From Cloeon dipterum (lineage: Eukaryota > Arthropoda > Insecta > Ephemeroptera > Baetidae): a DNA stretch of 64,000 nt. The number at the start of each line of letters is the position of its first letter. Positions within the stretch are counted from its first letter, which is position 1. The DNA lies in the NCBI RefSeq assembly GCF_949628265.1, contig NC_088786.1, forward strand, positions 18,869,681 through 18,933,680. Reading direction: 5' to 3'. Position numbers and translations under genes: made by a program. The notes below the pieces were generated by a model. That model saw only the letters and a list, made by a program, of their open reading frames with translations, made no database searches and was not told the origin of the DNA. Below are positions 1 to 64,000 of the stretch, piece by piece.

Positions 1-1751
1 CAGGGTGGTGCCGTGACAAATTTGGTGGAGCATCCGACTCAGATGCGCGCGCCAACGGATCCATTGCGGCCTATCTACATGCCAGTCTTTCTGACCAAGA
101 AGGAACGAAAGAAGATTCGGCGGCAAAATCGTCGGGAGACGTGGAAAGAGGAGCAGGAGAAGATCCGGCTTGGCCTGGAACCGGCACCGGAGCCCAAGCT
201 GCGAATCACCAATCTGATGCGCGTGCTGGGCACTGAGGCCGTGCAGGATCCAACCAAGATCGAGGCGCACGTCCGCGAGCAGATGGCCAAGCGGCAGAAG
301 GCGCACGAGGACGCCAACGCCGCCAGGAAGCTCACTCCTGAAGAGCGCAGGCTTAAGAAAATCAAGAAGATGAAGGAGGACACCACCCTTGGCGTGCAGG
401 TTGCTGTTTTCAGGTGCATCAATCATCTTAATTTTTTTACAAAATTATCTTTTATAACTGCACAGAGTCAAGATAACAGAAAACTGCGTTATTTATTTAT
501 TTTAAATGCTGTGCCCTTGTATTATCAAGCTTGTGACACTGGTTGTCTAGGGATGATTAGGAATAACTGAGTTAAACCGTGTCAGAACGGCCTTGGTGCC
601 AGATGGGCGCCTTAGCCTGAGAGTAAGGCCTGTTCAAGCCTGCAGTTGCCCCAAATGGGAGCTTCCGCTAATTTGCTACTCTAGCTTCTACTGGCCGCAA
701 TGCGTCGCCCAGAAGCCGGATACTAACTAACCCCTATTGCCAAATGGGCCATCAGGGTAGTTGTGTCCTCGAGTCTCCGTCACTGCCAGAAGGGCAAGTG
801 CAAGGGAGTTAAGTAATTAATGAGAAGTTGAACTTACATTTAAGACAATCTCGGCATTAATTAAACTACTCTTATTTGTTGCACTCTTATTTATTATTGA
901 AACTCACGTCTTGCCGTCTCTGCGGCTCTGTACAGAATGCTCATCACCTCTCCGCCACAGGGCGCAAGGAGGTGGCGATTAAATAAATTTAAGTGGGGGA
1001 GTAACTTTAATTCGCCGCTGCAAGCTTTTTACTTTTCAGTAAACAATGAAACTTTTCGACCAGAGAATTTTTGTGGGATTTGTAAGAAACAACCCATTTT
1101 TATATTTTTAATATAATGTGAACCGAAAATTCTTTAATTGTTAAAAAAGTGTTGAAACGAGTGGTAAGAAAATGCAACCTTGTTTAGACTTTTACTGGAT
1201 AATTAAATATCTTATATAATTTATTTTATAATCTGCAGAGTGAGAGACCTGAGCAACCCTTCGAAAAAATTCAAAGTGGAAACAAACGCCAAGCAGCTGT
1301 TCATGACTGGCACTGCAGTGATTTTCAAAGATTGCAATGTAATCATTGTTGAGGGCGGGCCGAAGCAAATGAAGAAGTACAAAAGGTAACAAATTCGCAA
1401 TTCTTAACCATAGATGTAATTTTGTAACTTAAATTTTTTAAGGTTGATGCTGAACCGAATTAAATGGGAAGAGGACAATATCAAGGATGGAGATGGCAAC
1501 GAAGTGCCTAACAAATGTGTGCTTGTTTGGGAGGTGAGCTAAATTTTCTCTTATATTTTTTTTGCAAAACTAATTTCTCATAATTGTTCCAGGGTTCGGA
1601 GAAGAGCAGGTCCTTTTCTGGCGACATTAAGTTCAAGTTATGCCCCACAGAGAGGGTCGCAAGAGAGCTGTTCAAGAAGCACAAAGTAGAACAGCACTGG
1701 GACTTGGCCTACAGTGGAGCTGTTTTGGAAACTGCTCAAGATGCTGGTTGA
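1..1751 (+). CDS. PRPF3: U4/U6 snRNP protein Prp3 (PRPF3), 3' part
   Basis: The gene is cut by the left edge of the window. I read four exons, 1-413, 1239-1385, 1443-1533 and 1593-1751, joined in phase by GT-AG introns and giving 269 residues to a TGA stop. PRPF3 is a core protein of the U4/U6 snRNP and U4/U6.U5 tri-snRNP and acts in pre-mRNA splicing in the nucleus. The first exon carries the basic Prp3 region, with strings such as [16 protein letters not shown] and [16 protein letters not shown]. The later exons give the C-terminal domain, with [28 protein letters not shown] and a terminal segment around [12 protein letters not shown]. This order matches the family's C-terminal half (Prp3 domain, then DUF1115) and runs to the usual end. 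The first visible intron is 825 bp while the next two are under 60 bp; the extra length contains an inserted GC-rich block. The family assignment is very secure. Confidence 0.96.
414..1238 (+). other. PRPF3 intron with GC-rich inserted block
   Basis: This 825-bp intron (donor GT at 414, acceptor AG at 1237-1238) is far longer than its neighbours. Positions about 565-980 are clearly richer in G and C than the AT-rich flanks. The block contains four related short motifs of the form TGCC-A/C-rich-GGG at about 596, 646, 738 and 784, and it is followed by AATAAATTTAA near 980. It resembles the 3' tail of a retroelement or SINE, but I see no coding sequence in it. The class is unproven. Confidence 0.4.
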
Positions 1752-2657
1752 TTGTAAATACTACACGTTTATTTTTCCTTCATTTAGTGTCAGAGGCTCT
1801 TAAAGTTGTCCTTGTGAATATGCAATTTTTTTATTAATTTCTTGTACTATCATTTTTTATAAATATCTCAAAAGCATTAATAATTTCTGTTGAGCTCTGT
1901 CCATTAATTGGGTTAAGATAATTTCTGCTTTCAATCGTCTCCAAACTGAAACCACATTTATTTGTATTTGTGAGAATGAAGCCGACACAATGAAATGGAA
2001 AGATCTATAAAATTATCATGTAAATAAACAACAATAATTAAAAGAATAATATACATTGCATTTTAATGTCGTCCAAAAGATTTTAATTTGGTTGATTCTC
2101 AATATACCTTATGATATTATTAATGCAACTAGAAAGGGAACCTTGTGTCCGTTCCACTCTGGCATGCTTTGTTTTAACATCCCAAAATTCTCAGAGATTT
2201 TTCCATGACGACTTCAGATGGTCCCTATTTTAATTTGAAAGTTCATTTTATTTTATAATCATCAGCAGATAATCATATATTGCAGTACGAAACAGCTGTT
2301 ATACATAATGCATAAGATTCACACGTAATGACTTCTTGTCTATTAATTTAAACATTTAAAAATGTTTGCTTAGCGAAGCAAAACCGATCCTTATAAATAA
2401 ATTAGGTGCTGTAATAAATATAAATCGAGATCAGTTCCCGCCATTTTGACATTAGAGACGCTCTGCGGCAATTATGGAAACTACTCCTTGTCAGGAGCGT
2501 TATTGCAGCCGCTAGCCGGTTATGAATTAGCGTCAGCCGTCAACACCCAGGAGGACAAGGTCACTGCGCCCTGGAACACAGACATTGATGTGACTCAACC
2601 TTGTATGATATTTGAAAAAACTTAAGTTGCGCAACATTGTCATCCCTTTACCATACA
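1752..2657 (+). other. PRPF3 3' UTR and THAP gene upstream region
   Basis: No gene is visible here. An AATAAA at 2023-2028 is the first canonical poly(A) signal after the PRPF3 stop, which would give a 3' UTR of about 290 nt. The segment 2420-2620 is richer in G and C and lies just upstream of the THAP gene, so it probably holds that gene's promoter and 5' UTR. I see no clear TATA box. Confidence 0.4.
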
Positions 2658-4597
2658 ATGCCTATATGTTGTGTCCCTGGATGCTCAACATGCTCCAAAA
2701 CGGCTTACAAGTATCCAAAATTCAAAGGGGTAAAAAATTGATATACATATCATAGATATAGTTTTTATCGTTTTTATTATTAATTATGAACTCACAGTGG
2801 TTGTAAAAAGAAGCTAAAAATTATTAATTAAAATATTATCTTTTTATATTACACATAGGTCCACCCAGTCATAGGCACCAGATTGTTCACTATCCGTCCA
2901 AACCAGAGAAAAGCATGGAGTAAACTTTTGAAAATTGAAGATCCCAATCCCAACTGGAGTAATATGAGAGTATGCTCTAGGCATTTTACCATGAAGCAAT
3001 ACTACAGAGACAAGATTGAACGATTTTTGAAGTCGGGCAAACTTCTGTCAAGAGGAGATACGATTTTGCTCCCTAATGCTGTTCCTGATAAATGCCTACC
3101 AGGTGATGCTGACGAGGAGCAAAACCTTGAAGAAGTTGACGACGTTTTTGACAGAAAAATCTACAGAGCTCGTAAAGCCAGCATCAAGTATGTATATTTA
3201 TATGCAGAATGCAAAAATTTAATCAATTTTATTTTACAATATGTACATGATTAAATTAAAATTTTAGAAGGTAGTGCGATTTCATATAATATTCATTGAA
3301 TATTAAATACATGAAATTAGATACAAGTTTATTTACTTTCCAGAAAATGCATAATGGAGAAGAGTGTTGAATCAAGCCCGTCTTATTCGGAAGACAGCCA
3401 TGAGTGCGACCCTGCTGAGGGTGGAGGGGCTGCCGAGTATTTATATTAAAATTAGAAACTTCAAATTTTTAAATATTATAATAACAGCAATCTTGCCTTG
3501 AATGAAGCTTGTCCAACTTTGGCCATGGAAATTGAATTGGACTCCTGCCCAATCAATTCAGTGAGCAGACAAGAAAGTGCTGGTGACTCACTAGAAAACA
3601 TATCAGCACCTGAGGTGCCTGGATCGCATCATGAAGGGAAAGGTTTGATTGACGTCGAGCAACAAGGTGCCTCAAGCAAATTGTGAGTAAAATAATTTGT
3701 AACTTAATCTATGATACTAGCCAAACCATTTAAATGATATGTTGTAGATCTCAAAATAGTGCTAGTGACGTTCAGCAAGGCTCATCAATCGTCAACTTGC
3801 TCTCTTCAGTAGGGCTTGGAACTTCTCGACCCTACCTAAGGTTAGTATTATTTGTTTGCCATTCAAATGTTGTTTCATAAAATTTTCAACAAGTCAAGGA
3901 AAATATATTTTTCCAAATATATAAACCAGTTCTCCCATGTCTTGAGTTAGCTGCTGGTTTCATTCATGTCAAAATATGTAACATAATATTATAAATTATG
4001 TTGGAAGGCTTTGTAAAATGAACTACGAAGAGGACTTGCCTGAACATGCTCAAAGGTACGAGGGATTCTTCAATAAATATCCCTGTGAGGTTGTAACCAG
4101 GTATGCACTAATTTTATATTATATATATGAATTTACGTATTTAAAACAATATCAAATTTTATGGGGAAAATTTAGCACTACTTTAAAGTTGGGCAGAAAA
4201 ATAATAAGTACTTCAATTAAACAGGAAATTTCTCACGGATACAAAACAGACAGCAATAAAGGCTGATTTATGGATTCAAAATATGGAGAGGCAAGTGCTT
4301 GACCTGGAAATGGAGCTAATGAAGTCCAAATCAAGGGAGGAAACCCTTGCAAATGAAGTGAAGAGGCGTGAGGAAACATATGAGAAAGCTATGGAGAATC
4401 TTCGTAGTGTATTCAGCAAATCACAACTTGACAGACTCATTGAAAATAAAAACACTCCATGGAGCGACGATGACTCCAAGAAAGCACTGACATTGTTGGA
4501 GGCAAGCAGCCAGGCGTATGATATGATCAAAAGGGTGTACAAGATCCCAATGCCCTGTGAGTCAGCCCTCAGAAATCAAGTGGCATCAATGAAATAA
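2658..4597 (+). CDS. THAP zinc-finger protein with truncated P-element-type transposase region
   Basis: Seven exons (2658-2729, 2859-3187, 3344-3436, 3488-3682, 3748-3840, 4008-4100, 4225-4597) join in phase to give 415 residues. The start is the ATG of MPICCVPGC, the usual THAP N terminus. The THAP C2CH finger uses Cys 4 or 5, Cys 9, Cys 63 and His 66; Trp 44, Phe 67 and an AVP box (NAVPDKCLP) are also present. THAP domains bind DNA. The middle (about 110-290) is acidic, Ser-rich and low complexity. Residues about 312-355 form a charged coiled coil. The last 60 residues (FSKSQLDRLI, then WSDDDSKKALTLLEASSQAY, then KIPMP) resemble the segment just before the catalytic domain in P-element and THAP9 transposases. 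The RNase H-like catalytic part is absent: a stop ends the protein there. It could be a domesticated DNA-binding regulator or a decayed copy; the intact splicing and open frame favour a working gene. Confidence 0.85.
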
Positions 4598-4710
4598 TGC
4601 AAAAGGCAGGTCGGATTTTCGTGATGGAAATCTTACTCTCATCCCAACCTGAAAATCTGGCCCTGGTGTAGGGTATGAGTTGATTTATTGATTTGCACAG
4701 ATTGAAACTC

Positions 4711-4716
4711 AATAAA
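4711..4716 (+). promoter_or_regulatory. Poly(A) signal AATAAA of the THAP gene
   Basis: A perfect AATAAA lies 114 nt after the THAP gene stop codon at 4595-4597, a normal distance for a short 3' UTR. This supports the stop codon as the true end of the transcript's coding part. Confidence 0.6.
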
Positions 4717-7544
4717 GTCAACATAGTTGAGAATTTAAGGAATTTTTCTCTTGTGCCTCGTTCAGACAAAATATATTATAGTCCAAATTTAAGCAGAGAT
4801 GCCTTATTCTACAGCGGACATTGATGACAACGCTTACAATTTTTTCCGTAGTATTAAACGACCATGACCTACCGCTTGAATCATGCATGGTATTTCTGTT
4901 TTAAAGCAATAATTTTGCGTTTGAATAACCCTGACAATTTTCCTGTGTGAATTAGTTTTTTTAAGAGTCGATCAAAATTTTGATTTCATAGACGCAGCAA
5001 TCTAGTGGAAGTAAATCAATCGAGAGTAAAAATATGCGTGTTAATTCACTGACTGAGGAGGTAGCCGCTAAGACCTGAGTGAGGACGAGGAGGACGGTGG
5101 CCAATAAACGCGATCTGTGGCGTTTTAATTAACAGTCACTTGAAGAAGCGTCCCTCAGGCAGGGTGGAAAAAGCAGCAGGACAAGGTCTCACGGCTCCCT
5201 CCAAGAACATCAACACCATGTCCCTGAATCCGTGCGCGTACTTAAGAGCACCGTGTTGAGCAATAATAAGGTATTCTAAAATTTAAAAATCCGAGAGGTG
5301 TTATACATAACGCTGCGTGGTAGCGCCTTTCCCTAGTAACCTTTGACAAACTCTAAATTCTGAGTTGGTTGTTAAGCGATTTTTGCAACCCTGCGATATA
5401 TATGTAACCCAAAACTTTGATAGCATCTATTTTTTGTTTAATTTTTTCCCAATACGTTAAAAACTGCATTATTTATGTTTTCAAATGATACTAGCAAAAA
5501 GAGACGCTTTTCAACAGTAGAACGCATTTTATTTTAGGAGATTTTACAGAATATTTCTTTACAAATTCACAACATTTAGCAGAGTTTGGTTCAATCAGGA
5601 TGGAGTATCATATTAGAACGGTAACATGGTGCAAAGTGCATTTATTTCAAGTCAAAACTAATATTCTAAAGTCAATTGTCTGCCCTTGGGCTGCTTAATA
5701 ACAGTTATTTTAAGGCCAAAACAACTGCCCCAACAACGCAATCAAATAATATCTTCTGCAAAGGCAAATTTTTGCTGAGTACGGAAAAAGGCTCCAAAGC
5801 TCAACAATCAGGAGGGAATTTCACTTGGGAGCATGGAACTGATGGTCATTTAAAAATAATTTTGGAGAAACTTGAAGTGTGTGTACCAGTTTTTAGTTAT
5901 TGATTTTGCTATTAGATCTTAAGAGTGTATAGAGTTTTGAGCCGTTTTAGCAGTCATTAGCGAAACAGCAGCTAAAAGCAATAGGTCTTCCTCAAAACTG
6001 ATTGTGAAAGTTTCATCAGTATAAGACGTCAGTCAATTTAATTTTCACAATTTTACTAATTATTTATCCTTGGAAATTTAAATATAGATAAATTTATTTT
6101 AACTGAACTGCAGTCCACTTCGTATTTTCTTATTACTACGTTTAAAATAGCTGCGCGCGATAGTTTTATGTGCTACTCTATGCATCAGAGTATTTATTTA
6201 TTAATATATTGTTCTATTGTGTCAACCCGTTGGTGGATTTTTTTGTAATGTATTTCACTGCCTTATTTTTACTACTGCTGCTCTGAGAGAAGACTTCCCA
6301 TTTCAATAAATATGGAAGGGATAGGAAGAAATTTGAGCTCTAGAAAAGGGAGATTAGAACTTGCATTTTTGTCAAAAAATTTGCCAATTTGTTTGTTTTC
6401 AACAGATTTGTTCGTAATTTAAAAAATGAGAAGCTCCAACAGAACCATTCAAGATTATAAACCCAGTTTCAAAATTTCAATGTAAATATCACACGAATTA
6501 CAATAGTATAACATGTTTTCCTTTTGCAACATCAACGGAAATAACATATATTTTATGTGTTGATGTTAGTTTTTTTAACAAATAGCAGATACACAAAGTA
6601 ATGAGAGAAACCTTTTATTAGTTATGATATGGTCGATTTTTTTAACAAGTTTGCTTTGTTTTAAAGTCGCATCTGCTCGGTGATCGCGTTTTGAAGAGTT
6701 TAAGGCCTTTTTTTAATACCACAACAGCAACAACACCATCTGAAGACATTCACAAGTATATTTATTTATTTGGAAAAGGTCTTTAAATTCTAGCTTCATA
6801 TCATATGGTCTGACGCAAATAATAGCAGCATTTTAAAATGGACAGTTATTTGACAAATGCGGCGTAAAATATATGTTATCGAAGGCCAACCTTGAGAACA
6901 ATTTTGAGCCAGTTCAAAAGTTTCAAAAATTTAACTCGAGCTGTCACTCGAGCATTTTCGTAATACCACAATGGGAAGTTAGTTTTACTGAGGAATTCCA
7001 TATCAAGTGTCATAAATTGCCAAAAAACTGAACCCTCTCATCAGGCTTTTCCTCGAAACTCAGCATTCAGTATCAACCCCATCTGTACCATCGGAAGCTG
7101 ACACAAAGTGTTAGATAAAAGGCAATCAATTTGGTATATCGGTCAAATATCATTTTTAATTTTTAAAAGAATAATAGAATTTCCTAAGACAGGCACGAAA
7201 AGTTACGTTTTTTTTAAATAACGCCACATATGCTCAATTTGATTATCTCGGCTACCAGATGAGCAGATGAGATAAACTCTATGCAATTTGAAAATTAATC
7301 AAGTGGCTAAAAACTCGGCAGTAAAATAGTTTAGGTCAAAGGTCTTTAAAATTGCCAGACCAATAATTAAATACATTGTGCGCTGTTGTCTCAAACAAGT
7401 GGATTACTCTTATTAGTGCCCCCTGATGAGCGTAGAAGGTTTCAGGGTGGTAGCCCCTACCTCTTTTCATCCTCCCTCATCCCTCGTCTCGTTTTACAGC
7501 GCTAATTGAACACCGTAGTTGGCCTTGAATGTTTGATTTTATTT

Positions 7545-7700
7545 ACTTAACTGGCGAAATTAATCACGATTTTACAGAGGGAGACAGTGCTGACCGCTTC
7601 ATTGGCTCACAAACTTTGTAGCTGAATTTTTTAGACATTTAAACGGCAACCAGGCAAAATTTGAGCCCATTCTTAATTTTTAGATAATATTTTAGGCAAA
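7545..7700 (+). repeat. Dispersed repeat family, copy 1 (partial)
   Basis: This stretch shares diagnostic words, in the same order, with copies near 19160, 35435 and 40488: GAGACAGTGCTGACCGCTTC, then CATTTAAACGGCAACCAGG, then CAAAATTTGAGCCC. It is diverged and seems to lack the left part seen in the other copies. No coding capacity is visible. It is probably a non-autonomous transposable element. Confidence 0.5.
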
Positions 7701-7928
7701 GAAAGAAATTATTAGTGGAAATAAACTCTGAATTTCAACGAGGATGAAGTCTGTTATTCTATTTTCACTGCAGCAAACCTCGCGTGAAAAAATATTATCA
7801 AGAAAAAAATATTTTTTCACAATTATTCAGTACAGTTCCACTTTAATAAGTTGAAATTAGTGTTTTTAGCGTCTTATATGTTTTCAGCCAGCAATCAGAA
7901 TATTTCAATTCTGAGGCAAATTTTTTGT

Positions 7929-7934
7929 TTTATT
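7929..7934 (-). promoter_or_regulatory. Candidate poly(A) signal for the gene at 8199-11269
   Basis: On the minus strand this reads AATAAA, 265 nt past the stop codon. It is the nearest canonical signal that I found downstream of that gene. Confidence 0.4.
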
Positions 7935-8198
7935 AAATCGATTGACCCTTCGCAACTTTGTGTCACCCTCCCAATGGAATAAGAGCCACTCCAATCTTGA
8001 TTTTTAAAGAAAAAAACAATTTTCCAACAAATTATCTACTCGCAATCAACTTTTTGTCCAATTTCGGGCTCAAAGTAAAACAAGAATTTAAAAAAATGGG
8101 CCAAAAACAATTAGTTAATCAGATTTTGGCACAACCAAACGTGTGCACGGCCCCTTTCAGCTGCTGAGCTCTGCCAGGGCAGTCAGGTCGGCGCTGTG

Positions 8199-11100
8199 TC
8201 AGTTGGTGGGGGCGGGCGGGGGCAGCGGATCGAGCACCGCGTCCTCCAGCGTGTGCAGCCAGTTGAAAATCATCACGTTGCGTTCGTACTTGCTCAGCGG
8301 CTTGCCTCGTTCCTTCTCAATGTCCCTGATGGTCAGCGGCAGGTTGCGGCTCCTCCTGCGGCCAGGGTCGGCCGCGCCGGGCACCCGCAACAGTGACCCT
8401 GACGACCCAGCCACTCCAGCGGGCGGGCTGCTCATGTCCGCCGCGCTCATCCGCTCTAACACGCGACACGTGGCTAGCAGGCGCCGGTGCAAATAGTGGC
8501 TGCAAAGAGAAAAATTTAAATTACACCATAACCAAAATTCTAGCTTCGCAATGTCGAAATTTTAAGGATGAAATACATTATTGTATAATAATTGTAATTC
8601 AATTAGAGGCCTTGGCCAGCCGCGCCAGCCACCGATCAAAGAGTCGTAAAAATTGAAAAAAGTATACTGTACGGGAGAAAAAATTGGCATCTTATTAGAG
8701 CAGGACCATTTCTGTATTGAAATATGAAAAAAAAACAGCTCGCTATATACATACGGAAGAAGCTGCGTGCATTTAATTTCTTCTGACAATTATGACAACC
8801 TCGCGTGCTTCTGCCTTCACTGGAATTTACCAAGAAAACACTATTTTAGCCTTTTTCACTGAAGTATTTTCAATTTTTGCATACTTATTTCGTAAAATAT
8901 ATATTTTATTATAACTCCTCTTAAAATTCATATTGAGTTAGATAAATTTGTCCAGGTAAGAATTAATTAAACTAGATAATATTATAATTAACAAAATGAT
9001 GTGGGTGTTTAAATATTTGATGAAATTTGACGACAGACTTTAGCTTGGAAAATAATTTTAGGGAGTGGAGGAATGGAACATTTGGACTCAATTTTTCACC
9101 ATTTTTTGTCACTCTTGCCAGTTAAAATTATTAATTTTTGTGAAATAAATACACAGTGTCGAAGGAAAACGCCACTGGGCGTGTGTGTGTGTGACGTGGG
9201 TTTTGCGCGTGTAAACAGGTCTAGTCGATAGTTACAGAGAGACATGAACAAATCGATCGGAGTTACGCACCGAGCGCTATAAAATTGTAGAACAGCGAGG
9301 CTTGTATCCAGCGCGCCTAGAAAGACACTTCTATTATTTGTCTTTACTGTTGTGTAAGTGCCTGACGCGAGGAGATACGCAGCACGCTCGACAGGCGAGT
9401 CTTTCCGGTTGCCTACACACAACTGCCATTGTCGGCATGTACGCTGGCGGGCATTCTTGGTGCGCGTGTACGTGCCCCTAATTCGCGCTTGCCCCAGCAC
9501 GATTTGACACAAGAAGAGTGGGTGAGCTCGTTACGTGCCAAAACTTCATTTGGCCCCTCGGTGTTCGGATGATAAACAGAGAGTTGTTTTGTACACAGAG
9601 GAAAGCAGGCCAAATTGGATAAAGCAGGCTCGTGTCCCGATTTAATTAGCTTGAAACTCGCGTGTTCTTCCGCAATCGTTAATGTTACTGGGATACCTGT
9701 TCCAATATGAATAATCTAAATATATTAAACTAATGTGAATTTATTTTCACCAGTTAAAAACATTTATTTAGAAAATAATGTATTTAGTTGAATATTTCTC
9801 TGCTCACAAAATTTAAGTTCGTTTTAGTTTAACCTTGTTTGATTGCATTGTTAATATTGATCTTACACTTTGTAGTTATGTAGATTGGATGTATGGTGCT
9901 TCATTGATAATTTTTAAATCAAAATCATTTAAGATTTTGCATTTTGGCACCATAAACACGATAGTTGATTGCAGTGTTTTTTTAAATTGTTCTAATGTTG
10001 CATAGATCCATTTTTCAAGGCATGATTATTTTTTTTCTCATCCATATCCGATCTACAGGTAAGCTTCTTCAAAGCTAACAAATAGGCTTTAATTAAATCC
10101 TCAAGGATTAATTTATGTAATAGTAAAAAGGTATATTTTCTATGGTTGTTCTATTCAATTTTATGCTGACGTTATTTTCCAGTAAATGAGTGATTTAGTA
10201 ATGTTGTCAAAAGATACAATAATTATCTGAATTAGTGGGTTTTATTCAATTCAACTTTATCCTAAATCGATCTTAATTCCTCTGTGTGGTTTGTCCGAAT
10301 TATGAATTCTGTTCTTGAGGGGGAGTAGTCAAAAGTACGATAATATTGAATGGATACCGTTCAGAAAAATATGTCACAATAAATTGGACAAATTGGAAAA
10401 TTCTACGGTCAAAAAGTGAAATTAAAAAACAAAGTGCTCCAATTGATCCTGTTATGGATCTCTCACACAATTTGTAAATTCCACTTCCTGGCCGTTGAAG
10501 CAAATGGACAAATTTTCACTTCCAACAGAGGAATATTTCTCCAGTTAGTTTTAACATCTTTTCCAACACAAATTAAAATCGATGTGAATTTTCTGACCGT
10601 AGGATATTTTAATTTTTCTGTACATTCTATGTATGCGATTCGAAAGTATTAAAATTGCACGATTGTGCGCTTATTATTTTTTGACCGATAGGAAACGCAG
10701 AAAAATGGTCGGTTGTCGAGATCTAAAAGCCCTGTTATATTCAAAGGGTCTGATTTAAAGTTCAAGTACCTTCTGACGCGTTTGTTGACGCTGCGCACGA
10801 GGTCTGCTGGCGTGAAGGGTTGCGCGCCGTGGGAGAGCGGACTGGGCAGGTTGCTGTGCGGCTCGCCGATGGCCACCCAGGTGGAGCACGACCGGGACAC
10901 GTTCTGCAGGCGCGAGTTGGTGGCACTGGCGAGGTCGAAGTGCCGCTGGCAGCACAGCACCAGCTCCGACACGGCGTTGCGGGGCCGCGGCGGCGAGCTG
11001 GCAGCGGCGCCATCGGCGTCGCTGAGCTCGCTGGCGCTGAAGCTGCGGCGCAGACCGAGCGCTGCCGACAGCTGCGCGCAGGTCCTCAGCAGGTCGGCGT

Positions 11101-11269
11101 CCTCCTCGAAGGGCGGCGGCTCCCTGATCAGCACCGGGTTGGGGCTCGGGCCCCGCGGCCGCTTCAGGTCCGTCGAACTCACCGAAAACACGGACAGCGA
11201 CGTGTTGATCGACTCGTGGCTCGGCGAACGCAGCAGCGGCACCGGAGACTTACTTTCGAGTTTGGACAT
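8199..11269 (-). CDS. Unrecognised conserved-looking protein, two exons
   Basis: Exons 11269-10770 and 8499-8199 join in phase (AG from the first plus C from the second makes Ser) over a 2.27-kb GT-AG intron, giving 266 residues. I chose the ATG of MSKLESKSPVPLL at 11269; the frame is open further upstream only from a GTG. The N-terminal third is Ser/Pro-rich with phosphosite-like patches (RSPSHESINTSLSVFSVSS, RRSFSASELSD). A middle block (NAVSELVLCCQRHFDLASA, STWVAIGEP, FTPADLVRSVNKRV) and a C-terminal block (LPLTIRDIEKERGKPLSKYE, then MIFNWLHTLEDA) look like folded, conserved segments. I see no signal peptide or membrane span, so it is probably intracellular. Both exons are strongly GC-rich compared with the flanks. 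I do not recognise the family and assign no function. Confidence 0.8.
8500..10769 (-). other. Intron of the unrecognised two-exon gene
   Basis: The donor is GTACTT read on the minus strand (GT at 10769-10768) and the acceptor is TTTGCAG (AG at 8501-8500). Inside I see only AT-rich DNA and a moderately GC-rich patch at 9160-9610 with a short TG run. The open frames in that patch look like chance frames. No additional exon is needed because the phases fit. Confidence 0.6.
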
Positions 11270-11341
11270 TTCGGCTCGCCGGCCGCGTCTCGCCCCCGTC
11301 TGTTTTTCTGCTGGCTGACGGATGGACGGCCTGCCAGCCAC

Positions 11342-14300
11342 ACCAAACTCGGATCGCCACCCCCGAGAACCGGTTTTTTACCCGCCCGCGAAAATCGATC
11401 TCGAATAATAATTATTTCCGTTTAGTGAAGTAAACCCGTTCTATGAATTTAACGAATTAATAAATGAAATAAAAATGTGTTCCAATTGGCAACGAAAAGA
11501 ATGAGGATGAAAATGTTGTTATGATATAATGCAGCGTACAGATTGCAGAAAAACTATAATATAATTGTAGATAGACAGTGGTTCTTAATTACTTATTCTC
11601 AACAGAATTTATATATATTTTCACAAATATTTATTAATGTTAAAAACTATCTTTCTGTTAAAATTAAATTCTATTAAAACAGTAAATATAAAAATATTAG
11701 TTTATTTTATGAAATATTATTAAATAAAATACAAAATATATATAAAATTTATTTAAATATATAATTTTATCAATGTATTTAAAATATTAATAATAAATTA
11801 TAAACACAATTAAAATTAAATACATAAAATTTAAACAAACATCCAATTTGAAAAATATGTTTGCGTAAAAACCATTGTGTATGACAACTTACTGAATTAC
11901 TTTCAACTCTCCCGCAACGATTTAAGCAAGCATTTTAGTCGCAAATCGGTTTTCTGCAAATTTAATGTTTGAAAAAACCGGCCGTGAGTCGGCGGCGATC
12001 AATAAGTTGTGAGGTGCGCGCTGGAGCGATAGCTGTGCGCACGTCGCTGGCAGACCCGTTGAGGTAGGTCGGTGACGCATTCGCGTGCGGGGACGGACGG
12101 GGACAGAGGGAACAGGGACAGAGGCGCATGAATGGATGAGCATCCCGCTTTCCCTGCACGTGTTAGTTTGCGAACTTTGCCACCCCGTCCGTGGTTACTG
12201 CGGTGTGTTGTCTGCCTGTGACGGTTTACATATTAAATGGACAGCGCCTGCCAATCCCAAGAGGAGGTTTAGCTGCCTCATCATCCTGCTGAAGCGTAAT
12301 TAAATCTTAATTGAGTAATTTGACCCTGCTGGGGTTGATTAAAACATTAATTCGATTTTCATGAGATCTCTCAGCCCCATAGCAGCAGAGTAGTTATTTA
12401 AATAATCATTTTAATATTTGTATTATCTGCTCTGCATCTGCACTCATTTTTAACAAAGCAAGTTTATTAATATTTTAACTATTTTAAACTATTGGCCATT
12501 CTTTTCTGACAATACAAAAGTTGTTGTTGATCATATAAGAGCACGAATCATGCAAGTTTACGCTTTATAAACCACTGTAAACGGCAAAAACCATCTTAAG
12601 TCGTTTCTAAGGCATGCAAGAAGAAATTTATAAAAAGCCAAATTAAAAATAATACGATTCTTATTATTTTGAATGAAAATAGTATTCAATTCATATGTAA
12701 AAGAGAAGAATATTTCCCCAAGTTTCCTTTGTCACAATTTTCCAGCTTGGAAGAAAATGTAGGCTCGGTCCAACATCCAACATAGCATTATATTATATGT
12801 AGAGGAAATTTTGATAAAATAACGAAGTAAAAGTTTGTATTTTTCCTAAGAAATTGTTTATTGTTAACTACAAAAATACGATCAAATACATGTCCAGCTC
12901 TTCTCAACTGTCAGCAATTTAATATCGCAAGTAAAAGCACTATCACTCTAATACATATATGCACACGCGCGCGATTTATAAAATATATTTACAAGCACAT
13001 AGATTTCCGCCTTTTCGCTCAAGTTCCCACAGCACGTTCTGCCGGGATCCGCGAGCCAGGCTCAATTTATTTGCATCACGAGATACATAATAATCATTAT
13101 TGCTATTTTCCTTTTGTCTGCCAGCAACTTAATGAGTAAATGCAAAAGAACTTACACACAAAGAAAATAATTTTTTTCAGCAGTTTGGCCGCCGGCGCGA
13201 ATCGTGATTTTCAACATGTTTGCGTCAAGCGTGCAGTCGTGCAAAAATTCAAATAAGAATTGCTGGCCGGCGATCAAACTTGACTTTTCACATATCAACT
13301 TTTTTATTATTTACATAATTTAGCTCTCTCGCTCGAGAAAAAAAACAACCTCAATTTAGGTGGATGAGTAAAGCACGTTGTACATTCTTTTAATCCTCTT
13401 GCACGCTGAATGAATGGAACAAAAAATTTCAAAATCCTTACAAGCGAGTTCTGTTTGTTTTTCTCCCAAAAAATCGTGCTCGAGTGTGTGGCAAGTTTGC
13501 AAAAAGCGCCGCGCCTGGTAGGTCATTTAACTCCATTTCGCATAGCGTGATTCTCTGCTCAGAGCAAAATTTTGCTAATATTTTTCTTTCTCTGCCAGCA
13601 AAACCAATAGCAATTATGATGGCAGGCGTGAACGCGGCGCTGTCGTAAACTTGCTTATTAGTTAAAAACCTATGGTGGGTCATAAAGGTGTTAGTTTTAT
13701 TTTGCAAACCATTAAGTGTTTGAACCACATTTTTGTGTTTGTTCTAAATCAGTTCTCTTCAACAGTAAAAGAGTGAATTTTAGAAATACGAAAAACCTCA
13801 GAATTAACAAAAATGCAGGGTGAAGCATATTATTTGTGTTTTGTTTTGCGACTCCACTTTATTGCACACAGATTCATTTTCATCATATTATGAATAATGT
13901 TTGATCTTTAAGAACAATGCTCCATGGCCTTCTTAAGGTTTGAATTTTTACTCTTATGTTGTTTCTCAGTTGAATAAATTATTCCAGCATTGTATTAGGC
14001 TTGCTGTAGAGTTTTAATTTTTTCTGAGATAGGTTTTGTCAAATCAAACTTTAATTTGGAAATTTCACAAAATTTTCGTGTGTTGCATGAATTGCTGATA
14101 ATTTCGGGTTTTCCAGGAAATTAAGGAAATGAAATTTAGTTACCAGAATATGAATTAAATTAAAATTAGATCAGATTTACAAATTTGCCATGATTTTTGT
14201 TCTAGCTCTCACAGTCGCTAAATACTAAAGCCAAACTCGTGTACCCATTATTTAATTCATTTTTTTAAATAAAATGAGGAAAATTTTGTCAGGCTAGAAA

Positions 14301-15244
14301 ACATTTTTCAAGATTTTTATCTTATAGCTTTTACAACCGTCGAAAGTCTCCGCAATTCGAGATTTTCAACGTCGACTTCTTGAAAACCCCGACAATGGAA
14401 ATTTTTCCGAAAGAATGAATGACTCTACTCTGCGAGGAAAATTAATCCTGGTGACGGATAGCTAATAGTGGAAATTTCTCTGAGGAAAAAATTAAATAAC
14501 ACATTCTTGTATTGCACAGCAGCTGTTTCGGCCCCGCAGGCCTCATCAGCAGAGTATTTTCCCTCCAAAACAAAACTCATAGATTATTTTCATTATTAGC
14601 TAGGCCACCCAGACTTAATTTTTTACACGGAGCCATTCAGTTTTTCTTAAATTTGAAGATTCAAATATTCGTCTTATATCAAATCCTGTTGGATGGGGGT
14701 CAGAAAAAAATGTTTCCCAGATTAATAGGTGCGATCTCCTTGCTAGAGAACTCCTGTTCGTTGTAGCAAAAAGCGATAAAAGTAAGCCGTAGAAAAAGCA
14801 CTGAAGTTTTTTGTGGCGTGAGAAAAAGGTGAAAAACTAAAATTAATTTCAGGCTCTCGCATTAAATTATTCAGTTACGAGAAATGAAAACAATATTAGA
14901 TGCTTTTTTTGCTGCAAAAAATAAAGAACGTGAAATATTTTGTGTGAATATTGGCGTTTTACGGCCGATAAATAGGAATGGAAAAGTTAGAACGGCGGTA
15001 AAGGGGCCTGAAATTTTGATCTAATTTGTAAGGGAACTGTAGAAGTTTGGTCAGGCAGAAACACACTTGATGGCTTGCAAAGCGCTTCACGCAGATTTAA
15101 TTAGAGGCATCTGCCGTCTCGGAGTATGTGTCTTTCTCTCGTCCTCGCTCTCAGACTGAATCAAGCAACCAACCATTTGAAGCACCTAGCGTAAAAGTCA
15201 GTTAAGTTCTCGTTGGAAACACTTGCACAGTTGACAGTCGGCCC
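11342..15244. other. Intergenic region; probable promoter at left, very AT-rich block
   Basis: The first 100 bp are GC-rich and lie just upstream of the minus-strand gene starting at 11269, so its promoter is probably here. Positions about 11570-11860 are almost pure A and T. About 11980-12260 is a GC-richer islet with short open frames on both strands, none resembling a known protein. ATTAAA read on the minus strand at 15096-15101 is a possible poly(A) signal for the gene ending at 15245. Nothing else is supported. Confidence 0.4.
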
Positions 15245-16146
15245 TCAACTGAGCGCCAGCAGCGGCTCCTGGTACATGTAGTCTTTGGGCGACTGCTGCA
15301 GCTTCAGCTTCTTCCACTCGTCCTTGGACGCCTCCTGCTGCTTGAACTTGGCCAGCTTGGCCTTGCTCTTGCTCACCTTCTTGGCGGGCTTCTTCTTGTC
15401 CAGCTGCTGCAGTTGCTCGAAGATGTTCCTCGGCGCGCCGTTGCTGGCGGCCGGCTCCTCGGGATCCATCAGGGTGCCGTTCTTGTTAGCGTAGACGACG
15501 TGAAGCTCGGAGAAGGAGCCCTGCTTGGGCGCTGTGATGTCCGCGAAGTCCCTGAAGTTGGCGAAGAAGTCGTCAGACGAGGCGCTCTGATGCGTCGGAC
15601 GGTAGTTGTAGCTGTAGGAGGGCCGACCGCCGCCGTAGTAGAAAAAGTCGTCGTTGCTGCTGCCCGAGTCGTAGTCGTCCTCGTAGAAGGTGCCACCCTT
15701 GATGACGCCGAAGTTGCCAGAGCCCAGCACGCTCTGGTCGCTGCTACTGCTGCTGCTGCCCCCGGCGGAAGCTGCGGGACCACTCGGCACCTCCTTGGAC
15801 GATGGGGACGATGATGGGAACTTGTTCTTGTTGCTCGTGGCGAACGCGTCGAACGAATTGGCCTGTTGCAGTGCGTAAGGGATGTGACGCGCTCTGTGGT
15901 TCGACGGCGGATCGTCGAAGATGGGTGGCCGCGAGTGGCCCAGCGGGTGTCCGGAGAAAATGGATGAGAAGGACGGGTAGTAGTGCTGGCTGTCGGGGAT
16001 CAGCTCTGGCTGTGCGCCAGAGTCCACGGCTACCGGACGCTGTTGTTGCTGCTGATGGTGCGCCAGCGGCAACGCGAAAGACGGAAACACTTGCTGGCTG
16101 TCTGCCTCAGGGTCAGAGGGAACCTCCACGTCCAGCTTGCGCACGT
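15245..16146 (-). CDS. Secreted Ser/Gly/Tyr-rich protein, main (last) exon
   Basis: This exon is open from a clear acceptor (TTTTGTTGCAG, ending at 16147) to a TGA stop and encodes 300 residues. Joined in phase to the signal-peptide exon at 44888-44969, the protein has 327 residues. Visible features are a His/Gln run (HHQQQQQR), a Pro-rich stretch, a Ser run after SAGG, and a Tyr/Gly/Asp-rich centre (GTFYEDDYDSGSSNDDFFYY). The C-terminal part is Lys-rich (DKKKPAKKVSKSKAKLAKF) and ends MYQEPLLALS. There are no Cys residues in the mature part, so it has no disulphide-folded domain. Composition suggests a disordered extracellular or matrix-type protein. I do not recognise the family. Codon use is GC-rich like the other real exons here. 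It is certainly coding; its link to the distant first exon is inferred. Confidence 0.8.
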
Positions 16147-18563
16147 CTGCAACAAAAGAGGGCCAAGTATTTATTTTAAGATTCGAGATCAATTTTGGTT
16201 TAATTATTGCGGCCAGTCCGCAATAAACGAATCTTGAAAATTTGATTGTTTTTCATTAAAATAATTTTACACTATTTGCAATAGAACAATCATTTTCTTC
16301 AGTTTCAACCAGATACAATTTACAGTGATGCGTAATTCGTTTCATCTCGAAGAGCAGATTCCAAAATTGTAAAATTAATTGAAATGCTACCACTATTCGA
16401 TTAATTATGATATAGTTTAGTAAATTCTATTAATTTTGACTTTTAATTACGGAGGCGAGGATCTTTTGAACCATATAAATCGAGTTGTAGCGATGAAACA
16501 CGATTAATTTTCGGAATACTCATTTTAAAATTATACTCTATTACTTTTAAAAGGTTTCACAGCAATTACTTTAGTCGTTTTTTTAAATACAATAATTGCA
16601 TATGTCTATCAGGCACCAAATCCCATTAAATTATTGTATATCTCGACATTTGTCACAAAAAAAAAAATGCAAATGAAGTTAAGTATTATATCTTGAATCT
16701 CCAAATTAAATAACAGAATAAGTTATTGCCAGTATCGTCGGTATAGCGTAAAAAGCAATAAAAATCACATTGATTTGCGGAAATGAACTCACAGATTGAA
16801 TTTTTTACAGCTGTTTCTGAGAAAAGAGCTCCTGTTTCACAAGGCAAATATTCTATGAGTTAAAGTGCCGTTTTCCTCAATCGACACTTCGCACGAAATA
16901 GTGTTAAAAATGCAATAGTGTTAATGTGTATTGCGCCCAGAGGAAAACACACACTGCCGTTGAGGATTGCAAATTGCAAATCATCTCTCTCTCTCATCAT
17001 TAATGTTTCCTTTTTCGCGACCACGCCGATGATGAGAGAGTTGCACAATGGGCGCGATCCTCTGCTTTCCAATCCATCTCACATCCCATTGTTGTGCGGC
17101 ATGAAAATCGACGCCCCATTTGCGAAACAGCCTTCGCCTTGCCTATAAAACGACAAATATTTGGCTATGATTTGCATTTGACGCACGAGACGTATTTCTA
17201 TGCAACCGCACGTCCCACTTTTATTGATTATTGCCACACAGAATGCGGCCGCGTAATCGTTCATTCTGCATTCTTACAAATAAATTCACCTATGAAACAG
17301 TGCAGCGAATGCAAGAGACAATGAATGGCTCGAAATTGATTTTGCGGTTGGGTGCCAGTTCTGCTTGATTTAAAAAGGCAGTCCACATAATGGACACGTG
17401 ACAACAATGGAGCGTGGTTTCCAAGGCTATGCACTGTTGATTGTTCATAATTTGCTCTGTTCCCAAGCCAATTGCTAAAATAGGTACTGAATTAACCGGA
17501 TTAGAGTACAACAAATTCCATCCAAGTTCAGCAGGAAAAACATTTTGACAAAAAAGTATATAGCTGAATGCAGTGTACAGGGGAAAAATATTGCGCAACT
17601 CTGAAAGACCCCTGTTGCCAATGAATAAAAAATACTATCTTTAACTATCTACTATCGTCAGCACTGTAAATTTTCGAGAAAATTGAATTTAGAAATTGTG
17701 CTTTTCTAATGGCAAGCGCTGTCTTTCAAAATCATTAGGGTTGGGAATTTAAGACGATCGATAATTATTACTGTGCACCTGATTTGCTTTTAGGCACCTA
17801 AAAGGAGCACGAATAATGCAATTTTCAGTCATACTGAAAGTCTTAGAGCCCTTAGAGGCTAATTTTTTTCCTGAAAGAACAAATTTTTTGACCTGTTTGA
17901 GCAATGAAATTGTCCTTGATTTAACTGTAGTCTATTTTTTTCATTCACTTATTACAGTTTCATCTAATTTAAATATACTCTGTTTTCGTGACGTGACGAC
18001 ACATAAAATATTAAAAAATAGACGGATTTTCATAATTTAAACAACATACACTTTTCGCAACTTAATAGTGGTGATCACGTTTGCTTGGCAAATTTTGGAC
18101 CGATATTCTGCATGATTTGACACACTGAGGGGAGGCGGAAAGGCGCTTTTGGAGTCACGCTCGCTCTCTCACGGCTTGGACGGAATGAAACGAAACGCGG
18201 GTTGCGTCAGCAGCACATCAACCCATCATGATCGCGCGCGCGGTGTGTGTATAATTATTGTTATATAAGAGAAGGAAACTCGTGCTATTTCAGCACAAAA
18301 CACCACTTCCCTGATGGATACCGAAAATTGGGCAGCACCTGCAGACATTCGTGGCGTGCAGCAGGATGTTTACTCGCGTCTCCTGCGCGCCTCACCCGCG
18401 GGGGCTCGCGTTCAGGTTTTATACTCTCGTTTTTCCCTCCTTTGGCGAGTGAGTTTCTCTGCGCTGCGCCAACAGTAGCCACGCGCGACGTCTTATTTAT
18501 TACCTCTATATTGCCCGCGACTAGCAGAAGCTAGTGACCGCTGCCTTATTTTTTTCTCTCTCT

Positions 18564-18566
<3 letters not shown>

Positions 18567-18603
<37 letters not shown>
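18567..18603. repeat. CA dinucleotide microsatellite
   Basis: An uninterrupted run of about 18 AC units follows a T/C-rich tract (TTTTTTTCTCTCTCTC). Confidence 0.95.
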
Positions 18604-18605
<2 letters not shown>

Positions 18606-19159
18606 CTAATTATGAATGTGCACGAGCAGCTTTCCCTGTAATTGTCTTCCTCTCGCAGCGTCGCGCGCAGTAATTCTCGCGCACAAAGCAAATTAGTGTC
18701 AGAATGTAAGTATCGCTTGGATTGGATCGGCCAAACAATGACACTACAGCTTTTTTCCTCCGCACATATGTGGAACTGGACGAGATTTGAAAGAGCAGGA
18801 ATGCGATCCACTCTGCCTCTGGACGTAAATTTCTCCTCATTAAAAATTGCGTTTGGCTCGAAAACAAATACGCCGAAATATGGAGGATGACTCTCTTCCT
18901 TGATTGTTTGAAAATTGTCACGGATTGGATCAGAGTTTCTCTATATTTATACGGCATTTATTCACCTAACGAGAAATTTGTTAGCTGCTAATCCAACTAT
19001 TCACTTATAATCTAACCCATCTCAAACCGTCGAAAATATATTTTGAGCTTAATATTTAGGTTTATTCTTCCCTAAACAACAAGAGTTCTTTTTTTAAATA
19101 AACAATATTAATGTAAACTCTAAATATCAGATTTTGAAAATTTACCAAAAAAAAAATTA

Positions 19160-19390
19160 AACGGTTTGCCTATTTTGTTTTCCGGCGGTGTGCGAATTAT
19201 GAGTCAAATTTACCCTCTGTTGAAATAAATCATGATTTTCAATAAGAAGACAGTGCACGCCGATTGATTAGCATATGCAAATGATTTTCACAGAAATTTA
19301 AACGGTAAAGCCAGGGAAATTTTAGCTCCCTCCAAATTTTCAGAGAATATGTAAAGGAAAAGGTCAGAATTTTGCAGTACATTTCCAAAA
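19160..19390 (+). repeat. Dispersed repeat family, copy 2
   Basis: It shares an ordered series of words with the copies at 35435 and 40488: GTGTGCGAATTATGAGTCAA, then GAAGACAGTGC, GATTGATTAGCATATG, AAATTTAAACGGTAAAGCCA, AAATTTTAGCTCC and AAATTTTCAGAG. No reading frame runs through it. It is a likely non-autonomous mobile element fragment inside the long intron. Confidence 0.6.
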
Positions 19391-21048
19391 AGTTAGTTGT
19401 GGCAATTTCATTAAATCTTGATCTGCTGGATTTTTTTTCTCTAGGTGCTGCGGTTTAAATTAGAATGTTTAAAGTCAGACAATAACTGCTAGCCTTGTGC
19501 CTGCCCAAATGAAAAGAAGTGACCACAAAAATAGCAATATCTGGCGGATTCAAGTGTGTCAAATTCAGCCAGAGAAAAACTCTCGTGAAATTATCTTGTC
19601 CGTTGGCACAGATCAGTTTTCACATGCATTACATTTGTCTCAATCACGAGACACGTAATTAAATTCACGCGTGAATAGAGATGTTTGATTGCTTGCTCCC
19701 ATTCGGCTTTCTCATGAGCGAGCAGTTTGCGTGCGCTGATCGTTTCAAAACGATCGTTTAGCTGTTTGCTTTAGATCTCTTGTTGGAAAAAAGCCTTTTG
19801 AAATGCAATCTACGCGAATCGGGTCAACCGAAAGACAAATATGTGCAGCTGAGTCACTATGCCGCCGAGCAGAGTGTGCGAATATGTAACCAAAGAGCGC
19901 GCGGCAATTGGCTGCCACAAAGCAAGCAATTACGCGAGACTTAAATGTTTGCAATGGTGAGCAGGCGGATTCGTTTCAAACGCCGCTAGCTGCTAAATTG
20001 CGAGATGTGTCTTATTACATGTATCATCAGCACGCGATTTATGCTCAAGATGTGGGCAGTGGGCGGAAAAGTCTCTTCTTAATCCGCGGAAAACCCACTA
20101 TTTATCCAGGGTATTTGCATTTGATTTTGGTTTGAAAAGGTGACGACTATATTAAAGATCAACAGGAATTACAATTTTTTCGCTTTAAAATGGGAGCGAA
20201 TTGAGGAGACAGATAAAATTTTTATATGTATCTTGAAGAGGGTATTAAAACGCAATTTGACCATGAGTTTTTCTTTGATCTAGATTTCACTGATTTATTT
20301 TTAATTATATTACTATTAGAATGAATGAGATGGCTATCAGTGTGATCAAACAATATCAAAGCAATGCTGATGTAGGATTTCGGAAGAGACCATCATAGAA
20401 TTGGATGATGAAATTTCGCTTGCGAACATCTTTTGCTTGAAGCGAATCGCACCACATTATGAAAAAAGATAGTGGGTGTCCACAAACTCGTGGGATCGCT
20501 AATTTGTAGTTAGGCGATGCACCAGTCTGCATAGACAGTCAAAGTAGGTTGCGGGAAGACGTTTTTCGCATCTGTAATATATAGTGAACAAAAGCCGCTC
20601 TCTGCTCATATCTCTGATCGAGGCTCCATTTATAGATTACTTGCCAATTTTCATTTCCAGCACGTAACAATTGCCTATTGTTTAAGAAATTTGCGAAATT
20701 CATATTAAGCAGTGCAATAAATAAAACTCTGCTATTATTACTATTGACTTTACTGATATAGTGCGATTACTTGGAACCCTCAAATTTCGATATATATTTA
20801 TGCTTCTCTTATTTCCAGTCCCGCGAACAAATTTTGTTTCCGGTGATAACACGAAGAATTCATCGACCGCGAATATGAGTTTACCACACGCAACAGAGGC
20901 ATGCCATGTAAAGAAAAAAGACGCATACCTTACACGTACTTTCAGTACGTCCAGGTGCACAAAATTTGAGTAAAAAAATTACTTAATTAGACCTGCGCGT
21001 TTTGATTAATGGCTCAATTAATAATTTGGTCACGTGCTCATCGCGGGG

Positions 21049-21056
21049 TGACGTCA
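21049..21056. promoter_or_regulatory. Perfect CRE palindrome TGACGTCA
   Basis: This 8-bp CREB/ATF consensus lies in a GC-rich islet of the long intron and is a candidate enhancer element. One 8-mer can occur by chance, so support is modest. Confidence 0.3.
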
Positions 21057-24000
21057 GACGGGCCAGCCAGTGAAAGTGCAAGTAGAGACGCCGCGCGGCT
21101 CGTTCTCGGCGACTCGCTCTTTTACTTTCTCCGCTTGCGTCCCTGCTTCACACACACGCGATCGCCGCACAAAGACAGTATTGAAGAGGAGTTTAGCTCG
21201 GCGTCAGAGCAGATAGTAGGTCTGCTAACCGTAAATTCAGAATTTTCTTTTGTGCAGCTGTTTAAGCACCTGGTAATAATTCTGCCAAACAGATTACAAA
21301 TCGAATTGGCACGGAAAACTATATAAAATGCATTTCTAGCATTTTTATCCATAATTTTTATGGGTTGGACTGTGCACTTTAGTAGTGCAGAAGGCTTTTC
21401 TACGGATGTGAAAAAACGTTTTTACTTTATTAGGTGGCTTGATAAAAAACTTATTTAATTATCTGTTTTGAGGAGAATTGTCGGTAAACTGTTGGTTTGT
21501 GAACGTTAAATCATTTTATTTATTTTGCCAAGTGCCGTCAGTGAAATAGCCGCTTGTTTCTTTTCAAACCTGCTTAAAACCATAAAAAAATCGATTTCTA
21601 CAAGCTATCAACAGTTAAAAAAATGACAATTGTTCTAAAATAAAATTTCGTCTTGAAAAATACGTCATTGGAAGATTTTTTAAATTGAGGCATGATTCCC
21701 CAGAAATATATAAAAAGCATGGCTCGTGCCGCGAGGAGAGGGAAAATAGCAAAATTTGATTTTTTTCTGAGATTTTCAGATAAAATATGGCTCAAATTTT
21801 TGATTGAATTGCTTTGAAAAATATCCGATGTTTCAACATGCGTCAAAATGCTTAAATTTCACGATTAGCACTCATTTTATCATTCAAAGGCCTGAACAAA
21901 ATAGCAGTCTAAAAAACTAATCGATAATCGAATTTGAATCAGTATGGAAATAAGATAAAATTTATAGATTACAAGAAGATTAGTCTCATAAGATAAAGTG
22001 CTTTTTATGAAGCAATTATCGTGCTGACTTGAATTTTTTAGAACAACAATTGGAGAAAACGACACAATCCTAAATAATAGCATTGAATTAGAAACTGTCC
22101 ATTGTTAATTACACACTCAGTTCTAATTGAGTTGTTAGTCCGCGGAGAAAGAGGTGCACTGTGAGTGAGGATATATCAATTCAATTGAGCGTGACAACAG
22201 CACAATAGCGATGAAAGGGGCAGGAGAAAATGGAAATTTAGTGCACCTATTTTATACAAAAACACATAAATAATTTGCACGGCTAAGAAATAATTGTGAG
22301 ATTGGAAAATATTGCTGCGAACGAGACTTGTCCAGCCGGAGGTTAATCGACAAAAATCCGTACCGGCTTGCGTCTGATATCGAATCGCCGCGACACCCAC
22401 TTGTCACACGAAGAAAGTCGATCTTGTTATTAAACTCTGTGGAGCAGGAAAACTTGAACCCGCGAGCACGACTTTGGCGCGTTCAAGTACATTGCTTATT
22501 TGCAGGTGCAACATGTGGTCGTGAAGCGAAACACGTGAGCGTGTTTGGTTCCCGTCGTGCAATTGATTGACTGCTATTGTCTGAGAAATGACGAGAGCTA
22601 GGTGCAAGTACTACCTGCAAAACGTGGGTCCGTAAAAAATATGCTAGCGAGGGAGTGCGATGAAAGTGAAAAGGGAGTGTGTGGCGGATAGATAGGAGAA
22701 AGGAGCTTCTCTTTCTTCCTCCGCCAGTTCCGTGTCTGCGATCGTAATCGATTTTTTTCAACTTTTTCATATACCGAAACCAATGCATGCTTTGATTGGG
22801 ATATTGCATGTAATGTATGAATTCATTTTATTTACTTGAGCTGCAAATGACAGCAGAGACTATTAAATTGATAGATAGGCATCTGTTTTGCTAATAGCGG
22901 TGGTAACTCCCACTGCGGACAACAATTTATCGTCAAAGTGCTCCATTAAGAATTAATGATATTCAATTTCCAACAGCTGTACTTATAAAGTAAGCACTTT
23001 TATATGAGTTATGCAGGAGGAGTGCTGTAGGTTCAGGGACTCTCGTGAGACAACATAAAATCACCCAGAACGCCCATTGCTCTCACTTCAAACAAACCGA
23101 TTATTTAATTTTCCTTAGCCTCAGAGGCCCTGGATTTATCAACATCTCCAAAAGGGAACAGTCAAATTTAAATTTCGACCCGAGTTATGCAAATTAACTA
23201 CATCACAAGCATATTTTTAGACAATAACAACTGTTTAACGTGATTTATTTATTTACATATATCCATTTAACTACATAGTTAATCAGGTGAACTTGCATCT
23301 CAAATTTAAAAAGTTGTAACAAAATCGAAACAGACATACACTGACGTTCCACCATTAAATTTAAAGTGACAAAAATAGCCATGTCACGGCGAGAGCGTTT
23401 CCTACGAGTAAAAAATCACCTTTCCTTCTCCGCCCAGGTTTAAATAGCATTATACTTGTTTGTATATTTTTGATTAAAAGCACACACAAGAGCGCAGGTT
23501 GAAAACCGGAGCAATTAAAGAGACAACTCGTCGGCAAAACAGCAAATTTGAAGCAAAAAACGATGCTGCTTTTACTTTGATAACCACCAAAGGCGGGAAA
23601 CGGGTTTGAATGAGAGCCGGAGATGATCTGACTATGCTGGCGCGCCTGAGAGTGAAATTCTGACGAGCTGGCCTTTTTATTGAGTATTAAGTGCCCGCGC
23701 TACCACTTTACACGAAGATAAAGGAGAAATTTCAATCGAGCGCGAGATAAAAATATGTCACTTTTTTCTCTTTCCGCGAAACGTCGTCGTCTCCTGAAGA
23801 GGAAGGAAGTCGCCTGTTATAATTAAGTAAGTTTATTTATTTCAATTAAAAACTATGATGAAAAATCAAAGGAAGCTGCGTTTAATTGCAGAGCGAAAGT
23901 TGTTTTAAAAATTTATTGAACAAATTATGACACCAATTAGCGTCAATTTTATTTCATGCCTGCTGGTGCGCGGCCAGCGAATGGCTAGAAAAGTAGGTGC

Positions 24001-26962
24001 TTTTCTAGTTTTCCGCTCTGCTACGTTCGTGATATCACCAGGGAATACATCGAGAGTGATGCTATCGACGTTTTGCATGATATCAAAGCAAATTGAAACT
24101 TTAAAAACCGGAAAGGTCGCCAGATTTTGGCTGCTGCCTGCTGGAGAAAGTGTTTTTGCCGTCCAGAGTGCTTTGACTCCTGTGCTGGATGCGCGGCTCG
24201 CTGCAGTGTATTTACCTTTCTCCGCGCACAAGGTCACTGGGTTTATGGAACAAACCTGATCTGACTCAAACTTACTCACCAGGAATAAACGACTTTGCGG
24301 AAATTGCTGCGTTTTTTCTCTTCCGAAAATACACACTTCAGTGTACCACGAGAAAACTTTTAATTTTTTTGTTTAACTTCAAATCGACAAGATAGTTTAT
24401 ATTAGGTTCAGACAGTTCAATACACTTTACATCGCTAACTAAGTGAGTAAATTGCATTTCAAGCAAAGACTGACGGCCAGATGCTAATTACTGACGCGCC
24501 GGAATTTCTTTTGCTAACAAGAACTGTACGCTAAGAAGATTTTCATTAAGTACGCGTGAAATATTTTGATAGGACAGTCTACTTAACATCATACTCCCCG
24601 CTAGTATAATGTAAAACAGCTGTCTTAATTTCAGGCGTCATATTTAGAAAACAATTTGCACCGTGAGAAGTGTGGCTGACAACAATTTTCTCAAAACGGC
24701 AGGAGCGCTTGTAGCAGCCGCGAGGGACTTTAATTAACCTTTTGAACTGCTCCGTTTCGGCTATGGAGACGCGAGTGGCGAGGCCAATCTGAATTTCTCG
24801 CTCAGCAAACGCCTTTTGCAGTGCGTGTGTGTATGCCATATATCTAATTTACTAAATTCGCAGCTGCTCGTCTCGTTCTCCGGCAGGAATATATGTGAAG
24901 AATGTTTTAATTAATAGCTTCCTATTAGAAAGGTTTGTGATTATTATTTTATTGTGTGCTGCACACGGGCAGGCAGAACGTGAAAAAAGCGAGATTGCAC
25001 ATCACGCCCATCAATAATGAAAGTTGTAGGTAAGTGCCCGCACATCCATTTGCGCTTGAAACACGCTGTTTTGCATTGTAATGGGCATTACAGTGCAGCG
25101 CAGAATATACTAATTAACGTGAGGCATTGTGCTCCAGCCAAATGGACTTTCTACATTTGAAAATAACTCAATCCAGCAGTCGATTTGCATTTTTGATAAT
25201 GAGTTATGCATTCGAAATGTGAGTTAGTAATATTATAACATGTGCATGGCGCTCGTGCAAAGATTAATCTCAGTGCGAAAAGAGTTGTCGAAGAAAGTAT
25301 GTGAGGTGATTAATGAAATATGCGCACGTGGGAGAGAAAGAAGGAAGTTTGATTCGCCTGCCGAATGTGTACTTGTCATAAAACTGTTCATTTACTGGAA
25401 AATAATTTATTGGTCAGCCAGACACAGTTAATACATGTTTCTATCACGATCAGTTCTTTTCTAGGCGCGGTTCTGCTTCTGTCATTGCACTTCAAATATT
25501 GTTTCCTAGGAAGTATTGCGTATTATTCCAACTTAGTTAGGTGCGAATGGTAAAGGCTTTGAGATCTTAAGTTCTATCTTAAAATAAAATAATAATCTAG
25601 GGTTTAAATTTAGATTTCTTTCTTCTTAAACCTCTGTTCAGCACATATGCTGTGGGCTATAAACTCACCGGGTGCCAGTTACACCGCCGAGCGGATAACA
25701 TGGGGCCGGTGTGGCCGCAGGAAAGCTTGGGCCTAATGTGGCCATCTTTTCGCCTGAAAAGGTGCGAAAACCAGCTAGTGGCGAGTCATACCAGTTCGTT
25801 TTGAGCTATTTGAGCATTTTGAGTCACTTAATTAACATCCTTTTGCAACCTCTGACGATTGGATAGTCAGAAATAAGTTCCCCAAAATCCTGAAATATCT
25901 TCCATTGCCTTGATACTCCCCTTTTATCAATTAGTTAATATTTCCCTGCAAGTGTGTATTTTTAGCTATATTTCAAAAATAAACATTGCACTGGCGAGGA
26001 TCTGAATTAGGAGTTATGTGGGAAGAAGATAAAGTTCACGTCTACCCATCACATGTCGTGGAACGTGGAACTCGTTCGTTGCACAGCACGAGCTCAAACT
26101 CATTATTGGCAGACAGTAATGGACTTCTGTGCGGAAGAAGAGCGAGTGTGTGCGGTGTGCACGGCGGCGGACAATTGTGAACAAAGGCATAGTAAAAGTG
26201 GCCGACGTTGCAACAGTCGGGACTGCAAGTGGAGCCATACGAGCGCATAAAAGCAATCAACGATGCGAACGCAGACAGGAAAGCCAGCCAAACGGATGCT
26301 TTTCCTTCATTCTATCTGCGTTGCGAAAACGGCGTAATTTATTATGTAAGGCATCTGCTCTTGGTCCGCACGCCGCGGCGCTTTCTTTCACTTCCGAATA
26401 GCTCGCTTGCATAAATGAGCATTACGATTTTGGTGGCGGACGCGCATCACTGCGTGCTCTGCTCTCACGTCCGCAAAGTAACCACAAAGCTGAATCACTA
26501 ACTTTCTCGCCAACATTGAATGCATTTTAATCCGAAGAAAATATTTGTTATTCCGATTGCGGCCAATACATCGGTTCAAAAGTGCAGTTTAAACAAATGC
26601 TAGATTAATTTCATTAATATTCTATATGCACAATTTTTTTATTAATTCTAAACTGGCCGTAAAATCTTTCTCATACTATCTAAAGATTTATTTTCCTTTT
26701 TAACATCTGAAACTTATAGATACTGGTCTAATCTTTATCCCTTACGAGTTAAATTAATTTGAATGCCAGCAATATCGATGCAAGTTTGAACATTGTTTTT
26801 TTTCAACTAAACTAAAATTCACAACTTCTATAATGCATTATTCGAGTTTTGTTTCGTTTATGCGACCTACAAGGTTTCGTATCGTTTTTGTTATCTCGTC
26901 ACCTGAGTGTTTACAAGCTTATCATTTCCTTGGTGTGTGCCCGGGCCGTTCAGTTTCAAAGC

Positions 26963-28637
26963 ATGAGGTGGGCGAAAAGACCATTTTTCGCGGTGTTTGC
27001 CACTTTATTGGGCTACGTGGCTGTCGTGCTCCTATTTGAAAGCATAAAAAAAATTCAAGACAAGGTACGAGAGGAGTATTTGAAGCAAGGTGATGATGGA
27101 GTTTGGCAGAAAGTCGTAGGCACTAAGTAAGTTCCGAAAAAATGGATAAAAAAATGTTTCACTCACTAATGGGCGAAGATACGAGTTTTTGGTTTTCTCA
27201 GCGTACGTAGAAGACAGGGATATTGAGGTACAACATTCGTTCAAGACTCAACCAGCCGTTCGGATAGTCGGGGTTGGCAGACAAATACAAGGAAAGATGG
27301 CCGAGAGATTGTACTGCCGATTTTTGTACAACACCGACAAAACGAGCGGCGTGAATGAATCAGGAAGGTGACGACGGAAATTAAATGAATATCCACTCCA
27401 ATGTTTCTAACGATTTTAAAAATTTAAGTGTGCTGGGGAAAGCAGCATTGGTGCCGATAAAAGAGAACTGGGGTCTCAATTACACCGCCTGCTTCATATT
27501 TTGCAGCATCTCAAAAAATGGCACTATTCCATCCAGCGTGTCAATTTATTCAGAGGCATCCAGCAAGCGTTACCTTGAAACTCAGGACCTGAAAGATCTA
27601 AATGACTCCGGGAACCGATTATCGGTCCAAAACCGGAGAGCTGAAGATAGGAAAGTCACAACGGAGATCAATATGGCTGCATGTATCAACCCTATGCATA
27701 GCAACTTCAGCAGAGTCAGTTTAATTAATAATTTTCTTGTCTCAAATCCCTAAATCGCAATAAATAAATAAATATTAAGCTTCACATTTAAATCATTTTC
27801 CCCTACTATAAAAACCATATTGATATATAGCAAGGATTTTTTCAATTAATATTCTTTTGAATCCTTGGTCAGGTATGGCCGCTAATCGAATGGTTGGAGA
27901 TGAACAAGATGTTGGGCGTGTCACACTTTTACTTCTACAACCGCAGCATGGCACCGAATGTAAGTTGCGCCTTCAACCATTACATCAAGAAGGGCGAAGT
28001 AACCGTACTCGATTGGCGAACCAACCTGCCCAGATTCCTGGTGAGAACCAACGTGCAGATCAGGGACGGCAACATCTTTGCCGCCATGAACGACTGTCTG
28101 TACCGCGGAATGTTCAAGCACAAGTATTTGATGTTTGCCGACTTTGACGAGTTCCTCGTGCCGGAGGGGAAAGACGCAAACTTGCTTAAATTTGTTGAAA
28201 AGATATCAGCGAAGGAAAAGAAGGTGGCATCGTTTCTGTTTAAAAACACATTCTACTTTCTGGAGTGGCCAACCGATCCCAAGTACAAAGGTCTGGATCT
28301 GATCACGCAGACAAAGACTATAAGGCAAAAGGGGTTCGACCCGCCAATGTCGAGGTCAAAATATATAACCAAGCCAGAAAGAGTAACCATGGTGGGCAAC
28401 CACTTTGTCTGGGAAAACACAAACGGTGCGTGGACCTGGAAGGGGCTGAACGAAACAGAAGCCTCCAGCAGACACTACAGAATTTGTGAATTTCCGCCAG
28501 ATGTGTGTCGAAATCCCCAACGAGGAGAGAGAGACGCGCGGATGTGGGACTTTGAAAAGCAGTTGTCTGAAAAAATGAACCAAGTGCAGGAGGAGATTGG
28601 CAAAAAGTGTGGACTGGAGCGGATCAAAATGGTTTAG
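26963..28637 (+). CDS. Glycosyltransferase family 92 protein (type II Golgi enzyme)
   Basis: Four exons (26963-27126, 27179-27367, 27429-27714, 27873-28637) join in phase to give 467 residues ending in TAG. GT92 (DUF23) enzymes transfer sugars in the Golgi; the worm member GALT-1 adds galactose to core fucose of N-glycans. The protein starts with a short cytoplasmic tail and one membrane span (residues 8-25), a type II topology. The GT92 fold shows as EFLVFSAYVEDRD, KENWGLNYTACFIF, MAACINPMHSNFSRVWPLIE, then EMNKMLGVSHFYFYN. The metal-binding D-x-D site is FADFDEFLVP (Asp 303 and Asp 305), and HYR at 414-416 is the usual late motif. Length is normal for the family. All key motifs are present, so it should be active, but donor and acceptor sugars cannot be read from sequence. 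It lies inside the long intron of a minus-strand gene. Confidence 0.92.
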
Positions 28638-28716
28638 ACTGCCTTTTGCGCAACTGTGAAAAGTAATTTCGTTCTCAATATATTACTTAACGAGTGTTGT
28701 TTCCGAGTCATAAAAT

Positions 28717-28722
28717 ATTAAA
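28717..28722 (+). promoter_or_regulatory. Candidate poly(A) signal (ATTAAA) of the GT92 gene
   Basis: The common variant ATTAAA lies 79 nt after the GT92 stop codon, at a suitable distance. Confidence 0.4.
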
Positions 28723-31700
28723 GCCAGCCAATGAAATTCCGTTCTTTGCACGTGGAGTAAATTTTCGCTTCGATTTAATGAGCAACAAAGATATTGTCCG
28801 GTAAGATTAAATTGTTTAATGAGTAGCGAGGAAATTGTGAATTGCGCTGCTGGGCTTAGGACGTACGAGTTGACCAATCTATCAGCCGGCGGTGGTAATA
28901 ATTCACACCACAGCGGCTATGAATGCGGCAGAGCGGCTAATGAGAGAGCTTGCAACGGCACCACATTCGCGACTCGAACCAATGCTCAGCGAACTGAAAA
29001 AAAATATTTCCAACGCACAGCACTTTCAGTTTTGTCTTTATTTTAATCCCTTCGGAGGGGTTGCGCAAGTATGCAAAGCTCCTTTCGATCGGCCGTTGCG
29101 CAATGCAGGAGGAATTCATTTGACCCTTGGCCGGACGTCCCGCGCGCGCGAGACAAGAATTTCATTCCCATGAGTTGCAGGAAGAAAGAAAGAAAGTTGC
29201 GAGAGAGAAAGTGAGAGCAGATGACACTCGGCAGCGGCGGCGAATGCACTCTGACCGCTGCGTGCGCGGACAATATGCTGCTGCTGGGGAATGCGAAATT
29301 GAATTTTTGCCAGCTCCAATCGTGAAGCTATATAGGAGCGCCGACTTACTAACTTCCGTTAATGTTAATTCAGCCTTTACATGCGGCGTGCAGAAGATGG
29401 ATCTCAACCGATGAGAAGTTTCTCCGCGCCTTTTCATTCGCGGCAGATTGCCTCACTTTATTGTTCCGTCTCAGTTACATGCCGCGGAAAATTGACCACT
29501 CAGCAAAGCCAGAAGCGTGCCAAGTCACAGCTCAGCTCTATTTTTTTCGGCATTAGAAAACTTTTCGTTAGAAATAACCTTTTTAAAGTGGATTGATACG
29601 GCTACCTGAAGTATTTCTACAGTTTAATTTCAAATTTCGCCAACTTTCAGTGCTTTGACAATTTTTTAATTACATATGATTTGACTGCTCTCGTTGAAAT
29701 CAATCCAATGGTGTTATTTTGCCGAATCTTTGGTAATCAAAATTTGAAGTATGGGGAGACAGCTTAAATCTAGCCATTTGTAAAGAATGCTATCTTTCCA
29801 ACTAACACTCTTTTAGAAAAAAGTTGCAATGCTTCAGGTCCAAAATCCAATTAATCGAATTCTCAAGGATTAGTTAACGCTTCAGCAACAAGAGTTTTTG
29901 GGAGTTCTGAAGTATCAATCATCTTTTAGCTAGACACAATCAAACCGATTTTATTTTAATTTTGGGTGAACTAGTCTTTTTTGCAATCTCAGCCAATTAA
30001 TTTTTCTGAAACATTCAGGCTATCAAGGTTATCTATGGTTTGTGCCCTGAAGCATTAAGGTCACACCGCAATTCAAAACCGCACATTGGGCAACGTGAGG
30101 CGAAATATGTAATAGCTGCTCATGCAATGACTGAGCCCGCAATTTGCAGAAAAATGACATTTCGTATTCGCAGCAAGACGAGAAAAGTGCTATGTGATTA
30201 TATTCTTTCGCAAAATCAATCATCTCTAGTTCCAGCTGATCATCGTATAGAGCCGGTCGGAAATTGCTCAAAATTGGCCCCTTGTCGTTTGCAGTCCCTC
30301 TCGGTGAATAAAGTTGCACGCTCGTTTGCCGACACAATTATAATTGAATCGCCTTGTAAGGCGATGCGGGTGCTTTACCTGCTCGCGACATGGATCATTT
30401 GATAACAATTTGCAATAGATCTCGGCTACAGCCAATAAATTACACATTACATCTACTCCATATCTGCGTACAACCAGTGTTATTAAACAATGCAATAAAT
30501 TCTCTTGCTCAATGAAATGCATTCTTTGGTCACTCGCTTTGTCATTTTTTCCTATATTTCCAACTCGAACTGCTTTCTCGCGCTTTGCGGTTCTCAGGCC
30601 ATTTTTTCGACCCAAAGGCTTATTCAACGTATTGCACCCGGAAAACGAGCGCAGCATGAAACGACTGGAGCACAGTAGATATTGAATTACATTGTTAGAT
30701 GTGTGTAGAGATTCGTCCGCGAGCGAGAGATCAAACTATAAGCACGCTCTCCTGTCTGTCTGTATTTATTGCCGGTGCTGGACGCGTGTTTTCGCCGCTG
30801 GTGACACGATCCACGCAGATGTAAATTATTCTAATGAGCAGATATTGCCTTTCCAGACACCATATATGACATAACACCACGCGTATTCTCCGAGTCACAT
30901 GAGAAGTGCGTTCATTAGGTTGTATACGAAATAGGTGTTGTGTTGCACTTGAATCAGACAGTTATGCGTTTTGATCTAATTTCTGAAAGATATTTAATAT
31001 GCGTGTTTTGTGCTGAAAAAGAAAAGAAAATCATAGCTGTCAGAAAAATTTCTTTAATTCTGTTTATTAGAATGGAATATTGTGATTAACCTCTACGATT
31101 GAAATTGATCAGATTGTATAATCTAATTAGAAAATTAGGATTCCTAGGAAAAATTGACTTGGAATTTTCTATTCAAATTCTAGACTCTCCCGCAGTTGAA
31201 GCTAATGGCATCCTTGACGCACCACTAATTTTGCTAAGATCATAATAAGTGTAACCTAAGTTGGAGACCTTCCCACGGCTTCAAAATGTGATGCTATTAA
31301 ATTTCCAAAATAATTGCCCTCCAAATGTGTTTAAATTAGTTGAGGCAGAGCTTGCAAAATATGAAAGGTGAACCAAAATGTTGTTCTGCATCCAATAGTC
31401 AATCGAAATAGTATGATTTCTCCAATTTCCATTGGGAAATTGAGCGCACTTAAAAGATGGTGCAACGAAACAGATTTAATCTGCGCTGCTGAGGTCAAAC
31501 GTCTATCTCTTTCTCTCTTTCTTGGCAGCGAGCGAGACAAAGGAATACGTACTTGAGCGCATAATGTATAATTTGATTGGGTCTCTCTTTCATCAGCACC
31601 CAGCGTCTAATTCTCTCGTCACCGCTTCTGCATGTGTGTGTGTGTTGTACCCCTTCACGAGAGTTACGCGCGTTCTAATCCCCGGACAAGCAGCACACCA

Positions 31701-33409
31701 TTTTCAATTCATTGGGTAATTTGAGCTCATTGTTAGAGAAATCACGCCACATGCATTTAATGACCCCTCGAGCTGCTGGTGCGATGATGATGTTACATTG
31801 TTCCATTGGCAACCAGATTAGAACAAGACAAGTAGGCTCTCTGCGCGCTCTTGTGTCTATCGATTGCACGCTTATTTATTGCGCACAGCATTAACGGGGG
31901 TGTTGAAACGACGCAGTGTGACATTTTTATTGCCCAGCACTTGATTTTATGTTTGTATACAATTGCATCCTCGTCTCGCAGTGGATATCAATTAGCCAAC
32001 AATGGGTAATCCGCGTAAATCACATCCAAAGGATTAACTAGCTCATTGACACGCATCGCGAGAGAGGTGCGGGCAGATTTATTGATCACCCGCCATCTCT
32101 GCCTGTGGAAATGAAATCCGAGATGATAAAATCGGTTCAGTTTCGATTGCATTTGCGTGTAAAGCCTCTGGTACTTGAAAGGAAACAACGTCGTGATCTC
32201 AACAACCAAGGTTAGATGTTTTCAAAATCGGTCAAGTTAATCCTGCAGTTGAGAAGAGCTTTGTTTCATCTTTTCACGACAGAGGCAATAATTATTGGCA
32301 GTTATTGCATGGTAGCAAAAAGATAACTGAGCGTAATACAACTCAGGAGTTGGATATTTAAAATAGTTGAAAATTAATTGGAAGGTTATATTTTAAATTT
32401 ATCAGTTGATTATGGCATTCGTCTCTTTGCACAATGTATTCAAATTGTCATTTCTTGATCATTCAAGCAAATAAAAATTTCCAACGCCAACAATGAAATT
32501 TATATTAGTTTTACTCCTTTTAACATCGCTTCCATGAATTTTTGACCTCTCAAACATTCCTAAGCCTTGTCTGCTCCAGATGCAAATTTACCTCAATCAG
32601 CAATTTACATAAATCTTGATCACGCCGGCCAAGAACAGCGATTAATGTGAAATGTCAACCTGCTACTTCATCAGCTGACAAATCGGAGCGTTCACCTGGG
32701 CTGACGGCGGTATAGCGGCGGTGGCGGCGGGCGGAGAAAGGCGCAAAAATTCAGAACACCCGCATAATAAATAAAAGGGCAAAATCAGTCGGCGTGATAA
32801 ACGACGTGGCTCTTTCTTTCAGCGCGGCAATAAATAATAACAACTGGTCACATGTGGTCCCCGGCGCCCTACGTGCGACAAGAGAGATTTTGCCTTGCTC
32901 TCTCAGGTAAAAATCCGTTTCGAGTGCGTATTTGCTCGCGCGTAAGAGTTCGATCTTTACTTTCCCGGCCTGCGGCGAATCGACCATCCGGCCAGCATTT
33001 TTCTCGCTCTCATCGCTTCGAAAAACTTATAGGCTCGATTCCCTGGCACATCCATCAATTGAGCGGCCGACGAGACGTGTCTGCGCGCCGAGCAACGTCA
33101 TTAATAATCAACCTAGCGATATGCATGTCTACAGACTGGACAAATGTTAAAAGCTGGCGAGCTGGATGGAATAGAGTCATGCCGACTCTGTTCGTTTTAA
33201 ATCAATTCAGATGTTTTCCAACAGATGTGCAATAACTTTTGATATATTATACAGTGAGAGAGGTAACTCTAGCCTTGTTGATTGAAATGATTTAAAAATT
33301 ATGATTTGATTATTCCAGTGACACAAAAATGCTTTTAAAATGTTGAAGATTGTCTCCCTACTTGAAATCTTATTTTATTTCACAAATTAAATGTTTCCCC
33401 AAAAAGTGA

Positions 33410-33630
33410 TATACGCCGTTGGCTAGGTATCGGTGAGAGGAATCGGAATCTGCTTAGGAAAATATGGCCAGATAAGCGCTGTAAATTTTGGAGAAAATTA
33501 GCCAAAATTTAAATAAAACTCTAGCAAAATTATCTATAAGATTTAAATATGTATCCATTTTCTCCAAATAGTAACATATTGTCTAGGAAGATTTAAATTT
33601 CGAGATCTATCCAACGGGTGTAATAAGACA
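33410..33630. repeat. Inverted pair of dispersed-repeat ends
   Basis: At 33417-33450 the DNA reads CCGTTGGCTAGGTATCGGTG followed by AGAGGAATCGG. This is close to the reverse complement of the left end of the repeats at 35437 and 40488 (GATTCC-CTC-CG-GATCTATC-AACGG). At 33598-33630 the same word occurs on the plus strand (CGAGATCTATCCAACGG). The two form an inverted arrangement about 150 bp apart, which could be a small foldback element or two separate insertions. Confidence 0.4.
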
Positions 33631-35434
33631 CTTTTTGTGAAAACTCTTTGTTGCGAAATAAAATCAGATTTCAAGAAGGGAGCCTGTCACCATTTGAAAA
33701 GCATGCTAACTTTGCAGCCACTTTTCTCAAAGGTTTACTGTGCCACAAGGATTTTCCAGGGGTTTGCAGAATGATTTATCTTTTAAAGTCAAATTAATTG
33801 ATGCCTTTCAGAAAAGCATTTTATAATTAGTGCAGTATTTGTAAATAATAAGAAGGATCGAGAGTTAATTAAATGGATTTTGCTGCAAGAAATCTAAAAA
33901 AAATCATGAACGCATTCTCATAGAACAGAAAAAGTTTGTTGCGTTAAATGTGGATATATTCTCGCACACTGATCAAGGTACTCGACATTCGCGACATTTT
34001 TTTCATAAAAAAACAGTTAGGTCTGATTGGAAGGATATAAGTGCATTTCAGACCTTCCTGTATAACGTGAGATACTTCTGCTGGGAATGGCTTGATCAGA
34101 GTCATTTGTATCGAGCAATATGAATAATCAACTGCAATATTCTCCTGACGCGTGTTTCGCAAGAAACGCTACACGATGCCAATTAATAAACGACAGAATA
34201 GAGCTTTTCCGCCGTCACATTTCAAATAACATTAATTTATATGAGCACAATAAATTCAGCTTCTCTGTTCTATACTCTATGGGCGGTTTGAAGCGTGAGT
34301 TCATAACCTGTGACAATCAATCGGCAGAGAGAACGCGCCACCTGCGGCTCAGGCTAATTGATACTGCTCAATGGGAATGTGCATGGAATGTTTGTGTATT
34401 TATTACATAAATGGCAATTTCAATGATCTCGTAAAGCACATTCCAGGATATGGCAAAAGGCGAGAAAACAATAATTTAACTGTCATGCCCTTATTTGTGC
34501 CAAGTCTGAATTCCTGTTCAAAGCATCCTTGAGAGAAAAATCCGTCGTCAAATATGGCGCAGCCCACGTAAAAACAATATTGTCCCTATCTGTCATCATA
34601 AATCCAATGTCAGAGATTGTAGTTCGAGAGAGCGCTAAAATGTACAATGTAAATCGTCTCGTGAAAAATTATGCCTGTGCACCCATCACAAGATAATTCA
34701 CTTACAAGCGCGGCCTTGACAGTTAAAAGCTTGAGCAATTAATCTCTCGACGAAAATGTGGCGTGAGAAAGTAGAGCGGAAAGATTCCATGCTTGCTTTG
34801 CCAACGCGCAAAGCAGGTGATATAACTCGAGCTGCATGCACTTTTTGTCAACGTCTTACAAATAGGAAAACGACGCACGTCGCTGTTTTGCAACGAGAAC
34901 GAGAGACGCCGCTCTTGCGCACGTTTTCAATTTTCGTTCCCAAAAGCGCTGACATTTAGGCCTTGCGACACACCTTTGTGATCTGACTTCTGAGATTACC
35001 CTCTTCACCAAGCACGACTTTTTATAGATTATTAACTCTGAAACTGCACGCTTGCAAAACTGTGCATCTTGTGCACTTTTGCGTCATTTTTGTCTACCTC
35101 GTCTCATTGCAAGACCTAGATTTCGTGATAGGAAAATGTCACAGTAAAAAACTCTCTCGGAAAGTTTTGACATTATGATTCTTTAATTTAAAAATTTGAT
35201 TAGTAGGAGATAAGTTTAGGGAATCAATGATCAATTTTTTACTTGAGCAATTAAAATGTCAATACGTTTGAACTTGAAGATGGATTGATTTAGGGAAATC
35301 GATTCCTATAACATTACAATTAATTGCAGTTGATTAATATTTGTTTAAAATATTTACCTCCACAGAGCAGAGTGCAAATATATTACAAATTTCTCTAAAA
35401 ATGACAAAATTTGTAAAGGATTTTTTACGATTTC

Positions 35435-35690
35435 AATTCCCCTCGTCGCGATCTATCAAAACGGTTTGCGAGTTGTGAGTTAAATTTTCCCTGTGGAAAA
35501 TATACTTTGATTATCAATAGGGAAACAGTGCTTGGTTACCATATAAACTCTGCAGTTTTTTTTAAAAAAAAATTTAAACGTCGACCTGGTAAAATTATAG
35601 CTCCTTCCCAAATTTCAAAGTACATATATTAAAGTGGCAGGTATTTTTCTGTCAGAATTTTGGAGAATACATTCAATTTAAATGCCCCCT
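35435..35690 (+). repeat. Dispersed repeat family, copy 3
   Basis: It begins with TTCCCCTCGTCGCGATCTAT and proceeds through GGTTTGCGAGTTGTGAGTTA, GGAAACAGTGC, AAATTTAAACG, CGACCTGGTAAAATTATAGC, TCCTTCCCAAATTTCAAAG and TCAGAATTTTGGAGAATACA. The same order is found in copies 2 and 4. The copies are diverged, so the family is old or fast-decaying. It is non-coding. Confidence 0.6.
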
Positions 35691-38600
35691 GAATTGAACG
35701 ATTGACACCAATTTTAATCATGAAAATCATTGGCTGGCTTCATTGATTGCCAGAAAACCAAAATGTTCGTCTGGAAAAAATGTTGCTGATTTGCAACAAT
35801 GTAATCCATTGTTAACAAAAACGGCGTAAATCGAAAATTTCAGGAGGCCTTTAAATAATATCAAATGTGCTAACACAAGATTGTTAAAAAATGCTTGTAC
35901 ATAAATGGATGAAATCCAGATTGGTTTATGAGTGAATCAAGAATTAAATTATCTTAAAATTAAATGATCACCCGGAAGTCCCTGCAGCCACATGCAATAA
36001 GCGTTTTCAGCTCAACTCATATTATTGCGCAACGTTGGTGTTGAATAAACAATAATCATTTACCATTTAAATATATAAATAAGGAGAGTTCGAGAGATGG
36101 AGAACAATTTCTTCGTGTCGAGCACCTTTCAATCAGTGGGAGCAATAATTTTACCTGACATTTCAGCTGCAACATTACAAATTTTCCGCGCTTGAACTTT
36201 ATTGTTTCCCCAGGTGCGTCAGCAGTGAAGAAAGTAAGTAGTATTTTGTCCGACACGGCAAAATTCCCGAGCATCTATCTCGCGTGCTGCAAAACATATT
36301 TCATTTCGCAGATGGGGAAGTGGTGCCAATAAATCAAAGCATTGCCTTTTCTTTCTGGCTGCACGGAGAGCAAATATAATAATGCATCTGGCATTTATTT
36401 CACGTTCGACGGGCCTCACCTTTCTTTTTATCGGCAGCATTCGGCGGTCGAGAGCCGCCCACACGCCTCACGCGAAGAAACAGCACTTCTTGCCGGAGCG
36501 AGCGTGAATAATTAATAATGGCACACAGTGGGCAAATATTCAATTTGAAGAAAGCAGTCAGATAAGGATCGAATGAGGAAGGTGCAGGGCGAGTTCAGTA
36601 TTATCAGCTGTGAGAGGCGGTGGGTGAAGTTAAATTTTGAGCTGTCAACTCTGAAAGAGGAAGAGAAAGAAGCAAGGTGTGCGCTGGCAGTGACAATCTC
36701 GCAATTAGAAGGGCCAGCCAGCTCGCTCTCCAAGGAAGTCACGTATAATTGCCCGATTTGCGACACATTGGAGATGGTACAGTTGGTAAATTGACCGGAA
36801 AATAGCTCTATTTTGCCTGACAAAATGTGCCAAGTGAAAACGATTTCTTTTTAGGAGTTTTGATGCTAGAACAAATTTACCAAATTTTTGATGCAAAAAA
36901 ATGAGGTCCCTCAGTGAACAATAAACTCAATTTGCATAGAAGCCTTTCATTTTCTGAATTCCATCTCACACGTCGAGAGTTGCTTCACAAAAGCGATAGG
37001 GTCGCCAACCTTTGGCAGAGTATGGATGTTTCCATTTGCAGAGAAGTGCACAGTCACTCCCAGCAATTATCATAATCTGTGTGAAATGAAGCGCAGTATC
37101 TCACCCACTCGAGTAGCACATTTTCCGCGTTCGAAATTCCATGCTTGTGAATAAAATTCAATCTAGTTCGAGCTTGTGCGGTAAAAAGGAAATGACCAAT
37201 GTGGCGTGAATTCGAGGAAGTGTTCACGCTTTCGGCTCGATTGCACTTTACATCACCCAGCTGCCAGGGTGGGACAATTGCTCCGATTGTGACAGATTGC
37301 GCTGCACGGCAGATGCACACCAAAAACACCGTTTTTGTGCTTTATTCATTCAGATCTGTTTGCTTTCGTTGCTTGGGCAATTAAACGTCTTATTTGCAAT
37401 AGGGTTTTCATTGACAGCTTTCCCGTTTTTATTTTCGTCAAAAAGCGGACGACAAATTAATTAGAAAAGCTAATTTTTCCATTGTACGCTCATAATTATT
37501 TCAATGTGGAAAAAATAGAAATCAGTGTCACGTGGGAATTTTCAGAGAAAATTACTTTGTATTTATACTGACTGCACTGCCGTTAATTAATTAATGCAGG
37601 AGTTTGCATCGTACTGAAATGCGTGTAATGTGCGAACATCCCACGGCACACTTGTTTTTCGCATATATTAAACTTGTCTCGATCCATTTGGCTGTGAGGC
37701 TGATTAACGAGTTGCAACTCACACGACGGCCGCGCGTTAAAAGGTCAGGTTTAAAAGAAGTTTGCATGCAGGCGCCTAGCAGAGTGAAAAAAATAAAGAA
37801 AGTTCATTCTTGACATTGAAACGTGCGCACACGAGTGCAGGTTTTTGCCTCAGCTTGCCCCTATATGTACGCACTTCAAAATAAAAAAAATTGCAACTGA
37901 TTTACTGCTGCATTGTTTATTCTAATTTTCTAATTTTATCGATTGTGTTTCTAGGCAAGGAGAAAAGACTTTTGGAAAGTTTGAATAAACACATACACGC
38001 GCAGCTAGGGCGGCAAATTGAATTTTCTTTCTCGACTGGGCCACACAAAAGCTGCTTATCTGAGAGAAAGATTTTGCTTCTGGCCCTTCTGGGCGCGATT
38101 TCAACTGAATGGCTCAATTAATTTCTCTCCTGCCAAGATCACACCCCAGCTTTAAATTTTATTGCTCTGCTTTGTACTGGAACCACACAAGATACGAAAA
38201 AATGTTGATATCTCAGTAGGATAATTTAAATATTAAGTTTTTCTTTCGAACTTTCAATGAATGGCATTAAAATAAAGAAAGCAATATTGCAGCTGCGAAA
38301 AATTGTTAATTGAAATTCTTATAACTCTTTCTTTTGCTAGGAAATAATGATAACATAAATGCAAAAATTGATCCAATTTAAGTTACCCCCAAATTTTATT
38401 GCCAGGAGGGGTGAAAGTGGGCCGATTAAATTTTTTCCCGGCTTTGGGCACTGTTCATGTGGAGAATATGGCGAAATGCAAGTTTCTCCATTTAAATTTT
38501 TAATCAGAAATCAAGTTTCCTCTCTCTCCGGTGAGCTTTGTCGAGTGCGTACATTGTCCAGAGCGTGCTTTACTTTTCAACAATCCAACAATCTCCACAC

Positions 38601-39817
38601 TCCCGCAACAATTGCAAAATTTCTCAACGCTTTTATGTAAGCGAGCGTAAAACCGCGCTCTCGGCCGATATTCTGTGCATTTTTGCACAAAGCTCGACGA
38701 TTGACAGCAAAAAAGAGTCAGTTACGTCGTTGGCCGATTTCTCTTTCGCGGGCAAAACGAGAGCCCGCCTCGGATGTGTTTGCTTTTCAACTATGATGTG
38801 TGTGCTTTCTCCAACCCTCGTTTTTCAAACCTCATGCAGGTATGTGTTTCATTTTTCCTCTTTTGTTCTCGACCAGCCTGTCTGCTGTCTATGCAGCTTA
38901 AATTGTCGATGAAAACAAACACTTCCGCCTCTTCTGATGCAAACTCATTTGAAGTAATTTGCGTGCTAGAGCGGAGAGCAAAGGTGTACCAAAAAATTGA
39001 ACAATCGGAAGACGGATTTTTAAACACGGCACGGCGGGCCAATACATTCGCGAGAAATGTTTTGGTGCAATTCATATCATTTTTAATTATTCTCCCCTTT
39101 GTCATTTTAATAATTAATTAAAAATTAAGAATTAATTTGTATTCAATGCCAAGCTGTCGGTATTTAAATTCCTAATAGCAATTTTATTTCAAGCAACAAC
39201 TGCAGTTTCATGTCTATTTTAACATTTGGAATTTCCATTCATTGACGAAGCACTTGAAACAACACATGAATGAACATTCCTAAATTTCCTGATCATTTTG
39301 ATGATGAAACACCCGGGTATGCAATTGTGTCTCATTGTTACATTCCACCAAATAATGTTCTGGGGAGAGTCATGATGACTGAAACAATAGCTTGTCTTAT
39401 TTGCAGACGTGCATTCACGCACGCGGAAAACAACAAGCTGGCCAATTACGCCAAATCATTTCCTCCCAAGCTGATCTCCGACCTCACGGCCCGTGACCTT
39501 TTGCGTGTTTTCTATTATTAAATTCAATCCTATTTATGTGCTTCCTTAAAAATCGTGCACGGCGCATATAAAGATCATTTTCCCGGCCTCCCATAACTCA
39601 TTATGCATATTTTTACGACCATCTAGCCAAAAATTGCATTCGGATTTCGCAAGAGCGAAACTCATCGCCAGAAACTCTGCTTCCTTCTTGTGTTCAATCG
39701 AGCCCATCATCATGCAGCACATGGCGATCAATTTCGTAACGAATTCGCTACGCTCCGCGGCAAAAAGTGCGAGTTAGAAAGCAAATGTGCAAAATAATCT
39801 GCATGCGTGCGCAAAGC

Positions 39818-39825
39818 TGACGTCA
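39818..39825. promoter_or_regulatory. Perfect CRE palindrome TGACGTCA
   Basis: This is the second perfect CREB/ATF site in the long intron. It lies in a short CpG-containing islet ahead of a TATAAGTAA stretch. It could be enhancer or chance. Confidence 0.25.
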
Positions 39826-40487
39826 GTGTTTCTGCGCTATAAGTAATTGGTAATTAATACACTCTACGCGACGCTAATTGAAGTGTGCGACTATTTATCC
39901 GTCTCCAAGAGTAGAGAGCGGCGCACTGAAGTTCAAAAGTGCATTTGCACAATTACAGTTCAACACAATTACCGCATATGCGCAAGTATAATTGAGCACG
40001 TCTGCACCGATTCAATTGTGTATGAAAATCACGACTAATTAATTTGCTCTCGCTCGACTGATTATCCAGGATGAAAAATGCGATCTCAGACAATGAGAAA
40101 TTTCACTCTTATTGCGGGCCAAAATGTGACCTATAAAAATTTTCAGACCGCAAAACTCGAGGATTAATAGCACGCCGTGATTTTCGCTCTCCAAACCGCA
40201 ATTGAACGCCCTTTTAGCAGGCTAACTTTGATTTGCCTTGTGAGTGTGATGGAATAACACAATTCAAGGCTGGTCACTGGTCGAAAAAAGATATTAAAAG
40301 CATTTGTAATGTTCTAGCTTACATGTATAAAGGTTAAAGTGGACTCATACATGGCAATAATTGAAATTAATGAGAATAGTAATCTAATCAATGTGCAATA
40401 ATCAAATAAGGATCGAGCTAAATTTCCGAATATGCCAAATATCTCGAAAAATTAAACTGTTTGACAATGACTATTTGCTTGATTTTG

Positions 40488-40720
40488 ATTCCTCACATCG
40501 CGATCTATCCAACGGTATGCAAATATCGAGGCAAATTTATCTTCTGGCAAAATAAATATAGGAAGATAGTACTCGCCGCTTGATAAGCATATTTACAAAC
40601 TTTTTGGAGCCGATTTTCTCACAAATTTAAACGGCAACCTGAGAAAATTTTAGCCCTTTCCCAATTTTCAGCGCAGATGTAAGTTCAAAGGTCTGCAATA
40701 CATATCCACTTTAATTTCCA
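40488..40720 (+). repeat. Dispersed repeat family, copy 4
   Basis: It shares CATCGCGATCTATCCAACGG, TACTCGCCGCTTGATAAGCA, AAATTTAAACGGCAACCTGA, AAATTTTAGCCC, CCCAATTTTCAG and TCTGCAATACATATCCACTT with the other copies, in the same order and on the same strand. Confidence 0.6.
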
Positions 40721-43700
40721 TGCAGTGTTCCATTTAAATAAAAAAATTATCAAGATCGTTTTTGTTTGTATTTCCTTCATAAATTGCCACCATGATCAAC
40801 AGTGTAATTTTATTCCCCGCGTAACTACTCATAAAAGTCATAAGAGCCAATTAGGAAAAGTGCAACCGCGCACTGACACATGTATATTTTGTAAAGTGAT
40901 CCTTTTCCCATGGCACCCACTCATCCTGAAAATGATTCGCTCACTCTCGGAATACCTGTGATTCACGCTCAATTAGCACCGCTCGCTTCGCGTTTGTATC
41001 GCATTTATAATATTGAGTTTGACTTGCTTCGCACAGGCACGACCGAATTAATCACGCACTCGTTGCCTGGTTTGTGTCCGCGCGCGTGACTTGAATATTA
41101 CGGGCTTTTGGAGTTAATTAATTATGCAACTGATTAGGCGCTGAAAGAAGTTCTTTTCACGCTCACATTCAATTAACAAATGCGCTCAATTTGACTGCAG
41201 AGTTGGGCTGCAGATTTAAATTAGTTCCGTTTACTCGCAGCAAAATAATTCGTTTCCTTCCCAATACACTTTGTCTTGTTTGCAAATAAGGAACGGAGAA
41301 ATTTGCATGCACACATGGGAGATTTCCTTTCCATATTAGCTTGATGGTCTGCTGAGTGCATTTTACAAAGATGGAGATTCGCGATAAACACGGGCAGTAA
41401 ATTTTCTTGATCCGCTTGTGTTTGTTTGCAGCTGCCTTGGAATAATTAATGAGTTGGTATGAGAATGAGTAGAGTCATGCTTGGAAAGCATCTTGTTGGA
41501 GGTGTTAATTGCTCCTCAGCGCAGTTAGAGTAATTGAAACACGGCACTAAATAAGCCCACTTTTAGCATAACCTTATTTTCTGCTTAATAGTCAAATACT
41601 CTGACAATGAGAGACGCTTCCATAAATTCAGTGAAGTGAACGAATCAAAAATTTAGTTATAATGCGAGGATATATAGCATTGTAAAATGAATATGGAGAT
41701 GGTAAGCACGCAACTGAAGGTGCGCAGTTCTTGTTAGCAGTGCGAGGTTATATGCTTCAAGAGAATGCGTATTTGCAGTAATTCTTGGCTCGGTTATCAG
41801 CATCACGCAATATCTGGCCTAAATTTTTGATATTTCATTTGACACTTAGAATCAGAGGAGCAGATCTAATATTTTCAACATGTATATCATGCAGAAAACT
41901 CTTTATCTGTTCAACCTGCGAGATTCCTTTTATATATATTTATTTTTTGGAAGCACCAGGAAGATCGGTCCGTGCCTTTTTGCATATATTTTTAATAAAA
42001 AGGTAATTTAAAAAAACAATAGGGTAAATTACTCCAGATTTTAAGGTTAAAATCAATCAAGCTTGATTTGTTTAATTATATCATTTTATTTTTTAGCAAT
42101 ATGATTTGACAGAGAAAAATCCAACAATTGTCAGTTACTTCAGTTATCTGAAGATACAATTTGGTGGATGCGGAGTTTTTCTTTGAAAATCTTCGCTCTT
42201 ACCAAAGTTAAGCAGGCATCTACTTTAATGAGCTGTTGTTTACTCCATCCTTTCGATTAAATTGCCCTTGTTTGCAGTGTGCGAACATTAATTAGGAATA
42301 TAATCGATTCTTTTAATTAATTCATCCGTTCTAAGAGATTATCGCGATTTGTAGAGTTTATCCAGCTTGTTCTTATAACTTTCTACTTTAAAGGTCCCTT
42401 TGGACATTCTCTTACAGCCGTATCAAAGGACTTTATCTCTCGTGTAAGACGCAAAGAAGACCACATTGACTGGATTTCGCAGTTACTTCTTTTTGTCGCT
42501 TTGTGGGTCAAATGCTTTTCTGGTCTCCGTGAGAACAAAGGTAACTGTTTCGCAATAAGACCAGCTGACTGCTTTTAGTGAGAAAAATAAATCTTTAAAT
42601 CTTCCGATCAGTGCAGAGTCATCCGTCGAAATGGGACCTTGGAGCTTTGGGCGGCGAGAGGTTTGCTTTTCAAAAGCTTTTATTCCATTTGATCAAGGGT
42701 GGAGAGGCGCGGCGGAAACAAAAAGAATCGCACAATTTAATTTGGCCAGTTTGTTCGTTCTTTCATCGGCTGTTGCAGCCTTGCACTCTTGACACCGCGC
42801 GCGCCCACCATTGTAATTATGCTTAATGAGAACCTCATTGAGAGAGCAAATGTGGGCGAATATCTGATAACACATAAGAATTTCTACTTGAGCTAGAGTG
42901 AGTGAGAGACACGTACGTTCGTCTTCAAGGGCCCACTGAAGTGCTTTTGAAAGCTCACTGCGGCTCTTTTTGAGGTGGAAAAGGATGTTTGCACGCCAGG
43001 CGCGGTGTCACAACGAGAAGTACAACGGCGGCGGCGTTTATTCCGCGCCAGTTAGACGGTTTTTATTAGCACACTTTTTATTATTAATTTTGTGTCTTTT
43101 ACTAACAAAGACACAGCGATACCACTTTGTTCGTTTATGTTTCTTTTTATGTGCGAATATAATTGCAATTCCTCGCGCTTGGTGCAACAGGCGGTTCAAT
43201 ATTGCCATTGTGTGTTAAATATCTGTTTTCACAACAAGCAGTAAAATTAGGTCATTAGTCACATTTTACAGCTTAACAGAATTTTAAAACAAAGTGTGTG
43301 TACAAATTTACGACTCTAGGAAAACAGCGATTTAATTTGGAATGGTGTTTCATATTCACAACCATGGAGAGGTATTTTTAAGGTGCGGACAATAAGCAAA
43401 AAGATTGTAGAGTTTTTTATTTTGGAAATAAGCACAATTTTTCCACACTCGTTTTGGAAATTAAAAAATATAACTGATAATTTTTAGAAAAAAAATCCAA
43501 GAGAAACGTAACCCTTCCAATTTTATTTTAATATCCTGGGTTGTACACATGAGAAGCCCAAGATCTTAATATACAGCAAATTTAAGAAAAAACGCTCCAT
43601 AATATTTTTAATTAACGTTTGTTTCCATTTTTCACAAGGTTCTTTTTTATTCAATAAACGTTGAGAAGTGGCGTTCTCAGGTGTAATTTTTTCAAGAGCT

Positions 43701-44887
43701 TCCCTGTTTATGATTTCTAATTGTTGAACATTTGCTAGGGAATAAACTTAAGTTTCTTTAAAAAGTCCGTTTTAAATTTAATCGTCATTCATGTTTTAAT
43801 AACCTGAACGAATCATTATCAGGTCTAGATATTGAATATATAGAAATGAATAGATGGTTCTATGTAAAATTCTTTTCATCAGATCCCAATTTTAGTTTCC
43901 TTCGAAAAAATCATACCCTCTTCAAATCAATTAGCACCAATTTTAAAAGAATGGCGTTGAGCAATAAACAGTTGAAAAGGGATAGGAAGTGCAATTTCAC
44001 GTCATAATCTCGCTCATTAGCAGCAGCGATAATTGATTAGACGTCAATGAAAACGTCGGTGTCACTCTCGATTGGCGATCGTCTCGCTGATTTTGACACA
44101 CACAATAACTTTCTTATTTACATTCTTCCTGATCGGTGGCGGGCACCTGCCTTTATTCAAACTTAAAAGTGACAAAACACTAGCACTTTCATTGTGTCTG
44201 CGAAAGGGACTGAAACTAGCTTACTGTGATCGATAAACGCCTTCCTCAACAGTTTCATACTAGATCACTTCGGCAAAGTAAAAGAAACAAACGCCCCTGT
44301 CCTTTTTTGCTCCTGTAGCAGCAGCAGCAGCCGGTCTTTCGCCTCTGATGGAGCGCTTGATAACATGCACGGCGCATTCATCGCGCCAGCAGGTGTCAAT
44401 AGTTAATAATTTTAACGCCCTTCTGATTTCAATGACTTGAAAGCATTAGTCAATTTTAGTTAAGCTGTACAGTGCCTATTTAAGCTGTAATCTTTATTGA
44501 GATAAATACGCAATGGGATTAATAAATTGAATGAGTTCAGTCAACTCTGACTCTCGTTGACGGCTTATGACTTTCAGATGAATGATTACGCGATTTGCAA
44601 TTTTCATGAACTTGATATTTTTGCTACAATTGACTGAGTTTAAATTGAAATACCCACTGATCTTTCAAAATTATTCAAGATCGCCTTTCGTTCTAGATTG
44701 AAAAAACTAATATTTAATCAATGTAAGGAATACACATAATTTGCTCGCATATAAAATTATCTCAGCACACGATAAAAGTTTTAAAAATGACAAAGTATAA
44801 ATTAATTAAAGTAAATTTAAAGTTGTCGATCAGATGTTTCCAATCGCAATAAATCAGTTGTTTCTGAAACTGTTTTAAATGACGTAC

Positions 44888-44969
44888 CTTCCTTTGGACG
44901 AGGCGCACACGCGGCGAGAGCCACGAGCGTGGAGCAGAGCAGCACTTTGTGACACCAGAAGCCCGCCAT
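44888..44969 (-). CDS. Signal-peptide exon of the secreted protein at 15245-16146
   Basis: On the minus strand an ATG at 44969 opens 27 codons plus one base before a consensus donor (AAG then GTACGT). The peptide is MAGFWCHKVLLCSTLVALAA followed by CAPRPKE. It is a textbook signal peptide: short basic start, hydrophobic core, small residues before a likely cut after ACA. The single leftover G joins the AC that opens the exon at 16146 to make an Asp codon, giving PKEDVRKLDVEV. No other exon ending on the same phase was found between them. This makes a 28,741-bp intron. The coding status of this exon is likely; the direct join to 16146 is inferred from phase and strand only, so a small exon in between cannot be excluded. 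Confidence 0.7.
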
Positions 44970-45074
44970 GGCTGGAACACAACTGAGACTGACTCACTGC
45001 AGCGGCGGCTTTCTCATCAGAGGAGAAAGCCAGCCCTCTAAGCGAGTTGCTGCCTCCTCCTCCTTGCAAACCAT

Positions 45075-45076
<2 letters not shown>

Positions 45077-45114
<38 letters not shown>
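45077..45114. repeat. CA dinucleotide microsatellite
   Basis: A perfect run of 19 CA units lies about 110 bp upstream of the start codon of the secreted-protein gene, so it may fall within its 5' UTR or promoter. Confidence 0.95.
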
Positions 45115-45116
<2 letters not shown>

Positions 45117-48100
45117 ACGTTAATGCTTTTTTACTCTAGTATTTTGTTTGAATTCACATCAAAACTATTCCTTTTCTGGATGTATTGTGTGGCTTACGTG
45201 TAGCTTGCACGCACATCCGTTCAATTAATAAATAATTAGACGAAAATTATAGTTGACGGTAGATGCCAATGAAGGCAGAAAGATGCCATTTTTTCAGTTG
45301 AAATTTTAAATTTAGTAGAAACTAGTTGAACAGAACATTAATGTGGAAATACGAAAAAACTACTGCTCGCTATACACTTTGGAAATTGCATTTAATATCA
45401 ACTGAAATATTATAAAAATTTAAACCACAGTTTTATATATATCTAATAGGATTACTTTGCTATTAGAGGGATATTATCAATCTTCGGAAACAGATGAAAA
45501 TCATATATTGCTGACGTGGAAATCAGCCCGCGAGGTTTGTTTATAAAATTAAGGTTGATCTTTGAGCTTGGAAATTCAGAGTTCTGTGAAATTTCACCAA
45601 AAAAATAATTCGAAAAATCAGACATCATAGTTGGGGCACAAAATTTTCCTCTCCTTTTTGATATCATTTTTGGAGTTAAATCTGATGGTGAGATTCATTT
45701 TTGAGAATATGCAATTTTCTCAGGGTTTGTCAAAAATATGCATTTTTAAGAAAAAATCTCTAGGCAGTAAAAAATCTCTCCATGAGGTCAAAGAAATGGA
45801 TCTTAGTTAAGACTAAAAATTATCCTCTCACCTGAAAATGGTTGCGGGCTTCGATCTAATGGTGAGATGAAAAATGTCTGAGTTTCAACTGGGATCCGAT
45901 TTGTCGATCTCATTATGAGATTGTCTTTAGTGTTGGTTTAACATAGTTATTATAGTCAGACACTGTATTGCAATTGGGGCGCAGCACAACAATATTTCAA
46001 AGAGGTTGAAAAACTTTAAATGCGAGGACATATTATGTCTGTTGATATTATTAAAAGCTTCAAAAGTTGACTCGTTGGGGCTCTTAAAATTGCTTATGAG
46101 TTGCGGAATCGCAAAATAATGCTCTTCGTGCAATGCAGACACGTACAACAAGTTAAAATTTTCGATGCCAATCACAAATTAATTTACTTGGCACGCTGTA
46201 ATTTTGAAAGCAAGGATTACTCTTAATTGTCAATAAAATACTCTAATTTTCAGATAGAAGAAATATACAATTGTTTGTTCAACTAAACAAGAATGTGCAA
46301 TTGGCAATAAAGATCAAAATACTAATCCAAATAAGGGAACCACTCTCTCTGTTCAATATACATAAAATCGTGCATTTATCGTCCTTTTGGAAAACAAGCG
46401 CCATTGTTTGAAACTTATATCATTGCTGGTTCATTATATTATCCTTTGAAAGGAACAAAAGAGGAAAACGAGGCGAGTCATGAAGCACTTTATTAGAAAT
46501 TAAAATGCTCGCTTTGCCGCGTGTTCTCATTATTTCAAACGCGAATCCATTTGCGGCAGAATATGCATATATACACATGCAGAGATACGAGAGCAACATT
46601 TACACAAAACTTACGCAAATCCATCAAGTTGTATAATAATAAAATGCAGCGTGCTTTGTTTCGTTCTCTGCCGCTTGGTAATTATATTAACACGACTCTT
46701 TCATTAGCCGCGCAGCAGCATTAATATTATCTTCACGCCTAAAAAGACTGTGTAGCACAAATTTAATTATATCCACCTGAGCCAAGGTTACAGCTTTTGA
46801 AAATATACAAGGCATGTTGAAGAGTGCCAATTGCGCTGTTTCGCCAGCGTGCACCAGAATGTGATCGCATTTGTGAAGCAAATGCGTGTCAGCACGAAAA
46901 TATTTTAACATTCTCGATGTTGCTGCTGCTGCATGAATTTAATGGTGTACAATAAACCGTCGGAATGAAATTCAGATGAATCGTGTTCAGAAAATGGCCA
47001 TTTCCTGGATTATTATATATCTTTTTACGCTGCACACTCATGCTCATAAATTTGTTTGGAGCTTCACGAAATCCTGGCGATAAACAAAGATTTTCAAAAG
47101 GAAAACAATAAAATTCACTAATTTTTTAATCTCTATGAGTAACAAGCTTTATGAAATTTGCTTTTTTCATGTTGATGTAGCACTGGAATTTGATTTTTAA
47201 CAGTGCCAATCGATTCCTGAGGGTTAATTGCACTAGGTAGCCAAATCACTCGGTCGACAATTTGACACGACATATACCGGAAATCGATGGAAACGTCAAA
47301 ACAGTTAATTTGGCCTGAGCGTAGCAAAAAGTTCCTCAAGAACTCTGGCAGAGATGGAATCATAACAAAATTAAACTAGCAGTGGTGTTAATTGTTCTCT
47401 CTTCATATTTTTTTTTAATTATTTCATAACTGGCTGAAAAATATTAGGAAACAAATTCTCATTCCATCTAGAGATTTATTTTCCTTATTTTAATGCAGTA
47501 AACATACATTGCCGTAGTCATATTGAAAAATGTTGTTCAAATATCAGGGAACATGAGCTCTTTAATTGCTGTTGACGGCTGAACACACGCTTTCTTAAAT
47601 TCAATCGAGACCCTTTAGTTCATACTTTTCTACACAGATGAAAACGAAGGATCGTTTGACAACGCGGAAGATGCAGACTCATTTCCCACAACATCTGCTC
47701 TCTTCCACAAGCGACTGACTTTCGGGGCGAATGTCGCCGTGTGCGCGCTCAGAAATCACGTCTCAGGTCGCGTGGGTCATCCGAGAGCAACTGTGGAGCC
47801 GCCACCAACAATCAGGATCTGCAGTCTTTGTGCAATTTTGCAGCAAACGAGAGCTGACGGGCCAGGCGGAGCAGCCGGCTTGCGACATTTGAGAGGCAAC
47901 TTTTCGCTGCTGCTCATTTAATGGCCCTTCAAGATGTCAATGCGCCAGTTTATAAGACTACATAATACGTGGGTACTAGTACTAGCTGCACACTCGGTGC
48001 CCCGTCTCGTTAACCCGCGCGCACCGAAAGGTGTGTATGGTATGCGCACATGTTGCTGGGAACGCCAAAGCCTTTCTAATGCGAAAATTTCGCTTTTCTT

Positions 48101-51100
48101 TCGCTCTAAATAAACTGGGCTGCAAAATGAGGTTCATCGAAGGAAGAGGATTCCAGATCTCCTGCGTTTTATTATAACATGATCCCCTTTTAGTTCTTGC
48201 TTGAACGAAAAATTAAACAGGCACAAATGAATACTGATCCGATGTGCATTATACAAAATATATAACGTCATGCCATTCTCTGGTATAGTTGCAAATTTGA
48301 CCATAACTGTCAATTCAAGGTAGTAGATTTGAGGTCACTACATATTATTTTCATTTTTTATAAACGTGTGCAAAAATCAAATTATTGAAAACCGTATTAT
48401 TGTGTCAAAATCGTAAAAGCCCCCCAATGATAAACTTTTGTTTGCACTTTGAAATTTGAAAACGCTTGTTGGCATTAAAATGTCGGTATTTTAGTAAATT
48501 TCTTCTGATTTAAACGGACTCATTTTGAAACAAATTCGAAAATTCAATCAATCACTATACGCACTGCCATAGTTAACCAATTTGTAAGCACAATATCAAT
48601 TTAATGTATTCAGCTGCCATGCCTGTTTAAAGAGTCAATTTGCAGAATGACCTCATCCTTTTGCCGCGCGCATTTCCCCTATTTTTCACTTTCTTGTCAC
48701 TGCGCGGAGATTCCGCGTGCGTGTCATGATGCCGACACTTATACAAAGACGAAAGACGTGTTTATTTGCGCGATGAAAATGAGACGTGTGGCGACGGTGA
48801 GAAATTGCCTCGACTTTTACAAGTTAGTTGCGCGATCTTCGCCAGAGCAAGAGAAAAATGGAGTCCATCTATCAATACGCAAAGCACAAAAGCGAAACTG
48901 GCACCATTCGAGTGCGAGAGCAATTCGTTACACCGACAACACGTTGGCAGCAAAAGATTCTCCACTCAGATACCTTTTAAGTTTTGAGTCTCTTTTCTCA
49001 CTGCTGCCCACAGTATAAAGTATGAGGTAATGTGTTTGCAAGATGGCCAATGACCAGCGAGAATATTTGGATCACGGATTTTAGTTCAAACGATAAATTG
49101 ATGTTAAATAAAATAAACTTAATTTTGAGATTTTCTATTATAAAACGAACTAAATAAATAAAGCAATATTGTTGAAAAAATTTAATCCCTTCAGTTGGCC
49201 AGGGGAGGTTGAGATGGGTTTAATGGTGTTCAGGTTTTACAACTCTGATCATTAAAATCCGAAATTTAGCTGTGTAACTATTTGCAAAGAAAGAAAAATA
49301 GAGTTTGTCCGACTTTTTGAGAGTAAATTTGGTGTCAGTTTGATCAAGCACGGCGAGAGGAATCAATAGCATATCCGATTTTTCAATATGCACCACGGGT
49401 CGATTATTGTTTTAGCGGAGGTTCGCGACGGAAAGTTGCAACTCTTCACGTGACCGGATGCGTGAGAATTCCGGTCACAGTTTTAAAGTTTCCCCAAATT
49501 TCCAACAAATTTTGCTTAACATTTTTATCGCTTATAATCTTCTGATTGAGGCAGACTTTTGGTTTGAATTTGATCGATTTTTCTTGACCTCTAGCCAATT
49601 ATTTTATTCTACAATCTTGTATCTTTTAACGATCAAACCGGATGGTTAAATTAAATTATCATATGTTTTTAAAATAATTAGAACATTTGTCATTAGAACA
49701 CAAAATCTGGAGTTTTTCACAAGCTGGCTGACTCAAATCGTTTGAAAGCGATATTTAAAAGAAAATGAGGAAATCGACTATAAAAATGAATGAAAAATCA
49801 ACCGACTAGTTTACAGCTACCAGTTTGAACATGTGGAAGTGATGAGCGCAAAAGATCAAAGTTTGGCCGCATATAGCACACATAATAATATACAACTACT
49901 TTTGCAGCCACGTCTGCCGCATAAGGAAGCGTTGAAAATTGTGCAGAGATTGTGCTTGGCAGATACTTTGAATGGAATAGTACAACGACTAGACGGCAAT
50001 TACGAGAGGCTTTTCGAGTAATTGTGCCTTGCCTGATCGATATCGTTTGCAAAATGAACAGAAAAGACAGCTGCGCGCGGATGAATTTCAGTTCAGGAAG
50101 TGTCGGCATTAAAAATTCACGGAGAGCTCGAAAAGGATAATTGGTTCACCAGTCGAGATTTAAAAGGAGAATTATGGACAGAGTGATATAAGTGCCTTTC
50201 GATATTCTGAGCACTCGGAACGAGCGGGGGCCTTGATCCGTGCGCATAAATCAAATTAGGATCGCGCGCGCTCGCGTTCAAAACTTATTAAAAATCGCAG
50301 CCTTGCTCGTTTGAACTCAATCAAAATAAATTGTCGCAATTATTTCCTCTTCCTTGAACCTGATTTGAGCATTCAGCGCGCGAGCAGTACACCACACTCT
50401 CCAAGTTTTCAAAGGCGTGATTGATGATTTGCTCATTGGAGAAATGCAACTGTACTTTTTTATTTATTAATTTGAAAGGGGCACGATTGGGCACTGCTGC
50501 CGCAATTCGATTGTGCCAATGAGCATTGGAGCGCGTGAAATCGCAAATTTTACGGTAATTCGCCTGAGATAAATTAACAGCCGCGCAACAAGCAAATTAC
50601 GTGCAATTTGCAAGAGATGAACGCTCAAAATTGCACAAGCAGCCTAATTTAGAAGCGTGAATTAAATATTGTAAATTTTGTTGTGCAATTGAACTTACGC
50701 AAAATTAATCTTAATTTCCTATTGTGGTCCCTCTAAATAGCAATTCGTGTGCTTGGGTGCAGCCCATAGAAAGATAAAATATACGTAATTCCTTTTATCT
50801 TTTTCATATATTTCATCCTTCAATTAATAATTACCCCCAGCAACTCATGTCCGGCCCCTAACACTGAATATAAATTTTAGAGGAGGAGAAACCCTGTAGC
50901 AATATAAAGATAAAAAAAACAAGTTAAAAGCTGCATTTATTGAACACAAAATCGTCACTTTATTGCAATGAAGGAATTTTGTAATGCCGTGAATAGCTGT
51001 GTTCAAAATTTACTTCCATAATGATTTCTTCTTTACCACATTTTTAATTGCCCGTTTAAAAGCGCCGACGCCACACCTATACGCGAATTAATGCGTAAAA

Positions 51101-51812
51101 TTGTAGAGGAAAGTGGAAACTTTTTTAACTTTTATTTTTCATATCCATGTATTGACTTTATGAACGACCGAAATATTCTTTTGTAACTGATCCTCGTTCA
51201 GATTATAATTCAAATACTTTAAATCATTTGACCGTAAGCACAAAGAGGATTAGCCTAGCCGGTTCTATCAACGTTTTCAATGCGACGTTGATATATCTCG
51301 AAACTTAATATTTCAGTTACAATATAAAATAAACGATGATTAGAATCTATTACTTTGTAATTTCAGTGCAAATGATAGTAGTTATATGCACTTTTGATTT
51401 TAAACGCTTTGGACAGCTAACTTTAGCTAACGATGCGTTCGACACATTCGACACATAATTATAGATATTTTACTTGGGTTGATTATGCAGAAAGGCGTCA
51501 TCGGTAAAATGCGCATATTTCACGAGATATGCCAACATGGTTTTATATCAAATAGGCGCGTTTCGCAACTGCCGCGTTCGTTTTCTCATTACGCCGGCAA
51601 CGTGTGAAGTCTGCCGTAAATCGATGATCACCCACTGTTTTATGCGTCTGCTGCTGGTGTGCCACAATTGAATAACACGCGCGCGTCTCTTCTCTCATAT
51701 GCTATTCCAATCGCACCACTGTGCAACCGTGGCGATAAATAACTCAATTCGCTCGCTTGCTGGTCAGTCGATGGGAAATTTCTATTTTAACATTAATTCT
51801 CTCCGTACATTT

Positions 51813-52071
<259 letters not shown>

Positions 52072-53927
52072 AAATTGGCTTGTGTTCATTGTATGCCAGC
52101 CAGCAAAGGTGAAAAACAGAAATGCTGTTTTTCAACTCTTCGTGACAATTTAACAAGGAGAAAGAATTGGAATTTCAATTGGCAACGAGCCGCGTGACAC
52201 TTAATTATTAACTTATATAATATCTTGAGACGGTACTGGACACCAAGGCTGCATTTCTTTTAATTGATATAAAATTGAGTAACTCTGCACATTCCAAACG
52301 TTTTAAAGGTGATGCTAAATACAAATAGGCAAATTTTGAACCCAATTTTATTTAAATATTTCAAATACTTTACCATAAAGTCCATATCATTATTGTAATT
52401 TTATATAAAAATATGTAAAAACAAACCAAGACTGAAATCAAAACAGATTTATTTTAATCATGGTTTACCTCTTTGATGCGGCTGGAAATTTTGAAATGCG
52501 GTAAACTTATTTGTGAAGAGCCCAGCCGAAAAAAACTCATATTTGGGGTGCTACCTAATTTTTCCGTGTTTCTGCACAATTTGAATCAGAAAAGGTCAGA
52601 AAAAGTTTTTCGCCAAATAAAACAGAATATAGAAAATTATATGATGATTATGTTAAAAAACTCCTTTGCAATTTTGTGAAACTGGAGGTGGAATTCAATT
52701 AAATAATTTTAGCTCGTCCTTTAAATCATTCATAATCGAAATAAATATCCGGAAGAAATTGCAAAAAGCAGCTTTTTGTGGTGCAGCAGATTTTTCCCGT
52801 AAAAAAATCAGGGTTTTAGCAAAGCCCTGTGCAGGAACCGTTTTGAGCTTTGTTACACTCCGTCTCCTTCAGGGAGGTGACGAAAAATGGCCCTGAGGCA
52901 GCCGAAACAATTGGTATTCTGCTCAAGGTGGATTCTGAATCTACTTTAAATTTAACTCTCACGCGCTCGCTCGCCGCTGGTGGCATTTGAGCAAAATCAT
53001 AAATATGACGATCAATCGAATGTGTGTCTCGATTTGCCTGTGCCGACACACACGACTGCCTTTCTGACTGCTGTGGGACCAACCGGCGAGCAATGCAAAT
53101 GTCATCGGTAATGTAAATCATTTTTTGAATGTGCGCCAAATACATGAGACCACATTCGTGCCAAGCAACTGCGACATTGAGAAAAGATCTTACTTTGCCC
53201 CTGCTGTCATTCTGTTTTGCAGTTGTTGTGAAACAAACAAATAAGTCAGTTATAGGTTGTGTTCATGCATCTTCTCCACTTGCTTGTGTCATATATTATT
53301 TTCCTGGCTAGGTGATAATAAATTATTAGCCGGCACAGCACACTCATTCGCACCCACAACAAAGGACGACGGTAATTGCGCGTGGTATTTAGAAAAAAAG
53401 AGTTGTGTTGGAATGATTTCGTTGCAAAAGCTAAAATTATGCCGTTCTCATCTCTCGCGTCTCTGCACCCATGGAGGTACAATTTGATATAATAGAACAA
53501 TGGCGCGAGTCCGTGAGCAGAGCTGATAAATAACGCAATTGAAAGGTGCATGCTTTCGACCTTTTTCTTCGATCTGCGCCCGAGCGAAACAATTTTCACC
53601 GCTCGCGCTTCAATCGCCACCTTAATCTCTTTTTAATGTCAGAAAATTATGTAAACTTTGATATGGAATATATAGATGATGTAAGTTGCGCAAAAATGAA
53701 CGCGTCATGCCTTGCTGTTGCGCATATGCGCCAAAATGTATTTTAACTCACAACCCTTCCTCACGAAAATGCTGACGTTCTCCGCCCATCTGCTCTTCTT
53801 GAGACCTCTCTCCTGCCGCTCAGGTGTGTAACCTTTTGCTCTCCAAGAATTCCGCCAAACCCTCCTTCCCTTCAGGAATGTATTCGTGGCTGACGATCAC
53901 CGTCTGTGAAGTAAATTAATAAGGATA

Positions 53928-53929
<2 letters not shown>

Positions 53930-54006
<77 letters not shown>
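53930..54006. repeat. TG dinucleotide microsatellite
   Basis: A perfect run of about 38 GT units. The complementary motif (CA on the minus strand) is the same as in the other large arrays of this window. Confidence 0.95.
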
Positions 54007-54007
<1 letters not shown>

Positions 54008-54536
54008 AATGCTGAGGGTCAAATGATTTTCTTCGCATTAAATTTTTAACACTTGTTAATAAAATGAACGACAGTGAAGTACTTCAGCAGCGCACCAACA
54101 ACTACAATAAATCTTGTTACTGAACGCACTAAGCACAGATCATGTCACATACTATCCGCTATAAGCAAGTTCAAATTGCGAAATTTTTTCATGATGCTTG
54201 AGCCTCCGCTTAAACGTTTTCCATCTAATATTGTTTTTCATTCTTTCCAAAAGAAACTAATTTATGTGATGCAGCTTTCTTAAGTGCTCAAATTAAAACC
54301 TTCTTTACTCGAGTGTTGTAAATCGGAAGAAATATTTTTTTAGAATGAGTACAATCGTAGATAATCCCCTATAGCAAAACAATAGTGCGAAATAAAGTAT
54401 AGATCGAATCAACAGTTTGCATTTGTGTCCTTTTCCTGGAAAAAATTATTCACATTTTTTTTAAAAAAATTTGTTTGAATTTCACTCTAATTTTCTGATA
54501 CGACTTTTGATATAGTGGAAGCGATTCTACATACTC

Positions 54537-54542
54537 TATATA

Positions 54543-54589
<47 letters not shown>
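54537..54589. repeat. TA dinucleotide microsatellite
   Basis: About 26 TA units with a single G interruption near 54548. It lies some 220 bp past the 3' end of the repeat-precursor gene. Confidence 0.93.
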
Positions 54590-54591
<2 letters not shown>

Positions 54592-54720
54592 AAACGCTAA
54601 AACACATTTAACTTAAGCTGCTTTGAAATTCAATAAACCTTTTGTATTTGAAAATATTTTTTAATTTGTATGAGACGAATCATTACAAATAATATCAAAT
54701 GCGTGTATTTTTAAATTGCA

Positions 54721-54726
54721 TTTATT
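54721..54726 (-). promoter_or_regulatory. Poly(A) signal of the RDKR-repeat gene
   Basis: On the minus strand this reads AATAAA, 88 nt past the TAA stop at 54815-54817. It supports the transcription direction and the end of the gene. Confidence 0.55.
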
Positions 54727-54814
54727 TTGATAACTTCTCAGTTTAGCAATAGCAGACGTTCTCGGGTTCATAATCGTGGATGGAATATATCCAAATAAGT
54801 GTTTTGTTCTGGTA

Positions 54815-56537
54815 TTAGGAACTGTTGGAATTATCTTCAGCAGATTCCACAGAGCGCTTGTCCCTGGACTCGTCGGAAACATTGGCAGTCTCCTCAGCAG
54901 ACTCGACAGACCGCTTGTCCCTGGACTCGTCGGAAACGTTAGCGGTGTCCTCAGCTGACTCGACAGATCGCTTGTCCCTGGACTCGTCGGAAGCGTTGGT
55001 GTCTTCAGCTGACTCGACAGAGCGCTTGTCCCTGGACTCGTCGGAAGCGCTGGTATCCTCAGCAGACTCTACAGAGCGTTTGTCCCTGGATTCATCAGAA
55101 ACGTTGGCGGTGCCCTCAGCAGATTCAACAGATCGCTTGTCCCTGGACTCGTCGGAAACGTTGGTGTCTTCAGCTGACTCGACAGACCGCTTGTCCCTGG
55201 ACTCGTCGGAAACATTGGCAGTCTCCTCAGCAGACTCGACAGACCGCTTGTCCCTGGACTCGTCGGAAACGTTGGTATCCTCAGCAGACTCTACTGAGCG
55301 TTTGTCCCTGGACTCATCTGAAACGTTGGTGTCTTCAGCTGACTCGACAGAACGCTTGTCCCTGGACTCGTCGGAAACGTTGGTATCCTCTGCAGACTCG
55401 ACAGACCGCTTGTCCCTGGATTCGTCGGAAACGTTGGCGGTGTCTTCAGCAGACTCTACAGAGCGTTTGTCCCTGGACTCATCTGAAACGTTTGTGTCTT
55501 CAGCTGACTCGACAGATCGCTTGTCCCTGGACTCATCTGAAACGTTGGTGTCTTCAGCTGACTCGACAGATCGCTTGTCCCTGGACTCGTCGGAAGCGTT
55601 GGTATCCTCAGCGGACTCGACAGAGCGTTTGTCCCTGGACTCGTCGGAAGCGATGGTATCCTCAGCGGACTCGACAGAGCGCTTGTCCCTGGACTCGTCG
55701 GAAGCGTTGGTATCCTCAGCAGACTCTACAGAGCGTTTGTCCCTGGACTCATCTGAAACGTTTGTGTCTTCAGCTGACTCGACAGATCGCTTGTCCCTGG
55801 ACTCGTCGGAAGCGTTGGTATCCTCAGCGGACTCGACAGAGCGCTTGTCCCTGGACTCGTCGGAAGCGTTGGTATCCTCAGCAGACTCTACAGAGCGTTT
55901 GTCCCTTGAGTCGTTGGAAACGTTGGTGTCTTCAGCAGATTCTGCAGAAATGGACCTCTTATCCCTGGATTCATTTGAGTCAGCAGTGTTCTCAGCAGAC
56001 TCTGCAGAGCGGTCGGATGCAGAATTTTCCTCCACAGACCCAGTCGAGGGTTTGCCGTTTGACTCATTTGACGCAGAATTGTTCTCTGCAGATTCAGCTG
56101 AAGGTTTTCCTTTGGACTCGTTAGACGCTGAATTTTTCTCTGCAGATTCAGCTGAAGGTTTTCCTTTGGACTCGTTAGACGCTGAATTTTTCTCTGCAGA
56201 TTCAGCTGAAGGTTTTCCTTTGGACTCGTTAGACGCAGAATTTTTCTCCACAGACTCAGCCGAAGGTTTTTCTAAGGACTCGTTTGAATTGTTCTCTGTT
56301 GACTCCTTGTTCGCTGAGTTGAGGATAGATTCATTGGAGCCTTTGGATGCTTCGTCAGACTCCTTACTGTTAAACAAATTCCCCCACGGTTTTGTTTCGA
56401 CTGCACACAGCAAAGCCACAAAGAGCAGTGCGAAAATTGCTCTGTAACAGAAAAGTTTCAAAGTTAGATAAAGTTGAACCCGCAAGTCTAAATTAGATAG
56501 GCTTCGAAAAGTAGATATTCACTCACCTGTGTCTCAT
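54815..56537 (-). CDS. Secreted tandem-repeat precursor with 21 RDKR cleavage sites
   Basis: Two exons, 56537-56527 (ATG AGA CAC AG) and 56441-54815, join over an 85-bp GT-AG intron to give 545 residues. The start MRHRAIFALLFVALLCAVET is a clear signal peptide. After a short Ser/Asn/Glu-rich stretch come about five 18-residue units of the form GKPSAESAEKNSASNESK. Twenty units of the form SVESAEDTNVSDESRDKR (18 or 19 residues) follow, and a short tail ends DNSNSS. RDKR occurs 21 times and fits the furin consensus R-x-K-R. Nearly every unit also has an N-V-S or N-A-S glycosylation sequon. There are no Cys or C-terminal Gly residues, so peptides would be neither disulphide-bonded nor amidated. 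If cut, it would release many acidic 14-18-residue peptides. It could be a peptide precursor, a gland secretion or an extracellular matrix component. I know no family for it. Confidence 0.88.
54829..56275. repeat. Coding tandem array, 54-57 bp period
   Basis: The DNA under the precursor gene repeats every 54 bp (57 bp where an extra Ala is present). Two sub-arrays share the period: about 54829-55975 encodes the RDKR type, and about 56040-56275 encodes the GKP type with almost identical adjacent copies. Lengths are multiples of three, so unit gain or loss keeps the frame. Confidence 0.9.
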
Positions 56538-56627
56538 TTTCTTCGTTGCTTCTTTCGCTCTCGCGGTGTATAGCACTCACTCAAAATGAGTCAAGAACGT
56601 TAATATCCGTTTATTTGAGAGAAGGGG

Positions 56628-56635
56628 TATTTATA
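56628..56635 (-). promoter_or_regulatory. TATA box of the RDKR-repeat gene
   Basis: On the minus strand this reads TATAAATA, about 90 nt upstream of the ATG at 56537. A start site some 30 nt downstream would fall near 56600 and give a 5' UTR of about 60 nt. A TATA promoter fits a tissue-specific secretory gene. Confidence 0.5.
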
Positions 56636-59600
56636 TCATTTATAATTTCCGCAGCCTTATATTTGAAAAGAGATAAAACCTTATCAGTTAAGAAAAAGTC
56701 AGTTGCGTAATTGTAATTGTAGTAGCATTATTACACTATCTATTTACGAAGCTTATTCACAATGCGTCATGTAATTCAAAGAGTTGTGCAGAGCATATAT
56801 ATTGGTTGAACCTGGGAAAACACGACTCCTATCATTACAAAAGAGGCATAAGCAGACGGGAAAACAACTCCGTATGTCTGATAACAATTAACTTATGGCC
56901 GTGTCATATTATCAGCACTGAAAGCTCGAGATGGTTGGAAATTTTAACCAATAAATCATTTGAATCTTTCACGTCAATGTCTTAATCCGGTTAAGTGTAT
57001 TAAAAGATTATATCAAAATTAATGGGCTGGCCAGTCATTAGACAACCGCGTGCTCGTGTTTTAATGTTTTACGTAAGTTATATGTACCATATTATTTGGA
57101 ATTTGACTGGAGTAATCTTCTAACTAAACAGTAAGTTTTGTTAATTTAACTCTTCTTGATCTATATTTAAGTGACAATATTGAAAGCTCTCTCTTAAACT
57201 TCATTAATCAATTAGATAAATTAGATTGTGTCTCCATTCACTGCTCTGGTGACTTGATTCAAAGGGTTAAATTATTTATTTTATCACATTTTTTAAATTA
57301 TAATAAATTTTTGTTTTATTGAACAATGCGCACGTCCAATTTCTTGGAAAAATTGTTTCTTCGCCGTTGCAATTAATGCAAATTCCACTTTCCTTTTGAA
57401 TTTTTCTATACTATATGCAGGAAATAAATCTGAGCTTAAATCATATTCTGCTCAAGTAAACACATCCTGTTTTGCAACAATTTTTATTTTGAAGTTTTTT
57501 TAAATCTCGTTTACCTAAATATACGTATTAGTTCTCATAATCAGGCAAATTAAAGTATCTATCAATGGTAAAAAAATACTAAGCATGTGAGAAAAGGAAA
57601 ACTATTTTTGGGAAAGCCAGGGTGAGTCCAGACTGGTGCGGTTAATAATTTTGACGTAACAAAAGTTGCTCTGTCAGTCCATAATAAACTTAATTTTGAA
57701 ACTAACAAAAATGATCTCATTACCACAATAAAATGAATGCCCTGCAGAGGGACGGAAACTGCTCCGCCAAGCAGTCTTTCAGTGCGGGTGGCCTATATCG
57801 TTCCCCTCTTTTGCGATACGAAAAGTCAATAAATTACCGAGGTCAGTGCAGTGCAATCATTAATTTACTTTCAACTAAATTCAAAATTGAAATGAGATCA
57901 GTTTTTTATCTCACGCGAAGAATTCCCAGTTTTAAATCATCGTCACGGTATTTGTTTATTTTATTTCCCTACATATTAATTTTACGCAGTCTAAAAATTG
58001 CTCAAACATCTATAATACAATCAGGCTTGATTGTTATGAATTGCCAAAGTTAATATGAGAGCTAGAGAAAACAAATATGTGCACAGTATAATAGGGAGAT
58101 CCGCCCTGCCCCTCTTGAAATGTAAATGAACCAACGCAACGGCCTTTGAACTCGCTCTCCGATGTGAATTTCTTCAAAGATCACTTTCTCATCCTGACGC
58201 AACGTTGGGTATGAATTAAATGGAAAAATGTTTGCATGGGATAGGAATGGGTGTATATGTCTCCTCCTTATTTCACACAACGCACAAGCTCTGTCTCTCT
58301 TTTGAGCATCAGGAAGTTAAGGGCGCGAGCATTATTTTATCTTGCTGCTAAAGGAGCAGAGACATTTCAATAAAATGAAACTGCGCTTTTTCATAACACG
58401 CGTAGTAAAAAGGCGGAATTTCACTTTTAGCACCTATAAACTTCTTGCGTCCTTTGACATAAGTGTCTTTCATAGATCTGAGATGCAAATGCCAAGCAAT
58501 TGAAATAAAATTGTTTTTTGATTTATTTAGGAGGAAATGCATGTCGGAAAATTTGATGCCGCACTTTAACCAAAATTCGGCTGTGTAACTGATTTTAAAA
58601 TTTTTGGCTCGCTGTGTAGATAAGTAAACAACCATTTTTCGGCTCTTCCATCAAATTAAAAAAAATATATTTTTAAACTTGTTCTGTTAATGCTATATTA
58701 TTAATCTCACAAAATACCCTGGTTGGTCTGTGTGTTATATAGAGTTAGAGTTCAGGTGTTTTTTCTTTCCTGTCCTGTCTTGTTCCAAGAAAATAAATTT
58801 CCGGGTTTCCTGTACCTGATCAGGTTTTTTCTTTCCTATCCTTTACCAGTACCGCAGTATTTCCCGCGATTTCAATTTTTTATTCCTTTTAGGTTCTCGG
58901 AACGAAATGTGATAATTTTTACTGTTAATGCGTATCTAGGATGCAATATAAAAACCTTCCAACTTTATTCCTAGTTGGAATTTAAATGTGTAACTTATTT
59001 TTTTTATTATGTAAATTATGACCTTGATTCCCGTCAATTCTAATTGGAACTCTCGGAAAAATTAGGTTTCAGTTGAAATTCTAGCGTTTCTAAAAACAGT
59101 CCGATCGCTCCTCTATATGTGATATTTCCGACGCATTTTCAAGAAATTGCAACACAAAATGACTTTTCTCTCAACGGGATATCTTGTCACGGAAAAAAGT
59201 ATTATTTGTCTTACTGGGTTTTAAGGAACAATCTAGAGTTCCGGTTTCCATTATTTCCTGTCCTGGAATACTCTCTAGTGTGTTCATTTGTCAAAAAAGT
59301 GAAATAAATACAAGGGTTCATAAAATAAGCATTGAAAATGCATCTATATTTTATGCAGGTAATTTTATTGCTTTACGTTGATATTCACGATTTTACAACC
59401 TTGCCAAATAGGCAAACCCGTTTTGAACGTATGTTTAGCAGGTTGCGGGATTTTAGTGGATATAGAGAGCTTGTTGGTCTCTTGGTTTTAGTATATTTTA
59501 ATAGAAAAATGTTTCCAAGCATGGCTGAAGTATAATTGAGCGCAAACAAGTTCGGTTAGTCTCAAAGTGCTTTCATCAGTGCGCTCAATACAATTAAAAT

Positions 59601-59701
59601 TCTTTTAGACTTTTTCATATTTAAGGCATTCATTGATATAAATCAGGATTGAAATAAATCGATAAAAATTAAGATAATGAGCTCTGGTTCAATGATATGA
59701 A
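56636..59701. other. Intergenic region without recognised genes
   Basis: Three kilobases of AT-rich DNA lie between the precursor promoter and the 3' end of the FBF1-like gene. Open frames up to 106 codons (57733-58053) lack motifs. A T/C-rich segment at 58740-58900 and a related one at 59220-59280 share FTCC-type words such as TTTCCTGTCCTG, possibly old repeat fragments. Confidence 0.4.
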
Positions 59702-61824
59702 CTATTTGTCATCCAGCTTCATCTCTGCCATTGCCAAACTGAATCTTTCTCTCAAACTCTGCTCGGCCACCTGCTGAATTTTTGTGGTCTCTCTGTTCCT
59801 AACCTCCCACAGTTGCAGCAGCGCACAAAGCCTTTCAGCCAGCCTACTTAGTCGACTTGTTTCGTCTTCAGCACTAATAACTTTGTTTTCCATATCGCCC
59901 ATCCTGTTGTTCGTGTCGGTCCTCAAGGTGCCCACCTCGCTCTTCAAACTGGCAACAACCATGTCCAAGTGCATTTGTACACCCCACAGCCGCTGCTCTA
60001 GGTGCTCTGAAATGTTGGATAACTGCTGCTGATGCCAGTTCTCGTGGCGTACCTAATAAATCCTCCGTCTTAATTTTACATTTACCAAATTATGCAGTAA
60101 GAGCTGGTTTTTTAGTTGCCTGTATTTTATCAAGTTAAAGATGCGATATTATTTAAAACTAATGGTACCTGCTGACTGCTGCAGTAGTTCAGTTTATGCA
60201 AAATGCTATTTTCACTCCTTTCCAGTCTCTTCACTAATTCTTCTTCGTTTCTATTGCAGCTGATAGATGAGACAATTTTGTCAAGCCTTCCTTCAAATAT
60301 GTCCAATTTTCTGTCCAGTATTTCCCAATTTCCGATCTGACTAGAGAGTTTGAAAATTTTCTCCTCTAATTGCTTCCTTGTCTTCTTTTCTTCTTCCAAA
60401 TTTATTTCTCGTACACTGCTGATGAACGTGACGAGTTGTTCGTGGGACTCTGCACAACCAGCTTGTAGGCTCGATATTTTTTCCTTGAGTGAGAGCTGCA
60501 CAGGTTGAATTGAATCTGCCTCTTGTTGCATATCCTGCACCCTTTCTTCAAGCTGCGATAGCTGGCATTGGAGAGCAGACAATTTTTCTCTGGAAATAAA
60601 AAAACCTTTAGTCTGAAAAAAGAGATCGGAGAAAATAATTTACTAACTTTTGCATTAGATTTTGTTCTTGTAAAGTTCTCTGGAATTGTTCTAAACTAAC
60701 ATCCAGCTGCTCAGTAAAAGAAATACTTGCGTTCTCCAAAGCTTTATTCAGTTCCTTTAAACAGACGAAATAATGTATAGTAATTATTCCCCTGTTTAGT
60801 AGTCCTAAGTTTTACCTTTATATTTTCCTTTTGAGAAGCAACCAATCCTTCCAGTTGCCCCAATCTTTCTTTGAACTCCAGATTCTGTTGTTTTAAAATT
60901 CGCAATTCTTCTTTTAATCTGGAATTAATATCCTCAGATTGTTTTTGTTGTTCTTCCTTTATCATGGCCAAAATTTGTTCTTTCATTTTGTCCGTCAATT
61001 CAAATTTCACTGCTGCAGCAACTGGTTTGCTTTCCTGTGGTGCTGGAATGGCATCAGCAACACGCCGCCGCTCCTCGACTCGGGGCACAAGCTCGTCTTC
61101 CGTTTTAAGTATTTCCAAATGAAGAGGAGCCCTATTATCTTTGACTTTTGCATCTTTTTCTTCTGTTCTTGGCTTCTCCAAATATTTTTCTGGCTGGAGA
61201 AATTCTTCCCACAAAACCTCTGTTGGCTTTGGTTTCCCTGCTCTTCGCCTCCCTCTTATTCCTGGTGATGGCTCATAACTATTCAGACTTCCCTGGACAT
61301 CATCTTTCTCTCTTACAATGGGTATTGCTGGGTTTGAAGGAGGTTGTCTTATATCAAATTCTATTTTGGGTTTAACCTCTTTAGGTAGCACTTCTTCAAC
61401 GTCGGATCCAAATAATTCTGCCAAAAGTTCCGATTTTTTACTTTTTGGGATCCCCAAAGGAGCAGACTTTGTAGCGGCTGGGATTATTTTATAACTTTCT
61501 TGAACGTCTGGATCTGGAAGTGGTGGCGAAGGTGACTTATTTGGCACCGTTTTCGGGATGTTTGCCGTTCCAAATAATCCTGCATCCAAGTCGTCCATGT
61601 TCTAAAGAAAAAATAAATAAATCACAAAGATTGTATGATAGAAATAATTTTAGATTTAAGAGTCAGGCTGCACCAGGGCTGCACTTTGTAGCTTATTTTA
61701 CTATTCTGTTATTAATTCGATTAATTCAACTTACAGCAAGCATTTCTTGCAGTTCACCATCAGAAACATCAGACACGTCATCTTCCAAAGCGTCCTTGGC
61801 CAACCTCCCATAAAAATCGCTCAT
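59702..61824 (-). CDS. FBF1: FBF1-like centriolar distal-appendage protein
   Basis: Five exons (61824-61735, 61601-60816, 60754-60648, 60589-60169, 60052-59702) join in phase to give 584 residues. Fas-binding factor 1 sits on distal appendages of the mother centriole and helps anchor it for cilium formation. The N terminus has an acidic helix followed by a short Asp/Leu/Gly motif (GELQEMLANMDDLDAGLFG), which resembles the start of FBF1 proteins. A second acidic motif is SELLAELFGSDVEE. Residues about 90-220 are disordered and rich in Pro, Glu and Lys. From about residue 225 to the end the protein is almost continuous coiled coil, as in the FBF1 C terminus. It is about half the length of the vertebrate protein, mainly through a shorter disordered part. 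The name rests on N-terminal motif and layout, so another coiled-coil centrosomal protein remains possible. The start ATG has no upstream in-frame alternative that splices. Confidence 0.7.
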
Positions 61825-62295
61825 TTTCGCTTTCTAAAATAATTGCAAGTAGATAACGCAGCCACAGAGTATGTGTGTATACCAGGTGTATACAGAGAGG
61901 GTAATAGTTAATGCATAGGAATTGTGTGCGCCAATATTTTGAAAATAATAACATAAGATGACGTCATTGTGGGCGGAGTACTGAAGAACTTAGGCTTCAA
62001 CAGGTATGCTGATTAAAGAGCACAATAATGCAACCGTGGAAGTTCAAGTTCTATATCCTAATTTTTAAATAATAAAGATTTATGAGACTTAATCACCCAA
62101 ATTAATTTTAAAACTGACTATGCGATCGTAATTGAATAATTATGAAAAAAGTTCTGAGTAAAAAATGTATTAACATAAACTCCTTTAAAAACACCCTACC
62201 CAGCTGGTTTTGAGCTAGCAGCTGCAGAGCAAAATACAAATTCGCTGCAGTGCTTAACGCCAGATTTTTGCAGTAAATTAAACATATTTCTAGTG
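61825..62295. promoter_or_regulatory. Divergent promoter between FBF1-like gene and NDUFA7
   Basis: Only 471 bp separate the two start codons, so both promoters lie here. A perfect CRE (TGACGTCA) at 61959-61966 is followed by a GC box (GGGCGG) at 61971-61976, a pairing typical of housekeeping and mitochondrial genes. No TATA box is evident. A weak half X-box (GCAACC near 62030) could suit a ciliary gene but is not convincing. Confidence 0.55.
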
Positions 62296-62734
62296 ATGGC
62301 GACGCCCAGAGACATCAGCCCACTTCTGCAAAAACTCAGGGCCTTTCTCCTTGGCGTAAGTACAAAAAAACTGCGGTCTGGTGTATCAGAAACATGTTAT
62401 TCCACCATTATTTCGACTATCTATCACAGAGAAACCACACGAACGCGTTGAGATTTGCGGACTACATCGCAGCCAGGACCCAGCCTGCTCCAAATTTACC
62501 TGAAGGCCCAGCGCACAAACTCTCTGCAAATTATTATTATACAAGAGACGCTCGGAGGGAGATCCAACCTCCACAGGTCGTGGCATCTGGACAGAAGGCA
62601 ATTGCATCTGGGTAAAAAAAGCTATTTTTATAAGAATAGAAACGACCTTCTGATCAATTTGCCTATACAATTGCAGTTCTGCTGTTGCATCAAAAGGTTT
62701 AGTAACTCCTGGCAACCAGTGGCGTTGGGATTGA
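62296..62734 (+). CDS. NDUFA7: NADH dehydrogenase 1 alpha subcomplex subunit 7 (NDUFA7, B14.5a)
   Basis: Three exons (62296-62355, 62430-62611, 62677-62734) join in phase to give 99 residues. NDUFA7 is a small accessory subunit of respiratory complex I in the inner mitochondrial membrane, on the matrix arm. The diagnostic core is [20 protein letters not shown] followed by YYTRDARRE and [15 protein letters not shown], and it matches the family motif RTQP-PP-LP-GPSHKLS-NYY-TRD-RR. The C terminus, TPGNQWRWD, also matches the family's TP...RW ending. Length is close to the usual 100-113. No cleavable presequence is expected. It is divergent from the FBF1-like gene and convergent with NDUFAF6. Confidence 0.95.
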
Positions 62735-62775
62735 GCACCAGTTATGAATGCTTCGTAATTTAGTTGAATGTAAAT

Positions 62776-62781
62776 AATAAA
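62776..62781 (+). promoter_or_regulatory. Poly(A) signal AATAAA of NDUFA7
   Basis: The signal lies 42 nt past the NDUFA7 stop codon, so the transcript should end near 62800, about 70 bp short of the stop codon of the convergent NDUFAF6 gene. Confidence 0.6.
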
Positions 62782-62869
62782 TACTGTCTCTATGTAAAAG
62801 TTCAATTCTTTGGTTCTTTTATGACTGCGCTACAAGGTAGATATAATCGATTAAACACACTATAACATT

Positions 62870-63286
62870 TTAAAACTTCCCGATCAATTTATTGTACCAC
62901 ATTCTAAAGTGCAAGGTGACTAGTCTCTTGTGCAAGCTGGGGTGAAAGGGGTTAAAGTTAACTTTCTCCAATCTCTTGAGATACAAATCTGCAGGCACGC
63001 TGGTCAACAAAAACGGCACTACTTCTTTTGGCACTTTAACTGTCCTTGCTTTGTCCAAATGGCGAAATGCCCGTCTGGCCACCTCATACACTGCATCCTG
63101 GACTTCCTTGTCAGACCCATGCCTGCGCACCATTTTCTCAGGATGCACCTTGTTCCTGCGCAACGTGTCCTTCGGTATGCCCAGTTCTGAGGAGTGAGTG
63201 GCGTGGGCTAGCCCTCGCAAGGCGTAGGTCAGTCCGATCGCCTTTCCCAGCCGACTTGTTGCATTGATCAGGTTCATGTAGTCACT
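62870..63286 (-). CDS. NDUFAF6: NADH dehydrogenase complex I assembly factor 6 (NDUFAF6), last exon
   Basis: This exon runs from an acceptor (TTTTCTAG, ending at 63287) to a TAA stop and encodes 138 residues. The rest of the gene lies beyond the right edge. NDUFAF6 is a mitochondrial protein of the squalene/phytoene synthase fold needed for early assembly of complex I. The exon starts SDYMNLINATSRLGKAIGLT and continues with LRGLAHATHSSELGIPKDTL, matching the family region in which the active-site helix is followed by LGKA-G and a lipid-pocket loop. The ending, LLTSVPADLYLKRLEKVNFN followed by PFHPSL, matches the family C terminus (FL-SV-LE-FLK-L-KV-F--FHPSL). The frame at the acceptor is phase 0. 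Identification is strong although only part of the protein is visible. Confidence 0.92.
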   Translation of the reverse strand, partial: SDYMNLINATSRLGKAIGLTYALRGLAHATHSSELGIPKDTLRRNKVHPEKMVRRHGSDKEVQDAVYEVARRAFRHLDKARTVKVPKEVVPFLLTSVPADLYLKRLEKVNFNPFHPSLHKRLVTLHFRMWYNKLIGKF

Positions 63287-64000
63287 CTAGAAAATTAAAT
63301 TTTATTAATTTGTGATCGTGGGTAGGAAAATCAATGGATAGAAGTGTATACTGATTTTTATAAACTTAAATAATTTCACTTCCTTTAAAATTGGATTTGC
63401 AGCTGTCCCTCAGGTTTTATCTACAGCTAGTTTTTCAAATAAGAAAAAAACGGCTATTCAATCCCAGTATCCTGTCTATAGGCAGGTTTGGGTCTTTAAC
63501 ATTAAAAATGCAATTAAATTAAAAGCCTGAGGCCAAAATAATTTGTCCAAAATATCCAACTAAATTTTGTCATACAGACAACTTAAAAGCTAAAAACTAC
63601 TAAAATTCAGTAAAATTCAAAAACGTAAACAAATGAAGAAGAGGCAAAAGTTATTAATAAAACTCCTTAGTTTCAAGTGTGAAATATTTAAAAAATTATG
63701 CATCAACCCGAAAATAGTGGGAAGCAATCAAAATTAGGAAAAACGCTGTTCAAAAGTAAAAACTTGATTTCAACTTCATTATATAATTTTAACTTTTTGA
63801 AGGGGTTTTCTGCAACCTAGTTGTGCGCAATAAATAACAAAATTTAAAATTAAAGCTAGATGAAGTTTTACAATTGTAGGGAAGTGGGATTCCTCTTTAA
63901 CTATTCTAAAAACTGCTATAAATTAGTCTGGTCATTTAAAAGAATAATTGACAAACCCACCCTTATGTTTAAATTTTAAGTTTGTTTCATAATTATTTTC
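63287..64000 (-). other. Intron of NDUFAF6 (open at window edge)
   Basis: This is AT-rich with no open frame resembling the upstream part of NDUFAF6. The next exon must lie past 64000, so the intron is longer than 713 bp. Confidence 0.5.

What the first reader, a model, noticed from the sequence alone, without database searches (positions are those of the whole stretch)
54815..56537. Undescribed-looking secreted polyprotein with 21 RDKR sites and a sequon in nearly every unit
The sequence shows a signal peptide, then 20 tandem 18-19-residue units, each bounded by RDKR. R-x-K-R is the furin consensus, and KR is also the prohormone convertase site. Of the 20 units, 18 carry an N-V-S or N-A-S sequon. 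Such a precursor could release up to 20 near-identical acidic glycopeptides, an arrangement like yeast alpha-factor or insect neuropeptide precursors. However, there is no amidation Gly and no Cys. I know no arthropod peptide family with this unit.
Basis: partly seen in the sequence, partly recalled or inferred. Interest (0 to 1): 0.78.

Follow-up and report, generated by a model that had tools for sequence, protein, structure and literature searches.

The report
Wasp polyprotein with twenty cuttable repeats
A gene of what is probably a tiny wasp encodes a secreted-looking, strongly acidic protein made of about 20 near-identical short peptides separated by textbook cutting sites, a layout known from some insect defence peptides and yeast pheromone, but built from a peptide not met in the searches made, so its job is unknown and testable.

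Summary
On the minus strand, window 56537-54815, a two-exon gene encodes 545 aa: hydrophobic start, acidic leader, 21 RDKR sites, 20 units (14 of 18 aa, five of 19, one of 20) and a 12-aa tail; 18 of 20 units carry N-V-S or N-A-S. Unit-to-unit variation is mainly synonymous in this frame, and at the 21 RDKR sites six synonymous but no nonsynonymous variant codons occur, so the exact site is probably selected. The genome (190 Mb, five large contigs) suits a Trichogramma-like wasp (inference). No relative was found elsewhere in this genome, in Pfam, or in the viral and prokaryote collections; insect proteomes could not be searched. Two additions: the leader holds four homologous 18-aa units ending KGKP/NGKP, without RDKR; and both unit classes share three S-x-E motifs (Fam20C consensus, recalled), one standing at P1' of 20 of 21 cut sites, as in FGF23. 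Furin-like and Fam20C-type genes are present. Best reading: a polyprotein cut at RDKR into 20 acidic 14-16-aa peptides, perhaps phosphorylated. Main rival: an uncut acidic phosphoprotein. Such layouts are known (apidaecin, hymenoptaecin, baramicin, salivary PRPs, alpha-factor); this unit is not one I know.

The parts
56628..56635 (-). TATAAATA sequence about 90 bp upstream of the ATG
   Evidence: exact match; function inferred
56527..56537 (-). coding exon 1 (ATGAGACACAG)
56442..56526 (-). 85-bp intron, donor GTGAGT, acceptor TTTTCTGTTACAG
   Evidence: splicing not tested with RNA
54815..56441 (-). coding exon 2: rest of signal region, leader, repeat array, tail, stop
55955..56441 (-). rest of the signal region and acidic leader, residues 4-166, ending with the first RDKR
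   Evidence: coordinates computed from residue numbers
56048..56263 (-). four leader units of 18 aa, type SAESAEKNSASNESKGKP, without RDKR (residues 64-135)
   Evidence: coordinates computed from residue numbers
54854..55954 (-). array of 20 units, type SVESAEDTNVSDES-RDKR (residues 167-533)
   Evidence: coordinates computed from residue numbers
54815..54853 (-). C-terminal partial unit SVESAEDNSNSS and stop codon
54721..54726 (-). AATAAA polyadenylation-type signal about 90 bp beyond the stop

Best explanation
The gene encodes a secreted, disordered polyprotein that is probably phosphorylated in the Golgi on S-x-E serines (perhaps also N-glycosylated) and then cut by a furin-type convertase after each RDKR. 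After trimming of the basic residues by a carboxypeptidase this would give about 20 acidic peptides of 14-16 residues (eight distinct sequences by my count, type SVESAEDTNVSDES), a leader fragment and a 12-residue tail. Tandem duplication raises the dose of one peptide per transcript. Shown here: gene structure, repeats, conservation of RDKR and of the reading frame, presence of convertase and Fam20C-type genes. Inferred: secretion, phosphorylation, cleavage, release. The role (defence peptide, secretion laid with the egg, polyelectrolyte of a mucous or coat layer, or signal) is open; I lean to a defence or gland secretion because the closest layouts in Hymenoptera are of that kind.
For: RDKR ends every one of the 20 units and the leader. 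The sites were found by searching for RDKR, but the unit lengths of 18-20 aa show that no boundary inside the array was lost. Over the 21 sites six distinct synonymous variant codons and no nonsynonymous one occur, against 7 synonymous and 28 nonsynonymous mutational opportunities (P = 6e-5; 3e-4 with transitions weighted 3). At the 14 other positions 17 synonymous and eight nonsynonymous variants occur. Of six frames the sense frame shows the strongest synonymous excess (21 to 8, P = 3e-8). R-x-K-R followed by S-V suits furin (recalled). Six P_proprotein matches, all over the cut-off, lie at five places of this genome; one locus shows, by eye, furin-type catalytic, P-domain and Cys-rich stretches. 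The model is disordered, mean pLDDT 38, made without an alignment. S-x-E occurs 83 times from residue 21 on, against mean 20.5 and maximum 34 in 1000 shuffles; Fam20C-family matches lie at three places, two of them strong.
Against: No RNA, proteome or peptide data. Four leader units of the same length end KGKP or NGKP, not a convertase site, so the unit also exists without it. Duplication and gene conversion can keep copies alike without selection, and variant codons in repeats are not independent events. The secretion signal was judged by eye and by a helix at residues 7-17 of the protein in the model; no signal predictor was run. The shuffles for S-x-E ignore that the units are copies; for one unit P is 0.007 (RDKR class) and 0.016 (KGKP class).
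Confidence: 0.55

Rival explanations
1. An uncut secreted acidic phosphoprotein or polyampholyte: acidic, phosphorylatable blocks alternate with short basic patches (KGKP or RDKR) every 18 residues, and the long disordered chain itself works, for example as coat, glue or calcium-binding secretion.
For: Leader units keep the 18-aa length, the S-x-E positions and a basic patch but not RDKR; net charge -70 from residue 21 on; disordered model; Fam20C-type genes present.
Against: Charge alone would allow R to K exchange, yet none is seen over 21 sites that do show synonymous variants; a secreted protein with 21 R-x-K-R sites would meet convertases in the secretory pathway (established knowledge).
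Confidence: 0.25
2. A neuropeptide or hormone precursor acting through a receptor.
For: Many copies bounded by basic sites.
Against: Ser instead of an amidation Gly before each site, no Cys, strongly acidic unit that varies in its middle; no relative in the searches made, which do not cover insect proteomes.
Confidence: 0.1
3. A fast-evolving repeat gene in which RDKR has no role and the sameness reflects recent amplification.
For: A higher-order period of 165 points to repeated amplification; single locus without relatives in this genome.
Against: Frame intact over 545 aa with start, splice sites and hydrophobic start; synonymous bias strongest in this frame.
Confidence: 0.08

Closest known systems
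Ant hymenoptaecin and bee apidaecin multipeptide precursors (Hymenoptera)
   Same: Signal and leader, then repeated units set apart by basic convertase sites (RR, KR or RxxR); [quoted passage not shown]
   Different: Those units are antibacterial domains with an EAEP spacer (hymenoptaecin 97 aa); here the unit is a short acidic peptide without Pro or EAEP.
Drosophila Baramicin A
   Same: Precursor whose tandem, related 23-residue peptides are freed at RXRR furin sites (passages of PMC8423362).
   Different: Three IM10-like copies plus other peptides, immune-induced; no sequence comparison was run here.
Human basic salivary proline-rich proteins PRB1 and PRB2
   Same: Tandem repeats of about 20 aa and products excised at furin-like R-S-X-R sites (passages of PMC3235478).
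   Different: Pro-rich; products span several repeats, so not every repeat is cut out (my reading of the product table).
Yeast alpha-factor MFalpha1
   Same: Repeat number affects the dose of one short peptide (abstract of PMC5850478).
   Different: Yeast pheromone; Kex2 and dipeptidase processing (recalled); no homology claimed.
FGF23 cleavage region
   Same: RXXR179/S180 with Ser at P1'; FAM20C phosphorylation favours furin cleavage (passages of the review PMC13341720). That S180 lies in an S-x-E context is recalled.
   Different: One site in a hormone that the cut inactivates; here 21 sites in a disordered chain; no homology claimed.

Membership tests
Multi-copy secretory peptide precursor (architecture) | N-terminal secretion signal | tested here: inconclusive
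   hydrophobic start MRHRAIFALLFVALLCA; helix at residues 7-17 in the model; no signal predictor run
Multi-copy secretory peptide precursor (architecture) | Several near-identical units each bounded by a basic convertase site | tested here: met
   20 units, 21 RDKR
Multi-copy secretory peptide precursor (architecture) | Demonstrated release of the peptides | not testable with these tools
   needs peptidomics
Apidaecin/hymenoptaecin precursors | Pro- or Gly-rich cationic mature peptide with EAEP-type spacer (EAEP; rest recalled) | tested here: not met
   unit is acidic, without Pro, Gly (one unit of 20 has a Gly) or EAEP
Amidated neuropeptide precursors | Gly before the basic site (recalled) | tested here: not met
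   Ser precedes RDKR at 21 of 21 sites
Any Pfam family | Profile match | tested here: not met
   0 families at E up to 0.1 for residues 6-545
Fam20C substrate | S-x-E motifs (consensus recalled) | tested here: met
   83 motifs against shuffled mean 20.5, maximum 34; the same three positions in the consensus of both unit classes; the first RDKR unit has fewer
Fam20C substrate | Phosphate shown on the serines | not testable with these tools
   needs mass spectrometry

The most novel reading that the evidence does not exclude
A wasp lineage built a tandem array of about 20 phospho-gated furin sites: at 20 of 21 sites R-D-K-R is followed by S-V-E, a Fam20C-type serine at P1', so Golgi phosphorylation could set how many acidic phosphopeptides are released from one chain, a many-site version of the FGF23 switch, with a peptide class not described before.
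Probability: 0.2. Interest if true: 0.7.

Novelty: new variant of a known kind. Interest (0 to 1): 0.45.

Why it matters
If the peptides are released, this is a peptide class not met in the searches made, delivered at about 20 copies per transcript in an insect that is probably an egg parasitoid. Leader units without cut sites beside homologous units with perfect ones would record how a repeat became, or ceased to be, cleavable, and the S-x-E serine at P1' allows a direct test of whether secretory phosphorylation tunes convertase cleavage in insects.

Tried and rejected
Relatives. Pfam: none. PDB sequences: one match at E 0.002, to a chain called a polyalanine model, taken as a composition effect. 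Viral contigs: none confirmed of 6 pattern matches. Prokaryote genomes: none confirmed of 21 pattern matches. Own genome by protein: 10 of 10 matches of a unit query are this gene; of 9 matches of a leader query 8 are this gene and one (C2, E 0.16) lies in another frame that looks like a coiled coil by eye; these counts are lower bounds by the tool's own words. Own genome by degenerate codon pattern: 23 matches, 20 in this gene, 3 elsewhere, against 6 for the reversed control pattern. One of the three reads RDKRSVE (C1:28154773) and was not examined; the other two read SDKRWVE.

Taxon. The telomerase-domain search found nothing, and its controls rang nowhere, so it says nothing. Of ten contig starts fetched, 160 bases each were looked at and two were run through the repeat finder; I recognised no telomere motif. 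The SIFamide frame reads AYRKPPFNGSIFGKR, which I recall as the bee form. Trichogramma assemblies of 187.6-235.4 Mb at 40% GC (passages of PMC12341880) suit; five chromosomes in Trichogramma is recalled. Species not proven.

Literature. Searches aimed at the peptide, its layout or the taxon: 20 of 222 papers listed; 20 of 35; 12 of 31,298, too broad to count; 15 of 89; 15 of 42. No listed title or abstract start describes such a peptide; RDKR occurs in 0 of the 15 papers listed. Passages of the Nasonia antimicrobial-peptide survey PMC2853521 (12 of 20 places shown) describe internal repeats in defensin-like and hymenoptaecin genes but no acidic array. Subscription papers were out of reach, so absence in print is not shown.

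The antisense frame 54819-56447 is also open, has two internal Met only and a weaker synonymous excess (P 1e-5 against 3e-8), as expected because its third codon positions coincide with those of the sense frame; rejected as a gene. Rfam and tRNA scans of the window were empty.

Full report
What is there. The finding lies on the minus strand. Exon 1 (56537-56527) gives ATGAGACACAG; an 85-bp intron with consensus ends follows; exon 2 (56441-54815) completes a 545-aa protein. The protein has no Met after the first, so the spliced start is needed. A TATAAATA sequence lies about 90 bp upstream of the ATG and an AATAAA about 90 bp beyond the stop. The protein has a hydrophobic start, a leader up to the first RDKR (ending at residue 166), 20 units between 21 RDKR sites, and a 12-residue tail. 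Unit lengths are 20 (one), 18 (14) and 19 (five). Without RDKR the 20 units give eight distinct sequences (my count). Eighteen of 20 carry N-V-S or N-A-S.

Is it a real, constrained gene? Among the 20 units, variant codons in this frame are 21 synonymous and 8 nonsynonymous, against 37 and 121 opportunities (P = 3e-8); four of the other five frames show no excess, and the antisense frame that shares the third codon position shows a weaker one (20 and 9, P = 1e-5). For RDKR alone (21 sites) there are six synonymous variant codons and none nonsynonymous (P = 6e-5). Two cautions: the sites were located by the motif itself, though unit lengths of 18-20 aa show that no boundary inside the array is missing; and the P values treat distinct variant codons as independent events, which duplication and gene conversion weaken. 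They are a guide only.

The leader contains four 18-aa units, SAES(A/V)E(K/N)NSASNES(K/N)GKP, which align in length and in residues with the RDKR units. They end KGKP (three) or NGKP (one) and have their sequon at another place (N-E-S). The consensus of both classes shares S-x-E at positions 1, 4 and 11. From residue 21 on there are 83 S-x-E, against a shuffled mean of 20.5 and maximum of 34; for a single consensus unit P is 0.007 (RDKR class) and 0.016 (KGKP class). Not every unit keeps all three: the first RDKR unit, SISAESAEDTNVSNDS, lacks the one at position 11 and has S-I-S at its start. S-x-E is the consensus of the secretory kinase Fam20C (recalled); Fam20C-family matches lie at three places in this genome, two of them strong. 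At 20 of 21 RDKR sites the next residues are S-V-E, so such a serine stands at P1'. In FGF23 the site RXXR179/S180 also has Ser at P1', and FAM20C phosphorylation favours its cleavage by furin (passages of a review, PMC13341720; the original paper is not held).

Sequon. A sequon arises in 30% of permutations of one RDKR unit and is missing in 2 of 20 units, so glycosylation is possible but not supported as the point of the unit.

Organism. The window is C1:18869681-18933680 of a genome of 190.1 Mb in 10 contigs, five of 33-43 Mb and five under 1 Mb. The CpG observed/expected ratio of the window is 1.02. The SIFamide frame reads AYRKPPFNGSIFGKR. Trichogramma assemblies span 187.6-235.4 Mb at 40% GC (passages of PMC12341880). 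I infer a Trichogramma-like chalcid wasp; this is not proven.

Relatives. All ten matches of a unit query and eight of nine of a leader query are this gene; the ninth (E 0.16) lies in a frame that looks like a coiled coil. A degenerate codon pattern gave 20 matches here and three elsewhere, fewer than the six of the reversed control. Pfam, viral contigs and prokaryote genomes gave none; PDB sequences gave one match to a polyalanine model. Eukaryote proteomes could not be searched.

How it most likely works. A convertase cut after each RDKR, and trimming, would free 20 acidic peptides of 14-16 residues, a leader fragment and a tail. P-domain matches at five places, one with furin-like catalytic and Cys-rich stretches by eye, show that convertases are encoded. 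The model, made without an alignment, is disordered (mean pLDDT 38), which suits an accessible many-site substrate. Against it: leader units without the site show that the repeat can exist uncut, and the basic patch every 18 residues in both classes could be a charge pattern of an uncut polyampholyte (net charge -70 from residue 21 on). I hold cleavage more likely because charge alone would permit R to K changes, of which there is none over 21 sites.

Comparison. The layout is known: ant hymenoptaecin and apidaecin, baramicin, human salivary PRPs, alpha-factor. The unit fails the composition test for the hymenopteran antimicrobial precursors and the amidation test for amidated neuropeptides. 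I file it as a new variant of the multi-copy precursor layout with unknown role, not as a member of any of these families.

Noticed in passing
2859-4597 +: THAP domain (Pfam E 6e-7, over cut-off) followed by a weak P-element transposase HTH match (E 5e-4, below cut-off): possibly a P-element-like or domesticated transposase gene; a DNA search listed one copy in the genome, this one.
   Followed up: partly
27861-28637 +: Glycosyltransferase family 92 exon (Pfam E 9e-40).
   Followed up: no
62870-63286 -: Squalene/phytoene synthase-family exon (E 4e-14), by recall like the complex I assembly factor NDUFAF6.
   Followed up: no
59702-61601 -: Three neighbouring open frames that look like exons of a coiled-coil protein; by recall like FBF1, but Pfam gave no match over a cut-off.
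   Followed up: partly
51814-52066: Perfect (CA)n run of 126.5 copies, and a (GT)n of 38.5 copies at 53930-54006, near the repeat gene.
   Followed up: no
54819-56447 +: Antisense frame open over nearly the whole of exon 2, a by-product of codon choice.
   Followed up: yes
L012, L015, L017 (starts of contigs C4, C7, C9): Satellite-like sequence sharing the word ATCATCTGAAGTTTGATG or its reverse complement, seen by eye.
   Followed up: no
G000:C1:28154773-28154793 +: A single RDKRSVE-encoding word elsewhere on the same contig; chance level by the control, not examined.
   Followed up: no
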